Assembly (NCBI RefSeq): GCF_008014745.1
Contig: NZ_VPFD01000011.1
Span: 62,359 to 126,358 of the forward strand
Source: Massilia arenae
Lineage (GTDB): Bacteria > Pseudomonadota > Gammaproteobacteria > Burkholderiales > Burkholderiaceae_D
Length of the DNA stretch: 64,000 bases
Direction of reading: 5' to 3'
The notes beneath the pieces were generated by a model. The model searched no databases. It was not told the DNA's origin and saw only the letters and a program-made list of their open reading frames with translations. Positions 1-64,000 of the stretch are shown here, in pieces. Both the position numbers and the translations under genes were made by a program. Numbering within the stretch: the first letter of the stretch is position 1; the number at the start of each line of letters is the position of its first letter.

Positions 1-1
1 G

Positions 2-988
2 CAGGCGCGCCTGCGCTTTGACGCGGGCCTGGAAGAGATCTTCAAGGCCTTGTACCCATGCGGCTCGATTACCGGCGCGCCGAAGCGACGCACGATGGAG
101 ATCATCCACGAACTCGAACCCGATGCGCGCGGCATCTATACCGGCGCGATCGGCTGGTTCGATCCGGCGCCACCGGGCCGCGCCTATGGCGACTTCTGCC
201 TGTCGGTGCCGATCCGCACGTTGGCGCTCGGAGCATCGGCGGACGGTATCCGGCGTGGAGAACTGGGCGTCGGCGCCGGCATCGTGTACGACAGCGATGC
301 GCAGTCCGAATACGCCGAGTGCCAGCTGAAGGCGCGCTTTCTCACGGGCCTGCACAACGAGTTCACCATCTTCGAGACCATCCGCGCCTCGCGCGAGCAT
401 GGCTGCCGGCATCTGGAGCAGCATCTCGACCGCCTCGGCGCATCGTGCGCCTATTTCGGTTTCGCCTTCGACCGCGGCGCAGCGCAGGTGGCGCTGCTGG
501 AAGCCAGCCAGGCCCTGTCCTCCGATGCGCTGCACCGCCTGCGCCTGGCGGTGGACCATGCCGGCGCGCTGACGCTCACGTCGGGTGAGCTGGCGCCCTT
601 GCACGAGCCGGTGAGCTTGCTGCTGGCCCAGGAGCCGACGCATAGCGGCGACGTCTTCCTGCGCCACAAGACGAGCATCCGCAGCCGCTACGACGCGGCC
701 TGGAAGGCGGCCGAGGCGCAAGACGCCTTCGATATGCTGTTCTTCAACGAGCGTGACGAATTGACGGAAGGAGGACGCAGCAGCGTGTTCCTGCGCTTCG
801 GCGAAGAGTGGCTCACGCCGCCGCTGTCGGCCGGCGTGCTGCCGGGTGTGATGCGCGGCGTGATGCTGGCCGCGCCCGCGTGGCATGCGCGCGAAGCCGT
901 GATCACGCGCGCGATGCTGGCGCAGGCTGACGACATCGTCGTCTGCAACGCGCTACGCGGGCCGCTGCGCGCCGTGCTCGCAGCGTAA
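2..988 (+). CDS. pabBC: Aminodeoxychorismate synthase component I / aminodeoxychorismate lyase fusion, 3' part
   Basis: The reading frame is open from the left window edge, so the 5' part lies outside. The first ~90 residues are the end of a chorismate-binding (PabB/TrpE-like) domain, with the conserved stretch PCGSITGAPKRRTM and then EPDARGIYTGAIGW. From about residue 105 of the visible part a class IV aminotransferase fold (PabC) follows: RHKTSIRSRYD carries the expected PLP lysine, and ELTEGGRSSVFL plus PLSAGVLPGVMRG are typical of aminodeoxychorismate lyase. The fused protein would convert chorismate and glutamine-derived ammonia to aminodeoxychorismate and then to p-aminobenzoate and pyruvate for folate synthesis. 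The amidotransferase PabA is not in the window. The fusion is seen in the sequence; the pathway role is family knowledge. Confidence 0.9.
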   Translation, partial: QARLRFDAGLEEIFKALYPCGSITGAPKRRTMEIIHELEPDARGIYTGAIGWFDPAPPGRAYGDFCLSVPIRTLALGASADGIRRGELGVGAGIVYDSDAQSEYAECQLKARFLTGLHNEFTIFETIRASREHGCRHLEQHLDRLGASCAYFGFAFDRGAAQVALLEASQALSSDALHRLRLAVDHAGALTLTSGELAPLHEPVSLLLAQEPTHSGDVFLRHKTSIRSRYDAAWKAAEAQDAFDMLFFNERDELTEGGRSSVFLRFGEEWLTPPLSAGVLPGVMRGVMLAAPAWHAREAVITRAMLAQADDIVVCNALRGPLRAVLAA

Positions 989-1155
989 CGCAGCACATTC
1001 GGCCGCGCTGAATATAAGGCGTGGGTCGCGCCCCGCCCGATCCCATGTTCGATACTTTTGCTGGAAGCTCGCCCATGGAAGACGGGCAGGACGCGATCAC
1101 GCGCAAGAGGTGGAGAGGCTCATACTGCTTGACGGCATTTGCATGGTCCTCTCCG

Positions 1156-1182
1156 CGCCGGCCCGCGTGACGCGGACCGGCG
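1156..1182 (-). terminator. GC-rich hairpin between pabBC and ompW
   Basis: A 12-bp stem with one mismatch (1156-1167 with 1171-1182) and a 3-nt TGA loop sits just after the ompW stop codon. No T-run follows it on either strand, so it is a transcript-end hairpin rather than a canonical intrinsic terminator. Confidence 0.4.
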
Positions 1183-1193
1183 TGAGCTGAAGC

Positions 1194-1805
1194 TTAGAAG
1201 CGGTAACCGACACCGAGGCCGAACAGCACTGGATCGACCTTCAGGTGGCTGGCCTTGGCGCCGCCCACGTACACGTCGCTGCGCAGGTTGACCTTCTTGA
1301 CGTCGGCATTGATCGACCAGTGTTCGTTCAGGCGGAAGTCGACGCCGGCCTGCAGCGACAGGCCCCAGCTATCGTTTTCCAGGTCGCCGGCGCCATCGAG
1401 CAGCTTGACGCTCGACATGCGGGTGTAGTTCACACCGGCGCCGATATAGGGGCTGATGGCCGCGCCTGGGGTGAAGTGGTATTGCAGGTTGAGGGTCGGC
1501 GGCAGGTGCTTGAAGGTGCCGATCTCGGCGCCGTCCAGGCGGGCCTTGTGCTTCTGTGGATAAGTCAGGATCAGTTCGGCCGCGATGTGCGGGGTGAAGA
1601 AATAGCTGATGTCCAGTTCGGGAATGGTCTTGCTGCTCACCTCGAGGCGGTCCGCCGCGCCGACGCCGCCGACGGGCGTCGATTTGTTGTCCGGGTCGAC
1701 GTGCACGGCGCGGGCGCGCACCAGCCATGGGGATTCCTGGGCCATCGCTTGCGAAGCGGTCACGGCAATCAGGGCCACCAGCACGGTTTTCATCGTCGTT
1801 TTCAT
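1194..1805 (-). CDS. ompW: OmpW-family outer membrane beta-barrel protein
   Basis: This 203-residue protein has a signal peptide ending near ASQAMA-QE, then WLVRARAVHVDPDN, a typical OmpW N-terminal strand. The rest alternates polar and hydrophobic residues and ends in GLGVGYRF with a terminal Phe, the usual outer-membrane insertion signal. The length fits the small 8-stranded OmpW barrel, which forms a narrow hydrophobic channel in the outer membrane. The gene is divergent from the GNAT acetyltransferase, and the gap contains an FNR-type palindrome at 1879-1892. Enterobacterial ompW is known to respond to oxygen through FNR, so the same control is plausible here. The substrate is unknown. 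Confidence 0.9.
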   Translation of the reverse strand: MKTTMKTVLVALIAVTASQAMAQESPWLVRARAVHVDPDNKSTPVGGVGAADRLEVSSKTIPELDISYFFTPHIAAELILTYPQKHKARLDGAEIGTFKHLPPTLNLQYHFTPGAAISPYIGAGVNYTRMSSVKLLDGAGDLENDSWGLSLQAGVDFRLNEHWSINADVKKVNLRSDVYVGGAKASHLKVDPVLFGLGVGYRF

Positions 1806-1878
1806 CTTTTTCTTACCTTTCTTCGTTTTATGTCATCTGCGACGAAGGTAAGCTTATTGATGTAGGGAAAAACAAACT

Positions 1879-1892
1879 ATGATGTACATCAA
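1879..1892. promoter_or_regulatory. FNR/CRP-type binding site in the ompW-GNAT divergent promoter region
   Basis: ATGATGTACATCAA matches the FNR consensus TTGAT-N4-ATCAA at 9 of 10 defined bases. Its centre is about 80 bp upstream of the ompW start codon and 95 bp upstream of the GNAT start. If used as a class II site at -41.5 it would place ompW transcription start near 1844. The site is seen; regulation by an Fnr/Anr protein is inferred. Confidence 0.6.
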
Positions 1893-1980
1893 AATGACCA
1901 TGCTATTAGTGTGGTTTATAAAACACCTATCTCCTAGGTTATATCTCTGAGACGAAAGAATTATTCGGAAAGGAACCACC

Positions 1981-2460
1981 ATGCGAAGCATCACCATCGC
2001 CGCGAACGCCGATCTCCCGCGCTTGTTCGACATCTGGGAAGCGTCCGTGCAGGCGACCCACGACTTCCTGCATCCGGACGATTTCCTGCTGCTGGTGCCG
2101 ATCGTGGAGCGCACCTTGCGCGAGTTCACGCCACTGCACTGCGTGCGCGACGAGGCTGGCCAGCCCTGCGCCTTCATCGGCGTAAGCGAAGGCATGATCG
2201 AGATGCTGTTCGTGGATCCGCGCCACCGCGGCCAGGGCGCCGGACGGGCCCTGATGGAATTTGCGATCGCGCAGCTGGGCGCTACGCTGGTGGACGTCTA
2301 TGAGCAGAACCGGCAGGCGCTCGGCTTCTACGAGCGCCTGGGCTTCGCGGTGGCAGGACGGTCCGAGCAGGACCCATTCGGCAAGCCCTACCCCATCCTG
2401 CACTTGGAACTTACAGCGCCGCTTCGATCTTCCCGGTCAGCTGCGGATCTTCCGGCGTGA
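1981..2460 (+). CDS. GNAT-family N-acetyltransferase (YjaB-like)
   Basis: The 159-residue protein has the acetyl-CoA pyrophosphate-binding loop RHRGQGAGRAL after a VDP turn. The C-terminal motif ENQ-like YEQNRQALGFYERLGF is followed by GRSEQDPFGKPYPILHL. This order and the ATHDFL segment near residue 25 resemble E. coli YjaB, a protein acetyltransferase. A GGAACC Shine-Dalgarno region precedes the ATG. The last ~50 bp overlap the 3' end of the convergent glutathione peroxidase gene, and the final ~17 residues (from about TAPLRSS) look like read-through rather than conserved fold. The acetyl acceptor is unknown. Confidence 0.8.
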   Translation: MRSITIAANADLPRLFDIWEASVQATHDFLHPDDFLLLVPIVERTLREFTPLHCVRDEAGQPCAFIGVSEGMIEMLFVDPRHRGQGAGRALMEFAIAQLGATLVDVYEQNRQALGFYERLGFAVAGRSEQDPFGKPYPILHLELTAPLRSSRSAADLPA

Positions 2461-2995
2461 CCTTGCTCGGGAAGTAGTCGAGCACCTTGCCGTCACGACC
2501 GATCAGGTATTTGGTGAAGTTCCACTTCGGTTCCTGGCCGGTGGCCTTGATCAGCTGCGCATGCAGCGGATTGGCTTGCGGGCCCTTCACCGAGCTCTTG
2601 GCGAACATCGGGAACTTGACGCCATAGGTGTTGAAGCACAGGTCGGCGATTTCCTTGGCGCTGCCCGGTTCCTGCTGGCCGAAGTCGTTCGACGGGAAGC
2701 CCAGGATCACGAGGCCGCGGCCGCCATACTTGGCGTAGATTTTTTCCAGGCCTTCGTACTGCTTGGTGAAGCCGCAGTAGCTGGCCGTGTTCACCACCAG
2801 TACCACCTTGCCGGCGTACTGGCAAAGGTCTTGCGGCGCTTCGTCCTGCAGGCGCTTGAAGCTGTGCTTGAGCACGGCCGGGCAGGCGGCCGGGCTCTTG
2901 GTCAGGGCGGCGACCGGCGCGGCCTGGGCGCGTGCCGGCTGGGTGACACTGACAGCGGCCGTGGCGGCGAGCAGCAGGACGATGGTCTTGATCAT
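2411..2995 (-). CDS. Exported glutathione peroxidase family protein
   Basis: Starting at the ATG at 2995 the product has 194 residues with a clear signal peptide (KTIVLLLAATAAVSV, cleavage near ARA-QA). The thiol peroxidase core follows. NTASYCGFTKQYEGL holds the peroxidatic Cys (about C74), FPSNDFGQQEPGS holds the catalytic Gln, and KWNFTKYLIGRDG holds the Trp and Asn of the tetrad. The family reduces hydroperoxides using thioredoxin or glutathione. The signal peptide implies a periplasmic enzyme, unlike cytoplasmic BtuE. A longer upstream reading frame is open but would hide the signal peptide. It faces the CoA-binding gene 68 bp upstream on the same strand. Confidence 0.88.
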   Translation of the reverse strand: MIKTIVLLLAATAAVSVTQPARAQAAPVAALTKSPAACPAVLKHSFKRLQDEAPQDLCQYAGKVVLVVNTASYCGFTKQYEGLEKIYAKYGGRGLVILGFPSNDFGQQEPGSAKEIADLCFNTYGVKFPMFAKSSVKGPQANPLHAQLIKATGQEPKWNFTKYLIGRDGKVLDYFPSKVTPEDPQLTGKIEAAL

Positions 2996-3063
2996 GGCGT
3001 GGTATTGACGGGGTTGAGGTGCGTCGATTGTAGCGCAAGCCAAGCCACCGTAGACCGCGCCGT

Positions 3064-3486
3064 TCACCCTTCCAGGCCGCGGTGCTCGATCTTGATGCAG
3101 TGGTTCATGACCACGTCGAGCCCGGCGGCGCGCGCCAGGTCGGCGGCGGCCTGGTTCTCGATATCGAGCTGCATCCACAGGCAACCGGCACGCACGGCGA
3201 TCGCGTCGCGTGCGATCGGCCCGATGTCCTCGGATTTGCGGAAGCAATCGACGATGTCGATGCGCTGGCCGCTGCTGGCCAGGGCGTCGGCGGCCTCTTG
3301 CAAAGTGGCGTAGACGGTCTCGCCGTGGATGGTCTGGCCGGCGTAGCTCGGATTGACGGGCAGGATGCGGTAGCCATTGTGCTGCAAGTAGGCGCCCACT
3401 TCGTTGCTGGCGCGGTCTTCTTTATTCGACATGCCGACGATGGCGATGGTCTTGCTGTCGCGGAGGATCTGGGCGATAGTTCTCAT
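3064..3486 (-). CDS. CoA-binding domain protein (YccU-like)
   Basis: This 140-residue single-domain protein has the Rossmann-type CoA-binding fold. It begins KTIAIVGMSNKEDRAS with a glycine-turn, followed by YLQHNGYRILPVNPSYAGQTIHGE, the characteristic VNP turn of CoA_binding_2 proteins, and later GCLWMQLDIEN. The length matches E. coli YccU. The biochemical role of the family is not firmly known. It lies upstream of, and is co-oriented with, the peroxidase and may share its transcript. Confidence 0.85.
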   Translation of the reverse strand: MRTIAQILRDSKTIAIVGMSNKEDRASNEVGAYLQHNGYRILPVNPSYAGQTIHGETVYATLQEAADALASSGQRIDIVDCFRKSEDIGPIARDAIAVRAGCLWMQLDIENQAAADLARAAGLDVVMNHCIKIEHRGLEG

Positions 3487-3597
3487 GCTGTCTCAGGACG
3501 TTGTTATCATTGGGATCAGCTTATCAGGTTTGTATGCTCTGGCGTTGCACGGTCAAACGTGGAAAGATGGCGGCTCATCCATCCTGAATATGTGCCC

Positions 3598-4224
3598 ATG
3601 AACCTCGGACCTGTTTCGCGTCTCGGCGCCTTGCTTGCGCTGGCCCTCTCGATAGGCAGTGCACACGGCGCCGAATCCCTGCCGGACGTCGAACGCGCCA
3701 TCGTGCCGGTCGCCAGCTGGGGCGGCACGCCGTCCATTGATGCGAAGGCGCGCCGCCACCGCATCACCCACATCACCTTGCACCACCAGGGCGAGCCGTT
3801 CAAGCCGGGGACCGATCCGCAAGCCTACCTGCGCCGGCTGCAGTCCTGGTCGCGCGCCGAGAAGGGCTGGCTCGACATCCCCTACCACTACGTGATCGAC
3901 CTGGATGGCCGTATCTACGGCGCGCGCGACATCGCGTATGCCGGCGACACCAATACCGAATACGATCCGAAGGGACATGCGCTGATCGAGGTGGTCGGCA
4001 ATTTCGAGGAAGTGGAGCCGAACCAGCAGCAGCTCGATGCGGTGGTGAGCTTGATGGCCATGCTGGCCGCGAAGCACCAGGTCTCGCTCGACGACATCCA
4101 GAGCCACCGCGATTATTCGGACAAGACCGTGTGCCCGGGCGAGAACCTGTACCGCTATGTGAAGGACGATTATTTCAGGCACAAGGTGGCCTTGCGCCTC
4201 GCGCAGGAGCAGGCCGCGAAATAA
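3598..4224 (+). CDS. N-acetylmuramoyl-L-alanine amidase, PGRP/amidase_2 type, exported
   Basis: From ATG 3598 the product has 208 residues with a signal peptide (RLGALLALALSIGSAHGAE). The amidase_2 core follows: HITHITLHHQGE and IPYHYVIDLDG carry two zinc-ligand histidines, and IQSHRDYSDKTVCPG carries the region with the final Zn ligand and the conserved HRD and CPG. Such enzymes cleave the lactyl-alanine amide bond in peptidoglycan in the periplasm. The frame is open for ~500 bp upstream across the antisense CoA-binding gene, but only this start gives a signal peptide. It is monocistronic and convergent with the serine hydrolase. Confidence 0.87.
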   Translation: MNLGPVSRLGALLALALSIGSAHGAESLPDVERAIVPVASWGGTPSIDAKARRHRITHITLHHQGEPFKPGTDPQAYLRRLQSWSRAEKGWLDIPYHYVIDLDGRIYGARDIAYAGDTNTEYDPKGHALIEVVGNFEEVEPNQQQLDAVVSLMAMLAAKHQVSLDDIQSHRDYSDKTVCPGENLYRYVKDDYFRHKVALRLAQEQAAK

Positions 4225-4247
4225 GCCGCGGCCTGCTCAGTTAGTGC

Positions 4248-5927
4248 TTACTGCAGCCGCGTGCCGGGCGTGGCCTGGCCGTTCTGGTGCAATACGACCA
4301 CCGGCGCGCCATCGGCGGCTTTCTCGAAGCGGAGTTCGGCATTCACGTCGCGCGAGAAGAACACGTCCGCGCTGGCCGGAAAGATCTCGATCTTCCGCTG
4401 CCCGGTCGCCTGCGCGTAATAGCGCTCGCCCTCGCGGCTGACCGTGATCGTGAACTGCGGCGCAAGCTGGTAGGCGCCGGCGCGCGCATCGAAGCCGGCG
4501 TTGTCGATCTTGACCGCTTCCCGTTCGGCCGGCGCATCGCCAACGCGTTCGTTGCGCGTCCGCTCGCCCGCGTTGTCGACCGTGACGTGGCTGACCTTGC
4601 CCTGCGCATCGCGCCCGAACTCGAAGCGTGCCAGCGTCCCCGGGAAGAAGAAGCCGTCCTTCGAATAGGGAGTCAGGGCGGCCGGCGAGCGGTCGCCGCG
4701 CGCCATCATGAGCTTGCCGTCGCGGCTGGTGAAGGCGCGCTGTTCCTTGCCGTCGATGTCGTAAACACCCGTGAATGCATCGAGGGCCTTGGCATCGAGC
4801 TTGAATTCCTTCAGTTCCATGAACGGCTTGCCGATTGCCAGCGCCGCCGCCTTCTTGGCCAGCACTTCGGGATTGGCATTGCCGCTGTCGGCATTGCTCA
4901 GCACCGCCACGAACACCTTCTGCTCCGGCAAGCGCAGCGCATGGGTGCGGAAGCCATTGATGCCGCCACCGTGGTCGACCACCGGCACGCCTTGCAGGGT
5001 GCCCACGCCCCAGCCGTAACCGTAGCCGGTCGACTTCTCCGGGTTCAACTTGTAGGGCGTGAAGGCCATCTTCCAGCTGGCCGGCTTGAGCAGCTTGCCG
5101 GACGAGATGGCGGCATCCCACTTCGCCAGGTCGTCCACGGTCGACACCAGTGCACCGGCCGCATACGGCTGGCTCATGGACAGGGGCTGCGCAGGCGCGA
5201 AGCCCTTCTCCTGCGCGCTGTAGCCAACCGCGCGCGGCGCGCTCGAACGCTCGACGCCTTCATATGCGGTGTCCTTCATGCCCAGCGGCGTAAAGATGCG
5301 CTGCTCGAGGAAGCTGGCGTAGCTCGTGCCCGACACCCGCTCGATGATCGCGCCAAGCAGGAAGTAGCCGCTATTGTTGTAGCGGAACTGGGTGCCAGGT
5401 TCGAATTCGAGCGGATCGTTCCTGAAGCCGTCGATCATCTGGGCGACAGTCAGGTCTTTCGCCATCGTTGACACATAGCCCGACTTGCCGGTGTAGCTGA
5501 CGATGCCCGAGGTATGGGTCAGCAGGTGCTCGACGGTGATGACCTTGCCCTGGGTCGGATAATCGGGGAAGAAACGCGTGATCGGATCGTTCAGGGCCAG
5601 CTTGCCCTCCTCGGCCAGCATCAGGATCGCCACCGCGGTGAACTGCTTGGTGATCGAACCGAGGCGCAGCACGGTGCCGGGTGTCAGCGGCGTCTTCGCG
5701 GCCACGTCGGCAGCGCCATAAGCCTTCCTGAACACCGTCTTGCCGTTTTTGACCACGATGACCGTGGCGCCGGGATCGTCCGCCTTGTACTGGGGCTTGA
5801 ACAGCGCGTCGAGCCTGGCGGCCAGGGGCTGCGCCGCGGAAGCCTTGGTGGCCGGTTGCTGCGCTTGCGCGAGCATGGGATTCGACAGCAGGATGACAGC
5901 AACAGCGACGGCGGAGAGTTTCAGCAT
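4248..5927 (-). CDS. Serine hydrolase of the beta-lactamase/DD-peptidase family with C-terminal DUF3471-like domain
   Basis: The 559-residue precursor has a signal peptide (LSAVAVAVILLSNPMLAQAQ). The catalytic motifs of class C beta-lactamase-like enzymes are all present: SITK (about S91-K94), YNN in RYNNSGYFLLGA, and HGG in VVDHGGGINGF. The first ~370 residues form the transpeptidase-like domain. The remaining ~180 residues, from FTGVYDIDGKE, resemble the lipocalin-like DUF3471 add-on common in these proteins. Substrates in the family range from D-amino acid peptides to esters, so a specific activity cannot be assigned. It is a single gene, divergent from nothing close on its 5' side. Confidence 0.88.
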   Translation of the reverse strand: MLKLSAVAVAVILLSNPMLAQAQQPATKASAAQPLAARLDALFKPQYKADDPGATVIVVKNGKTVFRKAYGAADVAAKTPLTPGTVLRLGSITKQFTAVAILMLAEEGKLALNDPITRFFPDYPTQGKVITVEHLLTHTSGIVSYTGKSGYVSTMAKDLTVAQMIDGFRNDPLEFEPGTQFRYNNSGYFLLGAIIERVSGTSYASFLEQRIFTPLGMKDTAYEGVERSSAPRAVGYSAQEKGFAPAQPLSMSQPYAAGALVSTVDDLAKWDAAISSGKLLKPASWKMAFTPYKLNPEKSTGYGYGWGVGTLQGVPVVDHGGGINGFRTHALRLPEQKVFVAVLSNADSGNANPEVLAKKAAALAIGKPFMELKEFKLDAKALDAFTGVYDIDGKEQRAFTSRDGKLMMARGDRSPAALTPYSKDGFFFPGTLARFEFGRDAQGKVSHVTVDNAGERTRNERVGDAPAEREAVKIDNAGFDARAGAYQLAPQFTITVSREGERYYAQATGQRKIEIFPASADVFFSRDVNAELRFEKAADGAPVVVLHQNGQATPGTRLQ

Positions 5928-6047
5928 GATCGACTACCCTTCTTGGCGAGTTGTGTTCTTGATACTGTAACTCTGCCTTATGGGTAGCGGTGAAAAATCC
6001 GACGAACTGTAATTCGGTCCCGATGAATCGCTAAAAAATCGGGATAT

Positions 6048-6072
6048 AAAAAAAGGCAGCCTGCAGGCTGCC
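6048..6072 (-). terminator. Intrinsic terminator of the atp operon
   Basis: A perfect 7-bp stem GGCAGCC-TGCA-GGCTGCC (6055-6072) is followed on the minus strand by seven T residues (6054 down to 6048), 26 bp after the atpC stop codon. Confidence 0.9.
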
Positions 6073-6098
6073 CCCTTTCGATGCCGAGCTTATTCAGC

Positions 6099-6521
6099 TC
6101 AACGGCCTTTCGACCGCAGCTTCTGGATCGCCGCCAGCTGCGCGACCGCCGCGGCCATTTCGGCCTGGGCTTTCGCGTAGTCGATGTTCGAATCCTTGTT
6201 CAGCATCAGCTCTTCAGCCTGTTTCTTGGCTGCGGTTGCTTTCGCTTCGTCCAGGTCGCCACCGCGGATCGCGGTGTCGGCCAGCACGGTCACGCCGTTC
6301 GGCTGCACTTCGAGGATACCGCCGGCTACGAAGACGAACTCTTCGCCGCCGCCGGCCACCTGGATGCGCACGGCGCCCGGGCGGATGCGCGTGATCAGCG
6401 GGGTGTGCTTGGGGTAGATACCCAGCTCACCCGCTTCACCCGGCAACGCGACGAATTCGGCCTGGCCGGAGAAGATCTGCTCTTCGGCCGAGACTACGTC
6501 AACGAGAAATGTGTTTGCCAT
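6099..6521 (-). CDS. atpC: ATP synthase F1 subunit epsilon
   Basis: The 140-residue protein begins with the N-terminal beta-sandwich of epsilon ([31 protein letters not shown], then [15 protein letters not shown]). It ends with the two-helix C-terminal domain rich in Ala, Lys and Glu. Epsilon sits in the central stalk with gamma and restrains ATP hydrolysis. It is the last gene of the operon, 31 bp after atpD and just before the terminator at 6048-6072. Confidence 0.97.
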
Positions 6522-6552
6522 GTGTGTCCTTCAGTTAGACGAAGAAGCCGAC

Positions 6553-8875
<2,323 letters not shown>

Positions 8876-8931
8876 GAGTCCTTACTCCTTCCGGGCACCG
8901 GCGCCGCCCGCGGGCGGCGCCGGTCCATCAA

Positions 8932-10473
8932 TTAATATGCGCCGGATTTCTTGAAATCAGCAACAGCGGCGGCCAGCAGTGCTTCGCTGTCCTTGTCCAG
9001 TTGCTTGGTTTCGTCGATCTTCGACAGCAGGGACGCATGACCCGACTTCAGGAAGGCGTGCAGGCCGTGTTCGAATGGCAGCACTTTCTTGACTTCGATA
9101 TCGTCCAGGTAGCCCTTGTTGACGGCGAACAGCGATGCGGCCATCAGCGAGGTCGACAGTGGCGAGAACTGCGGCTGCTTCAGCAGTTCAGTCACGCGCG
9201 CGCCGCGGTCCAGCTGCTTGCGGGTCGATTCGTCCAGGTCCGATGCGAACTGCGCGAACGCAGCCAGTTCACGGTACTGCGCCAGGTCGGTACGGATACC
9301 GCCCGACAGGCCTTTGATGACCTTGGTCTGGGCAGCACCACCGACGCGCGACACCGAGATACCGGCGTTGATCGCAGGACGGATACCGGCGTTGAACAGC
9401 GAGGTCTCCAGGAAGATCTGGCCGTCGGTAATCGAAATCACGTTGGTCGGCACGAAGGCCGAGACGTCGCCAGCTTGCGTTTCGATGATCGGCAGTGCGG
9501 TCAGCGAACCGGTCTTGCCGGTGACGGCGCCGTTGGTGAACTTCTCGACGTAGTCGGCGTTCACGCGGGCTGCGCGCTCGAGCAGACGGCTGTGCAGGTA
9601 GAACACGTCGCCTGGATACGCTTCGCGGCCTGGTGGGCGGCGCAGCAGCAGGGAAATCTGACGGTAGGCAACTGCTTGCTTCGACAGGTCATCGTACACG
9701 ATCAGTGCGTCTTCGCCGCGGTCGCGGAAGTATTCGCCCATCGCGCAGCCCGAGTAGGCCGAGATGTACTGCATGGCGGCCGATTCCGACGCCGATGCTG
9801 CCACGACGATGGTGTATTCCATCGCGCCGTGGGTTTCCAGCGAGCGCACGATGTTCTTGATGGTCGATGCTTTTTGACCGATCGCGACGTACACGCAGGT
9901 GACGCCTTGACCTTTCTGGTTGATGATCGCGTCGACAGCGACAGCCGATTTACCGGTCTGGCGGTCGCCAATGATCAGCTCACGCTGGCCACGGCCGATC
10001 GGCACCATCGCGTCGATCGACTTGATGCCGGTCTGCATAGGCTGCGACACCGATTCGCGGGCGATGACGCCTGGCGCGATCTTTTCGATCGGGGCGGTCA
10101 GCTTGGCGTCGATCGGACCTTTGCCGTCGATCGGCTGGCCCAGGGCGTTGACCACGCGGCCACGCAGTTCAGGACCGATCGGCACTTCCAGGATGCGGCC
10201 GGTGGTCTTGACGATGTCGCCTTCCGAGATGTGCTCGTAAGCACCCAGGATGACCGAACCGACCGAGTCGCGCTCGAGGTTCATCGCCAGGCCAAAGGTG
10301 TTGCCTGGGAATTCAAGCATCTCGCCCTGCATCACGTCCGACAGACCGTGGATGCGGCAGATACCGTCGGCGACCGAGATGACGGTGCCCTGGTTGCGGA
10401 CGTCGGCAGTGGCTTCGAGGCCCTGGATCCGGCTCTTGATCAGCTCGCTGATTTCAGATGGGTTAAGTTGCAT
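8932..10473 (-). CDS. atpA: ATP synthase F1 subunit alpha
   Basis: From ATG 10473 the protein is 513 residues, the standard alpha length. Visible motifs are the N-terminal [15 protein letters not shown], the non-catalytic P-loop [45 protein letters not shown] and the VGGAAQ segment with the arginine-finger region. A TTG five codons upstream is in frame but is part of the Shine-Dalgarno context TTGGAG, so it is not the start. Alpha holds the non-catalytic nucleotide sites of F1. Confidence 0.98.
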
Positions 10474-10541
10474 GCTAGCTAACTCCAATTATAGTTTCTT
10501 GATGCGTAGGGCAAGGGTGAGTCGTCGGCGGTGCGATTGAC

Positions 10542-11075
10542 TCAGGACGCGAGCGCAACGTGCATCCGTTGCAGCTTGGCGCGTACCGAGGTATCGAGCA
10601 CTTCGTCACCAACGACCACGCGCACACCACCGATCAGCGAGGGATCCACTGTTACCGTTGGGTTCAGCTTGCGGCCAAATTTCTTTTCCAGCGTGGCGGC
10701 CAGCTGCGACAGCTGGTCGGCCGAAAGCTCGAACGCGCTGAAGATCGTCGCGTCGGCTGCGCCTTCGCTGGCGTTCTTCAGGAGCGCGAACTGGGCGCTG
10801 ATTTCCGGCAGCAGGTTGATGCGGCCGTTTTCTGCCAGCATTGCGATGAAATTCTTCGCTTCTGCAGTCAGCGGAGCCTTGACCAGCGACGCAATCGTGT
10901 CCGCCAGTTGTGCATGCGTAACGTGCGGGTTGCTGGCGAAGGCCTGCACATCGGAGTTGGCGCCGATCTGGCCCAGTTCCGACGCGATGGCCGACCACGC
11001 GTTCAGGTCGCCGGTTTGGGCGACACGGAACAACGCTTCGGCGTAAGGGCGGGCGACGGTTGCGAGTTCTGCCAT
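10542..11075 (-). CDS. atpH: ATP synthase subunit delta
   Basis: The 177-residue protein begins with [15 protein letters not shown], the usual N-terminal OSCP/delta helix. It ends with the typical [25 protein letters not shown] motif. It links the peripheral stalk (b subunits) to the top of F1. Only 2 bp separate it from atpF, which indicates translational coupling. Confidence 0.96.
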
Positions 11076-11077
11076 GA

Positions 11078-11548
11078 TCAGAGCTCGGTCGACAGTTGCG
11101 ACAGCAGGTCGGCGTGGGCCGCTGCGTTCACTTCACGCTTGAGGATCTGCTCGGCGCCGGCAACCGCGAGGGCTGCAACCTGGCCACGCAGTTCTTCGCG
11201 CGCGCGCGTCACTTGCTGCTCGGCGTCTGCCTTGGCGGCAGCGACGATGCGTGCGCCTTCTTCGACGGCGGTTTTCTTCGCTTCTTCGATGATCGCAGCA
11301 GCGCGCTTTTCAGCGTCGTTGATGCGCTTCTGGACTTCGTCACGGGCGCCAGCCAGTTCGGTCTGGACGCGCTTTTCGGCGGCAGCCAGGTCAGCCTTGC
11401 CGCGGTCGGCAGCGGCCAGGCCACTCGCGATCTTCGCAGCGCGCTCGTCGAGCGCTTTCATCAGCGGCGGCCACACGAATTTCATCGTGAACAGCGCCAG
11501 GATGAAGAACACCACGAGCTGTGCAAGCAGGGTTGCATTAAGGTTCAC
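11078..11548 (-). CDS. atpF: ATP synthase F0 subunit b
   Basis: The 156-residue protein has one N-terminal membrane helix ([26 protein letters not shown]). A long, charged, Ala-rich helix follows that forms the dimeric coiled-coil peripheral stalk. Length and the motif [21 protein letters not shown] match bacterial b subunits. It lies between atpE and atpH. Confidence 0.97.
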
Positions 11549-11625
11549 GGTTTTATCCTTCTTACAGAAACACGGATGCCGAACCAGAAACTGGTTCGGC
11601 CCTTCAAGACCTCGAGACGCGAGTC

Positions 11626-11886
<261 letters not shown>

Positions 11887-11888
11887 TT

Positions 11889-11912
11889 AAATTAAAAACT
11901 AAATTAAAAACT
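11889..11912. repeat. Perfect 12-bp tandem repeat in the atpE leader
   Basis: AAATTAAAAACT occurs twice head to tail (11889-11900 and 11901-11912), directly upstream of the atpE Shine-Dalgarno. In the transcript this gives a U-rich unstructured stretch. In E. coli an AU-rich translation enhancer occupies the same position; the equivalent role here is inferred. Confidence 0.6.
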
Positions 11913-11956
11913 ACAACTTCTTTACAACCACATTCACTCGATGCTTGCGGCTTCGA

Positions 11957-12790
11957 TCAGTGGCCTTCGTGAGCCTGACCGAGGTAAACCAGCGTCAGCA
12001 TCATGAAAATGAATGCCTGCAGGAGAACGATCAGGATGTGGAAGATCGCCCAGATGGAACCGGCAATCACGTGGCCGATGAAACCGAACATCGTCGCGGT
12101 CCCGCCCAGCAGTGCGATCAAGAGGAACAGCAGTTCGCCGGCAAACATGTTACCGAACAGTCGCATACCGAGCGACACCATTTTTGCTGCGTATTCGATG
12201 ACGTTCAGGAGCAGGTTGAACGGCGCCATCCAGATGCCGAACGGTGCCGAGAACAGCTCGTGGAGCCAGCCGCCGAAGCCCTTGATCTTGATGCCGTAGT
12301 AGATCATCAGCAGCAGCACGCCCAGCGACATGCCGATCGGACCGTTCAGGTCGGCGGTCGGAACGACACGGTGATACGGGAAGATGTGCTCGACGCCGAA
12401 GGCGGCGAACAGCCATGCCCACATGTCGACCGGCAGCAAGTCCAGCGCGTTCATCAGGACGATCCAGACGAACACGGTCAGTGCCAGCGGAGCGATGAAG
12501 CTGCGGTCGCCGTGCACGATGGTCTTGGCCTGGTCGTCGACCATTTCGAACATCATTTCGACGAATGCCTGGAAACGGCCAGGAACGCCGGCAGTCGCGT
12601 TGCGCGCCGCGGCCCACATCAACAGGCAGGCGGTCAGGCCCATCGCGATCGACCAGAACATCGTGTCGTAGTGGATGACCGAGAAATCGACCGGCCCCAC
12701 CTGGTACTGGTTCTTCAGGTGGCCCAGGTGGTGAATGATGTATTCTGATGCGGTGGGCGCGTGCGCTGCGCCGTCTACTGGAGTCGCCAT
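11957..12790 (-). CDS. atpB: ATP synthase F0 subunit a
   Basis: The 277-residue polytopic protein has the essential arginine helix in [26 protein letters not shown] and the upstream [14 protein letters not shown] helix. It forms the proton half-channels against the c-ring. The N-terminus is soluble, followed by five to six membrane helices. It starts 4 bp after atpI and precedes atpE by 85 bp. Confidence 0.97.
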
Positions 12791-12794
12791 GTCG

Positions 12795-13130
12795 TCATTG
12801 CCTAAATAATAAGATGATGTAACTTTTCAGTGCCACGATGATTCCGGCGACCAGTGCCAGCCAGTTTAGATCGTGATACAGCCACGCAGTTGCGCCTAAA
12901 AGCGCCAGCGTTAATGCAATCTTTACAAATTCCCAGATGAAAAATGTCGCGGGACTCGCCGTACCCGAAGCGGATGCGGCGAACAAGCGCACTGCCATGA
13001 TCCCGTTGGGCACGACACAACACAAACCGCCCAGTACCGCCGAAAACATCGCAGCCCATCCCCCCAGTAGTGCGGCGATGAGGCCGACGACGACTGTTGC
13101 GATCAACTGCAGGGAAACGATGCGTAGCAT
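12795..13130 (-). CDS. atpI: ATP synthase accessory subunit I
   Basis: The 111-residue protein has four predicted membrane helices and no catalytic motif. It sits at the head of the operon with only 4 bp before atpB. AtpI proteins assist c-ring assembly in some bacteria. The start ATG at 13130 lies 69 bp downstream of a near-consensus promoter. Confidence 0.9.
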
Positions 13131-13198
13131 ATTCTTTTAGCTCTTGCGCTAGCGCATTTTAGACGTACTACGAGGTGATAATTACAAGAATCGCCGGA

Positions 13199-13228
13199 AT
13201 TATAAGTGGTTATACGGACGTGAGTCAA
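13199..13228 (-). promoter_or_regulatory. Sigma-70-type promoter of the atp operon
   Basis: On the minus strand TTGACT (13228-13223) is followed after 18 bp by a perfect TATAAT (13204-13199). This is five of six and six of six consensus bases. It lies 69 bp upstream of the atpI start codon, as expected for a strongly expressed operon. Confidence 0.75.
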
Positions 13229-13412
13229 ACGATTCCACACTTATAACTGGGACGAATATATGGCGAAAATGTGACACGATGCCGGCGGATAGCGCAATAT
13301 TTTCAGCTACTTAGCTTCAGATCGTGTATATGGCGTGATGTGACAATTGCGCTGCAGTAGGTCACTACTGGGCTCGCCCGGTCGGGGCGAAAGTTGGTAG
13401 CGCTAACGCGTC

Positions 13413-13441
13413 GGGGTGGCCGGCAAGATAGCCGGCTCCCC
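13413..13441 (-). terminator. Strong hairpin after parB
   Basis: A 6-bp GC stem (13419-13424 with 13431-13436) is extended by a GGGG/CCCC pairing across a one-base bulge. A wider pairing of GGTAGCG (13396-13402) with CGCTACC (13450-13456) encloses it. It lies 44 bp after parB and has no T-run on the minus strand. It may be a Rho-dependent or structured transcript end separating parAB from the atp promoter. Confidence 0.45.
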
Positions 13442-13484
13442 CCCTGCGACGCTACCCCATGCGACCGGGTGGCGTCCCTGTTTT

Positions 13485-14363
13485 TTACGCGCGCAGACGC
13501 GCGAGCACACCCTCGAGGATGTCCAGGTCGGCAAAGTCGATGATCATCTGGCCCTTGCCCTTCGTGCCCATCTTGAACAGCACCGGCGTCGCCAGCTTGT
13601 CGGACAGTTCTTCTTCCAGCCTGACGATGTCGCCCGGTTTGTCCTTGGCGCGCGCCGACTGGGCCGGAGCGGCCTGCTCTTCGAGCGCGCGTGCGACCAG
13701 CTTCTCGGTCTCGCGCACCGACAGGCGACGGGCGACGACATGGTTGGCCAGCGCGATCTGGTTCGCACTGTCGACCGCCAGCAAGGCGCGGGCGTGGCCC
13801 ATGTCGATATCCCCTGCCATCAGCATGGTCTGCACCGGCTGCGCGAGGTTAATCAGGCGCAGCAGGTTCGACACAGCGCTGCGCGAGCGGCCGACCGCGC
13901 CGGCCGCCTGCTCGTGCGTGAAATTGAAATCCGAGATCAGGCGCTGGATGCCCTGCGCTTCCTCCAGCGGATTCAGGTCTTCGCGCTGCATGTTCTCGAT
14001 CAAGGCCATGGCGGCCGCGGCCTGGTCGTCGACGTCGCGCACCAGCACCGGGATTTCTTCCAGTCCCGCCATCTGCGCCGCGCGGAAGCGCCGCTCGCCG
14101 GCGATGATTTCGTACGGCGTGCCCGATCCCGCCGGCAGCGGGCGCACCAGCACCGGCTGCATGATGCCCTGGGTCTTGATCGAGGCGGCCAGCTCGGACA
14201 GGCTCACTTCGTCCATGCGGGTACGCGGTTGATACTTGCCGGCCTGGATCTGGGTGACGGCCAGGACCGAAGGCAGATTGCTTGCGGCGGGTGCGGCGTC
14301 CATGTCGCCGCCGAGCAGGGCGTCGAGCCCGCGGCCAAGTCCCTTGAGTTTTTTGGTTGCCAT
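13485..14363 (-). CDS. parB: Chromosome partitioning protein ParB (CTPase, parS-binding)
   Basis: The 292-residue protein opens with KLKGLGRGLDALLGG, the ParA-interacting N-terminus. The CTP-binding domain follows with GERRFRAAQMAGLEEIPV, then the HTH region (FTHEQAAGAVGRSRSAVSNLLRLINL) that reads parS, and a C-terminal dimerisation domain ending IIDFADLDILEGVLARL. Four parS sites are visible in this window (three at 17945-18053, one at 27347-27362). It is 22 bp downstream of parA and acts with it to segregate the origin region. Confidence 0.97.
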   Translation of the reverse strand: MATKKLKGLGRGLDALLGGDMDAAPAASNLPSVLAVTQIQAGKYQPRTRMDEVSLSELAASIKTQGIMQPVLVRPLPAGSGTPYEIIAGERRFRAAQMAGLEEIPVLVRDVDDQAAAAMALIENMQREDLNPLEEAQGIQRLISDFNFTHEQAAGAVGRSRSAVSNLLRLINLAQPVQTMLMAGDIDMGHARALLAVDSANQIALANHVVARRLSVRETEKLVARALEEQAAPAQSARAKDKPGDIVRLEEELSDKLATPVLFKMGTKGKGQMIIDFADLDILEGVLARLRA

Positions 14364-14385
14364 TCTTTGTCAGCTCTCTTGGTGA

Positions 14386-15156
14386 TTACATGGTCTTGAT
14401 GCGCTGGACCATTTCCGCGCCGAAGGCGATGTACGCCTGCGCGCCTTTCGAAGAAGGATCGAAGGTCACGCCCGGGATGCCGTAGGACGGCGCTTCGGCC
14501 AGGCGGACGTTGCGCGGGATGATGGTCTTGAACACCTTGTCGCCGAAGTGCTGCTCGAGCTGGTTCGAGACCTGCTGCGACAAGGTCATGCGCGGGTCGA
14601 ACATCACGCGCAACAGGCCGATGATCTTGAGGTCGGTGTTCAGGTTGGCGTGTACCTTCTTGATCGTGTTGACCAGGTCGGACAAACCTTCCAGCGCGTA
14701 GTACTCGCACTGCATCGGGATGATCACGCCATGCGCGGCGCACAGGCCGTTGAGCGTGAGCAGCGACAGCGCGGGCGGGCAGTCGACCAGGATGAAGTCG
14801 TAGTCGGCATCGACCGCGGCCAATGCATCCTTCAGGCGGCGCTCGCGGTTCTCGAGCGACACCATCTCGACTTCGGCGCCGGCCAGCTCGCGGTTGGCGG
14901 GCAGCACGTCGAAGCGCCCCGCCTCGGAGCGCACGCGCGCACCGGCCACGTCCGACTCGCCCAGCAGCACCTGGTAGATCGACGACTCGAGCTCGGCCTT
15001 GTTGATGCCGGCGCCCATGGTCGCATTGCCCTGCGGGTCGAGGTCGACCAGCAGCACGCGCTGGTCCAGTTTAGCCAGGCCCGCCGCCAGGTTGACGGAG
15101 GTGGTGGTCTTGCCTACCCCACCCTTCTGGTTCGCTACGCAAAATATCTTCGCCAT
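14386..15156 (-). CDS. parA: Chromosome partitioning ATPase ParA/Soj
   Basis: The 256-residue protein has the deviant Walker A motif KGGVGKTTTSVNLA, then LLVDLDPQGNATMG (A') and DFILVDCPPALSLLTLNGL (Walker B). All three are typical of chromosomal Soj/ParA without the extra N-terminal HTH of plasmid ParAs. It provides the ATP-driven gradient that moves ParB-parS complexes. The 122-bp gap to rsmG contains a dense set of repeats that may be its promoter and operator. Confidence 0.97.
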   Translation of the reverse strand: MAKIFCVANQKGGVGKTTTSVNLAAGLAKLDQRVLLVDLDPQGNATMGAGINKAELESSIYQVLLGESDVAGARVRSEAGRFDVLPANRELAGAEVEMVSLENRERRLKDALAAVDADYDFILVDCPPALSLLTLNGLCAAHGVIIPMQCEYYALEGLSDLVNTIKKVHANLNTDLKIIGLLRVMFDPRMTLSQQVSNQLEQHFGDKVFKTIIPRNVRLAEAPSYGIPGVTFDPSSKGAQAYIAFGAEMVQRIKTM

Positions 15157-15193
15157 CTATTCTCTTTCTCGAAAGCGGCTACAAGACGCCATA

Positions 15194-15278
15194 CCGTTCA
15201 TATCGTAAAAACCATTTGAATGATTAATACTGTATAAACGATATAAACGGTTTATACGGTTTGTACTATTAATACTGT
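15194..15278. promoter_or_regulatory. AT-rich repeat cluster upstream of parA
   Basis: Two copies of ATTAATACTGT (15223-15233 and 15268-15278) lie 45 bp apart. CCGTTCATATCGT (15194-15206) is an inverted copy, with 12 of 13 matches, of ACGATATAAACGG (15238-15250). TATAAACG also occurs twice in tandem. The region is far more AT-rich than the flanks, and the second direct repeat abuts the rsmG stop codon. An operator for parAB autoregulation is inferred. Confidence 0.5.
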
Positions 15279-15929
15279 TTAGCTGGTTCTCTGGATGAAG
15301 ACTAGGTGCCGCTCTGCACCCAGTCTTGGCACCTGCAATGGCTGCAAACCGCTTACTTTCCACTCTTGCGGCAGCCGTTCTCGTTCCTCGCTTGGCGCCA
15401 CCCCTTTCAGGGCGATGAATTTACCGCCCTCTTGCAGCAGGTGTCCCGACCAGTTGACGAAATCGGACAGGTCGGCGAAAGCGCGTGAGGTGATGACGTC
15501 GAATTTGTCGCTCACCGCCAGGTCTTGCACCTTCATCGTGTACACGGTGACGTTCGTGAGTCCCAGTTCTGCCTTTACTTGTGTGAGGAAGGCGGTTTTC
15601 TTGTGCACGGTGTCGATCATCGCCACTTTCATGTCGGGCCGGGTGATCGCCAGCACGGTGCCTGGCAATCCGCCCCCTGCTCCCACGTCCAGCACATTGC
15701 GGGCATCGATGAACGCCGGCACCGCAGCCAGTGAGTCGAGCAGGTGATGGGTCACCATCTGCATCGGGTCGCGCAGCGAAGTCAGGTTGTACACCGCATT
15801 CCACTTGTGCATCAGCTGCAGGTAGGCCATCAGCTTGCCCTGCTGTTCCGGACTTACATCCAGGCCCATTTCGGCGATACCATCGGCCAGCACCTTGGCC
15901 AGCGCATCGCGGTCGAACGCATATTTCAT
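15279..15929 (-). CDS. rsmG: 16S rRNA m7G527 methyltransferase
   Basis: The 216-residue Rossmann methyltransferase has the SAM-binding loop [12 protein letters not shown], then [12 protein letters not shown] and [15 protein letters not shown], all diagnostic of GidB/RsmG. The N-terminal helices include [15 protein letters not shown]. It methylates N7 of G527 in 16S rRNA with SAM. Its ATG overlaps the mnmG stop by 4 bp (15926-15929), so the pair is translationally coupled. Confidence 0.97.
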
Positions 15930-17857
15930 TGCGCCGCCTCCGACGTAGTCGGGGCAAAGCCCGGGACGCCACGTTTCTTCAGATGTACCAGCAACAAGGA
16001 GATCGCCGCCGGGGTCACGCCCGAAATGCGCGAAGCCTGGCCCAGGGTTTCGGGACGCTGCTTGTCCAGCTTCTGGCGCACCTCGAACGACAGGGCTGCG
16101 ATCTCGAGATAATTCAGATTTTCTGGCAGCTTCAGGTTTTCATAGTGGTCGTGACGCTCGACTTCGCGCGCCTGGCGATCGATATAGCCGGAATACTTGA
16201 GCTGGATTTCCACCTGCTCCTTCACGGCCGGATCTTCGACGCCGGGGCCGGCCAGCAACTGGCCTTCAATACCTTGCATCGTCATCAGGGTGTCGTACTC
16301 GACGCCCGGTCTTCTCAGCAGGTCGGCCAGGTTGTACTCGCGTTCGAGCGCCTGCCCCACCACGCGTTCCGATTCGGCGGCAGCCAGAATGCGTGGGTTG
16401 ACCCAGGTCGCTTTCAGTCGTTCCAGTTCGCGGGCGACGGATTCGCGCTTGGTCTCGAAGGCCTGCCAGCGCGCGTCATCGACGATGCCCAGCTGGCGGC
16501 CGATCTCCGTCAGGCGCATGTCGGCGTTATCTTCGCGCAGCGACAGGCGGTACTCGGCGCGGCTTGTGAACATGCGGTATGGCTCGGCCACGCCTTGCGT
16601 GGTGAGGTCGTCGACCAGCACGCCGAGGTAGGCTTCGGAGCGGCCCGGGGTCCAGGTGTCCTTGCCCTGGGTTTGCAGCGCGGCGTTCAACCCGGCCAGC
16701 AGACCCTGGGCTGCGGCCTCTTCGTAGCCGGTGGTGCCGTTTATCTGGCCCGCGAAGAACAGACCCTTGATCGACTTGGTCTCGAGCGAGGCCTTCAGGC
16801 CGCGCGGGTCGAAGTAATCGTATTCGATCGCGTAGCCGGGACGCAGGATGAAGGCGTTTTCCATGCCGCGCATCGAGCGCACCAGCTCCAGCTGGACGTC
16901 GAACGGCAGGCTGGTCGATATCCCGTTCGGATAAAACTCGTTGGTGGTCAGGCCTTCCGGCTCGAGGAAGATCTGGTGCGATTCCTTCGAGGCGAAGCGG
17001 TGGATCTTGTCTTCGATCGACGGGCAGTAGCGCGGGCCGACGCCTTCGATCACGCCGGTGTACATCGGGCTGCGATCCAGGCCGGCGCGGATGATGTCGT
17101 GGGTGCGCTCATTGGTATGCGTCACCCAGCACGGCACCTGGCGCGGATGCATCGCCACATTACCCATATACGAGAAGACCGGCACGGGATCGAGGTCACC
17201 CGGCTGTTCGGCCAGCACCGAGAAGTCGATGCTGCGGCCATCGATGCGCGGCGGCGTACCCGTCTTGAGGCGGCCCTGCGGCAGCTTGAGTTCCTTCAGG
17301 CGCGCCGACAGCGAGGTCGCCGGCGGATCGCCCGCGCGGCCGCCCGAATAGTTCTGCAAGCCGACGTGGATCTTCCCGTCCAGGAAAGTACCGGCGGTGA
17401 GCACCACGGCGCGGGCACGGAACTTCAGGCCGACCTGGGTGACGGCGCCAACCACGCGGTCGCCCTCCACCATCAAGTCATCGACCGCCTGCTGGAACAG
17501 CCACAGGTTCGGCTGGTTTTCCAGGCGCGAGCGGATCGCCGCCTTGTACAGGACGCGGTCGGCCTGGGCTCGGGTGGCGCGCACGGCCGGGCCCTTGGAC
17601 GAATTCAGGATGCGGAACTGGATGCCAGCCTCGTCGGTGGCGATGGCCATGGCGCCACCGAGGGCGTCGACTTCCTTGACCAAGTGACCCTTGCCGATGC
17701 CGCCAATCGACGGATTGCAAGACATGGCGCCGAGGGTTTCGATATTGTGGGTCAGCAGTAGGGTCTTCTGACCGGTGCGTGCGGACGCGAGTGCGGCTTC
17801 GGTTCCGGCATGGCCGCCGCCGACGACGATGACGTCGAATTCAGTAGGAAATAGCAT
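15926..17857 (-). CDS. mnmG: tRNA 5-carboxymethylaminomethyluridine-34 synthase subunit MnmG (GidA)
   Basis: The 643-residue FAD protein starts with [22 protein letters not shown] (FAD dinucleotide fold). It contains the paired-cysteine region with [17 protein letters not shown] and the conserved RYCPSIEDK and [15 protein letters not shown] motifs. The C-terminal helical domain binds MnmE and tRNA. With MnmE (not in window) it modifies U34 of several tRNAs. Three parS sites lie immediately upstream. In many bacteria mnmG-rsmG-parAB lies close to the replication origin. Confidence 0.98.
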
Positions 17858-17944
17858 GATGGGGTGTGGAGCGAGGGGACTAATGCGCGATTATAGATTC
17901 TTTTTTCCTGCTGGACTCTCCGGGAGTCCGAAAACGACAGATTT

Positions 17945-17960
17945 TGTTTCACGTGAAACC
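17945..17960. other. parS: parS site 1 (ParB-binding centromere)
   Basis: TGTTTCACGTGAAACC matches the 16-bp consensus TGTTTCACGTGAAACA at 15 positions, differing only at the last base. It lies 88 bp upstream of the mnmG start codon. Confidence 0.93.
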
Positions 17961-17983
17961 TTAATCTTCTGTTCTTATTGGCG

Positions 17984-17999
17984 TGTTTCACGTGGAACA
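17984..17999. other. parS: parS site 2
   Basis: TGTTTCACGTGGAACA matches the parS consensus at 15 of 16 positions, with A to G at position 12. It is 39 bp after site 1, start to start. Confidence 0.9.
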
Positions 18000-18037
18000 A
18001 TGGGCAATAAAAAAGCCGGGTTGCGGACACGGCTCTA

Positions 18038-18053
18038 TGTTTCACGTGGAACA
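18038..18053. other. parS: parS site 3
   Basis: TGTTTCACGTGGAACA is identical to site 2 and ends 4 bp before the stop codon of the TauE-like gene. The three sites together fill the ~200-bp gap upstream of mnmG. Confidence 0.9.
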
Positions 18054-18056
18054 GAC

Positions 18057-18827
18057 TCACCAGCCCAGCTTTGTGAACGAGTCGTAAGCTGTCTTTACAA
18101 TTAGCGCCGAGACGACAAACAGGAATAGTTTGCGCACAAAACCACTGCCATGCTTCAACGCCAGTCTGGTGCCGATCACCGCGCCGACGATCTGGCATCC
18201 GGCCATCAGCAAGCCCAGCTGCCACAGCAAATGACCGCTGTAGCCGAACCACATCAGCGCCGACAGATTACAGGCGACGTTGACGACCTTTGCGGCGGCC
18301 GAGGCGCTCAAGAAATCAAAACCGAAAAAGCGCACGAACAGGAATAGCAAAAAGCTGCCGGTACCCGGTCCAAAGAAGCCATCGTAAAAACCAATGGCGG
18401 CGCCGATGCCGATGGCCCAGTAGCGCTCGGCCATCCCGCTGTGCAGTGGGGCGTGTACCGCGCCGAGATCCTTTTTCATGAACGTATAGACGGCAACCGC
18501 GACCAGGACAAACGGGAGCAGCGCGCGCACGAAATCGGCCGGCACCTGGGTCACGGTCCAGGCACCGACGAAAGACAAGGCAAACGCAGCGATGGCGGCC
18601 GGCGCCGCCGTGCTCCACGCGACCCGCACCCGGCGCGCGTAACTGACGGCGGCCGAACCGGTCCCGAAGATCGCTGCGAGTTTATTGGTGCCGAGGATGG
18701 TTGCCGGCGCTTCTCTCGGCAACAGGGAGAACATCGCAGGAAGCTGGATCAGGCCGCCGCCACCGACAACGGCGTCGACCAGGCCGGCGGCAAAAGCGGC
18801 GCCGCCGAGCCACACTACATCGATCAT
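18057..18827 (-). CDS. TauE/SafE-family sulfite exporter-like membrane protein
   Basis: The 256-residue protein has about eight hydrophobic helices. The paired family signatures are GLVDAVVGGGGLIQLPAM near the N-terminus and AIGFYDGFFGPGTGSFLLF in the second half, the inverted-repeat arrangement typical of TauE/SafE (TSUP) permeases. Family members export sulfite, sulfoacetate or related organosulfur anions; the substrate here is unknown. It lies between the parS cluster and the epoxide-hydrolase-like gene, transcribed the same way. Confidence 0.87.
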   Translation of the reverse strand: MIDVVWLGGAAFAAGLVDAVVGGGGLIQLPAMFSLLPREAPATILGTNKLAAIFGTGSAAVSYARRVRVAWSTAAPAAIAAFALSFVGAWTVTQVPADFVRALLPFVLVAVAVYTFMKKDLGAVHAPLHSGMAERYWAIGIGAAIGFYDGFFGPGTGSFLLFLFVRFFGFDFLSASAAAKVVNVACNLSALMWFGYSGHLLWQLGLLMAGCQIVGAVIGTRLALKHGSGFVRKLFLFVVSALIVKTAYDSFTKLGW

Positions 18828-18915
18828 GGGAGACTTTCAGGGGAAGTGCAGAGCCGATATTTTACGGCAAGCAAGCCGTACTGACACGGCGCCAGCCTAC
18901 CCTTCCCCGTGGAAC

Positions 18916-19755
18916 TTATTCCGGTGTGACGGCCGCCGGCGATCGTGCGAAATCGATGAGCAAGCCATTGAGCCGCTCGGCGCCCGACAGCTGCAGCCAA
19001 TGGCCGACGCCATCGATACGGGCATACTCGAAACCGGCGCGGCATTGTTCGCGCGAGTCCAGCATCTGTTGTTCGCGCAGCGCAGGATCGTGATCGCTCC
19101 AGACGCCCAGCACCGGCACGTCGACCGGCTTCCACCGCTTGCCGCGTGAACCCTTGAGATTGGCGCGGTAGTAATTCAGGGCTGCGGTCAGCCGGCCCTG
19201 CGGCGCCAGCGCATCGATCCAGAGTTGCTGCTGTTCGCGGCTGCGATTCATCGCACGCAGAGCCGCCCAATTATCTGCCTTCAACAGCGTTTCGGCCAGG
19301 ACTGGCGTCATGAACACGGCCATGTACCAGAAGCGCAGTTTTTGCGTGAGACCTGACTTGGCCAGCGCCTTCGGGTGGCCCACCGACAGCGCCGCGTAAC
19401 GGCTAACGCGTTGAGGCGCATGCATGGCCAGATTCCAACCGACCTGCGCACCCCAATCGTGGCCGACCACCGTCGCCTCGGCGATGCCCAGTGCATCCAT
19501 GAGCTGCAGCACGTCATCGGCCACGAAGTCGATTGCGTATGCGCTGACGTCGGACGGCATATCGGTCTTGCCGTAGCCGCGCAGATCGGGAGCGATGACC
19601 TGGAAACCAGCTGCCGCCAGGGCCGGAATCTGCCGCCGCCATATCGCATGGGTATCCGGAAAGCCATGCAAGAGCACGACTGGCGGGCCCTCACCGGCAG
19701 TCACGTAGTGCATGTTCAAACCATTGACCCTGGCGTACCGCGACACGACATCCAT
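18916..19755 (-). CDS. Alpha/beta hydrolase, epoxide hydrolase-like
   Basis: The 279-residue protein has the oxyanion motif HGFPDTHAIWRRQ and the nucleophile elbow VGHDWGAQVGW with Asp as nucleophile. It also has WSDHDPAL (acid) and DGVGHWLQ (histidine base). An Asp nucleophile with HGFP fits the soluble epoxide hydrolase and haloalkane dehalogenase branch; the lid region NYYRANL favours epoxide hydrolase. No signal peptide is seen, so it is probably cytoplasmic. Its promoter must lie inside or next to the DnaA-box-rich region that begins 70 bp upstream. Confidence 0.85.
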   Translation of the reverse strand: MDVVSRYARVNGLNMHYVTAGEGPPVVLLHGFPDTHAIWRRQIPALAAAGFQVIAPDLRGYGKTDMPSDVSAYAIDFVADDVLQLMDALGIAEATVVGHDWGAQVGWNLAMHAPQRVSRYAALSVGHPKALAKSGLTQKLRFWYMAVFMTPVLAETLLKADNWAALRAMNRSREQQQLWIDALAPQGRLTAALNYYRANLKGSRGKRWKPVDVPVLGVWSDHDPALREQQMLDSREQCRAGFEYARIDGVGHWLQLSGAERLNGLLIDFARSPAAVTPE

Positions 19756-19824
19756 GCGTTTCCCTGTACCTCAGTTCGATGGGAAACAGCTTACCAGAAC
19801 GTAAACGCCTGTCCAGACCCCCTC

Positions 19825-20034
19825 TGTGGATAAGCTACTTGATATCCACAGGTATCGTTTGTGCAGAACTCGGCTTTTTTGCACAAGCAAAAATCTTGTC
19901 CAGATTTGCCACCAAGCAGTCTGCTTAGCAGTGCACCGACTTATCCGTCACATAAACGCCTGATTTCGTGTCCTTTAATCGGGTTGTCCACAGAAACCAG
20001 CTACCGTTAACCACTACTATCAATGTTGTATACA
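19825..20034. repeat. Origin-like module A
   Basis: The module is 210 bp. Elements by offset from the first base are TGTGGATAA (0), ATATCCACA (17), TGTGCAGAA (35), TTGTCCACA (159), TACTATCA (about 191) and TTGTATACA (201). Confidence 0.8.
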
Positions 20035-20196
20035 GATCTTGGTTGTAAACCTGGCGAGCTCGCGAAAAAAAAAATTTTCTTCCACGTGTGGCAAATCGGA
20101 GAAGGCAAATCGCAAGCCGATGTTGTCAGCCATCTCGACCGCTTGCTCGCACATCGTGTTCACCAAGGCTTGCCAGGCTGGGAAAGGAACGGCGTC

Positions 20197-20403
20197 TGTG
20201 GATAAGCGCATGAATATTCACAGGACGGAATGTGCAGAAACCACCGACTTGTCCAGTTGAGAAATTTCTATTCAACTTTCCTACAGCGCCGGAACAGGCG
20301 TTTTCCAGCGGGTTAACGCGACCGTAAACCATTGATGTTGTGGAGAAAACCGTCTTTATCCACAAAGAAGCCCGCGTTTACTATTACTATCATTTTGTAT
20401 ACA
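20197..20403. repeat. Origin-like module B
   Basis: The module is 207 bp with the same order as module A: TGTGGATAA (0), ATATTCACA (17), TGTGCAGAA (34), TTATCCACA (159), TACTATCA and TTGTATACA (198). It shares with module C an extra CGTAAACC-TTGAT-TGTGGAG block before the second DnaA box. Confidence 0.8.
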
Positions 20404-20578
20404 AGCCTTTAACTAAAACAAATACGAGAAATGCCGCTGCCGCTGACTCCGGACCAGCCCGAGGTTGAAAACGACGAAGGCGTGCAGAAAAGATCAGTCA
20501 CACGCACGAGTCCCTGGTCAGGGCGATCGCGCTAGACCTCTCGAACTGCAGGTCTGGTAGCAATGACACGCAAGCGCC

Positions 20579-20786
20579 TGTGGAAAAGCCACTGCATATC
20601 CACAGCACCGGATGTGCAGAACAGGCCCTTTTTCTGTGAGCCAATTTGTTGTCCAAGAACCGTGCAAGCCGAACGCAAGCTTTTTCCCGCGCGTAAACGA
20701 CGTCGTAAACCGTTGATACTGTGGAGTAAACTCGCCTTATCCACAGAGATCATCGCGTTTACCTACTACTATCAACCTTGTATACA
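20579..20786. repeat. Origin-like module C
   Basis: The module is 208 bp: TGTGGAAAA (0), ATATCCACA (17), TGTGCAGAA (34), TTATCCACA (158), TACTATCAA and TTGTATACA (199). It is followed directly by an AT-rich tract and, at 20927-20935, by an isolated TTATGCACA box. Confidence 0.8.
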
Positions 20787-20998
20787 TATCTCTTAATTAA
20801 ATAAGCAAACACAGCGCAAGCAAAAAAAAGCGTCTTCCAGAACAGGCCATTCACTTCCTGCAACCAGAACCAGAATCGTTGCAATTCAAGGACTGAATGC
20901 GATGGAAGCTGTGTACAATCCGTCCCTTATGCACAGTTGCCGATCTGAATTGCCAACAAGGTGCAAATCGTCTCTACACACTTACCCAGCAAGAAAAC

Positions 20999-21793
20999 AT
21001 GCGTCTAGGGATCATCAGCGCTTTGCACGAAGAACAGGCAGGGCTCGTGGAAGCCATGGGAGGGGCCGCCAAGCTCATCCATGGCAAACGGGAGTACTGG
21101 GTCGGAAAGCTGTGGGAAATCGACGCTGTGTGCGTTTTATCGCGTATTGGCAAGGTTGCCGCTGCGATGACTGCGACAACGCTTGTGGAAAAGTTCGGAG
21201 TTACGCACATCCTCTTCACGGGCGTTGCCGGCGCCGGGGATAAAACGATCCGTGTGGGCGACATCGTGGTGGCCGAATCGCTGGTCCAGCACGATATGGA
21301 TGCCAGCCCTTTGTTCCCGCGTTTCGAAGTGCCGCTCACGGGCCAGACGCATTTCCAGCCAGACCAGCAGCTGTCGCTACGCTTGTCCAGTGCCGCCCAC
21401 GCCTTCCTGGAATGCGACTTCCTGGAGACGATCTCCGAGACCGAGAGACAGGCGTTTGGCCTCGCACAGCCGCGCGTACATCGTGGCCTGATCGCCAGCG
21501 GCGACCAGTTCGTCAACGACCGCCAGCGCATCGATGCGCTCAATGGCGCCCTGCCCGGGCTGGTGGCGGTGGAGATGGAAGGCGCCGCGGTGGCGCAGGT
21601 GTGTCAGGAACTGGACGTGCCGTTTGCCGTCATCCGCGCGGTATCGGACAATGCCAATGAAGACGCGGCCCACGACTTCATGCGCTTCGTGAAGTCGGTG
21701 GCTGCGCAATATGCTTTCCATATCACCCGGCGCCTGTGCCGGCAGCTGGTGGAAGCGCCGCTTCAGCCCAGGAGCGAATCGGCGGGGATGTAG
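20999..21793 (+). CDS. mtnN: 5'-methylthioadenosine/S-adenosylhomocysteine nucleosidase-like protein
   Basis: From ATG 20999 the product has 264 residues. [16 protein letters not shown] matches the start of the PNP/UDP fold of MTA/SAH nucleosidases. [21 protein letters not shown], the [14 protein letters not shown] loop (catalytic Glu and Met) and [12 protein letters not shown] (catalytic Asp) follow. The enzyme hydrolyses MTA and SAH to adenine and the ribosyl thiol. It is ~30 residues longer than E. coli Pfs, with an insertion around [10 protein letters not shown]. An upstream extension of the frame runs through a DnaA box and is rejected. Its 3' end overlaps the convergent ald gene by 31 bp. 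Confidence 0.85.
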
Positions 21794-22878
21794 TCGTAGC
21801 CCAGGGCCTGGGCTACCGCCTCGAAGGTGACCTTGCCCTGGCAGACGTTCAGGCCATGACGCAGGTGGACATCGTCCGCCAGCGCGCGCCGCCAGCCCTT
21901 GTTCGCCAGCGCCAGAGCATGGCCGATGGTGGCGTTATTCAGCGCGAAGGTCGAGGTGCGCGCCACCGCGCCCGGCATGTTCGCAACGCAGTAGTGGACC
22001 ACGCCATCGACCAGGAAGGTCGGATCGGCGTGCGTCGTTGGGTGTGAGGTCTCGAAACAGCCACCCTGGTCGATCGCCACGTCGACGACCACCGCGCCCT
22101 TTTTCATGCGTGAGACCATGTCACGCGTGACGAGTTTCGGCGCCGCCGCGCCAGGCACCAGCACGCCGCCGATCACCAGGTCGGCACTCACGACCGCTTC
22201 CTCGAGCGCGTGAGCATTGGAATACAGGGTCGAGATGCGGTTGCCGAACACCAGGTCGAGCTGGCGTAGCCGGTCGACGTTCTTGTCGAGCACCGTGACG
22301 CGGGCGCCGGTGCCGACCGCCATCTGCAGCGCATTGGCGCCGACCACGCCGGCGCCGATGATGACGACGTGGCCGGCCGCCACTCCAGGCACGCCGCCCA
22401 GCAGCAGCCCCATGCCGCCCCGGGATTTCTCCAGATGGGCGGCGCCGGCCTGGATCGCCATGCGGCCCGCGACTTCGCTCATCGGCGCAAGCAGGGGCAG
22501 GCCGCCGCCCGGGCCGGTGATCGTTTCGTAGGCAATGCAGATGGCGCCCGATTTGACCAGGGCCGCGGTTTGCTCCGGATCGGGAGCCAGGTGGAGGTAG
22601 GTGTAGAGGATCTGGCCTTCGCGCAGCATCGCGCATTCAGCTGGTTGCGGCTCCTTGACCTTGACGATCATGTCGGCGCGCGAGAAGACTTCGTGGGCGC
22701 TGTCGGCGATGGTGGCGCCGGCCGCGGTGTAGTGGGCGTCGTCGATGCCGATTTCATGGCCTGCGCCCTGCTGGATGATGACCTGGTGGCCGCGTGCCAT
22801 CAGTTCGCGTACCGATGGCGGCGTGAGGCCGACGCGGTATTCGTTGTTCTTGATTTCCTTTGGAACGCCTACAAGCAT
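21763..22878 (-). CDS. ald: Alanine dehydrogenase
   Basis: From ATG 22878, preceded by GGAG, the protein has 371 residues, the usual length. It begins [16 protein letters not shown]. The substrate residues K75 (VKVKEP) and H96 (YLHLAPD) are in place. The NAD fold [23 protein letters not shown] follows and [21 protein letters not shown] is intact. It interconverts L-alanine and pyruvate plus ammonia. It lies 100 bp downstream of putA on the same strand with a hairpin between. Both are amino-acid catabolic genes and may be partly co-transcribed. Confidence 0.96.
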
Positions 22879-22944
22879 GGTTGTCTCCTGTTGTGGGTTG
22901 TTCTCGCTGGTGCTTCTCCTGCTGGTTTTCTGTTTGTTGGACGC

Positions 22945-22965
22945 GTGGGCGGCAAAGCCGCCCAC
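22945..22965. terminator. Perfect hairpin between putA and ald
   Basis: GTGGGCGGC-AAA-GCCGCCCAC forms a 9-bp perfect stem 14 bp after the putA stop. No T-run follows, so attenuation or transcript end protection is as likely as termination. Confidence 0.4.
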
Positions 22966-22978
22966 CCTACGATGATTC

Positions 22979-25900
22979 TTACAGGCCCAAGGTCATCAGG
23001 CTTGCGTTGCCGCCAGCGGCCGTCGTGTTGACGCAGACCGCACGCTCGGCGACCAGGCGCCACAGGTCCACCGGGACCAGGGCATCGGTGTCGACGATAC
23101 CGACGATCGCACCCGGACGCGCCGCCAGCTGCGTGCGCAGCAGGCCGGCCAGGCCTGTTTCGACCAGCGCGATCGCGACCTCGGCCGCATCGATCTCTTC
23201 CTTACCGACGAAGCGCACACGTTCCTTCACCGCCGCCGGCAGGTTGGCCGGAATCGATTCAGGCGTCGGCGCCAGCACCAGCGCGCGGTTGCCGGTGGCG
23301 AGGGCCGCTGCCAGTTGGTTGAGCAGGCCGGCCGAGGTGGCGGGCGCGCACAGCACGGCGCCGCGCGGCGTGAACGACAGGCGGTTGCTTTCGCCGGTCG
23401 GGCCGGGCAGGTCCATCGACACGCCATTGAGCGAGGTGCGCGCGTAACCCTCGGCCAGCGCGGCCACCGGTTGCTGGCCATTCGTGCGCAGCCAGCCGAT
23501 CAAGGCTTCCAGCGCCGCTTCTGGCTGGCGCACGTGTTCCATCAGGGGAGCCGCGCCGCGCTGCAGGCGTTTCAGGTACAGCGGGCCGCCGGCCTTGGGA
23601 CCGGTGCCCGACTTGCCTTCGCCGCCGAACGGCTGCACGCCGACCACTGCGCCGACGATGTTGCGGTTGACGTAGATATTGCCGACGTGGGCGCGGTTGA
23701 CGATGTGGTCGATGGTTTCATCGATGCGCGAATGCACGCCCAGGGTCAGGCCATAGCCGGTGGCGTTGATCGCATCGATCACCGATGGCAGCTCGGCGCG
23801 GCGGTAGCGCACAATGTGCAGCACCGGGCCGAAGACTTCCTGTTTGAGTTCCGCCAGCGAGGCGATTTCGAGCACGGTCGGCGGCACGAAGGTGCCGGCA
23901 GCGAGGACCGACGCCGGCAGCTCGAGCGCGAAGTGGCTGCGCGCGGTGGCCTTGGTGCGCTCGATGTGGGCCAGCAGGTTGCGCTGGGCTTCGGCATCGA
24001 TCACCGGGCCGATGTCGGTCGCCAGGCGGTCCGGGCAGCCCACGCGCAGTTCCTGCATCGCGCCCTTGAGCATCTTGATGGTCTTGTCGGCGATGTCCTC
24101 TTGCAGGAACAGCACGCGCAGCGCCGAGCAGCGCTGGCCGGCCGAGTCGAAGGCCGAACTGAGGACGTCCTGCACCACCTGCTCCGGCAGTGCCGAGGAG
24201 TCGACGATCAGCGCGTTCTGGCCGCCGGTTTCCGCCACCAGCGGGATGTCGATGCCTTCCTGTTGCGCGCGCTTGGCCAGCGTGCGGTTGATCAGCTGGG
24301 CGACTTCGGTCGAACCGGTGAAGATCACGCCCTTGATGCGGCTGTCCGCCGTCAGGGCAGCGCCCACCACTTCGCCGCGGCCCGGCAGCAGCTGCAGCGC
24401 GGCGCGTGGGGTGCCCGCCTCGAGGAACAGTTCCACCGCGCGGTAGGCGATCAATGGGGTCTGTTCGGCCGGCTTGGCCAGCACCACGTTGCCGGCCGCG
24501 AGGGCGGCCGCCACCTGGCCGGTGAAGATCGCCAGCGGGAAGTTCCAGGGGCTGATGCAGCTGACCGGTCCCAGTGCCTCGGCCTTGGCCGAGCCGCGGA
24601 TCTGCACCGCATAGTAGCGCAGGAAGTCGACCGCTTCGCGCAGTTCGGCGATCGCGTTCGGCAGCGATTTGCCGGCTTCGCGCACGGCCAGGGCCATCAG
24701 CTCGACACCGTTCTGTTCGAACAGGTCGGCGGTGCGCTCCAGGATCGCAGCGCGTTCATGGGTGGCGGTGGCGGCCCATTCGCCGGCGAAGGCGCTGGCC
24801 GCGGCCAGGGCGGTCTCGACGTCGGTGCGCGAGGCCTCGCTCACGTGGCCGACGATATCGCTCGACATCGCGGGATTGACCACGTTGGCGGGCACGCCGG
24901 CGTCGCTTGACCCGGCGATCAGCGGGCCGGCGACGTGCTGGCGCTGCTGCGCAAGGCCAATCGCGACCTTGGCCAGGACGTCTTCGTTGACCAGGTCCAT
25001 ACCCGCCGAATTCTTGCGCTCATCGCCGAACATGTCGACCGGCAGTGCGATCGCCGGATGCGGCTTGCCGCCGCTGGCGCGCGCGACGTCGAAGGGATCG
25101 GTGAGCAGCGTGTCGATCGCCACGTTCTCGTCGACGATCTGGTTCACGAACGAGGAGTTGGCGCCGTTTTCCAGCAGGCGGCGCACCAGGTAGGCCAGCA
25201 GGGTTTCGTGCGAACCGACCGGCGCGTAGATGCGGCAAGCCTTGTCCAGGTTCTTGCTGCCCACGACCTGGTCGTACAGGGTTTCGCCCATGCCGTGCAG
25301 GCACTGGAACTCGTAGTTGCTAACGTTATCCTCTTTGGCCCAGGTGTAGATCACCGACAGCGTATGGGCGTTGTGGGTGGCGAACTGCGGATACAGCACG
25401 TCGGCCGCCGCCAGCAGCTTGCGCGCGCAAGTCAGGTAGGAGACGTCGGTGTACACCTTGCGCGTATAGACCGGATAGCCGGGCATGCCGTCGACCTGGG
25501 CGCGCTTGATCTCGGCATCCCAGTAGGCGCCCTTCACCAGGCGCACCATGAACTTACGGCCGCTGCGCTTGGCCAGGTCAACCAGGTAGTCGATCACGAA
25601 CGGGCAGCGCTTTTGATAGGCCTGCACCACCAGGCCGATGCCTTCGAAGCCGGCCAGGTCGGCGTCAAAAGCGAGTGCTTCGAGCATGTCGAGCGAGATC
25701 TCGAGGCGGTCGGCTTCCTCGGCGTCGATATTAATGCCGATGTTATAGGTCTTGGCCAGCAGGACCAGGCTGCGCACGCGCGGCAGCAGCTCGCCGATCA
25801 CGCGCGCGTATTGCGCACGGCTGTAGCGCGGATGCAGCGCCGAAAGCTTGATCGAGATGCCCGGACCGTCCTTGATGCCGCGGCCATTGGAGGCCTTGCC

Positions 25901-26626
25901 GATCGCGTGGATGGCCGCTTCGTACGAGGCGTAGTAGTTCTTCGCATCGCTTTCGGTCAGCGCCGCCTCGCCCAGCATGTCGTAAGAGTAGCGATAACCG
26001 CGGGTTTCGTTGTCGCGGCTGTTCTTCAGCGCTTCGTCGATCGTCTGGCCGGTGACGAACTGGTTGCCCAGCATGCGCATCGCCATGTCGACGCCCTTGC
26101 GGATCAGCGGTTCGCCGCCCTTCGCGATCAGGCGCGTGAGCGCCGAACCGAGACCCTGCTCGCTATTGGTCGAGACCAGCTTGCCGGTGATGAGCAGGCC
26201 CCAGGTCGCTGCATTGACGAACAGCGATGGCGATTCGCCCAGGTGCTTGCGCCAGTCGCCGCGGCTGATCTTGTCGGCGATGAGGCGGTCGGCGGTTTCG
26301 CTGTCCGGGATGCGCAGCAGCGCTTCGGCCAGGCACATCAGCGCGACGCCTTCTTCCGACGACAGCGAGAATTCGTGCATCAGCGCGTCCACGCCCGAAG
26401 CGCGGGTGCGCTTTTCGCGCACTGCCGAGACCAGGCGATGCGCCAGCGGCTGGGCGTCGGCGCCCGGTGTGGCGCCCTGGGCCAGCAGCCATTGCACGGC
26501 CTCGGATTCATCGCGGCGGTAGGCGGCGGTGATGGCGGCGCGCAGGGGAGTCTGCTCGCGCCTGGTTTCAGCGTGGAGGGCGTCGAAGGGAACGAAGGTG
26601 GAGGCCGGGGAAGCAGCGATCTGCAT
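22979..26626 (-). CDS. putA: Bifunctional proline dehydrogenase / delta-1-pyrroline-5-carboxylate dehydrogenase
   Basis: The 1215-residue protein has a helical arm, then the FAD TIM-barrel of proline dehydrogenase (about 170-480; [42 protein letters not shown]). A P5C dehydrogenase domain follows (about 560-1010; [30 protein letters not shown] with the Glu, [14 protein letters not shown] with the catalytic Cys). A C-terminal aldehyde-dehydrogenase-like tail domain completes it. It oxidises proline to glutamate in two steps with channelling. The N-terminal ribbon-helix-helix domain of E. coli PutA is missing, so it cannot repress itself. The divergent Lrp-type gene is the likely regulator. Confidence 0.97.
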
Positions 26627-26737
26627 GGCTATCTAGTCAAAAGAAAAATACACAACGAGGGCCACCGCACAGCAAAAGCGCCGTACCACATCACGTGGCC
26701 GGCGCAGTTTGGAACTCGGTGGAAATGATTCGATTGT

Positions 26738-26752
26738 AGAAGGATTTCTTCT
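26738..26752. promoter_or_regulatory. Inverted repeat in the putA-lrp divergent region
   Basis: AGAAG-GATTT-CTTCT is a perfect 5-bp inverted repeat with a 5-bp AT-rich centre, the size and form of an Lrp/AsnC half-turn site. It lies 112 bp upstream of putA and 87 bp upstream of the lrp-type start. Assignment is inferred. Confidence 0.4.
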
Positions 26753-26838
26753 GGATTAATTCTGCTTTTAATCGTTACTAGCAATAGATAGTTTTTGATG
26801 CGACAATCTGACCGAATAAAATTAACGGGAGACACCCG

Positions 26839-27294
26839 ATGTTGGACAAGATCAGCAAGAAGATTCTCGCCGAGCTGCAGAATGACGGCCGCATCAGCAA
26901 TGTGGAACTGGCGGCGCGCGTCAACCTGTCGCCGGCGGCCTGCCTCGAGCGCGTGCGCAAACTGCATGAATCGGGCTATATCATGGGCTACACGGCCCAG
27001 CTCAATCCTCAATTGCTCGACGTATCGCTGCTGGTCTTTATCGAAGTCGTGCTCGATCGCACCACGCCCGAGGTGTTCGATGCGTTCAAGCAGAGCGTGC
27101 AGATGATTCCCGAGGTGCTGGAATGCCATATGGTGGCCGGCGGCTTCGACTACCTCGTCAAGGCGCGCGTGAAGGACATGGCGGCCTACCGCGAGTTCCT
27201 GGGCAAGACGCTGTTGCAGAAAGGCGTGCGCGAAACCCATACCTATGCGGTGATGGAAGAAGTCAAGAATACGACCAAGCTGCCGATCCGCTGA
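26839..27294 (+). CDS. Lrp/AsnC-family transcriptional regulator, probable proline-responsive activator of putA
   Basis: The 151-residue protein has the usual AsnC HTH at the N-terminus (LDKISKKILAELQNDGRISNVELAARVNLSPAACLERVRKL). The RAM ligand-binding domain follows, with ECHMVAGGFDYLVKARVKDMAAY. It is divergent from putA with a 212-bp gap that includes an inverted repeat. In proteobacteria whose PutA lacks the DNA-binding domain, a divergent Lrp-type PutR commonly controls putA, so that role is inferred from position. An intrinsic terminator follows 24 bp after the stop. Confidence 0.88.
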   Translation: MLDKISKKILAELQNDGRISNVELAARVNLSPAACLERVRKLHESGYIMGYTAQLNPQLLDVSLLVFIEVVLDRTTPEVFDAFKQSVQMIPEVLECHMVAGGFDYLVKARVKDMAAYREFLGKTLLQKGVRETHTYAVMEEVKNTTKLPIR

Positions 27295-27317
27295 TCGTCA
27301 GACCGTGCTTTAGAGGA

Positions 27318-27350
27318 AAAACGGCCAGGCATTTGCCTGGCCGTTTTGTT
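27318..27350 (+). terminator. Intrinsic terminator of the lrp-type gene, overlapping parS
   Basis: AAAACGGCCAGGC-ATTT-GCCTGGCCGTTTT forms a 13-bp perfect stem (27318-27330 with 27335-27347) with the T-run continuing into TGTTT. The last stem base is the first base of the parS site. Confidence 0.93.
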
Positions 27351-27362
27351 TCACGTGAAACA
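27347..27362. other. parS: parS site 4 (perfect consensus)
   Basis: TGTTTCACGTGAAACA is a perfect 16-bp palindrome identical to the canonical parS. It sits between the convergent lrp-type and LysR genes. It lies 6.5 kb to the right of the DnaA-box region, while the other three lie about 2 kb to its left. Confidence 0.95.
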
Positions 27363-27392
27363 TTTTGCTGGGTGACACCAGCGCTGGCGCTG

Positions 27393-28346
27393 TCAGACGA
27401 TCTTGCGCACGCCGCTCTTCGAGGCGCTTTCTGCCATCGATTCCAGGTTCTTGCGCAGCCAGCGGTGGGCCGGACTGCGGCCATCGCGTTCATGCCACAG
27501 CATGTCCAGGTGGACGGCCGGCAGCTGCAAGGGCAATTCCTTCCAGATCAGCACGTCGGTCATGCCGGTCGAGACCATCAAGTGCTTCGGCAACACGGTG
27601 ATCAGATCGGAGTTCGCCACCACCCTGCCCGCCGTGAAGAACTGGTTCACCGTCAAGAGGATGCGGCGTTCGCGGCCGAGCTGAGCCAGCGCCTCGTCGA
27701 CCAGGCCGTGGGCACGGCCCGAGAAGCTCACCAGCAGGTGATTGGCCTTGCAATAGGTGTCGAGATCGAGCTTTTCCTTGGCCAGCGGGTGATCCTTGCG
27801 CATCACGCACACATAGACGCCGGAATACAGGCGCTCGTGGCGGATCGGCGAACCGGTCTCGTACGAGAGCTGGGCGGCGACGCCGGGGAAGAAGCCGACC
27901 GCCAGGTCGATATCGCCGCGCAACAACATCGGACGCGGTTCGCGCGTCGTCAGCGGCACCATGCGGATGTTCACGCCCGGCGCCTCGCTTTCGATCGAGC
28001 GCATCAGGGAAGGCAGCCACAGAGCGGCGGTGGCGTCGGCCATCGCCATGCGGAAGGTGGCTTGCGCCTTGGAAACGTCGAAGGTCTCCGGCATCACCGC
28101 CGCTTCCAGCGCCGCCAGGGCCTGGCGCACGGCCGGCCACAGGGCTTCGGCGCGCGGGGTCGGCTTGACGCCGTAGGCGGTGCGGATCAGGAGTTCGTCG
28201 CCCAGGCTCTCCCGTAGTCGCTTGATTGCATTCGACACTGCGGGCTGGGTCATGGCCAGGTGGCCGGCGGCACGGGTCAGGTTTTGCTCGGTCATCACCG
28301 CGTCGAATACGCGCAGCAGATTCAGGTCAAGCGTCAGAAAGCTCAT
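27393..28346 (-). CDS. LysR-family transcriptional regulator
   Basis: The 317-residue protein has the LysR winged HTH at the N-terminus (LDLNLLRVFDAVMTEQNLTRAAGHLAMTQPAVSNAIKRLRESLGDELLIRTAYGVKPTPRA). The periplasmic-binding-like effector domain follows. The N-terminus resembles NodD/PA0477-type LysR proteins. The effector is unknown. It is divergent from the small membrane gene at 28496, and the 149-bp gap holds a nested inverted repeat that is probably its operator. Confidence 0.9.
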   Translation of the reverse strand: MSFLTLDLNLLRVFDAVMTEQNLTRAAGHLAMTQPAVSNAIKRLRESLGDELLIRTAYGVKPTPRAEALWPAVRQALAALEAAVMPETFDVSKAQATFRMAMADATAALWLPSLMRSIESEAPGVNIRMVPLTTREPRPMLLRGDIDLAVGFFPGVAAQLSYETGSPIRHERLYSGVYVCVMRKDHPLAKEKLDLDTYCKANHLLVSFSGRAHGLVDEALAQLGRERRILLTVNQFFTAGRVVANSDLITVLPKHLMVSTGMTDVLIWKELPLQLPAVHLDMLWHERDGRSPAHRWLRKNLESMAESASKSGVRKIV

Positions 28347-28365
28347 GGGATTCAGGAGAAAACTG

Positions 28366-28410
28366 TTGTGAATACAGGAGTACGGGTAGTGTACTCCAAA
28401 TCATTCACAA
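28366..28410. promoter_or_regulatory. Nested palindromic operator between lysR and the small membrane gene
   Basis: TTGTGAAT (28366-28373) pairs with ATTCACAA (28403-28410). Inside it GGAGTAC (28377-28383) pairs with GTACTCC (28391-28397). All arms are perfect and the two palindromes share a centre within one base. The site lies 20 bp upstream of the LysR start. A LysR-type binding site is inferred. Confidence 0.6.
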
Positions 28411-28495
28411 ACTGTATAAGGGCCATCAGGGAACAAAATTAGATTTATATGTTGCGACGCACTATAGTTCTCAACAATAACAGAACGAGCCTATC

Positions 28496-28780
28496 ATGTC
28501 TTCCACCGCCTCCCTAGTCCAAGCTGCCGCTGCCGTGCCCTACGGCCAGGTGTTCAGCACCACCGTGTATCTTGCCTTGCTGGCTGGCTTTGTCCTGTTC
28601 TTCCGCCCGCTGCTGGTCGGCATTGGCCGCGCCTTGTATTTGACCGTGCGTCCACGCCGCAGCAAGGCCGAGCTGGCCGCGCGCCGCGCCCTGGACGAAG
28701 CGCTGGCGCTCAAGCGTAAGCTGGCCAGCCTGGATCCGGTGGACGCCGCTGAAGTGCGTGCAATGGGCATCCGCCACTGA
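28496..28780 (+). CDS. Small single-pass membrane protein, unknown function
   Basis: The 94-residue protein has one hydrophobic helix (VYLALLAGFVLFFRPLLVGIGRALYL). A basic juxtamembrane stretch (VRPRRSKAELAARRALDEALALKRKL) and a charged helical tail ending MGIRH follow. I do not recognise a family. An intrinsic terminator follows 21 bp after the stop, so it is an independent transcription unit. The shared operator suggests control by the divergent LysR protein. Confidence 0.75.
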   Translation: MSSTASLVQAAAAVPYGQVFSTTVYLALLAGFVLFFRPLLVGIGRALYLTVRPRRSKAELAARRALDEALALKRKLASLDPVDAAEVRAMGIRH

Positions 28781-28801
28781 TTATTACCGAATTCTCCCCT
28801 G

Positions 28802-28836
28802 ACGCGGTCTCCGGCAACGGACACCGCGTTTTTTTT
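28802..28836 (+). terminator. Intrinsic terminator after the small membrane gene
   Basis: A 12-bp stem with one mismatch (28802-28813 with 28818-28829), loop GCAA, is followed by eight T residues. Confidence 0.92.
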
Positions 28837-28956
28837 CGTCCCTGCCTTCTGTAGCACGCCGCCAAGGCTGCAATCTCTTTTCCCCCTGAAAACGCCCGGA
28901 TGTCGCTTTATGCCTGGTGACTTTACGTTACCGGGATTTTCTCGCCATTTTTATTT

Positions 28957-28969
28957 AACAAAGTTCACA
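28957..28969 (+). repeat. Direct repeat AACAAAGTTCACA, copy 1
   Basis: A 13-bp exact copy of the sequence at 29171-29183, 214 bp away, in the same orientation. Confidence 0.7.
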
Positions 28970-29071
28970 AAGAGTTAAAATTATGATCTATCGAAAAAAA
29001 CGTTAAGGCGTTACTTGTCATACTGATGAGTATATTTTGCGTGGAGTTGAAGCAAATTTAGGAGAATATGG

Positions 29072-29161
29072 ATGAGCTATGTCTTTGCCTTGATTTGGCC
29101 TGAAATTATAGACGATAGCAATAACTTAATAGCAAATTCTGATGTGTTCGGTAGTCAATGA
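29072..29161 (+). CDS. Possible 29-residue small protein
   Basis: ATG 29072 lies 7 bp after AGGAG, ideal spacing, and opens a 29-codon frame (MSYVFALIWPEIIDD...) ending TGA at 29161. No family is recognised. The only support is the ribosome binding site and its placement between two direct repeats. Confidence 0.25.
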   Translation: MSYVFALIWPEIIDDSNNLIANSDVFGSQ

Positions 29162-29170
29162 AAGAGGTTC

Positions 29171-29183
29171 AACAAAGTTCACA
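29171..29183 (+). repeat. Direct repeat AACAAAGTTCACA, copy 2
   Basis: Second exact copy of the 13-mer. It starts 10 bp after the stop of the tiny ORF at 29072-29161. Confidence 0.7.
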
Positions 29184-29394
29184 TTCTAGATTACATAAAA
29201 ATATACTTACGGTAACCGTGCGAACAAGCGAAACCAGCAGACCAATAAGCGCCAAAAAGCGCCGGTCAACGTTAACCGGGAGTAGCATGCCAGGACGAAT
29301 GAATCGGGCTGGATGAAAGAATGGCGTTCAGGGACGTGCGGACGCCGCATGCGGGGCGAGCCAGTACGCGGTCAGGAAAGCTGGGAGTGGAAAC

Positions 29395-29420
29395 AAAAAA
29401 GCCGGCAGGGTTGCCGGCTT
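29395..29420 (-). terminator. Intrinsic terminator of the ferredoxin-coaD-rsmD run
   Basis: A 9-bp stem (29399-29407 with 29412-29420) is followed on the minus strand by a run of T residues. It lies 11 bp after the ferredoxin stop codon. Confidence 0.92.
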
Positions 29421-29430
29421 GGGGAGCAGA

Positions 29431-30232
<802 letters not shown>

Positions 30233-30329
30233 CTATTAGAACGCGCATTATGCCTGAAAACACGGCATCCGCCCCAGGCCGGGGCATGGTTTGCCCAATG
30301 GTTGTGCAGTTTCCCGGCCCTTGGCGGAC

Positions 30330-30986
30330 TCAGGCCGCCTTTTCTTGCAGCTTCAGCAAATGGTAGTAGACCATGCCCGCCTTGTCGGCGCGCACCACTT
30401 CCCATCCGTCCAGCCAGTCCGGGAGGTCATCGCCCTCGGTCGGCAACGGCGCCTCGGCTTCGGCATATACCATGCCGCCATCAAGCAGCAGCGCCGCGCA
30501 CAGCGGCAGGGTCTTGGCCAGCAGATCCTGTTGATAAGGCGGGTCGAGGAAGATCACGTCGAAGCGCTGGCCGCGGGTGGCCAGGTCTTGCGCCAGGGTC
30601 AGGGCGTCGGCGCGCAGCACGGTGATGTTGTCGGCCTTGAGCTTGTCGCGGTTGGCCTCAAGCTGGCGCACGGCCGGAGCGTGGTTGTCGACCATCGTCA
30701 CCTTCGCCGCGCCGCGGCTGGCAGCCTCGAAGCCGAGCACGCCGGAACCCGCGTACAGGTCGAGAAAAGTAGCTTGCTCCCAGTCGCTGCCGAGCTGGTG
30801 GTTGATCCAGTTGAACACGGTTTCGCGCACGCGGTCTGGCGTGGGACGCAGGCCGAGGGCGTCGACCACGGGTAGCAGGGTGCGTTTCCAGGCGCCGCCG
30901 ATGATGCGGACCTGGTGCTGGGCCATGCGCGGCGCGCCATGGGGTTTGGCGGCCTGGGGCCTTGATTTCATGGACTTTCTTTGCAT
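30330..30986 (-). CDS. rsmD: 16S rRNA m2G966 methyltransferase
   Basis: The product has RIIGGAWKRTLLPV and LRPTPDRVRETVFNWI near the N-terminus. The SAM loop FLDLYAGSGVLGFEAASRGA and the catalytic DVIFLDPPYQQDLL (DPPY) follow. All are diagnostic of RsmD. ATG 30986 (218 aa) is used here; ATG 30971 and a GTG at 30995 are alternatives, and none has a strong Shine-Dalgarno. It methylates N2 of G966 in 16S rRNA. Confidence 0.94.
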   Translation of the reverse strand: MQRKSMKSRPQAAKPHGAPRMAQHQVRIIGGAWKRTLLPVVDALGLRPTPDRVRETVFNWINHQLGSDWEQATFLDLYAGSGVLGFEAASRGAAKVTMVDNHAPAVRQLEANRDKLKADNITVLRADALTLAQDLATRGQRFDVIFLDPPYQQDLLAKTLPLCAALLLDGGMVYAEAEAPLPTEGDDLPDWLDGWEVVRADKAGMVYYHLLKLQEKAA

Positions 30987-31039
30987 GGGCGGCACTATAG
31001 CATGCGGTTTTCCGTGCCTGCGGGGCCGCCCTTTCCTGC

Positions 31040-31933
31040 TTATTTACCTGCCGCCAGTGCCCCGAAATCATTAATCCAGCCTTGCATGCGCTGCTGCGCA
31101 TGGGCCTTCTGCTCCGGCGTCGCCAGTTTGATCGCCGTCAGGATGTATTTCGTCGTGTGGTCGATGCTGGCGTCATAGAAGGCCTTGCGCTCGGGCGACT
31201 CCATGCGTGTGAACAACTCGCGCATCAGGCCTTGCACCTTGGCCGTGGTCTGCTCGCGGTTGAGCTTTTTCTGCTGTACTTCTTGCAGCAGCGCCAGGAT
31301 GCGGCGCTGGCGGTACTGGCGCTCCTCTAACCACTGCTGGTTATCGAGCGGACGCAGGTCGGAGGCGCGGCGCAGGGCGGCCTCCTGCTCGCTGCTGAAG
31401 CGGCCGAACCACAGTTCCATCTGCTCCATCGATTTCTTGAAGCGCGCGCGCTGGCGTTTCTCGACGCTGCCGCTCATGAACTTGCGGCGGTATTCTTCGT
31501 TCTTGTCCTTGAACTTCTTGTCGATATTGGCGATTTGCGCAGGGGTGATCGACATGGCCAGCGTCGTCAGTTCCGGCACCGCGCGCTGGGACAGGCGTTC
31601 GCCGCGCACGCGGATCTCGCGGTAGGCCTGCAATAGGTCGGCCTGGCTCGGGTTGCCAGCCATTCTTTGCTGGAATGTGCCTAATAAAGCGGCATAGTCG
31701 CGCAACTGGGTCTGGCGATGCCATTGGAACAGGCCATTGATGTCGCGCTTGGCGATGTCGGCCTGTTGACCTTCGAAATCGACATAGGAATTCATCCACC
31801 AGTACAGTAAGGTGTCGCCCTGGTTGTACGAAAAGCGAATCGTGCTGCAACCGGCGGCCAGCGCCATCACGGCAATCGCGAATAGCGCTAAGGTGCGCCG
31901 GAACAAGGTATCTCGCATGCTAGAATTTTTCAT
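31040..31933 (-). CDS. DUF6279-like lipoprotein
   Basis: The product (about 297 residues from ATG 31933; ATG 31918 is also possible) has a lipoprotein signal with lipobox LAAGC. The mature part is entirely helical and charged, beginning STIRFSYNQGDTLLYWWMNSYVDF. The YNQ-D-LYWW-YVD pattern matches a family of uncharacterised proteobacterial lipoproteins that I associate with DUF6279. The function is unknown. Its 5' end is divergent from glmU with only 25 bp between start codons, so the promoters must overlap the opposing genes. Confidence 0.7.
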   Translation of the reverse strand: MKNSSMRDTLFRRTLALFAIAVMALAAGCSTIRFSYNQGDTLLYWWMNSYVDFEGQQADIAKRDINGLFQWHRQTQLRDYAALLGTFQQRMAGNPSQADLLQAYREIRVRGERLSQRAVPELTTLAMSITPAQIANIDKKFKDKNEEYRRKFMSGSVEKRQRARFKKSMEQMELWFGRFSSEQEAALRRASDLRPLDNQQWLEERQYRQRRILALLQEVQQKKLNREQTTAKVQGLMRELFTRMESPERKAFYDASIDHTTKYILTAIKLATPEQKAHAQQRMQGWINDFGALAAGK

Positions 31934-31958
31934 ATTTTCAACTTTTTGAGAACGGCTT

Positions 31959-33335
31959 ATGAACGTTGTGATCCTCGCCGCCGGCATGGGAAAGCGCATG
32001 CAATCCGCCCTGCCGAAAGTCCTGCATCCATTGGCTGGTAAGCCGCTGTTGCGCCACGTTATCGATACGGCACGTAGCCTGAGTCCGCAGAAATTATGTG
32101 TGATTTACGGGCACGGCGGCGCAGCGGTGCCCGAGATGGTGTCCGCGCTAGCGCAAGAGACCGGCATTACGATCGATACCGCCCTGCAGCAGCCGCAGCT
32201 GGGCACTGGCCATGCAGTGATGCAGGCGGTGCCGCAACTGGACGATGGCAGCGCCACCCTGGTGCTGTATGGCGACGTGCCGCTGACCACGGTGGACTCG
32301 CTGCGCCGCCTGGTCGAGGCCGCAGGAAGCGACAAGCTGGGCATCCTGACGGTCGAACAGGCCAACCCTTTCGGCCTGGGCCGCATCGTGCGCGAGAACG
32401 GCAAGATCGTGCGCATCGTCGAAGAAAAAGATGCCAGCGAGGCCGAGCGCGCCATCCGCGAAATCAATAGCGGCATCATGGCGATCCCCACCCGCCATCT
32501 CAAGAAGTGGCTGGCGGCGCTGTCCAACAACAATGCCCAGGGCGAGTACTACCTCACCGATATCGTGGCCCAGGCCGTGGCAGATGGTGTGCCGGTCGTG
32601 TCGGCGCACCCGTCGGGCGAATGGGAAGTGGCTGGCGTGAACAGCAAGGTGCAGTTGGCCGAGCTGGAGCGTCGTCATCAATTGAACATCGCCCATGCCC
32701 TGCTGGAAAAAGGCGTGACCTTGATGGATCCGGCACGTATCGATGTGCGCGGTGAACTGATTTGCGGCCGCGATGTCACTATCGACGTCGGCTGCGTGTT
32801 CGAAGGCCGTGTCGAGCTGGCTGACGGCGTAAAGGTCGGCGCCAACTGCGTGCTGGTCGGCGCCACGGTCGGCGCTGGCGCCAACATCAAGCCGTTCTGC
32901 CATATCGAAGGCGCCGTCATTGGCGCCGCCTCGCAGATCGGACCGTATGCGCGCCTGCGTCCGGGCACCGAGCTGGGCGAGGACGTCCATGTGGGTAACT
33001 TCGTCGAGGTCAAGAACAGCACCGTGGCGGCGCACAGCAAGGCCAACCACCTGGCCTATATCGGCGATGCCACCGTCGGCTCGCGCGTGAACATCGGCGC
33101 CGGCGTCATCACCTGCAACTACGACGGCGCCAACAAGTTCCGTACCGTGATCGAGGACGAGGTGTTCGTGGGCAGCGACAGCCAGCTGGTGGCGCCGGTG
33201 ACGATCGGCAAGGGCGCGACCCTGGGCGCCGGGACCACGCTCACCAAGGATGCGCCGGCCGGCAAGCTGACCATTTCGCGGCCCAAGCAAATCACCATCG
33301 AAGGATGGAAGCGTCCGGTGAAAGTGAAGAAGTAA
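31959..33335 (+). CDS. glmU: Bifunctional N-acetylglucosamine-1-phosphate uridylyltransferase / glucosamine-1-phosphate acetyltransferase
   Basis: The 458-residue protein has the uridylyltransferase loop [27 protein letters not shown] at the N-terminus. [14 protein letters not shown] and VLYGDVPLT follow. The C-terminal half is a left-handed beta helix of hexapeptide repeats with the acetyltransferase residues in [25 protein letters not shown]. It acetylates GlcN-1-P and then forms UDP-GlcNAc for peptidoglycan and LPS. It works one step after GlmS, encoded 0.8 kb downstream with an AsnC gene between them. Confidence 0.97.
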
Positions 33336-33459
33336 TCCACCGGCTGTCGACAGGGTAATCACAGGAAATAAACAAGATAAACACAGGGTTTTACCGTGCT
33401 TACCCCCTGTCCATCCACCTGGTCTTCCACAATATTATCCACAGGCTGCGGCCTGTGAT

Positions 33460-33930
33460 CTAGACGGCGATCCGGGTGTCGAACTTGCTGCGGTGGGTCG
33501 AAAAATAGGCTTTGACGTTGCGCACATTGGCGTGCGAGGTGAACAACCGGTGCGCTAGCGCATGATAGGCCGGCATGTCGGCAACCTGCACGACCAGCAC
33601 GAAATCGGGTCCTGGCGATACCCGGTAGCACTGCAGCACGGCCGCTTCCCTGGCGGCCAGCTTCTCGAACTCTTCCATGCGCTCGGCGGCCTGCACGTCG
33701 AGCGTGATCTCGACGATGGCGGACAGGCAGCTGCCGACCTTGTCGGGCGCCACGATCGCCACCTGACGCTCGATGACGCCACTTTCCGTCAGCTGCTTTA
33801 CGCGGCGCAGACAAGTCGGTGGCGACACGTGCACAAGGGCCGCCAGTTCGGCGTTCGTATGCGATGCGTCAGTTTGCAAAATATTCAGAATGCGACGATC
33901 GAGGTCGTCGAGGGCAGGTAGTTCTGTCAT
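33460..33930 (-). CDS. Lrp/AsnC-family transcriptional regulator
   Basis: The 156-residue protein has the AsnC HTH (LDDLDRRILNILQTDASHTNAELAALVHVSPPTCLRRVKQLTESGVIERQ) and a RAM domain with SPGPDFVLVVQVADMPAY. It is inserted between glmU and glmS on the opposite strand. It is convergent with glmU and divergent from glmS with a 162-bp AT-rich gap. Its ligand is unknown. The divergent layout makes autoregulation and an effect on glmS possible. Confidence 0.9.
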   Translation of the reverse strand: MTELPALDDLDRRILNILQTDASHTNAELAALVHVSPPTCLRRVKQLTESGVIERQVAIVAPDKVGSCLSAIVEITLDVQAAERMEEFEKLAAREAAVLQCYRVSPGPDFVLVVQVADMPAYHALAHRLFTSHANVRNVKAYFSTHRSKFDTRIAV

Positions 33931-34092
33931 CTTGATGAAATATTCAGTAAATTTTATGATTTTTATGAAACAAGATTTCTTGCTTATGCAGGCATGAAAT
34001 AATCTAACAAAAATAGCCTCGCACTGTAAGCTTATTTCATTCGGATTGCTCTACGATAAGACTCAACAGTTTTTCTATTCGAGAGGTTAGCC

Positions 34093-35922
34093 ATGTGCGG
34101 TATCGTCGGAGCAGTCGCCAAGCGTAATATCACCCCCGTCCTGATCGAGGGCCTGAAACGCCTCGAATACCGGGGTTACGACTCCTGTGGCGTCGCCATC
34201 CACCTCGATGGCCGCCTGACCCGCTCGCGCTCCACCTCGCGCGTGGCCGACCTCGAATCGCAGGTCAAAGAGGCCAGCCTCGATGGCTTCACCGGCATCG
34301 CCCACACGCGCTGGGCCACCCACGGCGCCCCGGCGTCGCACAATGCCCACCCGCACTTCTCGCCGACCGAAGACAATGCGCGCATCGCACTTGTCCACAA
34401 CGGCATTATCGAAAACCACGACGAGCTGCGCGACGAACTCACCAAGCTGGGCTACAAGTTCACGAGCCAGACCGACACCGAGGTCATCGCCCACCTGGTC
34501 GACCACCTGTACACCGGCGACCTGTTCGAGACCGTGCAGCAAGCCGTCAAGCGCCTGCAGGGCGCCTACGCCATCGCCGTGTTCTGCCGCGAAGAACCGC
34601 ACCGCGTGATCGCCGCGCGCCAGGGCTCGCCGCTGATCGTCGGCGTGGGCAAGGACGAGAACTTCGTCGCTTCCGACGCGATGGCGCTGGCCGGCACCAC
34701 CGACCAGATCATCTATCTGGAAGAAGGCGACGTGGTCGACCTGCAACTGGCCCGCTACTGGATCGTCGACGTCGATGGCCGCCCGGTCGAGCGCGAAGTG
34801 AAAACCGTGCACGCCCACACCGGCGCGGCCGAGCTCGGCCCATACCGCCACTATATGCAGAAAGAGATCTTCGAGCAGCCGCGCGTCATCGGCGACACCC
34901 TCGAAGGCGTGACCGGCGTGATGCCGGAACTGTTCGGCGACGGCGCCTACGCCGTGTTCAAGAAGATCGACCGCGTGCTGATCCTGGCCTGCGGTACCAG
35001 CTACTACGCCGGTCTGACCGCCAAGTACTGGATCGAATCGGTGGCCAAGGTGCCGGTCAACGTCGAAATCGCCAGTGAATACCGCTACCGCGACAGCGTG
35101 CCGCACCCCGACACCCTGGTGGTGACCATCTCGCAGAGCGGCGAAACGGCCGACACCCTGGCCGCACTCAAGCACGCACGCAGCCTCGGCATGAACCACA
35201 CGCTGACCATCTGCAACGTCTCGACCAGCGCCATGGTGCGCGAGTGCCAGCTGGCCTACATCACCCGCGCCGGCGTTGAAGTCGGCGTGGCCTCGACCAA
35301 GGCCTTCACTACCCAACTGGCGGCCCTGTTCCTGTTGACCCTGACCCTGGCGCAAGTCAACGGCCGTCTGACCGACGCCGAGGAAGCCGAGCACCTCAAG
35401 ATGATGCGCCACCTGCCGGTCGCCCTGTCGTCGGTGCTGGCGCTCGAGCCGCAGATCATCGCCTGGGCCGAGGAATTCGCGCGCAAGGAGAACGCCCTGT
35501 TCCTGGGCCGCGGCATCCACTACCCGATCGCCCTGGAAGGCGCGCTGAAGCTCAAGGAAATCTCGTACATCCACGCCGAGGCCTACCCGGCCGGCGAACT
35601 GAAGCACGGCCCGCTGGCGCTGGTGACCGAAGAGATGCCGGTGGTAACGATCGCGCCGAACGATGCACTGCTGGAAAAACTGAAATCGAATATGCAGGAA
35701 GTGCGCGCGCGTGGCGGCCAGCTGTACGTGTTCGCCGACGTCGATTCGCGCATCACCTCGGGCGATGGGCTGCACGTGATCCGCCTGCCGGAACACTATG
35801 GCCTGCTGTCGCCGATCCTGCACGTGGCGGCGCTGCAGCTGCTGGCGTATCACACGGCGCTGGCGCGCGGTACCGATGTGGATAAGCCGCGTAATCTGGC
35901 GAAGTCGGTGACGGTCGAGTAA
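34093..35922 (+). CDS. glmS: Glutamine-fructose-6-phosphate aminotransferase (isomerizing)
   Basis: The 609-residue protein starts [12 protein letters not shown], so the catalytic Cys is the residue after Met. The class II glutamine amidotransferase domain (to about 240; [30 protein letters not shown]) is followed by two SIS sugar-isomerase domains. These include [28 protein letters not shown] and [25 protein letters not shown]. It makes glucosamine-6-phosphate, the first committed step to UDP-GlcNAc. No glmS ribozyme signature was recognised in its 162-bp leader. An intrinsic terminator follows. Confidence 0.98.
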
Positions 35923-35950
35923 AGACTGGCGGCGCAAGTCCTGCCAAAAC

Positions 35951-35985
35951 AAAAGCCCATGACCTTCCGGTCCATGGGCTTTTTG
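35951..35985 (+). terminator. Intrinsic terminator after glmS
   Basis: AAAAGCCCATG (35951-35961) pairs perfectly with CATGGGCTTTT (35973-35983), followed by T residues. A-runs on the other side mean it can also end leftward transcription from the FG-GAP gene. Confidence 0.92.
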
Positions 35986-36019
35986 CTGTCGAGTTCACGC
36001 GTTGCCTGGTCAGCTGTCG

Positions 36020-36775
36020 TCAACTTGTGCGCCACGCTTGCCCCAGAAGCTGCTCGTCGCGTGCATCGACCGCCCAATCTCCCAAGCCCGTCCCGTTCGC
36101 CGCCAGCATGGAGGCGCCAAGCGTGTCTCCGCTCAGCTTCAGAATACCGATCCCCCACGGACTGGTCACCAGGATTTCATCGCGGCCGTCCCCATCATAA
36201 TCCGCTGCCAGACCAAATTGGTTGCAGGAACTGTCGAGCAGCCAAGCCCCGAGTTGGGTACCGTTGGGCGCCAGCATGGACGACGTCATCGTATTGCCCG
36301 CCTGTTTCAGTATGCCGATGCCCCAGGCACTGGTGACGAGCAGTTCGACCTTGCCATCCCCATCGTAATCCGCCGCCGGCCCGAAACGATTGGCCCCACC
36401 ATCGACGAGCCAGCCACCGAAGCGCGTGCCGGTAGGCTGCATCATCGGCGCATCCAGCGTTCCTCCCGTCAGCTTCAATAGAGCCAGGCCCCACGCACTG
36501 GTGACCAGGGTTTCGGCACGCCCGTCCCCATCGTAGTCGCCTGCTAGCCCGAACCGGTTGAGCGAGGTGTCGAGCACCCAGCCACCGAAGCGCGTCCCGT
36601 TGGGCGCCATCATGCACGTCTGGAGCGTTCCACCTGCCAGCTTCAGGATGCCGACGCCCCAGGCACTGGAAACCAGGATTTCGTCGCTGCCGTCCCCGTC
36701 ATAATCCGCGTGTTCGCAATCTGGAAGGAGTCGAAAGAGAAATCGTATATGGCTGAACTCATGATTTTCCCCCAT
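36020..36775 (-). pseudogene. FG-GAP/VCBS repeat protein, apparently frameshifted or internally deleted
   Basis: The frame encodes four tandem ~56-residue units of the form DYDGDGRDEILVTSAWG...LKLxGxTL...MMxPNGTRFGGWxLDxxxNxFG. The Ca-binding DxDGDG loops are those of VCBS/FG-GAP propeller repeats, and the DNA period is 168 bp. The ATG at 36775 gives an N-terminus (MGENHEFSHIRFLF) unlike any export or fold signal. A second ATG at 36762, in another frame and preceded by GGGGGA at good spacing, opens MSSAIYDFSFDSFQIANTR, which looks like a genuine N-terminus. A deletion or frameshift between residue ~19 of that frame and the first repeat would explain both. Intact relatives are usually longer. 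Confidence 0.55.
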
Positions 36776-36923
36776 AGCATTTATAGACGAACCAGCCGGA
36801 TAAACAGCGTCGTGTTAATTGTTCGACCAGCGTAGGCGAGGGAGGTTTTCAGGCTGAACCGGCACAGAATCGGTTTTTGTCGCCAGCGCCATCGCCATCC
36901 CAGACTGACGATGCCGATTTCCA

Positions 36924-37670
36924 TCAGCGCATGCCCCCCGAACCCAGGATGATCTCGCCCGTCACCCACCCGGCGTCGTCGGACGCAAGAAAGGCAACGA
37001 TCGGCGCGATGTCCTGCACCTGGCCAACGCGGCCGAGCGGTGTGCGTTCCTCGTTCCAGGCCTGGAAGTCGGATCCGATCGCCCCTGCGGCATGGGTGCC
37101 TTCGGTGTCGACCAGGCCGGGATTCACGGCATTGACCCGGATGCCGCGCGGACCGAGTTCGCGCGCGAGCACACCGGTGATGGTGTCGATCGCACCCTTT
37201 GTGCCGCTGTAGATGGCGCTCTCGGCCGGGAGAACGCTCGTGACGTTCGAACTGATATTGATGATGCTGGCGCCCTCGCCCAGATGCGGCGCGGCGGCGG
37301 CGGCGACCAGCAGCGGGCCGAGAACGTTGATATCGAACTGCTTGCGATAGAGTTCTTCGGTGGTCTCTTCGATCCTGGCGAACTGGTAGATGCCGGAGTT
37401 GTTCACCACAATGTCCAGGCGCCCGAAATGGTCGATCGCCGCCTTCACCAGCGCTTCGACCTCCGTCTTCCTGGTGACGTCCGCGCCCACCGCGATGGCT
37501 TGCCCGCCAGCGGCTTCGATGTCGGCGACCACCTTGTCCGCGCCGTTCCTGCTCGAGGCGTAATTGACGACGACCTTCGCGCCGTCGGCCGCGAGCCGGC
37601 GGGCGATGCCCGCGCCAATTCCTTTTGAAGCGCCCGTCACGATGGCGACCTTGTCTTTCAACTTGTTCAT
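36924..37670 (-). CDS. Short-chain dehydrogenase/reductase (SDR), classical type
   Basis: From ATG 37670 the product has 248 residues. The cofactor loop is VTGASKGIGAGIARRL, followed by VVVNYASS (suggesting NADP), VNNSGIY (the usual NNAG variant) and the catalytic Ser and YSGTK (YxxxK). The C-terminus WVTGEIILGSGGMR is typical of SDRs. Members reduce ketones or oxidise alcohols; the substrate is unknown. It is divergent from a LysR regulator with a 127-bp gap containing the palindrome ACAATATTGT, a common regulator-target arrangement. Confidence 0.9.
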   Translation of the reverse strand: MNKLKDKVAIVTGASKGIGAGIARRLAADGAKVVVNYASSRNGADKVVADIEAAGGQAIAVGADVTRKTEVEALVKAAIDHFGRLDIVVNNSGIYQFARIEETTEELYRKQFDINVLGPLLVAAAAAPHLGEGASIINISSNVTSVLPAESAIYSGTKGAIDTITGVLARELGPRGIRVNAVNPGLVDTEGTHAAGAIGSDFQAWNEERTPLGRVGQVQDIAPIVAFLASDDAGWVTGEIILGSGGMR

Positions 37671-37731
37671 GTTTTGATATCCCAATAAGGCTGGCCTGGA
37701 CCAGCAAGGTTGAGACGCCATGGTGACCCCT

Positions 37732-37741
37732 ACAATATTGT
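37732..37741. promoter_or_regulatory. Palindrome ACAATATTGT in the SDR-LysR divergent region
   Basis: A perfect 10-bp palindrome 62 bp upstream of the SDR start and 57 bp upstream of the LysR start. A second imperfect inverted repeat, TGTA-N9-TACA, lies near 37759-37775. Either could be the LysR operator. Confidence 0.4.
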
Positions 37742-37797
37742 TTGAGAACTGCCATCCATGTATATTCCAAGTACATTTTTGAACGGGTAGCCACGAC

Positions 37798-38667
37798 ATG
37801 GAATGGAACGACGTCCGCATCTTCCTGGCGGTAGTACGCAGCGGCTCGTTCGGCGAAGCCGCCCGCACGCTGGGCGTGAGCCATCCGACCGTCGGTCGCC
37901 GGATCAAGGCGCTCGAAGACGAGGCCGAGCAGGCGCTGTTTCGCCGCACCAGGGATGGACTGGTTCTCACGGATGCCGGGGATGGCGTGCTGGCGCTGGC
38001 GGAATCCATGGAAAATTCCGCGCTGGCCATGGAAAGACGTTTGGCGGGCAATCACGAACGCCTCGAGGGCATTCTGCGGATATCTTCGGCAGAGTGGTTT
38101 GCAGGCTATGTCCTGGCACCTGTCCTGGCCGAACTGACGCACCGCCATCCGGCCGTCGTGCCGGAAGTCATTGCCAGCTACCGCTTGCTCGATCTGTCGC
38201 GGCGCGAGGCCGATGTGGCGTTTCGCCTCGTTCCTTTCAGCGAACCGGACATCGTCCAGCGCCGTCTGATGAGCATCCCATACGGTCTGTATGGCTCGGC
38301 CGATACCGCATCCGCACTGCAGGCCGATCCGGCGTCGGTGGGGCTGATCCTGATGAATACGGCGCAGTCGCACTTTCCGGATGTCGCCTGGCTGCTCGAC
38401 AGGTTTCCTTCATCGCGGCGCGTGTTCACCAGCACGAGCCGGGCCGTCCAGGCACAGATGTGCCTGCAAGGCATGGGTATTGCAGTGCTGCCAAGGCCGC
38501 TTGGCGATGCGCTATCTGGATTGCAGCGCATCGACATGCCGGATCAGCCCCCGAGCCGGGATATCTGGGTGGGCTACCACCACGACCTGCGGCATATGGA
38601 TCGCCTGCGGGCGATGCTGGATATCGCCGATACCATGCTGTCGAATGCCGCGACCGTAACGACATGA
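37798..38667 (+). CDS. LysR-family transcriptional regulator
   Basis: The 289-residue protein begins EWNDVRIFLAVVRSGSFGEAARTLGVSHPTVGRRIKALEDE, a LysR HTH of the subgroup in which 'HPTVGRRI' replaces the usual 'QPAVSRQI'. A shorter effector domain follows. The ligand is unknown. It is divergent from the SDR gene and probably controls it. It is followed 105 bp later by the amidohydrolase cluster. Confidence 0.9.
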   Translation: MEWNDVRIFLAVVRSGSFGEAARTLGVSHPTVGRRIKALEDEAEQALFRRTRDGLVLTDAGDGVLALAESMENSALAMERRLAGNHERLEGILRISSAEWFAGYVLAPVLAELTHRHPAVVPEVIASYRLLDLSRREADVAFRLVPFSEPDIVQRRLMSIPYGLYGSADTASALQADPASVGLILMNTAQSHFPDVAWLLDRFPSSRRVFTSTSRAVQAQMCLQGMGIAVLPRPLGDALSGLQRIDMPDQPPSRDIWVGYHHDLRHMDRLRAMLDIADTMLSNAATVTT

Positions 38668-38772
38668 TCGGATCGTGCTGCAAACAGCAAGAATGGTCAG
38701 TGACCGTGCTGGACCGTATCGGTAACCTCTCCTCATTCAATGTACTTTCAATCCATCGAATGGGGAGCAGCA

Positions 38773-40581
38773 GTGAAGTCAATTTTATTCATCGGTCTCA
38801 TGGTATTAAGTGGCTTGAACAACGCCCTCGCGCAAGCCAGCCAGGAAACGCCAGGCGCCGACCTGATCGTCCATAACGCCAGGATCCACACCGGCAATCC
38901 GGCCCAACCTGCCGCCTCCGCCGTCGCCGTCAAGAACGGCCGCATCTACTCGGTCGGCACCGATGCCGAAGTGCTGGGCCTCAAAAACGCCAACACGAAG
39001 ATCATCGACTCGCGCGGTCGCCGCCTCATCCCGGGCATCATCGATGCCCACACCCACGTGCTCAACGAACTCGGCTACAACTACACCCTGCGTTGGGATG
39101 GCGTGCCGACGCTGCGCCGGGCCCTGCAAATGCTGAGCGAGCAGGCCAAGCGCACCCCGAAAGGCCAATGGGTAAAAGTGGTCGGCGGCTGGTCGCCCTA
39201 CCAGTTCGAGGAGAATCGCTTCCCCACCATGGACGAACTGCGCAAGGCCGTCCCCAACCACCCTTTGATCGTGCAGTACGCCTACAACCGCGGCTTCATG
39301 AACCAGCTGGCGATGGATGCCTTCGGCGTGGGTACCGACAAGTTCCCCAACCTGCCCGGCACCGAGCTGGAAAAGGATGCGCAAGGCCGCTACACCGGTG
39401 TGGTCCACGGCTACACCTTCACCTTCATCGCCATGGAAACCATGGTCCCCCAGCTCACCCCGGACGAGGAAGTGAGCTCGCTGGTCCAGATTGTCCATAG
39501 TCTCAACCGCGTCGGGGTCACGTCCATCGTCGATGCGGGCACGGGCTTCCGTGGCTATCCCAAGGCCGTGCGCACCGTGGACGCCCTCGCGCGCGACAAC
39601 CGCCTCAACATCCGCATGCCCTTCATGGACATCCAGTTCGGCGATGGCGCTGACTTCAACGTGGTCGATGCGCAGATCACGGCGATCACGAAGACGGCGC
39701 CGATCGCTCCCGGCCACAACCTGCACCCGCACCTGGCCCATGGCCACTCCTACCAGGGCGCCGGCGAGCTGCTGTCGGTGGAAGTGCACGACCACGAGAA
39801 CTTCGACCGTCCAACGCTCATCATCGAGCCGGCCAAGATGCATCAACTGGTCGAGCGCGATATCTCCAAGCTGGTCCAGCGACGCATTCCCTTCCGCGAG
39901 CACATCACCTACGACGAGAACATCACGCCCTTCCTCGATGCGCTCGAAAAGCTCAACCAGAAGATGCCGCTCGACGGCCTGCGCTGGAGCCTCGAACACG
40001 CCGAGACCATCAGCCCGGCCAATATCGCACGGGTGAAGGCACTGGGCGGCGGCATCGCCCTGGACACCAAGATGGCGCTGCACGGCGACAGCTTCGTCAA
40101 GACCCACGGCCGCGACAAGGCATTGCAGACCCCGCGCCTGCGCCATCTCGTCGACAGCGGGATCCCGCTGGCCATGACCACCGACGCCTTCCGCGCCGCC
40201 TCGTTCAATCCGTGGATCGGCATCAGCTGGATGGTGTCCGGGAAGTCGATCTCCGGCGCCGAAATCCTGGCCAAGGACAACCGCCTCACACGTGAAGAAG
40301 CCTTGAGGCTGTTCACGCGGAATGCGGCGTGGTTCATCAGCACCGAATCCGAGATGGGCATGATCGCCCCCGGCCACCTCGCCGACTTCGCGCTGCTGGA
40401 CCGGGATTACTTTGCGGTGCCGGAAGCCCAGATCAAGTCCATTTCCTCGGTCCTGACCGTGATGGATGGCCGGGTGGTGTACGGCGCCCAGGATTACGGG
40501 TCGCTGACGCCGGTACTGCCCGAGATCCTGCCTGCCTGGTCACCGATCAAGCACTTCGGCGGCTACTACCAGGCTCGGTGA
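38773..40581 (+). CDS. Exported amidohydrolase, YtcJ-like (Amidohydro_3)
   Basis: GTG 38773 is preferred over ATG 38740. It follows GGGGAG at 5 bp and gives a proper signal peptide (KSILFIGLMVLSGLNNALAQ). The 602-residue product has the composite metal-dependent hydrolase layout: LIVHNARIHTGNPAQPAASAVAVKNGRI, then IPGIIDAHTHVLNELG (HxH ligands). Later metal and active-site regions are SLEHAETI, PLAMTTDAFRA and a C-terminal APGHLADFALLDRDYF strand. The family cleaves amide or formamide bonds; the substrate is unknown. The next gene starts 1 bp after its stop, so coupling is likely. Confidence 0.87.
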   Translation: MKSILFIGLMVLSGLNNALAQASQETPGADLIVHNARIHTGNPAQPAASAVAVKNGRIYSVGTDAEVLGLKNANTKIIDSRGRRLIPGIIDAHTHVLNELGYNYTLRWDGVPTLRRALQMLSEQAKRTPKGQWVKVVGGWSPYQFEENRFPTMDELRKAVPNHPLIVQYAYNRGFMNQLAMDAFGVGTDKFPNLPGTELEKDAQGRYTGVVHGYTFTFIAMETMVPQLTPDEEVSSLVQIVHSLNRVGVTSIVDAGTGFRGYPKAVRTVDALARDNRLNIRMPFMDIQFGDGADFNVVDAQITAITKTAPIAPGHNLHPHLAHGHSYQGAGELLSVEVHDHENFDRPTLIIEPAKMHQLVERDISKLVQRRIPFREHITYDENITPFLDALEKLNQKMPLDGLRWSLEHAETISPANIARVKALGGGIALDTKMALHGDSFVKTHGRDKALQTPRLRHLVDSGIPLAMTTDAFRAASFNPWIGISWMVSGKSISGAEILAKDNRLTREEALRLFTRNAAWFISTESEMGMIAPGHLADFALLDRDYFAVPEAQIKSISSVLTVMDGRVVYGAQDYGSLTPVLPEILPAWSPIKHFGGYYQAR

Positions 40582-40582
40582 G

Positions 40583-41947
40583 GTGAACCTGCGCGCGGCG
40601 TGGCTCGGTCTCCCCCTGCTGCTGGCGGCAGACGCCGCGCTGGCGCAGTTCCGGCCATTGCGCTTCGACGACGACGTCAGGGCCCAGCGCCAGGGATGCG
40701 CCGAGGGCGGCAGCCGCGCCGCATGCTGGAAAGACCGTCCGCTCGCGGATCACGTGCGTTTGACCATTGGCGGCGACCTGCGCCTGCGCTACGAGCACAC
40801 CGGCAATCCGCGCTACGGGCTGCAACCCCAGGACCGCTGGGGTGTGCTGATGCATCGCAGTTCCGTCTTCACCGACCTGCGCCTGGGCGAACACTGGCGC
40901 GGCTTCGCCCAGCTGTCCAGCTCGACCACCAACGGCCGCGCCGCAGGCCCGTCTCCGGTGGACGAGAACCGGCTCGACCCGACCAATCTGTTCGTCGAGT
41001 GGCAGTCGAGCGAAGAAGGCGAAGGCCGCGTCGGCATCCGGGCCGGCATCCAGGAACTGCAGTTCGGCACCGGGCGCGTCATCGACGCCCGCGAGGGGCC
41101 CAATGTGCGGCGCAGCTTCGAAGCCGTCCGCGCCTATGCGGTGGGCGGCGCCTGGCGCGTGGATGCCTTCGCCGCGGCGCCGCGCCAGAACCTTCCGGGC
41201 AGCTTCGACGACACGCGCTCGCCGAAGCAGAAGCTGCGCGGCGTCTACGCGACCCGCATCGGCGGCATCACTTCCTGGGACCTCTACGCCCTGCATTATG
41301 AAGACACCTCTGCCCGCTACGTCCAGGGCGAGGCGCACGAACGCCGCTGGACGGTCGGCGCGCGCCTGTTCGGCAGTCGCGCAGCCTGGGACTGGAATTG
41401 GGAGTCCGCATTGCAGGGCGGGCGCTTCGGCGACGCCGAGATCCGCGCCTGGTCGCTCGCCACCGACACCGGCTACACCTTCGATGGCGTGGCCGGCCGG
41501 CCTCGAGCCGCGCTGCTCCTCGCCGTCGCCAGCGGCGACAAGAACCCCGACGACGACCGCCTCGGCACCCTCAATTCCATTTACCCGCGCGGGAATTATT
41601 TTGGCGACGAAGCGACGCTCGGCCCACGCAACTTCTTCAACATCCATCCGGCGCTGACGGTGCAACTGGCGCCACGGGTCCAATTGAACGCCAGTCTCGA
41701 TTTCTTCTGGCGCCACAGCACCCGCGACGGCGTGTATGCGCCCAACGGCATGCTGATCCGGCCGGCCGGCGATAGCCGTGCGCGCTACGTGGCGACCATC
41801 GCATCGCTCGGCGCCACCTGGACGCCGGCCCCGGGCTGGTCGTCGACGGCGGTGCTCGCCTACGGACAGCCAGGCAGCTTCCTGCGCGAGACCGGCGCCG
41901 ACGATGTGCTCAGCTTCGTCAGCATCGGCGTGCAATACCGGTTCTGA
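40583..41947 (+). CDS. Outer membrane porin of the alginate-export (AlgE-like) family
   Basis: The 454-residue product uses GTG 40583, overlapped by the GGTGAG near the preceding stop, and has a signal peptide (LGLPLLLAADAALAQ). The mature part has RLTIGGDLRLRYEHTGNPRYGL, LHRSSVF-like strand turns, FGTGRVIDAREGPNVRRSFEAVRA and SGDKNPDDDRLGTLNSIYPRGNYFG, all features of the alginate_exp barrel domain. It ends SIGVQYRF with terminal Phe. Despite the family name many members serve other small anionic or aromatic solutes. Being coupled to an exported amidohydrolase suggests it passes the substrate or product of that enzyme. Confidence 0.82.
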   Translation: MNLRAAWLGLPLLLAADAALAQFRPLRFDDDVRAQRQGCAEGGSRAACWKDRPLADHVRLTIGGDLRLRYEHTGNPRYGLQPQDRWGVLMHRSSVFTDLRLGEHWRGFAQLSSSTTNGRAAGPSPVDENRLDPTNLFVEWQSSEEGEGRVGIRAGIQELQFGTGRVIDAREGPNVRRSFEAVRAYAVGGAWRVDAFAAAPRQNLPGSFDDTRSPKQKLRGVYATRIGGITSWDLYALHYEDTSARYVQGEAHERRWTVGARLFGSRAAWDWNWESALQGGRFGDAEIRAWSLATDTGYTFDGVAGRPRAALLLAVASGDKNPDDDRLGTLNSIYPRGNYFGDEATLGPRNFFNIHPALTVQLAPRVQLNASLDFFWRHSTRDGVYAPNGMLIRPAGDSRARYVATIASLGATWTPAPGWSSTAVLAYGQPGSFLRETGADDVLSFVSIGVQYRF

Positions 41948-41981
41948 CGTAATGACCCTGAACTACAAGGAGGATAGCCCA

Positions 41982-42839
41982 ATGTTCGAACGAACGATCG
42001 ATCGTGTCACCCGCATTCCCCCACTGGGCCCCGGCTTCGACGGCGAGCGGCACAAGGCCGCCCTGGTGGTGGCGCCCGGCGACCTGCCTGCCACCGATCC
42101 ATTCTTCCTGATGGCCGATGACAACATCACACAGGGAGGAGCGTTCGGCGAGGCGCACCCGCATGCCGGCCTCGAGACCGTCACCTTCATGCTGAACGGC
42201 ACGATGGAAGATACCGGCGGGCGGCTGGAGGAAGGCGACGTCGAATGGATGACGTCCGGCAGCGGCATCGTCCATGCGGAGAACACGATGGTGTCGACCG
42301 GCATGCGCCTGTTCCAGCTGTGGCTAATCCTGCCCGAGGCGCAGCGCAATATGCCGCCGCGGGTGCAGGTCCTGCGGCGCGCGGCGATGCCGGTGCACGC
42401 CGAGCCTGGCGTCGTGGCGACGGTCTACAGCGGCAAGTCGGGCGACGCGGCGGCGCCGACATTGAATGCGGTTCCCGTGACCCTGATCGATATCCGGCTG
42501 GCGCCGGGCGCGGTCTTCGCGGCCCATGTTCCCGCCTCGTATAACGCCTTCGTGGTGGCGCTCGAGGGAGAGTTCACAGCCGGAGCGACGTCCGAAAAAC
42601 TCGCCGCGGGCACGGTCGGCTGGACGGGCCCGATGGGCGACGGCGACAGTGCGCTCCACTTGCGGGCCGGGGACGATGGCGCGCGCCTGCTGCTGTACGC
42701 GGGCCAGCCGCAGAACATCGCGGTGGTGGCGAAAGGCCCGTTCATCGCCGGCTCCAGCGAAGAACTGGCCGGCTATTATGCCGCTTACCGCCATGGCAAA
42801 TTCCCTCATGCGGGGTCGATGCGGCCCATCGCACCTTAG
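41982..42839 (+). CDS. Pirin-family protein
   Basis: From ATG 41982, after AAGGAGG at good spacing, the protein has 285 residues forming two cupin domains. The N-terminal cupin has AHPHAGLETVTFMLNGTMEDTGG, GDVEWMTSGSGIVHAE and LFQLWLILPEAQRNMPPR, the pirin signature with its metal-binding His and Glu. Some pirins are quercetinase-like dioxygenases or redox regulators. The role is not predictable here. It follows the porin gene by 34 bp and may be the third gene of that cluster. Confidence 0.92.
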   Translation: MFERTIDRVTRIPPLGPGFDGERHKAALVVAPGDLPATDPFFLMADDNITQGGAFGEAHPHAGLETVTFMLNGTMEDTGGRLEEGDVEWMTSGSGIVHAENTMVSTGMRLFQLWLILPEAQRNMPPRVQVLRRAAMPVHAEPGVVATVYSGKSGDAAAPTLNAVPVTLIDIRLAPGAVFAAHVPASYNAFVVALEGEFTAGATSEKLAAGTVGWTGPMGDGDSALHLRAGDDGARLLLYAGQPQNIAVVAKGPFIAGSSEELAGYYAAYRHGKFPHAGSMRPIAP

Positions 42840-42895
42840 GCATAGTTGCGCTTGATGCACAAACCTGGGTTTTTGCATTGCCCGTGCACCATGCA

Positions 42896-42926
42896 TAGTT
42901 CTAGAAAGAACTAAATCCTGTATAGT
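42896..42926 (+). promoter_or_regulatory. Perfect inverted repeat overlapping a possible promoter of the GGDEF-EAL gene
   Basis: TAGTTCT (42896-42902) and AGAACTA (42907-42913) form a perfect 7-bp inverted repeat with a 4-bp centre. TATAGT at 42921-42926 is a plausible -10, so the palindrome would cover the -35 area as a repressor site would. It lies ~90 bp upstream of the start codon. Confidence 0.45.
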
Positions 42927-43014
42927 CGGGTTCCTGACCGACCGCTTTCGTGCGTCCACGTCACCAGGGGCGCCACGCCGCGCCTGCCGGTGTCTGGATT
43001 GCCATTGTCACGCC

Positions 43015-45111
43015 ATGAACATCCAGAACCCCGACCTGATGTACCGCCTGCTCGTCCAGGGGGTGGTCGACTACGCCATCTACATGCTCACGCCCGCCGG
43101 CGTCGTCTCCAGCTGGAACGCCGGCGCCCAGCGCGCCAAGGGCTATACCGCGGGCGAGATCGTCGGCCGCCACTACGCCTGCTTCTACGGTGCCGAGGAC
43201 CGGGATGCCGGCCTGCCCGACACCAACCTCGAGATCGCCACCCGCACCGGCCGCTTCGAAGATCAAGGCTGGCGCGTGCGCAAGGATGGCAGCGCGTTCT
43301 GGGCCCACGTCGTGATCGACGCCATCCGCGGCGACGACGGCGTCCTGGTCGGCTTTGCCAAGATCACGCGCGACATCACCGAACGTTACCAGCAGCAGCG
43401 CAAGCTGGTCGAGGCCAAGGAGCTGGCCGAGGCCTATAGCCGCCAGATGGCCTCGCTGTCGGACTTCCTCGATTCGGTGATCGCCAACATCCCGGCCAGC
43501 GTGCTGGTGCTGGACGTGGCATCGCGCACCATCCTGCTGGCCAACCAGCAGGCGCAGCGCCTGTTCGCCCAGGCCTACGTCGATCTGAAGGGCCTGCCTG
43601 TCGGCGATTGCCTGAGCCCGAGCGTGGCCGAGTATGTCGAGCGCCAGACGGCGCATGCGGCGCCCACCAGGGTCGGGCTGGACGACGCCATGCTGGTGGA
43701 GACCTCGGTCGGCCCGCGCAGCCTGCGCAGCCGCACGGTGCCGGGCAAGCAGCCCAATGGCGAGGGCGAGTACGTGCTGATCATCACCGAAGACGTAACC
43801 GACGAGCTGGCCGCCTATGCGCAGATCCACCACATGGCGCAGCACGACGGCCTGACCAATCTGCCCAACCGCAACCTGTTCAACGAACGCCTCAACGACG
43901 CGCTCGCGTCCAGCGCGGAAGATGGCTCCGGCGTGGGCATCCTGTGCCTCGACCTGGACAATTTCAAGAACATCAACGACGCCTACGGCCATGGCTTCGG
44001 CGACAAGATCCTGCTGATGCTGGCCAGCCGCCTGCGCAAATGCCTGCGCGACCAGGACACGCTGGCGCGCCTGGGCGGCGACGAGTTCGCCGTGGTCCTG
44101 CCGCGCGTCAAGCGCCTGGAAGAGGCACAGCAGGCCGCGCAGCGCCTGATCGAGGCGGTGGCGCCGGCATTCTCGATCGACGGCCACAGCTTCGCGGTCG
44201 GCATCAGCGTTGGCATCGCCTTGTCCACACCCGCCGGCAACACGGCCGAGCAGTTGCTGCAGCACTCGGACATGGCCTTGTATGAAGCCAAGCGCAACGG
44301 CCGTAACCGGCATGAGGTGTTCCGGCCCGAGATGGAGGCGGCGGCGCGGGTGCGGCGCCAGATCGAGATCGACCTGCGCCGCGCGCTGCACCGCGGCGAG
44401 CTGCAGATGCATTATCAACCGATCGTCGAGAAGGCCGGCAACCGCATCTCGGGCTATGAGGCCCTGATCCGCTGGCGGCATCCGGAACGCGGATCGATTC
44501 CGCCGATCGACTTCATTCCGATCGCCGAAGAAACCGGCCTGATCCACGAGCTGGGCGCCCGCGCGCTCAACCTCGCTTGCCAAGAAGCGGCGACCTGGAC
44601 CAATGGCGAAACGATCGCCGTCAACCTGTCGCCGGTGCAGTTCAAGAGCAGCGAACTGGTGAGCATGGTGGCGCTGGCGCTGGCCGATTCGGGCCTGGCG
44701 GCCGAGCGGCTGGAACTCGAGATCACCGAATCGGTGTTGCTCGACAATAGCGACGGCAATATCCGCACCCTGAAAGCCCTCAAGAAGCTGGGCGTGCGCA
44801 TTTCGCTGGACGACTTCGGCACCGGCTATTCCTCGCTGAGCTATCTGCGCTCCTTCCCCTTCGACAAGATCAAGATCGACAAGTCGTTCGTGCAAGAGAT
44901 CGGACAGAGCCGGGAAGCGATGGCGATCATCCGCGCCATCACGGGTCTTTCCAGCAGCCTGCTGATCGAGACCACGGCCGAGGGCGTGGAGACCGAGGAG
45001 CAGCTGCGGCGCCTGATGGAAGAAGGCTGCTCGCACTTCCAGGGCTATCTGTTCGGGCGGCCGGAAGCGGCCGAGAACCGGATGCAGCAGCTCGACTGGC
45101 CGGTGGTCTGA
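43015..45111 (+). CDS. PAS-PAS-GGDEF-EAL cyclic-di-GMP turnover protein
   Basis: The 698-residue cytoplasmic protein has two PAS-like sensor domains (about 10-125 and 145-260). A GGDEF domain (about 275-435) and an EAL domain (about 445-695) follow. The GGDEF motif is intact at 354-358 and the inhibitory I-site RDQD lies at 345-348. The EAL residues are at 482-484 (SGYEALIRW), with ITESV, DDFGTGYSSLSYL and KIDKSFV present. Both synthesis and hydrolysis of c-di-GMP are therefore possible on sequence. No membrane segment is seen, so the PAS domains would read an internal signal such as redox state or a small ligand. Loop 6 reads ETTAEGVET rather than the usual VVAEGVET. Confidence 0.94.
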   Translation: MNIQNPDLMYRLLVQGVVDYAIYMLTPAGVVSSWNAGAQRAKGYTAGEIVGRHYACFYGAEDRDAGLPDTNLEIATRTGRFEDQGWRVRKDGSAFWAHVVIDAIRGDDGVLVGFAKITRDITERYQQQRKLVEAKELAEAYSRQMASLSDFLDSVIANIPASVLVLDVASRTILLANQQAQRLFAQAYVDLKGLPVGDCLSPSVAEYVERQTAHAAPTRVGLDDAMLVETSVGPRSLRSRTVPGKQPNGEGEYVLIITEDVTDELAAYAQIHHMAQHDGLTNLPNRNLFNERLNDALASSAEDGSGVGILCLDLDNFKNINDAYGHGFGDKILLMLASRLRKCLRDQDTLARLGGDEFAVVLPRVKRLEEAQQAAQRLIEAVAPAFSIDGHSFAVGISVGIALSTPAGNTAEQLLQHSDMALYEAKRNGRNRHEVFRPEMEAAARVRRQIEIDLRRALHRGELQMHYQPIVEKAGNRISGYEALIRWRHPERGSIPPIDFIPIAEETGLIHELGARALNLACQEAATWTNGETIAVNLSPVQFKSSELVSMVALALADSGLAAERLELEITESVLLDNSDGNIRTLKALKKLGVRISLDDFGTGYSSLSYLRSFPFDKIKIDKSFVQEIGQSREAMAIIRAITGLSSSLLIETTAEGVETEEQLRRLMEEGCSHFQGYLFGRPEAAENRMQQLDWPVV

Positions 45112-45612
45112 CTGGACGGCGCGGGCCGGTTGCGCCCGTCATCACGCCATGCCGGCGCCGCATGATGCCGTTCCGCCAAGGCGGACTCGGTACTACTACT
45201 GAGTTCGCCACAGGTCGAATACTGAGAGGGCCACGTTTACCGACAGTGGCCCGCGCAAGCCTGATTTGTTTGGGCTATACTCCGCTCAGTCCTCTATAGG
45301 ACTTCCCGCTCAATGGACGCCAGGGATATCGACTGGCCTGCCTGACAACCCATGTCAGCGCGTCATATCCGTGTTGCCTGCAAGGCCGGTCTGACTGTCA
45401 TCCAGTTCACCGTTGCCTCGCCTTCGCACTGCGTCGGTTGCCGAGTTTTGTTGCTGTTCTCCAGGATCGCGACAGGTCCCGACAACCCGTTCCTTATCGG
45501 TGCATCGATACCGCCAGCAGGCGGTGTGCAGACGTTCCTTTACCGAGCCGTTGAACTTTTTAAATCTGATTGCATGCCAGGCCATCGCAAACATTTTTCA
45601 GGTGATACTCGT
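45112..45612 (+). other. Long non-coding leader region of mqo
   Basis: About 500 bp between the GGDEF-EAL gene and mqo. It contains a small hairpin CCGCC-AA-GGCGG near 45173, an imperfect hairpin ACTCGGT/ACTGAGT near 45184-45203, and a TATACT hexamer at 45276-45281 as a possible -10. The mqo frame is open upstream to 45352 but without a signal sequence or ribosome site. I recognise no known riboswitch. Confidence 0.5.
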
Positions 45613-47202
45613 ATGCGTACCTCGCTTCTAGTTGTCCTTTCTTGCTTCATCGTTGCATCTTGCAGCAAAGCACCCGCTCCTTCCAATGACAAGCCGGTCG
45701 ACGTCGTCCTGATCGGCGCCGGCGTCATGAGCGCCACCCTCGGCACCATGCTCAAGGAACTCGATCCGGAACTGACGATCGAAATGTTCGAGCGCATGGA
45801 TTCGGTCTCGGCCGAGAGTTCCGATGCGATGAACAATGCCGGCACCGGTCACTCCGGTTTCGCCGAGCTGAACTACACGCCCGAAATGCCGGACGGCACC
45901 ATCGAGACCAAGAAGGCCGTCGACATCAACGAACAGTTCGAGATCTCGAAGCAGTTCTGGGCCTACCAGGTCAAGAAGGAATACCTGGGCGCGCCGAACA
46001 CCTTCATCAACAATGTGCCGCACATGGCCTTTGTCTGGGGTGACGACAACATCAACTACCTGCGCAAGCGCTACGCTGCGCTGCAAAAGGAAAACCTGTT
46101 CAAGGGCATGCTGTTCAGCGAAGACCACGAGACGATCCGCAAATGGGCGCCGCTGGTCATGAACGGCCGTGATGCGAACCAGAAAGTGGCCGCGACCCGC
46201 ATGGACATCGGTACCGACGTCAACTACGGCACTCTGACCCGCAGCATGGTCAAGCACCTGACCGGCACCCACGGCATGACCCTGAACCTGCGCAGCCAGG
46301 TCGAAGACATCAAGCGCGGCAAGGATGGCTTGTGGAATGTGACCGTCAAGAACCTGGCGGACAACCAGCTCAAGACCGTGAGCGCGAAGTTCGTGTTCAT
46401 CGGCGCCGGCGGCGGCGCGCTGCCGCTGCTGGAAAAGACCGGCATTCCTGAAGCCAAGGGCTACGGCGGCGTCCCGGTCGGCGGCCAATGGCTGGTGACT
46501 ACCAACCAGGCGCTGATCGAAGCGCACCACGCCAAGGTGTATGGCAAGGCTTCGGTCGGTTCGCCGCCGATGTCGGTGCCTCACCTCGACACCCGCATCA
46601 TCGACGGCAAGAAAGCCCTGCTGTTCGGACCGTTCGCGACCTTCTCGACCAAGTTCCTCAAGAACGGTTCGTGGGTCGACCTGCCGGCCTCGATCGGCAC
46701 CGGCAACGTGCGTCCGATGGTGCAGGCTGGCATCGACAACATCCCGCTGACCAAGTACCTGGTCGAGCAGGTGATGAACTCGCAGGAAGACCGCGTGGCC
46801 ACCCTGCGTGAGTACCTGCCGGAAGCCAAGCTGGAAGACTGGGAACTGGTCAACGCCGGCCAGCGCGTCCAGATCGTCAAGGACGACCCGAAGAAGGGCG
46901 GCCTGCTGCAGTTCGGTACCGAAGTCGTTGCCTCGGCTGACGGCTCCGTGACCGCCCTGCTGGGTGCATCGCCAGGCGCCTCGACCGCCGCGCCGATCAT
47001 GCTCAAGGTGCTCAAGGCATCGGCCTTCCGCGACAAGCTGGAAACGCCTGCATGGCAAGCGAAGATGCACGAAATGATTCCTTCGTACGGCCGTCACCTG
47101 AACGACGACCCGGCCTTCGCCAACCAGATCCGCCAGCAGAGCAGCGCTGCGCTGGGCCTGAAGGCGATTACGCTGGATGTGCCGGCGGCAACGCAGGAGT
47201 AA
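45613..47202 (+). CDS. mqo: Malate:quinone oxidoreductase, lipoprotein-type
   Basis: From ATG 45613, after AGGTGA, the protein has 529 residues. The FAD fold is VDVVLIGAGVMSATLGTML, followed by SAESSDAMNNAGTGHSGFAELNYTPE, FVFIGAGGGALPLLEKTGIPE and GVPVGGQWL, all diagnostic of Mqo. It oxidises malate to oxaloacetate and feeds electrons to quinones. The N-terminus RTSLLVVLSCFIVASC-S is a lipoprotein signal with lipobox VASC (C17). The enzyme would be tethered on the periplasmic face, unlike E. coli Mqo; Pseudomonas homologues also carry signal peptides. A REP-like inverted repeat follows the stop. Confidence 0.94.
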   Translation: MRTSLLVVLSCFIVASCSKAPAPSNDKPVDVVLIGAGVMSATLGTMLKELDPELTIEMFERMDSVSAESSDAMNNAGTGHSGFAELNYTPEMPDGTIETKKAVDINEQFEISKQFWAYQVKKEYLGAPNTFINNVPHMAFVWGDDNINYLRKRYAALQKENLFKGMLFSEDHETIRKWAPLVMNGRDANQKVAATRMDIGTDVNYGTLTRSMVKHLTGTHGMTLNLRSQVEDIKRGKDGLWNVTVKNLADNQLKTVSAKFVFIGAGGGALPLLEKTGIPEAKGYGGVPVGGQWLVTTNQALIEAHHAKVYGKASVGSPPMSVPHLDTRIIDGKKALLFGPFATFSTKFLKNGSWVDLPASIGTGNVRPMVQAGIDNIPLTKYLVEQVMNSQEDRVATLREYLPEAKLEDWELVNAGQRVQIVKDDPKKGGLLQFGTEVVASADGSVTALLGASPGASTAAPIMLKVLKASAFRDKLETPAWQAKMHEMIPSYGRHLNDDPAFANQIRQQSSAALGLKAITLDVPAATQE

Positions 47203-47230
47203 TGTTGTAGGCAGCGACTGAGTTCGCTGC

Positions 47231-47331
47231 AAAAAGCCGTCGTCCCCGCGAAGGCGGGGACCCAAGTTCTGCAAGCGTTTCGACAGCTCTTGCAAACCTG
47301 GGTCCCCGCCTCCGCGGGGACGACTTTTTTA
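47231..47331. repeat. REP/BIME-like inverted repeat pair with terminator potential
   Basis: Two ~42-bp arms (47231-47274 and 47290-47331) are near-perfect reverse complements. Each arm also has its own inner hairpin built on GTCCCCGC / GCGGGGAC. A T-run follows the right arm, and an A-run precedes the left one, so it could end transcription from both mqo and the kfrA-like gene. The palindromic GTCCCCGC core is typical of dispersed REP elements. Confidence 0.75.
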
Positions 47332-47347
47332 TGCCAACTAGTTTTTC

Positions 47348-48097
47348 TTATTTGCGCGCGCGCAGGGTCTCGAGTTCGGCACGCAGATTGCTGCGTTCGC
47401 TGCGCGAGTTGTCGAGCGTGGTGCGCAGTTCCTTGATCTCGGCCGCCAGGTTGTCGCGCTCGGTCGTGACGCCGACCAGCTCCATCTGGGCGCGCAGGCG
47501 CGCATCCGACTCGGCCGCGGTGGCCGCGACATTGCGCTCGAGCTGCTGGCGCAGGTCGGCCAGCTGGGCATCCTTGCCGTCGATCGCCAGTTGATCCTTG
47601 GCCTTGCCGACCAGCGCGTCGGCCGCGATCTGGCGCGCATTGCGCAGCTCGGCCGTCAGGCGCTCGATCTCTTCGTTGCGCTCGTCCGCGATCAGCTGGG
47701 CCTGTTCGCGCGCGATCCGCGCATCGCCCAGTTCGGCGTTCAGGCCATCGCGTTCGGCTTCGAGTTCGTTACCGGCCGCGAGCAGCGCATCCATATCGCT
47801 CTCGGCGCGCGCCAGCGCATCGCGCATGCCGGCGCCGGCATCCTGCGCATACTGCCGGGCCCAGCGGCCCAGTTCGGCCAGCAGCTCGGGCGGCATCTCG
47901 GCCTTCGGCGCCTCGACCGGTTTCGCATGGCTGGCGCGCCAGGTGGCCAGGTGCTGGTGGATGGTCTTGGTCGAGCCGGCGCCGATCAGGCCGCGCACCG
48001 CCTCGATCGTAACCTGCTGCTTGTCGTTCTGGAGCGTGTCGGCCGCCTCGATGACGTCGCCGAGCGTCACGTCCAGGTGTGCCATATCCGTTTTCAT
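47348..48097 (-). CDS. KfrA-like DNA-binding coiled-coil protein
   Basis: The 249-residue protein has the KfrA N-terminal DNA-binding module (VTLGDVIEAADTLQNDKQQVTIEAVRGLIGAGSTKTIHQHLATWR). A long, uninterrupted alpha-helical coiled coil (about 95-249) rich in Ala, Glu, Arg and Leu follows. KfrA is best known as an IncP-plasmid regulator and partition accessory. Here it stands alone next to housekeeping genes, with no plasmid genes nearby. A nucleoid-associated or regulatory role is inferred from architecture. Confidence 0.85.
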   Translation of the reverse strand: MKTDMAHLDVTLGDVIEAADTLQNDKQQVTIEAVRGLIGAGSTKTIHQHLATWRASHAKPVEAPKAEMPPELLAELGRWARQYAQDAGAGMRDALARAESDMDALLAAGNELEAERDGLNAELGDARIAREQAQLIADERNEEIERLTAELRNARQIAADALVGKAKDQLAIDGKDAQLADLRQQLERNVAATAAESDARLRAQMELVGVTTERDNLAAEIKELRTTLDNSRSERSNLRAELETLRARK

Positions 48098-48205
48098 ACC
48101 GCGTCAGGATGTTCGTTGTAGGGCTGTCCATCATACGCTAGACGATGGTTTAGTTGCTCAAAAGCATCGCTGGATGCGGTCGAGTGTCGCGGATTTGCCG
48201 CTATC

Positions 48206-49711
48206 TCAGACCGAGGCAGGTGTGGCTAATGCCATGTTGGCAAAATTCTCGTCCAGCCAGGCGCCCAGTGTCTCGCTTCCCGGATCGTCGAGATGCGGCA
48301 GCATCGCGGCGTACCAGGCGCGCCCCTCCTCCTGGCCCAGCACGGCGCGCACGATGGGCAGGCTGTTCTGCAGGAAGGTGTCGAACAGCGGCACCCGGCG
48401 CGCGAACAGCAAGGTTGCGTCGGTGCAGCCCAGGCCCGTATAGAGCGCGCGCATCTGCTCCAGATACGGCATCGCCCGCGCCGCCTGGCCGGACTGGGTC
48501 AGGGCCGAGATGAAGCTGGTCACGATCTGCGGGTCCGGCATCTCGCGAGAGGTGGCGTTGCGTTCGCGCGCCCAGGCGATCCACTCTTCGCCGCGCGCCG
48601 TGTCGCCGGTCATGGCGCAGCAGCATCCGGTTTGCAGGGCATTGAAAACGCTCGGCTCTTCGGCGCACAAGGCATTCCAGTAGTGCAGCGATTCGGCCCA
48701 GCGCCCCAGGCGCGCGCTGGCCATCGCGCACAGGCGGATCGCATCGATGCGCAAGCCGTCCTGCGTGGCGGCGGCATGGGGCATGGCGCCGGCCAGCGCT
48801 TCTTCCAGGCGGCCGGCGCCGAGGTGGTCGATGGCGTCGACCAGTTCCGGCGGGTCAGCCGGCGCCTGTCCGGTTTCCATCGCGGTCGGTGCGCTGCATT
48901 CATCGATGATTCGTTCGGCATCCATGCCCGGCAGGCGCAGGTAGGCGATGACCGGTCGTGTGGTCTTCTTTTCCTTTTTTTCGCCACGTTCGACCTGCAC
49001 ATTGTCGATCGAGACGAACGGATCGCCTTCGGTGCGGTACAGCGTCACCGCGCTGTAGCGTGCGGCGTCCGCCTCGACGCCGGCGCCGAGGATCGAAAAC
49101 AGTTCATGGGGTGCGGTTTCGAGCCGGTGCACGACGACGTGGGGTTCGTCGATCCAGGCGAATCTGCGCGGCAGCTCGAACGGCGTCGCCCAGTTGCCAC
49201 TCAGCTCGCAGAACGGTTCTTCGGCCGCGCCGCGCGCCAGCGAGCGGGGCAAGGTGGTCAACAGGATGAATTCGACGATCCAGCCGGCGACGAGCGCGCT
49301 GCCCTCGATCCGCATCCCCGCGACGTGGCGCACTTCGTTCTCGGCCAGCAGCATCCCGAAGCGCCACATGTCCACGGGAGCCGCGAGCAGCGAAGCGAAG
49401 CTGCCCGCGTCGGCGATGGCGAGCCAGGCGGCCCAGTGTGCATACCAGCCCGCGACGCCGATCGCCAGGCCCAATCGGCCCATCCACATGGGGTTGCGCG
49501 CCTTGGCCTGGCGCGCCACCTGGCGCGCGGCCACGCCCATGACGACCGCGAAGACGCACATGGCGAACCAGTTGAGCAGGACGAGCGGCGAGTGGATCGT
49601 CAGCCAGGCAAACAGCCAGGCCGGGATGACGACCAACAGCGCGCAGGCCGCGGTCGAGACGATCGCCTGCGCAGGCAGGCGACCCGACGGCACGTAGTAG
49701 GCTGAGCTCAT
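48206..49711 (-). CDS. Membrane protein with helical-repeat C-terminus, T6SS-island companion
   Basis: From ATG 49711, after GGAGG, the protein has 501 residues. Four or so membrane helices occupy the first ~170 residues (AQAIVSTAACALLVVIPAWLFAWL, VLLNWFAMCVFAVVMGVAA and others). A soluble part from ~180 follows, and the last ~200 residues look like TPR-type helical pairs (LGAGRLEEALAGAMPHAA, RLGRWAESLHYWNALCAEEP). I do not recognise a family. Its start overlaps the stop of the next gene upstream by 4 bp, so it belongs to the PAAR/tssK transcript. Confidence 0.7.
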   Translation of the reverse strand: MSSAYYVPSGRLPAQAIVSTAACALLVVIPAWLFAWLTIHSPLVLLNWFAMCVFAVVMGVAARQVARQAKARNPMWMGRLGLAIGVAGWYAHWAAWLAIADAGSFASLLAAPVDMWRFGMLLAENEVRHVAGMRIEGSALVAGWIVEFILLTTLPRSLARGAAEEPFCELSGNWATPFELPRRFAWIDEPHVVVHRLETAPHELFSILGAGVEADAARYSAVTLYRTEGDPFVSIDNVQVERGEKKEKKTTRPVIAYLRLPGMDAERIIDECSAPTAMETGQAPADPPELVDAIDHLGAGRLEEALAGAMPHAAATQDGLRIDAIRLCAMASARLGRWAESLHYWNALCAEEPSVFNALQTGCCCAMTGDTARGEEWIAWARERNATSREMPDPQIVTSFISALTQSGQAARAMPYLEQMRALYTGLGCTDATLLFARRVPLFDTFLQNSLPIVRAVLGQEEGRAWYAAMLPHLDDPGSETLGAWLDENFANMALATPASV

Positions 49712-50949
49712 GGTGCCTCCTCTAGCTTGGGCGCGGGCCGGACCAGGGCCAGCGCGCGCAAGTCCGGCATGTCGTTGCCCACGCAGAGCAGCGGCGCATC
49801 GTGTTCGAGCGCGGCGTGCGCGGCCAGCGCCAGCGCGGCAACAAAGGGCACGGCGCCGCATGTGCCGCAGGCTGGGCCGAGGCGGACGATATCGCTGGCG
49901 TTGTCGAGGTGCGGCGTGGTGGCGCCGCCGAACTCCATCAGTTCGAGCGCGTGGCGCGTGTCGGCGCCGCTATCGGCGACGACCATCGCGATCGCGGCTG
50001 GCGTGATCGCCGCGCCCTGCAGCAGGCGCCCGGCGAGCGTGTTCAGGGGCTGTGGAGACAGGCGTTTGAGGCTGGCGGATGTCGGGTCGCAGGCCTCGGC
50101 TTCCAGGCTGAGGTGCGCGATGCCGGCGCCGTCCGCGGCCGGCGCCAGCAGCAGGCCGGCCGCACCCTCGCCGGGGATGCGGCCGCGCGGGTGGAAGGAG
50201 GTGAACAGCGTGCCGTTGGCCGACCAGCAGTCGACCGTTTCCTGGCCGACGTGGGAACAGAAGGCGAGCAGGATCGTCGCTGTGGGCGCCGCGCTTTTTT
50301 CTGCCTGCTGCGCCATCCGGGCAATGAGCGGCGCCGGGGCCGCTGGTTCGGTCACATCGATGCGGGCAGCAGGCCAGCCGGACTGCGCCAGCAGCTGCCT
50401 GCACCACATCGATGCCGCCTGGCGTTGATCGACCTGCCAGTCATCCGGCAGCACCAAGGCCAGTTGCAGCCTGAAAGGCGCGCCTTCGTCCGCGACCAGC
50501 AGCCCTGCCGCGCGGTCTGCCAGCTGGCGCAGGACCGTCGTGCCAAGGACGAGTGCGCGCCAGCCTTCGTCGCCGAAACGCGGTGCCGGCGTGGCGTAGC
50601 TGTCCAGCCAGTCGGCGATCTCGTCGCGCACCGCTGCGTCGCCGGCCTGTTCGCAGCGTGCGCTCATGACCGGCAAACCGTCGTCGTCTACCAGATCGCG
50701 GTCAAGGTCGGCATCGACCTTGTTGGCGGCAAGGGCGGCGTCCAGTTCTTCGGCGGAGGCGCCGTGCGGTGTGCACAGCGCGCCGGCGAGGATGGACAAG
50801 GTTGGGCAAGGTCGTTCCTGGACGGCTTCCTGCTGCACTGCCGGCGCGGCGGCGGCCTGAGCGACAGGCTGGCGCGCGAGCAGCCTGCCGCCGATGCGGT
50901 TGAGCCAGCCCGGGGCCGGCGGCGTTGCAGTGGTCGTGGTGGTGGACAT
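49708..50949 (-). CDS. Degenerate beta-ketoacyl-synthase-like (thiolase-fold) protein of the T6SS island
   Basis: The 413-residue protein has weak but ordered similarity to ketoacyl synthases. FHPRGRIPGEGAAGLLLAP (252-270) resembles the RGFVPGEGAG region. ADSGADTRHALEL (325-337) stands where AHGTGT-D-E is expected, and GPACGTCGAVPF (358-369) stands where the GHTxxAAG motif is expected. Both catalytic histidines are therefore replaced and no clear active-site Cys context is seen. It is probably a structural or binding protein. Proteins called 3-oxoacyl-ACP synthase occur next to PAAR-type genes in other T6SS loci (recalled, not checked). It sits between the PAAR gene and the membrane-TPR gene. 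Confidence 0.6.
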   Translation of the reverse strand: MSTTTTTATPPAPGWLNRIGGRLLARQPVAQAAAAPAVQQEAVQERPCPTLSILAGALCTPHGASAEELDAALAANKVDADLDRDLVDDDGLPVMSARCEQAGDAAVRDEIADWLDSYATPAPRFGDEGWRALVLGTTVLRQLADRAAGLLVADEGAPFRLQLALVLPDDWQVDQRQAASMWCRQLLAQSGWPAARIDVTEPAAPAPLIARMAQQAEKSAAPTATILLAFCSHVGQETVDCWSANGTLFTSFHPRGRIPGEGAAGLLLAPAADGAGIAHLSLEAEACDPTSASLKRLSPQPLNTLAGRLLQGAAITPAAIAMVVADSGADTRHALELMEFGGATTPHLDNASDIVRLGPACGTCGAVPFVAALALAAHAALEHDAPLLCVGNDMPDLRALALVRPAPKLEEAP

Positions 50950-50953
50950 GGGA

Positions 50954-51217
50954 TCAGACCTGGTCGATGGTGGTTTGCTGGCCGGCGATCAGGGTGGCGC
51001 CGCAGGCGGTCTTGTCGCCATGCCGCGCCGCTGCCTTGCCGTCGACGATCAGGGTCGCATCGCCTTCGATGATCGGCCCGGGGCCGTGCTTGGGGCAGCT
51101 CGTCTTGTCGCCCATGCGGGCGATGCCGACGCCGTCGATATCGCTGTGGGGCGAGGCTTCCAGCACGACGCCGCCGTGCGAGGTCTTGTCGCCTAGTCTG
51201 ATCAGTGCTCCTGCCAT
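50954..51217 (-). CDS. PAAR-domain protein (T6SS spike tip)
   Basis: This minimal 87-residue PAAR protein has AGALIRLGDKTSHGGVVLEAS, then RMGDKTSCPKHG and AARHGDKTACGATLIAGQ. It carries the three repeated G-D-K-T turns with the His/Cys that bind zinc in the sharp cone placed on VgrG. It has no toxin extension. It is 24 bp downstream of tssK and 4 bp upstream of the thiolase-fold gene. The VgrG it would cap is not in the window. Confidence 0.95.
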   Translation of the reverse strand: MAGALIRLGDKTSHGGVVLEASPHSDIDGVGIARMGDKTSCPKHGPGPIIEGDATLIVDGKAAARHGDKTACGATLIAGQQTTIDQV

Positions 51218-51241
51218 GCTTGTTCTCCTTTTTTCAGAACG

Positions 51242-52582
51242 TCAGGACATCACCGCCAGCAGCTCGAGCCTGAGCTCCTTCATGCCGGCCGGGACGTAGA
51301 TCGAGATCGACTGCGCCTTGAGCATGCGCTCGTACATCGGCCCTTTCGCTTCGAGGATGAAGTAGCAGGTATCGGGCCGCACGGGGATCGCCGCCGGCGG
51401 TTGCGGTGTGTACTGCAGGCGCACGCCGGGCAGGGCCGAGAGCACGAACTTCTCGACGTCGTCCGGGGCGCCGATCTTGAAACGCAGCGGCGCCACGTCG
51501 ACCAGTTCCACCGCCGGGATGTCGGCCGAGACGGCGATATAGAAGGTGGTGTCGTCGTCGATCTTGCCCGAGTCGAGCATGCCGATGTGGTAGCAGGGCC
51601 GCACCTCGTTGAGGGCGATGCCGAAGTACTTGGCCGAGATGACCGTGTCGAGCAGCTCGCGGACGATCTGGTGCAGCTTGGCGAAGGCGGGACCGGGATC
51701 GTGGTGCTGGTAGGAAGGCAGGTCGGACAGGGTCCAGCTCTTGGAAAAGGTCATCAGGCCGCCGGCCACGTCCAGCAGCGCCTCGAACAGGCGCTCGGGG
51801 TGCAGCGCCGGCTGGTTGAAGTGGTGCGACAGCGCCGCATAGGCCGAGCTGGCCGTGTGCAGCAGCCAGAACGACGACATGTCGCCGGAGCGGAATTCGA
51901 TCACGTTGCGGGTCGGCTCGCGGTGGTGGCCGTACAGCGCGCCGACCTTGGCCTGCAGCGCGTCGAGCAGGCGGCGCAGCTGCTGGAACAGGGCCGGGGC
52001 GGCGCCCAGCGACATCGACGGCGGCACCAGCGCAGGATCGAGCTCGAAGCCGCCGGTGGCGCATCTGCGCACGCGCAGCAGGGGAAAGTGGACGTAGGCG
52101 TCGCGCGGCTCGAACTCGGACACCAGGCGCAGCGCGCGCTTCAGGTAGGCCAGCTGCACCGGCGCCGCCTGCGTGTAGAGGTCGGGCGTCTCCTCGTTGG
52201 CCTGCATGAAGCGGGTCGTGTTGGCGGCCTGCCCCGGCTGCACGAAGTTGGCATTGAAGGGCTTCAGTCCCGGCAGCGCCGCGTAATACGTCACGGCCTG
52301 CACCGACTGCTGCAGGCCGCTCAGGTCGACGGTGCCGGGCAGCTCGTCGAGCCCCGGCGCCTCGTACAGCTCGCCGTCCTGGAAGCGCAGCGACAGTCCC
52401 TGCACGCGCAGCATGCCGCTGGCGAGGGCTTCGCGGTCGATCTCGAGCGACTCGACCCCCCATGCATACGGATGCGCCGCCTTGACGCCCTTGTACAGGC
52501 AATGCTCGTGATAGGCGTCCTGGCGCTGGAAATGCTGCGGGCGCAGCAGCAGGCCTTCTCCCCAGAGAACTTTGCTGGTCAT
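51242..52582 (-). CDS. tssK: Type VI secretion baseplate subunit TssK
   Basis: The 446-residue protein begins SKVLWGEGLLLRPQHFQRQDAYHE, the classical TssK start. It continues with the conserved NEETPDLYTQAAPV, SFWLLHTASSAYAALSHHF and a C-terminal receptor-binding-like domain ending IYVPAGMKELRLELLAV. TssK connects the baseplate to the TssJLM membrane complex. It is divergent from tssE with a 158-bp gap that must hold promoters for both arms of the island. Confidence 0.96.
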   Translation of the reverse strand: MTSKVLWGEGLLLRPQHFQRQDAYHEHCLYKGVKAAHPYAWGVESLEIDREALASGMLRVQGLSLRFQDGELYEAPGLDELPGTVDLSGLQQSVQAVTYYAALPGLKPFNANFVQPGQAANTTRFMQANEETPDLYTQAAPVQLAYLKRALRLVSEFEPRDAYVHFPLLRVRRCATGGFELDPALVPPSMSLGAAPALFQQLRRLLDALQAKVGALYGHHREPTRNVIEFRSGDMSSFWLLHTASSAYAALSHHFNQPALHPERLFEALLDVAGGLMTFSKSWTLSDLPSYQHHDPGPAFAKLHQIVRELLDTVISAKYFGIALNEVRPCYHIGMLDSGKIDDDTTFYIAVSADIPAVELVDVAPLRFKIGAPDDVEKFVLSALPGVRLQYTPQPPAAIPVRPDTCYFILEAKGPMYERMLKAQSISIYVPAGMKELRLELLAVMS

Positions 52583-52740
52583 GGCTGTTGTTCCTTCACC
52601 TTGTTCTTTGCGAAAGGAAACGATAACGATGAGATGCTGTTGCGCATGTGAACTTGATCAAAGTTTGGCGCTGAATGCCGTGGCAACATGCGATTGATTT
52701 TCATCACGCAACACCAGCGTGTACCAACGAGGGGGAATCG

Positions 52741-53277
52741 ATGAAAGGATTCACGCCGGACCTGTTCGACCGCCTGCTCGGCCAGCCGCTGCGCAATGGC
52801 GTGGTGGTCGCGCGCCTGAACGTCGAGGAACTGAAGGATGCGGTGGCGCGCGACCTCGAAGCGCTGCTCAACACGCGCTCGACCATCCAGGACGGCGCGC
52901 TGGTCGGTTTTCCCGAATGTGGCCAGTCGATGGTCGGTTATGGGCTGTGCGACTTCGCCGACCGTTCGCTGTCCAGTCCCACCGACCGCGCCCACATCTG
53001 CACCTGCATCGAAGAGACCATCGCGCGCCATGAGCCGCGGCTGCAGAACGTGAAGGCGCTGCTCGAGGTGCAGGGCGATGGCGGCGCCCCCTCGGTCAAC
53101 CGCCTGGGTTTCTCGATCACGGGGGTGCTGGTGGGGAGCATGTCGCAGGAGCCGGTCAACTTCGACGCCGTGCTGCAGCCGTCCACGCTCCAGTACAGCA
53201 TCCGCAAGGCCGGCCGCGCGGGCGCGGCCAATGCCGCCGGCGCCGCATCGTCGGCATCGACAGCGGCGGGAGCCTGA
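52741..53277 (+). CDS. tssE: Type VI secretion baseplate subunit TssE (gp25-like)
   Basis: The 178-residue protein has FTPDLFDRLLGQPL near the N-terminus. The gp25 signature stretch LKDAVARDLEALLNTRSTIQ and then IEETIARHEPRLQNVKALLEV follow. The C-terminal ~25 residues are an Ala/Gly-rich low-complexity tail (GRAGAANAAGAASSASTAAGA). It is preceded by AGGGGG. TssE nucleates sheath assembly on the wedge complex. It is the first gene of the rightward arm, followed 1 bp later by tssF. Confidence 0.92.
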   Translation: MKGFTPDLFDRLLGQPLRNGVVVARLNVEELKDAVARDLEALLNTRSTIQDGALVGFPECGQSMVGYGLCDFADRSLSSPTDRAHICTCIEETIARHEPRLQNVKALLEVQGDGGAPSVNRLGFSITGVLVGSMSQEPVNFDAVLQPSTLQYSIRKAGRAGAANAAGAASSASTAAGA

Positions 53278-53278
53278 G

Positions 53279-55120
53279 TTGGACCGGCTGCTGCCCTATT
53301 ACGAAAGCGAACTGGCCTACCTGCGGCGCAACCTGCGCGAATTCGCCGAGCGCTATCCGCGCATCGCCGGGCGCCTGGCGATCAGCGGCGAAGTATGCGA
53401 AGACCCGCATACCGAACGCATGATCGAATCGTTCGCTTTCCTCAACGCGCGCATCGCCAAGCGCCTGGACGACGACTATCCCGAGTTCACCGAGGCGCTG
53501 TTCGACGTGCTGTATCCGCATTACCTGCGGCCTTTTCCATCGTGCTCGATCGCGCGCCTGGACGTCGCCGCCGCGGCAAAGCAGCAGACCACGGTGAGCA
53601 CCATCCCGCGCGGCACCAAGATGACCACGCGTCCGGTGCGCGGCGTGGCTTGCATCTTCCGCACCGTGTACCCGGTCGCGATGGCGCCGCTGGTCCTGGG
53701 CCGCGCGACGTTCTCGCCGATCATTCACGCGCCGGATGCGGTGCGCCTGCCGCCCGGCGCCAGCGCCAGCATCAGCCTGTCCCTGAACGTGACCTGCGAT
53801 GGGGGCGGCATCGAGGCGATCGAGCTGCCGGCGCTGCGCCTGTTCCTCGATGGCGAACCCTCGTTCTGCGCGGCCCTGCGCGACGCGCTGCTGGCGCGCA
53901 CGGTCGCCGCCTATGCGCAGCCCGAGGGCGGCCACTGGATCGCCCTGCCGGCGCTGCCGGTGCGCGCCGCCGGCTTCGTCGAGGAGGACGCGCTGATCGA
54001 CTTCCCGGCGCGTTCCCACACCGCCTACCGCCTGCTGACCGAATACTTCTGCTTTCCCGAGAAATTCAACTTCGTCGACCTCGACCTGGCGCTGCTGGCG
54101 CGCAGCCTGCCCGCGGGCACGCGCCGCATTACCGTGCACCTGGCCCTGAACGGGATCCGCAGCGACTCGAACCTGGCGCGCATGCTGTCCACCCTGTCGA
54201 CCAACAACCTGGTGGCGGGCTGCACGCCGGTGATCAACCTGTTCGCCCAGCGCGGCGAACCGATCCGCCTGACCCATGCCACGGCCAGCTATCCGGTGCT
54301 GTCCGATGCGCGCCGCGCCTATGCCTACGAGGTCAATGCGATCGACGAGGTAAACCTGGTGCGCCAGACGCCGCAAGGCGAGACAGTGGTGCGGTTCCAG
54401 CCCTTCTATTCGCTCAAGCATGCGCAGACGCCCAAGCAGAACGGGCATTATTGGGCCATGCGTCGCGACGACACGATGGCCGAGCAGAGCCCGGGCTTTG
54501 AAACCCAGATCTCGATCGTCGACATCGACTTCGACCCGGCCGACGTCGAAACCACGACCCTGAACCTGGAGCTGACCTGCACCAACCGCGACCTGCCGCA
54601 GCTGCTCAGCTACGGCCAGCCGGGCGGCGACCTGTTCCTCGAAGGCGGATCCGGCGTGCGCGAGATTTCCTTCTTGCGCAAACCCAGCCCTACCTGGCGC
54701 TTCTCGCGCGGGCGCAGCGCGCACTGGCGCCTGATCTCGCTGCTCTCGCTCAACCACCTGTCGCTGGCCGACGGTGGCGTCGACGCCTTCCGCGAGATGC
54801 TGGCCCTGCACGACCTGCCGCGCTCGGCGGCGTCGACGCGCCAGGTCGGCGGCATCATGGAGATCGCCTATGTGCCCACCAGCGCCTGGCTGTCCGGGAA
54901 CCCCTTCAACTGCCTGGTGCGCGGGGTCGAAGTGCGCATCGCGATCGACGAGGAAGCGTTCGTGGGGAGCGGCATCCATGCCTTCGCCCACATCGTCGAG
55001 CGCTTCCTGGCGCTGTACGTGCACGCCAACAGCTTCACCCAGCTGGTGATCGTGTCCCACCGATCCAGAGAGGAGTTGCTGCGATGCGGGCCGAGAAGCG
55101 GCGAACTGAGTCTCCTGTAA
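53279..55120 (+). CDS. tssF: Type VI secretion baseplate subunit TssF
   Basis: The product has 613 residues if started at TTG 53279, which follows GGGAG by 7 bp and gives the conserved N-terminus DRLLPYYESELAYLRRNLREFAERYPRIAGRL. The longer open frame upstream overlaps tssE and is not conserved-looking. Further TssF landmarks are DPHTERMIESFAFLNARI, LDDDYPEFTEALFDVLYPHYLRPFPS and AYVPTSAWLSGNPFNCLVRG-like C-terminal text. TssF and TssG form the wedges of the baseplate. It overlaps tssG by 37 bp. Confidence 0.95.
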   Translation: MDRLLPYYESELAYLRRNLREFAERYPRIAGRLAISGEVCEDPHTERMIESFAFLNARIAKRLDDDYPEFTEALFDVLYPHYLRPFPSCSIARLDVAAAAKQQTTVSTIPRGTKMTTRPVRGVACIFRTVYPVAMAPLVLGRATFSPIIHAPDAVRLPPGASASISLSLNVTCDGGGIEAIELPALRLFLDGEPSFCAALRDALLARTVAAYAQPEGGHWIALPALPVRAAGFVEEDALIDFPARSHTAYRLLTEYFCFPEKFNFVDLDLALLARSLPAGTRRITVHLALNGIRSDSNLARMLSTLSTNNLVAGCTPVINLFAQRGEPIRLTHATASYPVLSDARRAYAYEVNAIDEVNLVRQTPQGETVVRFQPFYSLKHAQTPKQNGHYWAMRRDDTMAEQSPGFETQISIVDIDFDPADVETTTLNLELTCTNRDLPQLLSYGQPGGDLFLEGGSGVREISFLRKPSPTWRFSRGRSAHWRLISLLSLNHLSLADGGVDAFREMLALHDLPRSAASTRQVGGIMEIAYVPTSAWLSGNPFNCLVRGVEVRIAIDEEAFVGSGIHAFAHIVERFLALYVHANSFTQLVIVSHRSREELLRCGPRSGELSLL

Positions 55121-56202
55121 TCGAACGCCTGCTGCGCGAGCCGTGGCGCTTCGAGTTCTTCCAGGCGGTGCGCGTGCTCGAGCTGTGGCTCAAGCGCCGC
55201 GGCCGCGCGCCGCATGGCCTGGTGGCCGACATGCTGCGCTTCCGGAACACCCTCTCCCTGGGTTTCCCGGCCAGCCAGCTCGAAGCCATCGAACCCGAGC
55301 TGCGCGACCTCGAGGTCGGCATGCCCTTCGAGCTGCCGGTCGACGCCGCCGCGCTGGGCGAGGCGGTGCGCGAAGGGACCTTGCGCCGTGTGCACCTGAC
55401 CCCCGCCTTCATGGGCCTCTTGGGCGCGCATGGCGTGCTGCCGGCCCACTACACCGAGCGCATCGCCGAACACGGGGCGCGCCACAAGAACGAGGAAGAG
55501 GACGACGGCCCGCGCGCCTTCCTGGACGCGTTCTCGAACCGCTCGCTGGCGCTGTTCTACGAAGCCTGGCGCAAGTACCGCCTGCCGTTCAAGTACCAGC
55601 TGGACGGCCAGGATGCCTTCCTGCCCCTGCTCCTGTCCCTGGCCGGCCTGGGCGACGCCGCGCTGCGCCGGCGCCTGGCGGACGAAGCCGACGGCGCCGT
55701 GCTGGACGAATCGATCGGGTATTTCGCGGCCGCGATCCGGCACCGGCCGGTGTCGGCCGTGCAGCTGGCGCGGGTGCTGTCGGAATACTTCGGCGAGCAG
55801 GTCGAGGCCGAGCAGTTCATCGGTTCCTGGTACGACGTGCCGCCGGCGCAGCAGACCACGCTGGGCCAGGACAGCGCCGTCCTCGGCGCGCGCGCGATCG
55901 CCGGCGCGCGCGTCTGGCAGCGCAGCCTGCGCCTGCGCCTGGTCGTGGGGCCGCTGGGGCATGCCGGCTTCCAGGGCTTCCTGCCGGGCGGCCTGGCGGC
56001 GCGGGCCCTCGGCAGCGTGCTGGCGCTGTTCACCGGCGTCGCCTTCGAATACGAAGTCGAGGTGGTCTTGCGCGCCGCCGACGTCCACAACACCACGCTC
56101 GACGACCTGCATCCCGGCCGCCTCGGCTGGGACGCCTTCCTGGTGCTGGACGCCCCGCCGGGCGACCGCCACGACGTGCGCTATGCGCTGAACGCAGCCT
56201 GA
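55084..56202 (+). CDS. tssG: Type VI secretion baseplate subunit TssG
   Basis: The 372-residue protein has IERLLREPWRFEFFQAVRVLELW near the N-terminus, then RFRNTLSLGFPASQLEAIE, LTPAFMGLLGAHGVLPAHYTE and a C-terminal part with RLRLVVGPLG. All are standard for TssG (ImpH/VasB). It starts inside the tssF gene, indicating coupled translation. No other tss gene follows, so the rightward arm ends here. Confidence 0.95.
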   Translation: MRAEKRRTESPVIERLLREPWRFEFFQAVRVLELWLKRRGRAPHGLVADMLRFRNTLSLGFPASQLEAIEPELRDLEVGMPFELPVDAAALGEAVREGTLRRVHLTPAFMGLLGAHGVLPAHYTERIAEHGARHKNEEEDDGPRAFLDAFSNRSLALFYEAWRKYRLPFKYQLDGQDAFLPLLLSLAGLGDAALRRRLADEADGAVLDESIGYFAAAIRHRPVSAVQLARVLSEYFGEQVEAEQFIGSWYDVPPAQQTTLGQDSAVLGARAIAGARVWQRSLRLRLVVGPLGHAGFQGFLPGGLAARALGSVLALFTGVAFEYEVEVVLRAADVHNTTLDDLHPGRLGWDAFLVLDAPPGDRHDVRYALNAA

Positions 56203-56293
56203 TTCGCCTACGCGTCTGTCGAACGCACCCACCGGCGCCCGATGGCGTATCCTGATGATGTCAGGCTTTGCGCCTCAATGAACGGGAATGGTG

Positions 56294-56701
56294 ATGAGCG
56301 AACGTATCATCTCGGCGATCAAGCTGGGCGGCCAGCAACTGGCCGCCGTGGTCACGCTGCCGGGGCCGGAGCGCTACGAGTACTTCATCAAGCGCGTCGC
56401 CGACGCGCGCGAGGTGTGGGGGCTGTACCAGGACGGCTGGGCCCTGGCCAAGACCGACGACGGCACCCTGGTGTTTCCGATGTGGCCGGCGAGCGACTAC
56501 GCCAGCCTGTGCGCCGAATACGAATGGGACGGCTATGACGCCCAGGCGTTCTCGCTCGAAGAGCTGATCGACGAACTGCTGCCGCAGCTGGAAGAAGACC
56601 GGGTCTTGCCGGGCGTGTTCTATACCCCGGGCGACAAGGGCATCACGCCCAGCGTGGTCCAGCTGATTGGCGACCTGGAAGATGAACTGAGGAGGACGTA
56701 G
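56294..56701 (+). CDS. DUF2750-family protein
   Basis: ATG 56294 has better Shine-Dalgarno spacing than ATG 56288. The 135-residue acidic protein has RYEYFIKRVADAREVWGLYQDGWALAKTDDG, FPMWPASDYASLCA and FSLEELIDELLPQL. This matches the pattern I know as DUF2750, a small soluble family of unknown function. The family motif around VWGL-GWA is intact. It lies 91 bp after tssG but has no known T6SS link. It ends 3 bp before the convergent histidine kinase gene. Confidence 0.75.
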   Translation: MSERIISAIKLGGQQLAAVVTLPGPERYEYFIKRVADAREVWGLYQDGWALAKTDDGTLVFPMWPASDYASLCAEYEWDGYDAQAFSLEELIDELLPQLEEDRVLPGVFYTPGDKGITPSVVQLIGDLEDELRRT

Positions 56702-56704
56702 GGT

Positions 56705-59053
56705 TTACATCCGCCCCAGCAACTCCTCCACCACCTCCAGCTGCACCGGCTTGGTCAGATGGTGGTCGAAGCCGGCCTCGCTCGAGCGCTGGCGGTCGCT
56801 CTCGGCGCCCCAGCCGGTCAGGGCCACCAGCACGATCCCATCCAGTTCCTCCATGGCGCGCATGGCGCGCGCCGTGTCGTAGCCGCTCATGCCCGGCATG
56901 CCGATGTCGAGGAAGGCGACGCGCGGGCGAAACTCGCGCGCCGCTTCCAGCGCCGCGTGGCCGTCGTGCGCCACCCGGGTGACGTGGCCCGACGCGTCCA
57001 GGATCATCGACAGCGTCAGCGCGGCATCGACGTTGTCGTCCACCACCAGCACTTTCAGACCGGCGCCGCCGTCGCGGCCCGGCACGTCCCCGTCCTGCGG
57101 GTGGGGAGCCTGGTTGTCGGCCACCTCCGCCAGCGGCAGGCGCACCGTGAACACGCTGCCGGCATTCGCGCCGCCGCTCTGGGCCACCACGCTGCCGCCA
57201 TGCATCTCGACCAGGCGCCGCACCAGCGACAGGCCGATACCGAGCCCGCCCTGCGAGCGGTCGACGGTGCGGCCGATCTGGCTGAACATGTCGAACACGC
57301 CGGCCAGCGCGTCGCCCGCGATCCCGACACCGGTGTCGCTCACGGCGATCACCGCGTCCACTTTCTCGCGCCGCACCGACAGCCGGATGCGGCCGCGCGC
57401 CGGCGTGTACTTGGCGGCGTTGTTGAGCAGGTTGGCCACCACCTGGGCGATGCGGGTGGCGTCGGCGTCCACCAGCAGCGGCAGGTCGGGCACGTCCACC
57501 TCGAGCGCGTGCTGGCCGGCCTCGATCAGCGGCAGGCTGGTCTCGACCGCACTGGCCAGGATCGCGCGCAGGTCGGCGCGCTGGCGCTTGAGTTCGAGCT
57601 TGCCGCCGCTGATGCGGGCCACGTCGAGCAGGTCGTCGATCAGGTGCACCATGTGGCCGACCTGGCGTTCCATCATCTCCCTGACCTTGCCGACCGCCGC
57701 CGGATTGTCGCCGCCCAGGCGCATCACCGACAGGCCGTTGCGGATCGGCGCCAGCGGGTTGCGCAGTTCGTGCGCCAACGTGGCCAGGAACTCGGTCTTG
57801 CGGCGGTCGGCCTCGGCCAGGTCGTCGGCCAGCCGGCGCAACTCTCCCTCGGCGCGCTTGCGCGCCGAGACGTCGGAAAACAGCAGCGCCACCTTGCGGC
57901 TGTCGGCGCCGCCGATGCGGTTGGCGTACACGTCGAACCAGCGGCCCATGGCCGGCGCCTCGTTCTCGAAGCTCGCGGGAATGCCGGTCAGCGCCACCCG
58001 GCCATAGGTCTCGAACCAGAAGTCGTCCAGCTCGGGCAGCATCTCGCGCGCGGTGCGGCCGACGGCATCCACCAGGCCGGTGTGGCGCTCGAACATCGGG
58101 TTCATCTCCAGGAAGCGGTAGTCGACCGCCTTGCCGCCGGCGTCGAAGATCATCTCGAAGATGCAGAAGCCCTGGTCGACCGATTCGAACAGGGTACGGT
58201 AGCGTTCCTCGCTGGCGCGCAGCCGCTCCTGCACCTGCTTGCTCTCGGTGGTGTCGAGCACGATGGCGACCAGGCCCTCGAACTCGCCGTCGGGGCCGCG
58301 CAGGGCATTGACGCTGCTGGTGGCCGAGACCAGCGAGCCGTCCCTGTGCAGGTAGTACTTGTCGAGCGCCACGCCGGGGGCGCCGGCCTTCAGGCGCTCG
58401 AGCGCGTCCTGGGTCTGGGCGCGCGACTGCGGCGCAGTAACCTCGGCCACGCTCATGCCGAGTAGCTCGGCCTCGCTGCGGCCCACCATCGCGCAATACT
58501 TCTGGTTCGCCAGCACGATGCGGCCCGCGGTGTCCAACTGAACCACCCCGGTGGCGGCCTGGCTGACGATCTTCTCGAAGCGCTCGCGGCTGGCGTGCAG
58601 CGCGCGCTCGGCTTCCTTGCGTTCGGCATCGAGCCGCATCTGCTCGGTGATGTCGCGCGAGATGACCAGTAAGCGCGTCTCCTGGCCGTCGCTTGCGGCG
58701 GTGCGGGTGACCATCACGTCCCACCATTTGGGCCTGCCCTTGACCGTCGCGCAGGCGGCGCTGAAATGCCCGGTGCCGCCGGCGCGCGCCGCGTCCAGCG
58801 CCGCGTCGATGACCGCGCGGGATGACTGCGGCCAATAGGCCGTCCACGGCTTGCCGCGCACCGTCTCGATGTCATCGATCTCCATCGAGAGCAGGCCATT
58901 GCGATTGATGGCCAACACCACGCCGTCCATGTCGAGCAGTTTCACGCAATCGGGAATCGCTTCGAACAGCGTCCATCCCAGGGTAATCGTGTCCTGCTGC
59001 GTCGTGGTGGCGCGGTTTTCCTGCATCTGTATGTTTCCCGATAAAAACGTCAT
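56705..59053 (-). CDS. PAS-containing hybrid histidine kinase with C-terminal receiver domain
   Basis: The 782-residue protein (ATG 59026 is an alternative start) has three PAS domains (about 28-140, 155-270, 285-400). HisKA is next with the phospho-acceptor H428 in [15 protein letters not shown], then an ATPase domain (N box NLLNNAAKY near 541, G box DTGVGIA near 573, GGLGIGL near 602). A receiver domain from ~667 follows with phospho-acceptor D716 in [13 protein letters not shown]. No membrane helix is seen, so it senses an intracellular signal. No separate response regulator lies beside it. It may pass phosphate to a partner encoded elsewhere. Confidence 0.93.
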
Positions 59054-59149
59054 CTATACCACAGCGGCCGCGCTATCGGCGTCGGCGTCCAGTGAATGAC
59101 ACGGAAATCTTGACGATGCCGCCGAGAAAAGCACAAGCGTGCCGCTCCC

Positions 59150-59205
59150 CTGTCATCAAACTGTGATCAAACCGTCACAAAGTGGTCATGTTGCCTTACT
59201 ACTAT
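59150..59205 (+). promoter_or_regulatory. Double Pho box and -10 of the phoX promoter
   Basis: Four 7-bp repeats at 11-bp pitch match the PhoB site: CTGTCAT (59150-59156), CTGTGAT (59161-59167), CCGTCAC (59172-59178) and TGGTCAT (59183-59189). The spacers CAAA, CAAA and AAAG are AT-rich as usual. TACTAT at 59200-59205 is placed 10 bp after the last repeat, where a PhoB-activated -10 belongs. The phoX start is 60 bp beyond the box. Confidence 0.93.
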
Positions 59206-59249
59206 TCAGTGGCTTTCCTTTCCCACACTAAAAAACAGGATCCACTTCC

Positions 59250-61511
59250 GTGAACAAGCCGACCGATTTCGCCCGCATCCCTGCCGAACATGATGATGTC
59301 GATTCGAACAACTCGTCGAACGAACACTTCAGCGACGTTCTCCAGAAACGCCTGAGCCGCCGCAGCATGCTGCGCGGCGGCGCTGCAACGGCCGCGACCG
59401 CGCTGCTCGGCAGCTTCGGCCTGACCGCCTGCGGCGGTTCGGACGACGATCCTGTCACCCCGCCGCCACCTGCCGGCAACACCCCGCCGCCGGCGCCGGT
59501 CGAAAAGCTGCTCGGCTTCACTGCCGTCGGCAAGAGCCTGGCCGATAAAGTGGTCGTCCCGGCCGGCTATACCGCCACCGTCCTGTACGCGCTGGGCGAC
59601 CCGCTCACCAGCAGCACCCCGGCCTACAAGAACGACGGCACCGACACCGATTTCGAGAACCGCGCGGGCGACCACCACGACGGCATGGAATTCTTCTCGC
59701 TGTCCGACAGCGGCGGCGTCTCGACCAGCGGCGCCACCCGCGGCCTGCTGGCGATGAACCACGAAGCCACCACCAACGAAGGCCTGCCGTCGTACTTCGT
59801 GCACGCCAACGGCGGCACGAATGCACTGCCACGCCCGGCCGCCGAAGTAGACAAGGAAATGGCCCTGCACGGCCTGTCGGTCCTCGAAGTGCGCAGCAAC
59901 AGCGGCAAGTGGGAATACCTGTCGGGTTCGACCTTCAACCGCCGCGTGCACCAGCAGACCGAAGTCCAGCTGTCGGGCCCTGTGCGCGGCAATGCCCTGG
60001 TCAAGACCAAGTACTCGCCGGACGGCACCAAGTTCCGCGGCACGATCAACAACTGCGGCACCGGCCGCACCCCATGGAACACCTATCTGTCGGGCGAAGA
60101 AAACTGGGCCGGCTACTTCACCCGCTCGGCGACCGACAACGCCGCGCGCGGCGACAAGAGCGTCGCTTCGCTCAACCGCTACGGCATGTCGCAGGGCGCG
60201 GCCTCGCGCCACGGCTGGGAAACCGGCGGCGCGGACGACAAGTACCAGCGCTGGGACCTGAGCAAGAAGGGCACCTCGCTTGATGGCAGCGACGATTATC
60301 GCAACGAGCTCAATGGCGAAGGCTATATCGTCGAGATGGACGCCTACGACAAGACCCGCGCAATCAAGAAGCGCACCGCGCTGGGCCGCTTCGCCCACGA
60401 AAGCGCCTCGTTCGGCCGCCTGATCGCCGGCCAGCCGCTGGCAGTCTACATGGGCGACGATTCGCGCGGCGAATACATCTATAAATTCGTGTCGACCGCA
60501 CCGTGGAACCCGGCTGACTCGGTCGCCGCCGACCGCATCGCCACCGGCGACAAATACCTCGACAGCGGCAAGCTGTACGTCGCCAGGTTCAATGCCGACG
60601 GCAAGGGCCAGTGGATCGAGCTGACCATCGCCAACGCCGCCATCGCCGCTTACGCGAACTACAAGTTCGCCGACCAGGCCGACGTGCTGGTCAACGCCCG
60701 CCTGGCCGCCGACGCCGTCGGCGCGACCAAGATGGACCGTCCGGAATGGTGCGCGGTGAACCCGGCCAACGGCGAGATTTACTACACGCTGACCAACAAC
60801 AGCAACCGCCGCGTCGAGCCGAGCAGCTCGAGCCAGGTCGCCCCGGATGCCGCCAACCCGCGTTCGTACACCGACATGAAGGGCACCACAGCCCAGCTGG
60901 GCAACTCGAACGGCCACATCATCCGCGTGCGTGAAGACGCCGCCGGTTCGACCGCCACCAGCTTCGCCTGGGACGTCTACCTGTTCGGCGCCGAAGCCGC
61001 CGCCGATGCGTCGCGCATCAACCTGTCGGGCCTGACCAACGACCAGGACTTCTCGAGCCCGGACGGCCTGGCCTTCAGCACTTCGACCGGCATCTGCTGG
61101 TTCCAGACCGACGATGGCGCCTACACCGACGTCACGAACTGCATGATGGTGGCCGGCCTGCCGGGCAAGGTGGGCGACGGCAAGAAGGTCACCCTGAGCT
61201 ATCCGAAGACCGACGGCTCGACCCTGAACGTCGACACCTTCGTCGGCAAGGCCGCCAGCGCCGATACGCTCAAGCGCTTCCTGGTCGGCCCGGTCGGCTG
61301 CGAACTGACCGGCATCACCGAGACCCCGGACGGCAAGGCGCTGTTCGTCAACATCCAGCACCCGGGCGAGACCACCGCCGCCGCGAACATCGGCGATGCC
61401 AGCAAGTACACCAGCCAGTGGCCGGCGAATGCGGGCTACGGCGCCGGCAAGCGTCCGCGCTCGGCGACCCTGGTCATCACCAAGAACGACGGTGGCCGTA
61501 TCGGTTCGTAA
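59250..61511 (+). CDS. phoX: PhoX-family alkaline phosphatase, Tat-exported
   Basis: The 753-residue precursor has a twin-arginine signal (LSRRSMLRGGAATAATALL, RR at 37-38). It ends in LTAC (C61), so it may also be lipid-anchored. A Pro-rich linker follows. The mature part has the DUF839/PhoX hallmarks: NHEATTNEG, CGTGRTPWNTYLSGEENW, EMDAYDK, AVYMGDDSRGEYIYKFVS, DRPEWCAVNPANGEIYYTLTNN and SSPDGLAFS. PhoX is a Ca/Fe-dependent phosphatase that releases phosphate from organic esters outside the cytoplasm under phosphate limitation. The double Pho box directly upstream supports this role. Confidence 0.92.
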   Translation: MNKPTDFARIPAEHDDVDSNNSSNEHFSDVLQKRLSRRSMLRGGAATAATALLGSFGLTACGGSDDDPVTPPPPAGNTPPPAPVEKLLGFTAVGKSLADKVVVPAGYTATVLYALGDPLTSSTPAYKNDGTDTDFENRAGDHHDGMEFFSLSDSGGVSTSGATRGLLAMNHEATTNEGLPSYFVHANGGTNALPRPAAEVDKEMALHGLSVLEVRSNSGKWEYLSGSTFNRRVHQQTEVQLSGPVRGNALVKTKYSPDGTKFRGTINNCGTGRTPWNTYLSGEENWAGYFTRSATDNAARGDKSVASLNRYGMSQGAASRHGWETGGADDKYQRWDLSKKGTSLDGSDDYRNELNGEGYIVEMDAYDKTRAIKKRTALGRFAHESASFGRLIAGQPLAVYMGDDSRGEYIYKFVSTAPWNPADSVAADRIATGDKYLDSGKLYVARFNADGKGQWIELTIANAAIAAYANYKFADQADVLVNARLAADAVGATKMDRPEWCAVNPANGEIYYTLTNNSNRRVEPSSSSQVAPDAANPRSYTDMKGTTAQLGNSNGHIIRVREDAAGSTATSFAWDVYLFGAEAAADASRINLSGLTNDQDFSSPDGLAFSTSTGICWFQTDDGAYTDVTNCMMVAGLPGKVGDGKKVTLSYPKTDGSTLNVDTFVGKAASADTLKRFLVGPVGCELTGITETPDGKALFVNIQHPGETTAAANIGDASKYTSQWPANAGYGAGKRPRSATLVITKNDGGRIGS

Positions 61512-61528
61512 TGTAAGGTCGTAAGGTA

Positions 61529-61567
61529 GAACGGGCCGGTTGCGCAAGCAGCCGGCCCGTTCCTTTT
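61529..61567 (+). terminator. Intrinsic terminator after phoX
   Basis: GAACGGGCCGGT (61529-61540) pairs with GCCGGCCCGTTC (61551-61562), including one G-T pair, and is followed by CTTTTAT. It starts 17 bp after the phoX stop. Confidence 0.88.
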
Positions 61568-61634
61568 ATGGCGCGCAAGACGGAATCGGCCGCGCCATGT
61601 CAGCATCGAGCGGACCGACCAACGAGGAGCCGCC

Positions 61635-62102
61635 ATGCCTGCCCTGCCGCTATCGACCTACCTGCGCCTCGCGCGCGCCAGCGCCGCTTACGACGTCGTG
61701 CAGATCCTGCCCTTCGCCACGCCCTGGACCTTCGCCCTGCTGCTTGACCGGCTGTCGGCGCTGAACGTGTGGCTGGGCGGCGCGCCGCTGCCGCCGTTCG
61801 CGCCGCTGCACCTGTTGTTGTCATCTCTCCTCGGCACCTTGGTGCTGCTGTGGTGCGCCGTGCGCCTGAAGGAACCCAGCCTGCGCCTGGGCCGCTTCGA
61901 CGGTCTCGGACGGCTGCTGTTCGCGTTCTGGATAGGCTGGGCGATGCTGGAGGCAGACCTGCCGGTGCTGTGGCTGTTCCTGGTTCCCGAGCTGCTGTGG
62001 GGCGTGGCGCAGTGGTGGCCGGTCGCTCAGGCGAGCGGCAGCAGCACGCCGCGCGCCGCCTTCACCAGCGACATTCCCATGCGCTCCAGCCGCGGCGGCT
62101 GA
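61635..62102 (+). CDS. Small multi-pass membrane protein, unknown function
   Basis: The 155-residue protein has about four hydrophobic helices (WTFALLLDRLSALNVWLGG, LHLLLSSLLGTLVLLWCAVRL, LLFAFWIGWAMLEADLPVLWLFLVPELLWGVAQWW). It is preceded by GAGGAG at good spacing. I do not recognise a family. The last ~25 residues (SGSSTPRAAFTSDIPMRSSRGG) are polar and run 76 bp into the 3' end of the convergent argP-like gene, an unusually long overlap. The real end could be correct or could reflect a lost stop codon. Confidence 0.65.
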   Translation: MPALPLSTYLRLARASAAYDVVQILPFATPWTFALLLDRLSALNVWLGGAPLPPFAPLHLLLSSLLGTLVLLWCAVRLKEPSLRLGRFDGLGRLLFAFWIGWAMLEADLPVLWLFLVPELLWGVAQWWPVAQASGSSTPRAAFTSDIPMRSSRGG

Positions 62103-62920
62103 ATGCGCCAGGCGTGCCAGTACAGCGGCACGTCGTGGTACAGGGCCGGGGCGAGGTCGACCAGTTCTCCATTCTCGAGAAACGCGCCGCACTGCTCCTC
62201 CGGCAGCATGCCGTAGCCCATGCCGTGGCGTACCGCGTGGACGAAGGGATCGCTGGCCGGCACGTAGTGGAACGGATAGGCGCCGTCCGGCAGGCCGAAG
62301 TGGGTGAGCAAGAAAGAAGACTGCATCGCATCCTTGCGGTCGAACACCACCAGCGGCGCGCGCTGGGCCGTCGCGCGCGTCATCCCATCCGGGAACCAGC
62401 GCCGCGCGAAGTCGGGCGAGGCCACCATCCGGTAGCGCATCACGCCGAGCGGGCTGGCGCTGCAGCCGCGCATTGGCTCCGTCTCTCCCGAAATGCAGGC
62501 CACCGCATGGCCGCCCTCCAGCAGCGCGAAGGTATGGCCCTGGTTGTCGAGGACGAATTCGGCCAGCAAGCCTTCCGCATCCAGGATCGGCGCCAGCACC
62601 GGCAGCAGCCAGGTCGCCAGCGTGTCGTTATTGACGGCCAGCGTGACCCGCGCCGGGCCGGGATCATCCTTCATCCCGGCCAAAAATTCCGATTCGAGCA
62701 GCGTCGAGCGGCGCAGGTATTGCAGCAGCCGCGTGCCGGGCGCGGTTGGGCGGCAGGGACGGCTGCGCACCAGCAGCGGCGTGCCCAGCTCTTGCTCGAG
62801 GGCCGCGATGCGTTGCGAGATCGCCGACGGCGTCACCTTGAGCTGGGCGGCGGCGCCTTCGAGGCTGCCGCAATCGATGGCGGCCAGGAAGGCGGCGCTG
62901 CGGCGGGGATCGATCGTCAT
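62027..62920 (-). CDS. argP: ArgP (IciA)-type LysR regulator of basic amino acid export
   Basis: The 297-residue protein has the ArgP-type HTH (DPRRSAAFLAAIDCGSLEGAAAQLKVTPSAISQRIAALEQELGTPLLVRSRPCRPTAPG). It also has the ArgP-like effector domain text LAVNNDTLATWLLPVLAP and VASPDFARRWFPDG. In E. coli ArgP activates argO in response to arginine and lysine. Here the exporter gene is divergent with a 96-bp gap, the standard layout. Its 3' end overlaps the small membrane gene. Confidence 0.92.
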   Translation of the reverse strand: MTIDPRRSAAFLAAIDCGSLEGAAAQLKVTPSAISQRIAALEQELGTPLLVRSRPCRPTAPGTRLLQYLRRSTLLESEFLAGMKDDPGPARVTLAVNNDTLATWLLPVLAPILDAEGLLAEFVLDNQGHTFALLEGGHAVACISGETEPMRGCSASPLGVMRYRMVASPDFARRWFPDGMTRATAQRAPLVVFDRKDAMQSSFLLTHFGLPDGAYPFHYVPASDPFVHAVRHGMGYGMLPEEQCGAFLENGELVDLAPALYHDVPLYWHAWRIQPPRLERMGMSLVKAARGVLLPLA

Positions 62921-63016
62921 GGATTAGAGTTTCTTAAGTAGCCTGAATAATCATAAATATAATTGAAGTAAGCCTGCCGGGCTGGGATAGTGGCGTCTTT
63001 ACAGAAGGAGGCGGCC

Positions 63017-63634
63017 ATGTTCTCGCATCAGGTTTATCTACAAGGGCTGGTCCTGGGCGCCGGCCTCATCATGGGCATCGGGGCCCAGAACGCCCATGTG
63101 CTGCGCACGGCAGTGCGCGGCCGGCACGTGCTGCCGACGGTGCTCACCTGCATCGTGGTCGACGTGATCCTGATCGCCGCCGGCACCGCCGGCCTGGGCG
63201 CCCTGATCGAGGCGTCGCCGCCCCTGATGGCGTTGGCGCGTTACGGCGGCGCCGCCTTCCTGATCTGGTATGGCCTGCGCTGCTGGCGCAGCAGCCTGCG
63301 CGGCGGCGCCTCGCTGGCGGCCGACCCGTCGGCACAGGCCCAGACCCTCGGCGCGGCACTGGCCACCGTGCTGGCGCTGTCGCTGCTCAACCCGCACGTC
63401 TATCTCGACACCGTGGTGCTGCTGGGCGCCGTCGGCAGCAGCCTGGCGGCCGAGCAGCGTAGTTCTTTCGCGTTGGGCGCCATCACGGCCTCGATCCTGT
63501 GGTTCACGGCGATCGGCATCGGCGCGCAGAGGTTCGCCCCGGTACTGGCGCGACCGGCGGTGTGGCGCGTGTTCGAGGCCCTCACCGGCGCCATGATGCT
63601 GATGCTGGCGGCGTTGCTGCTGATAGACAGCTAA
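63017..63634 (+). CDS. argO: LysE/ArgO-family basic amino acid exporter
   Basis: From ATG 63017, after AGAAGGAGG, the protein has 205 residues and about six membrane helices. It begins GLVLGAGLIMGIGAQNAHVLRTAVRGRH, the LysE/ArgO signature with the conserved GAQN. Then come IVVDVILIAAGTAGLG and LALSLLNPHVYLDTVVLLG (NPHVYLDT motif). It would export L-lysine or L-arginine across the inner membrane and is probably switched on by the divergent ArgP. Which amino acid is preferred cannot be told. Confidence 0.93.
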   Translation: MFSHQVYLQGLVLGAGLIMGIGAQNAHVLRTAVRGRHVLPTVLTCIVVDVILIAAGTAGLGALIEASPPLMALARYGGAAFLIWYGLRCWRSSLRGGASLAADPSAQAQTLGAALATVLALSLLNPHVYLDTVVLLGAVGSSLAAEQRSSFALGAITASILWFTAIGIGAQRFAPVLARPAVWRVFEALTGAMMLMLAALLLIDS

Positions 63635-63707
63635 GCAAATAAATGGGTGAGTGAGATGTTGTCCGGTGTAAAGTTGCCATTTGCCCATCTCACCGCCCGG
63701 AGGCTGC

Positions 63708-64000
63708 TTGAACCGCTTGACCCTGAAAGTCCTGACCCTTTGCCTGGCCGCCGCCGGCCTGTCTTCTGCCCATGCGGCCGACGTGATCATCAGCGCCGAC
63801 CGCCTGCTCGACGTCAAGAGCGGCCGCATGATCCAGAACCCCGAGATCCTCGTGCGCGACGGGAAGGTCGTCAGCCTCAAGCCGGATGCCGCCACGCCGG
63901 CCGCCGCCGACGCGACCCGCATCGCCCTGCCCGGCATGACCCTGCTGCCCGGTCTGATCGACATGCACGTGCACCTCGATTCCGACCCGACCTACGGCGG
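63708..64000 (+). CDS. Exported amidohydrolase family protein, 5' part
   Basis: The frame runs off the right window edge. The best start is TTG 63708, preceded by GGAGG; no in-frame ATG is available. It gives a signal peptide (LTLKVLTLCLAAAGLSSAHA). The start of the amidohydrolase fold follows: VIISADRLLDVKSGRMIQNPEILVRDGKVVSL, then LPGLIDMHVHLDSD with the HxH metal ligands. This pattern is common in imidazolonepropionase-like and Xaa-Pro dipeptidase-like exported hydrolases. The substrate cannot be judged from this part. Confidence 0.85.
   Translation, partial: MNRLTLKVLTLCLAAAGLSSAHAADVIISADRLLDVKSGRMIQNPEILVRDGKVVSLKPDAATPAAADATRIALPGMTLLPGLIDMHVHLDSDPTYG

Follow-up and report, generated by a model that had tools for sequence, protein, structure and literature searches.

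The 64,000 nt stretch of Massilia arenae DNA that we analyzed (the window) carries, beside mnmG-parAB, a locus that is very probably the replication origin, oriC. We further think it probable, with appreciably less confidence, that this oriC is built of three complete units facing the same way, each of them competent, which would provide redundant or alternative start sites. These conclusions rest on the sequence and geometry of the units, on their conservation, on their genomic position in relatives, and on their likeness to origins that lie next to dnaA in other families.

The units (modules A, B, and C; Table 1) are each ~215 bp long, and their starts are 372 and 382 bp apart, as an earlier note on this DNA had stated. 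Every element quoted in that note was found in its place: TGTGCAGAA is at offset 35, 34, and 34 in A, B, and C, the second-cluster box at 159, 159, and 158, and TTGTATACA at 201, 198, and 199, and TACTATCA is located at 20015, 20385, and 20767. Within the window, TACTATCA and TGTGCAGAA are confined to the modules. The five exact matches to TTATNCACA that had been listed were also recovered, four as TTATCCACA (at 19825, 20197, 20356, and 20737) and one as TTATGCACA (at 20927), but the last of these falls outside the modules. The boxes are oriented - (box1), + (box2), - (box3), - (box4), and + (box5). Box4, the fifth box, is present in modules B (20339) and C (20720) of the window and is missing from module A; this box, the IHF-consensus sites at 19953, 20325, and 20706, and a set of parS-like sites were absent from the earlier note. 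The clustering of DnaA boxes exceeds chance, because 1,145 bp contain 4 exact boxes, compared with 0.009 expected, and 9 boxes with no more than one mismatch, compared with 0.208 expected (1,000 first-order Markov sequences, with maxima of 1 and 3, respectively). Sequence and profile searches found no further module elsewhere in the M. arenae genome.

Table 1. Features of the origin locus and its neighborhood (positions in the window)
Feature	Position	Strand	Remarks
parB	13485-14363	-	TIGR00180 over its cut-off
parA	14386-15156	-	ParA-type models matched, below their cut-offs
mnmG (gidA)	15926..17857	-	TIGR00136 1.6e-272; neighbor of E. coli oriC too
Three parS-like sites	17945, 17984, 18038 (span 17945..18053)	.	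clustered between mnmG and module A
Module A	19825..20040	+	nhmmer 3e-44; positional clade A 100/99; mnmG-proximal unit, unwinding end rightward
A box1 TTATCCACA	19825..19833	-	R4-like, far end; identical in 34/34 A modules
A box2 ATATCCACA	19842..19850	+	
A box3 TTCTGCACA	19860..19868	-	weak DnaA box
A IHF-consensus site	19953..19965	-	0 mismatches; 18 bp from box5
A box5 TTGTCCACA	19984..19992	+	R1-like, DUE-proximal
A DnaA-trios TAG TAG	20014..20019	-	21 bp from box5
A TTGTATACA, where the AT-rich unwinding element starts	20026..20034	.	least stable 50 bp = 99.2 percentile of window
Module B	20197..20409	+	nhmmer 1e-50
B box1 TTATCCACA	20197..20205	-	
B box2 ATATTCACA	20214..20222	+	
B box3	20231..20239	-	
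B IHF-consensus site	20325..20337	-	1 mismatch; 18 bp from box5
B box4 TTCTCCACA	20339..20347	-	
B box5 TTATCCACA	20356..20364	+	R1-like
B four DnaA-trios TAG TAA TAG TAA	20378..20389	-	13 bp from box5
B TTGTATACA / AT-rich unwinding element	20395..20403	.	99.96 percentile of instability in window
Module C	20579..20791	+	nhmmer 9e-51
C box1 TTTTCCACA	20579..20587	-	
C box2 ATATCCACA	20596..20604	+	
C box3	20613..20621	-	
C IHF-consensus site	20706..20718	-	0 mismatches; 18 bp from box5
C box4 TACTCCACA	20720..20728	-	
C box5 TTATCCACA	20737..20745	+	R1-like
C three DnaA-trios TAG TAG TAG	20763..20771	-	17 bp from box5
C TTGTATACA / AT-rich unwinding element	20778..20786	.	99.9 percentile of instability in window
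MTA/SAH nucleosidase gene	20999..21793	+	right-hand neighbor; NF004079 9.6e-84
Fourth parS-like site	27347-27362	.	7 kb beyond modules

When the interval was used as a DNA query, 37 of 61 genomes gave a match, comprising all 37 of the same genus (M. arenae included) and 0/24 from other families. Modules in these 37 stretches were counted with an iterated profile made from the three modules of the window. Three tandem modules were present in 34 stretches and two in the remaining 3, and in 34/34 triplets all of the modules face the same direction. Matched lengths are 199–219, and in the three-module loci neighboring modules start anywhere from 305 to 1690 bp apart. In 2 of the 3 two-module loci the copies are oppositely oriented, 255 bp start to start. 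The close relatives L035 (4804-5272) and L048 (4993-5461) have only two modules, which are divergent and separated by 43 bp, perhaps through loss of one unit and inversion. In L066 (4303-5448), an ORF that by eye resembles TnpB/OrfB lies between A and B, so that their spacing is 1,690 bp and no unit has been lost; the presence of this insertion-sequence-like ORF indicates that the units tolerate separation.

The spacing between modules is thus variable, whereas their internal geometry is rigid. We aligned 108 modules, of which 102 could be assigned by position (34 each of A, B, and C, labeled by the orientation of the right-hand gene because mnmG sometimes lies beyond the stretch) and 6 were others. 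Box2 is at offset 17 and the best box3 match at offset 34 or 35 in 108/108 modules, and the distance from box1 to box5 is 157–160 in every one. Conservation of the offsets in relatives, which the earlier note had proposed to check, is seen in 37/37 genomes of the genus, and the note's proposal that selection holds the offsets is upheld. We built a tree from 96 modules of 32 genomes, excluding five loci whose rows were long or had two modules. The A copies form one clade with support of 100/99, and A is still a single clade when all rows are included (92/71). The tree requires 4 changes of position label, compared with 46.0 when labels are shuffled. Monophyly of B (p-AU 0.242) and of C (p-AU 0.247) is not rejected. 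Because the copies keep their identity by position, we conclude that the triplication is old.

Read from its right end, a module presents an AT-rich stretch, then DnaA-trios, and then box5. The AT-rich element beside the boxes is easily melted, ranking between the 99.2 and 99.96 percentiles of instability in the window. The earlier note had considered TACTATCA foreign to the DnaA vocabulary, but judged by its sequence it is a DnaA-trio element, giving TAG/TAA repeats on the other strand in agreement with the consensus TA(A/G) (PMC5742627). At least two consecutive trios occur in 34/34 A, 34/34 B, and 34/34 C modules, compared with 20% of random tails, and the spacer between box5 and the first trio is 13 bp in 31/34 B and 30/34 C modules. 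A strict BUS pattern, which we simplified from PMC8287927 to a DnaA box plus three or more trios within 16 bp, was seen in one A module, 18 B modules, and four C modules out of 34 each (23/102), in 0/6 of the others, and in the window in module B only. The count was again 23/102 when the earliest run of trios was used instead of the longest.

A scan of the modules matched the IHF consensus perfectly 21 times, always on the same strand and in a single 10 bp bin. The best site lies at a distance of exactly 18 bp from box5 in 107/108 modules (34, 33, and 34 of 34 for A, B, and C), with no more than one mismatch in 69/108 and no more than two in 107/108. As the site was picked out after the alignment had been viewed, and as a match with two or fewer mismatches (0.6% at a random place) is the best of a random 60 bp middle in 28% of cases, the weight of this observation rests on the fixed position. 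The genome contains genes for IHF alpha and beta, both over their cut-offs. We also considered TTGTATACA as the IHF site and rejected it; the site is the CGTAAAC...TTGAT element. The earlier suggestion that TTGTATACA may be bound by a second factor is not supported: no more than one mismatch is seen in 31/34 A, 19/34 B, and 23/34 C modules, and the motif drifts to TTATATACA or TTTTATATA, the behavior expected of an AT-rich melting element. A protein factor may bind TTGTATACA at module A.

With its trios, its AT-rich end, and an IHF site at a fixed gap, each module looks like a complete, compact origin. The main rival to our reading accepts that the locus is oriC but supposes that DNA opening is confined to one module, probably B or C, and that the other two are relics or sites for DnaA titration and timing, whose boxes would have been retained for the sake of titration. 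Module A gives this proposal its substance, since box4 is missing from 23/34 A modules, TTGTCCACA occupies the R1 place in 13/34, the trios are 18–21 bp away from box5, and the AT-rich end is less AT-rich than in B and C; moreover, three genomes manage with two modules. Titration, however, needs neither trios, nor an IHF site at a constant distance of 18 bp, nor an AT-rich end, all of which are kept by the three module classes, and exactly three modules are kept in 34/37 genomes. We regard the single-opening proposal as rather unlikely, although it is the alternative to be taken most seriously. As the parts specific to unwinding are retained in all three modules, we infer that each unit can be opened.

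If the three units are all competent, DnaA would bind in each a rigid array whose R1-like box5 lies beside the AT-rich element. In B and C, the inverted partner box4, 17 bp from box5, would join this array, and the far cluster of box3, box2, and box1 would complete it, ending in an R4-like inverted box. A bend made by IHF 18 bp from box5 would bring this array up against the AT-rich end, where DnaA would take the strand with the TAG/TAA repeats and open the duplex for helicase loading. This scheme is modeled on the ssDUE-recruitment model of E. coli and the DnaA-trio model. Firing of one unit would leave the others to be copied passively. The binding of DnaA and IHF, the unwinding, and initiation from more than one unit are all predictions from the DNA sequence.

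The assembly that contains the window consists of 80 contigs, and GC skew and dif were placed in relatives. Inside the window the skew changes sign near 33–34 kb and shows no clear-cut minimum where the modules lie. The change, from plus to minus, occupies ~33000-34500, and exact DnaA boxes are found at 33435 and 35877. For G107, which belongs to another genus of the same family, skew was computed from 40 samples of 20 kb each. Its cumulative GC skew has a minimum at 356 kb and a maximum at 3,555 kb; the corresponding positions are 363-364 kb for the modules, 3,529 kb for dif, and 0.4 kb for dnaA. KOPS-like octamers in G107 are biased 47:4 from the modules up to dif and 3:18 beyond dif as far as the end, and are neutral (12:10) from dnaA to the modules. 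In G026, of the same genus as M. arenae, the skew is weak, with a minimum at 387 kb and a maximum at 3,036 kb, compared with positions of 287 kb for the modules, 2,996 kb for dif, and 0.4 kb for dnaA. Between dnaA and the modules of G026, the KOPS-like counts of 4:10 fit an origin at the modules, whereas the slightly positive mean skew (+0.005) does not. Of the two relatives in which we ran the skew check recommended in the earlier note, G107 placed the minimum at the modules rather than at dnaA. Because the skew of G026 was too weak to decide, we relied on dif and on G107 as a second genome.

A dif-like site was identified in 33/39 single-contig genomes, and a control pattern in 0. The terminus lies opposite the modules: they are closer than dnaA to the dif antipode in all 15 in-family genomes that we tabulated (the lengths of G312 and G327 being rounded), with a median asymmetry of 0.9% for the modules and 3.7% for dnaA. 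All 10 genomes in which the modules are >100 kb from dnaA favor the modules by this measure, and in 13/15 the modules are nearer to the antipode than 5% of random positions. G312 is asymmetric for both candidates (modules 19%, dnaA 32%). Outside the 15-genome table, G168, which has one weak module 15 kb from dnaA, favors dnaA (1.0% vs 1.5% for the modules), and G040, from another family, favors the modules (0.1% vs 11.5% for dnaA).

The absence of dnaA from the window, to which the earlier note had drawn attention, is real, as dnaA is on another contig, but it is not peculiar to this genome: dnaA is 7–790 kb from the modules in the 15 tabulated relatives. The 15 kb around the M. arenae dnaA contain no module, one exact box, and one box with one mismatch. 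Six 273-aa and seven 265-aa ORFs in G026 and G327 gave partial matches of equal score to a DnaA-type AAA model; they are perhaps IstB-like transposon helper ATPases.

The modules sit between an alpha/beta-hydrolase-like gene and the MTA/SAH nucleosidase gene, 2 kb from mnmG-rsmG-parA-parB. We scanned for parS-like sites with a 16-mer consensus, allowing up to 2 mismatches. The sites that were detected (Table 1), together with parAB beside the modules, complete the picture and support the origin reading.

A model made from the sequences of 46 modules of this genus matched 102/300 genomes of the order Burkholderiales, 93 of them in other families and mostly weakly; the other 198/300 gave no match. 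The position of dnaA was checked in 80 of the 93 genomes. In 41/80 the match follows the DnaA domain match at a distance of 521–793 bp from its end, and it is on the same strand as dnaA in 41/41. In the remaining 39, the match is on the same contig as dnaA but elsewhere (23), is on a different contig (15), or occurs in a genome without a DnaA match at threshold (1, G527). (The module match and dnaA of G543 are on different contigs.) Loci that we fetched by choice, for best score and nearness to contig starts, were excluded from these counts; in eight of them the aligned module starts <200 bp from the end of the dnaA match. The module is best read as the origin unit of the order, which in those families is next to dnaA and in M. 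arenae next to mnmG-parAB. This likeness to dnaA-adjacent origins agrees with the skew of G107 and the dif symmetry, and the candidate origin proposed in the earlier note is borne out.

An origin at dnaA, with the modules forming a DnaA-regulating cluster similar to datA or DARS, is in our estimation highly improbable. The resemblance is not empty, because datA and DARS2 also hold a DnaA-box cluster with an IHF site (PMC5742627), and DARS uses a head-to-head pair of boxes (PMC10380432); box1-box2 and box4-box5 are inverted pairs here. Against it stand the skew minimum of G107, the dif antipode, the sparse boxes around the M. arenae dnaA, the similar module just downstream of dnaA in other families, and the AT-rich, trio-bearing ends of the modules.

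Within the family, which is probably Oxalobacteraceae, the model matched 271/294 genomes and 41/44 genera. Counts of modules taken from the match columns were rejected, as reverse-strand and partial matches inflated them; counted instead by coordinates in 36 single-contig in-family genomes, there were three modules in 9, two in 25, one in 1, and none in 1. When named genomes were scanned for the exact pattern (72 stretches), it was found in Massilia and Telluria and also in Undibacterium and others. In g26, g52, g54, and g57 the copies within a genome are each other's nearest kin, which points to repeated duplication or homogenization, and the two copies of G217 (g46) are near-identical; in g50 and g64 the copies group by position, as in the genus of the window. 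Two modules in inverted orientation were seen in L202 (G217), where they are near-identical, and in L203 (G227), where they flank the MTA/SAH nucleosidase gene; these loci have likely undergone recent homogenization of origin units. As L066 and L203 illustrate, genes can sit between module copies. G370, G501, G560, and G466, from other Burkholderiales families, have two weak tandem matches 245–306 bp apart, and multiplicity may have arisen outside this family as well. Near-identical pairs such as that of G217 demonstrate that duplication or conversion does occur, but the idea that the repeats are neutral duplications without a function of their own has very little to recommend it, given that the copies in the genus have diverged, keep their identity by position, and have a frozen geometry.

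Bacterial chromosomes are usually assumed to have one unwinding site per origin, and here three apparently complete ones have been kept. We propose, as a possibility that falls somewhat short of an even chance, that these are natural multi-unit origins, in which two or three complete and competent oriC units have been kept for the age of the genus, with A specialized relative to B and C, and in which the choice or order of unwinding sites sets the timing of initiation. The triplet bears on whether control of re-initiation acts at the level of the unit or of the origin, and on the reason that the number stays at three. The 108 aligned modules expose fixed and free positions and amount to a natural experiment on the minimal origin. 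The origin lies with mnmG-parAB while dnaA is elsewhere, and a similar unit is beside dnaA in other families. Among the matches listed in our literature searches on repeated origin units, several trios, and origins of Massilia, Oxalobacteraceae, and Burkholderiales, the titles and opening lines of abstracts did not describe tandem complete units.

The bipartite origins of Helicobacter pylori and Bacillus subtilis likewise have more than one DnaA-box cluster, and dnaA splits the clusters in both. A split by dnaA is also reported for Acidaminococcus (PMC4403523). At the locus described here dnaA does not separate the clusters, and, in contrast to the bipartite origins, each cluster has its own AT-rich end. 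Chromosome 1 of Cupriavidus metallidurans CH34 has a GC-skew transition ~90 kb from dnaA, beside a 213-nt region with three perfect boxes, for which the excerpt of the paper describes no repeated units (PMC2864759). Predicted double origins include that of Ralstonia pickettii 12D, with two sites ~292 kb apart (PMC4403523), and for chromosome 1 of Burkholderia cenocepacia the exact origin was reported as unclear (PMC4948915).

The modules share with the BUS of B. subtilis the succession of DnaA box, spacer, and TAG/TAA trios, and a spacer of 13 bp is the commonest between box and trios (PMC8287927). They differ from it in the longer spacer of A and of module C of the window and in having an IHF site; the published survey, moreover, screens down to one BUS per origin (PMC8287927). 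The eTrio of Thermotoga maritima oriC consists of three tandem TAG repeats, as in module C of the window, but belongs to a single unwinding region (PMC10316083).

E. coli oriC has the same neighbor, mnmG, and the same order of AT-rich element, R1-type box, and IHF-type site. The E. coli locus (L235) contains two IHF candidates with 2 mismatches beside R1, at 315 and 329. The one at 329, which we take to be the known IHF site, is 18 bp from R1 in the same orientation, the gap found here in 107/108 modules. The sequence of the E. coli IHF site does not appear in the text of PMC10380432. The R1-IHF spacing is strictly required in E. coli, and the left half of its oriC suffices for unwinding (PMC5742627). 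An inverted, exact far box lies 180 bp from R1 in E. coli, compared with 157–160 here. The boxes of the E. coli left half all have one orientation and those of the modules do not; E. coli has two head-to-tail halves, and the modules have mixed box orientation and clear trios. The earlier note had called this origin unlike that of E. coli. With three units here and one in E. coli, that judgment stands for the triplicated arrangement, but it does not extend to the individual module, in which the R1-IHF gap equals that of the site taken in E. coli.
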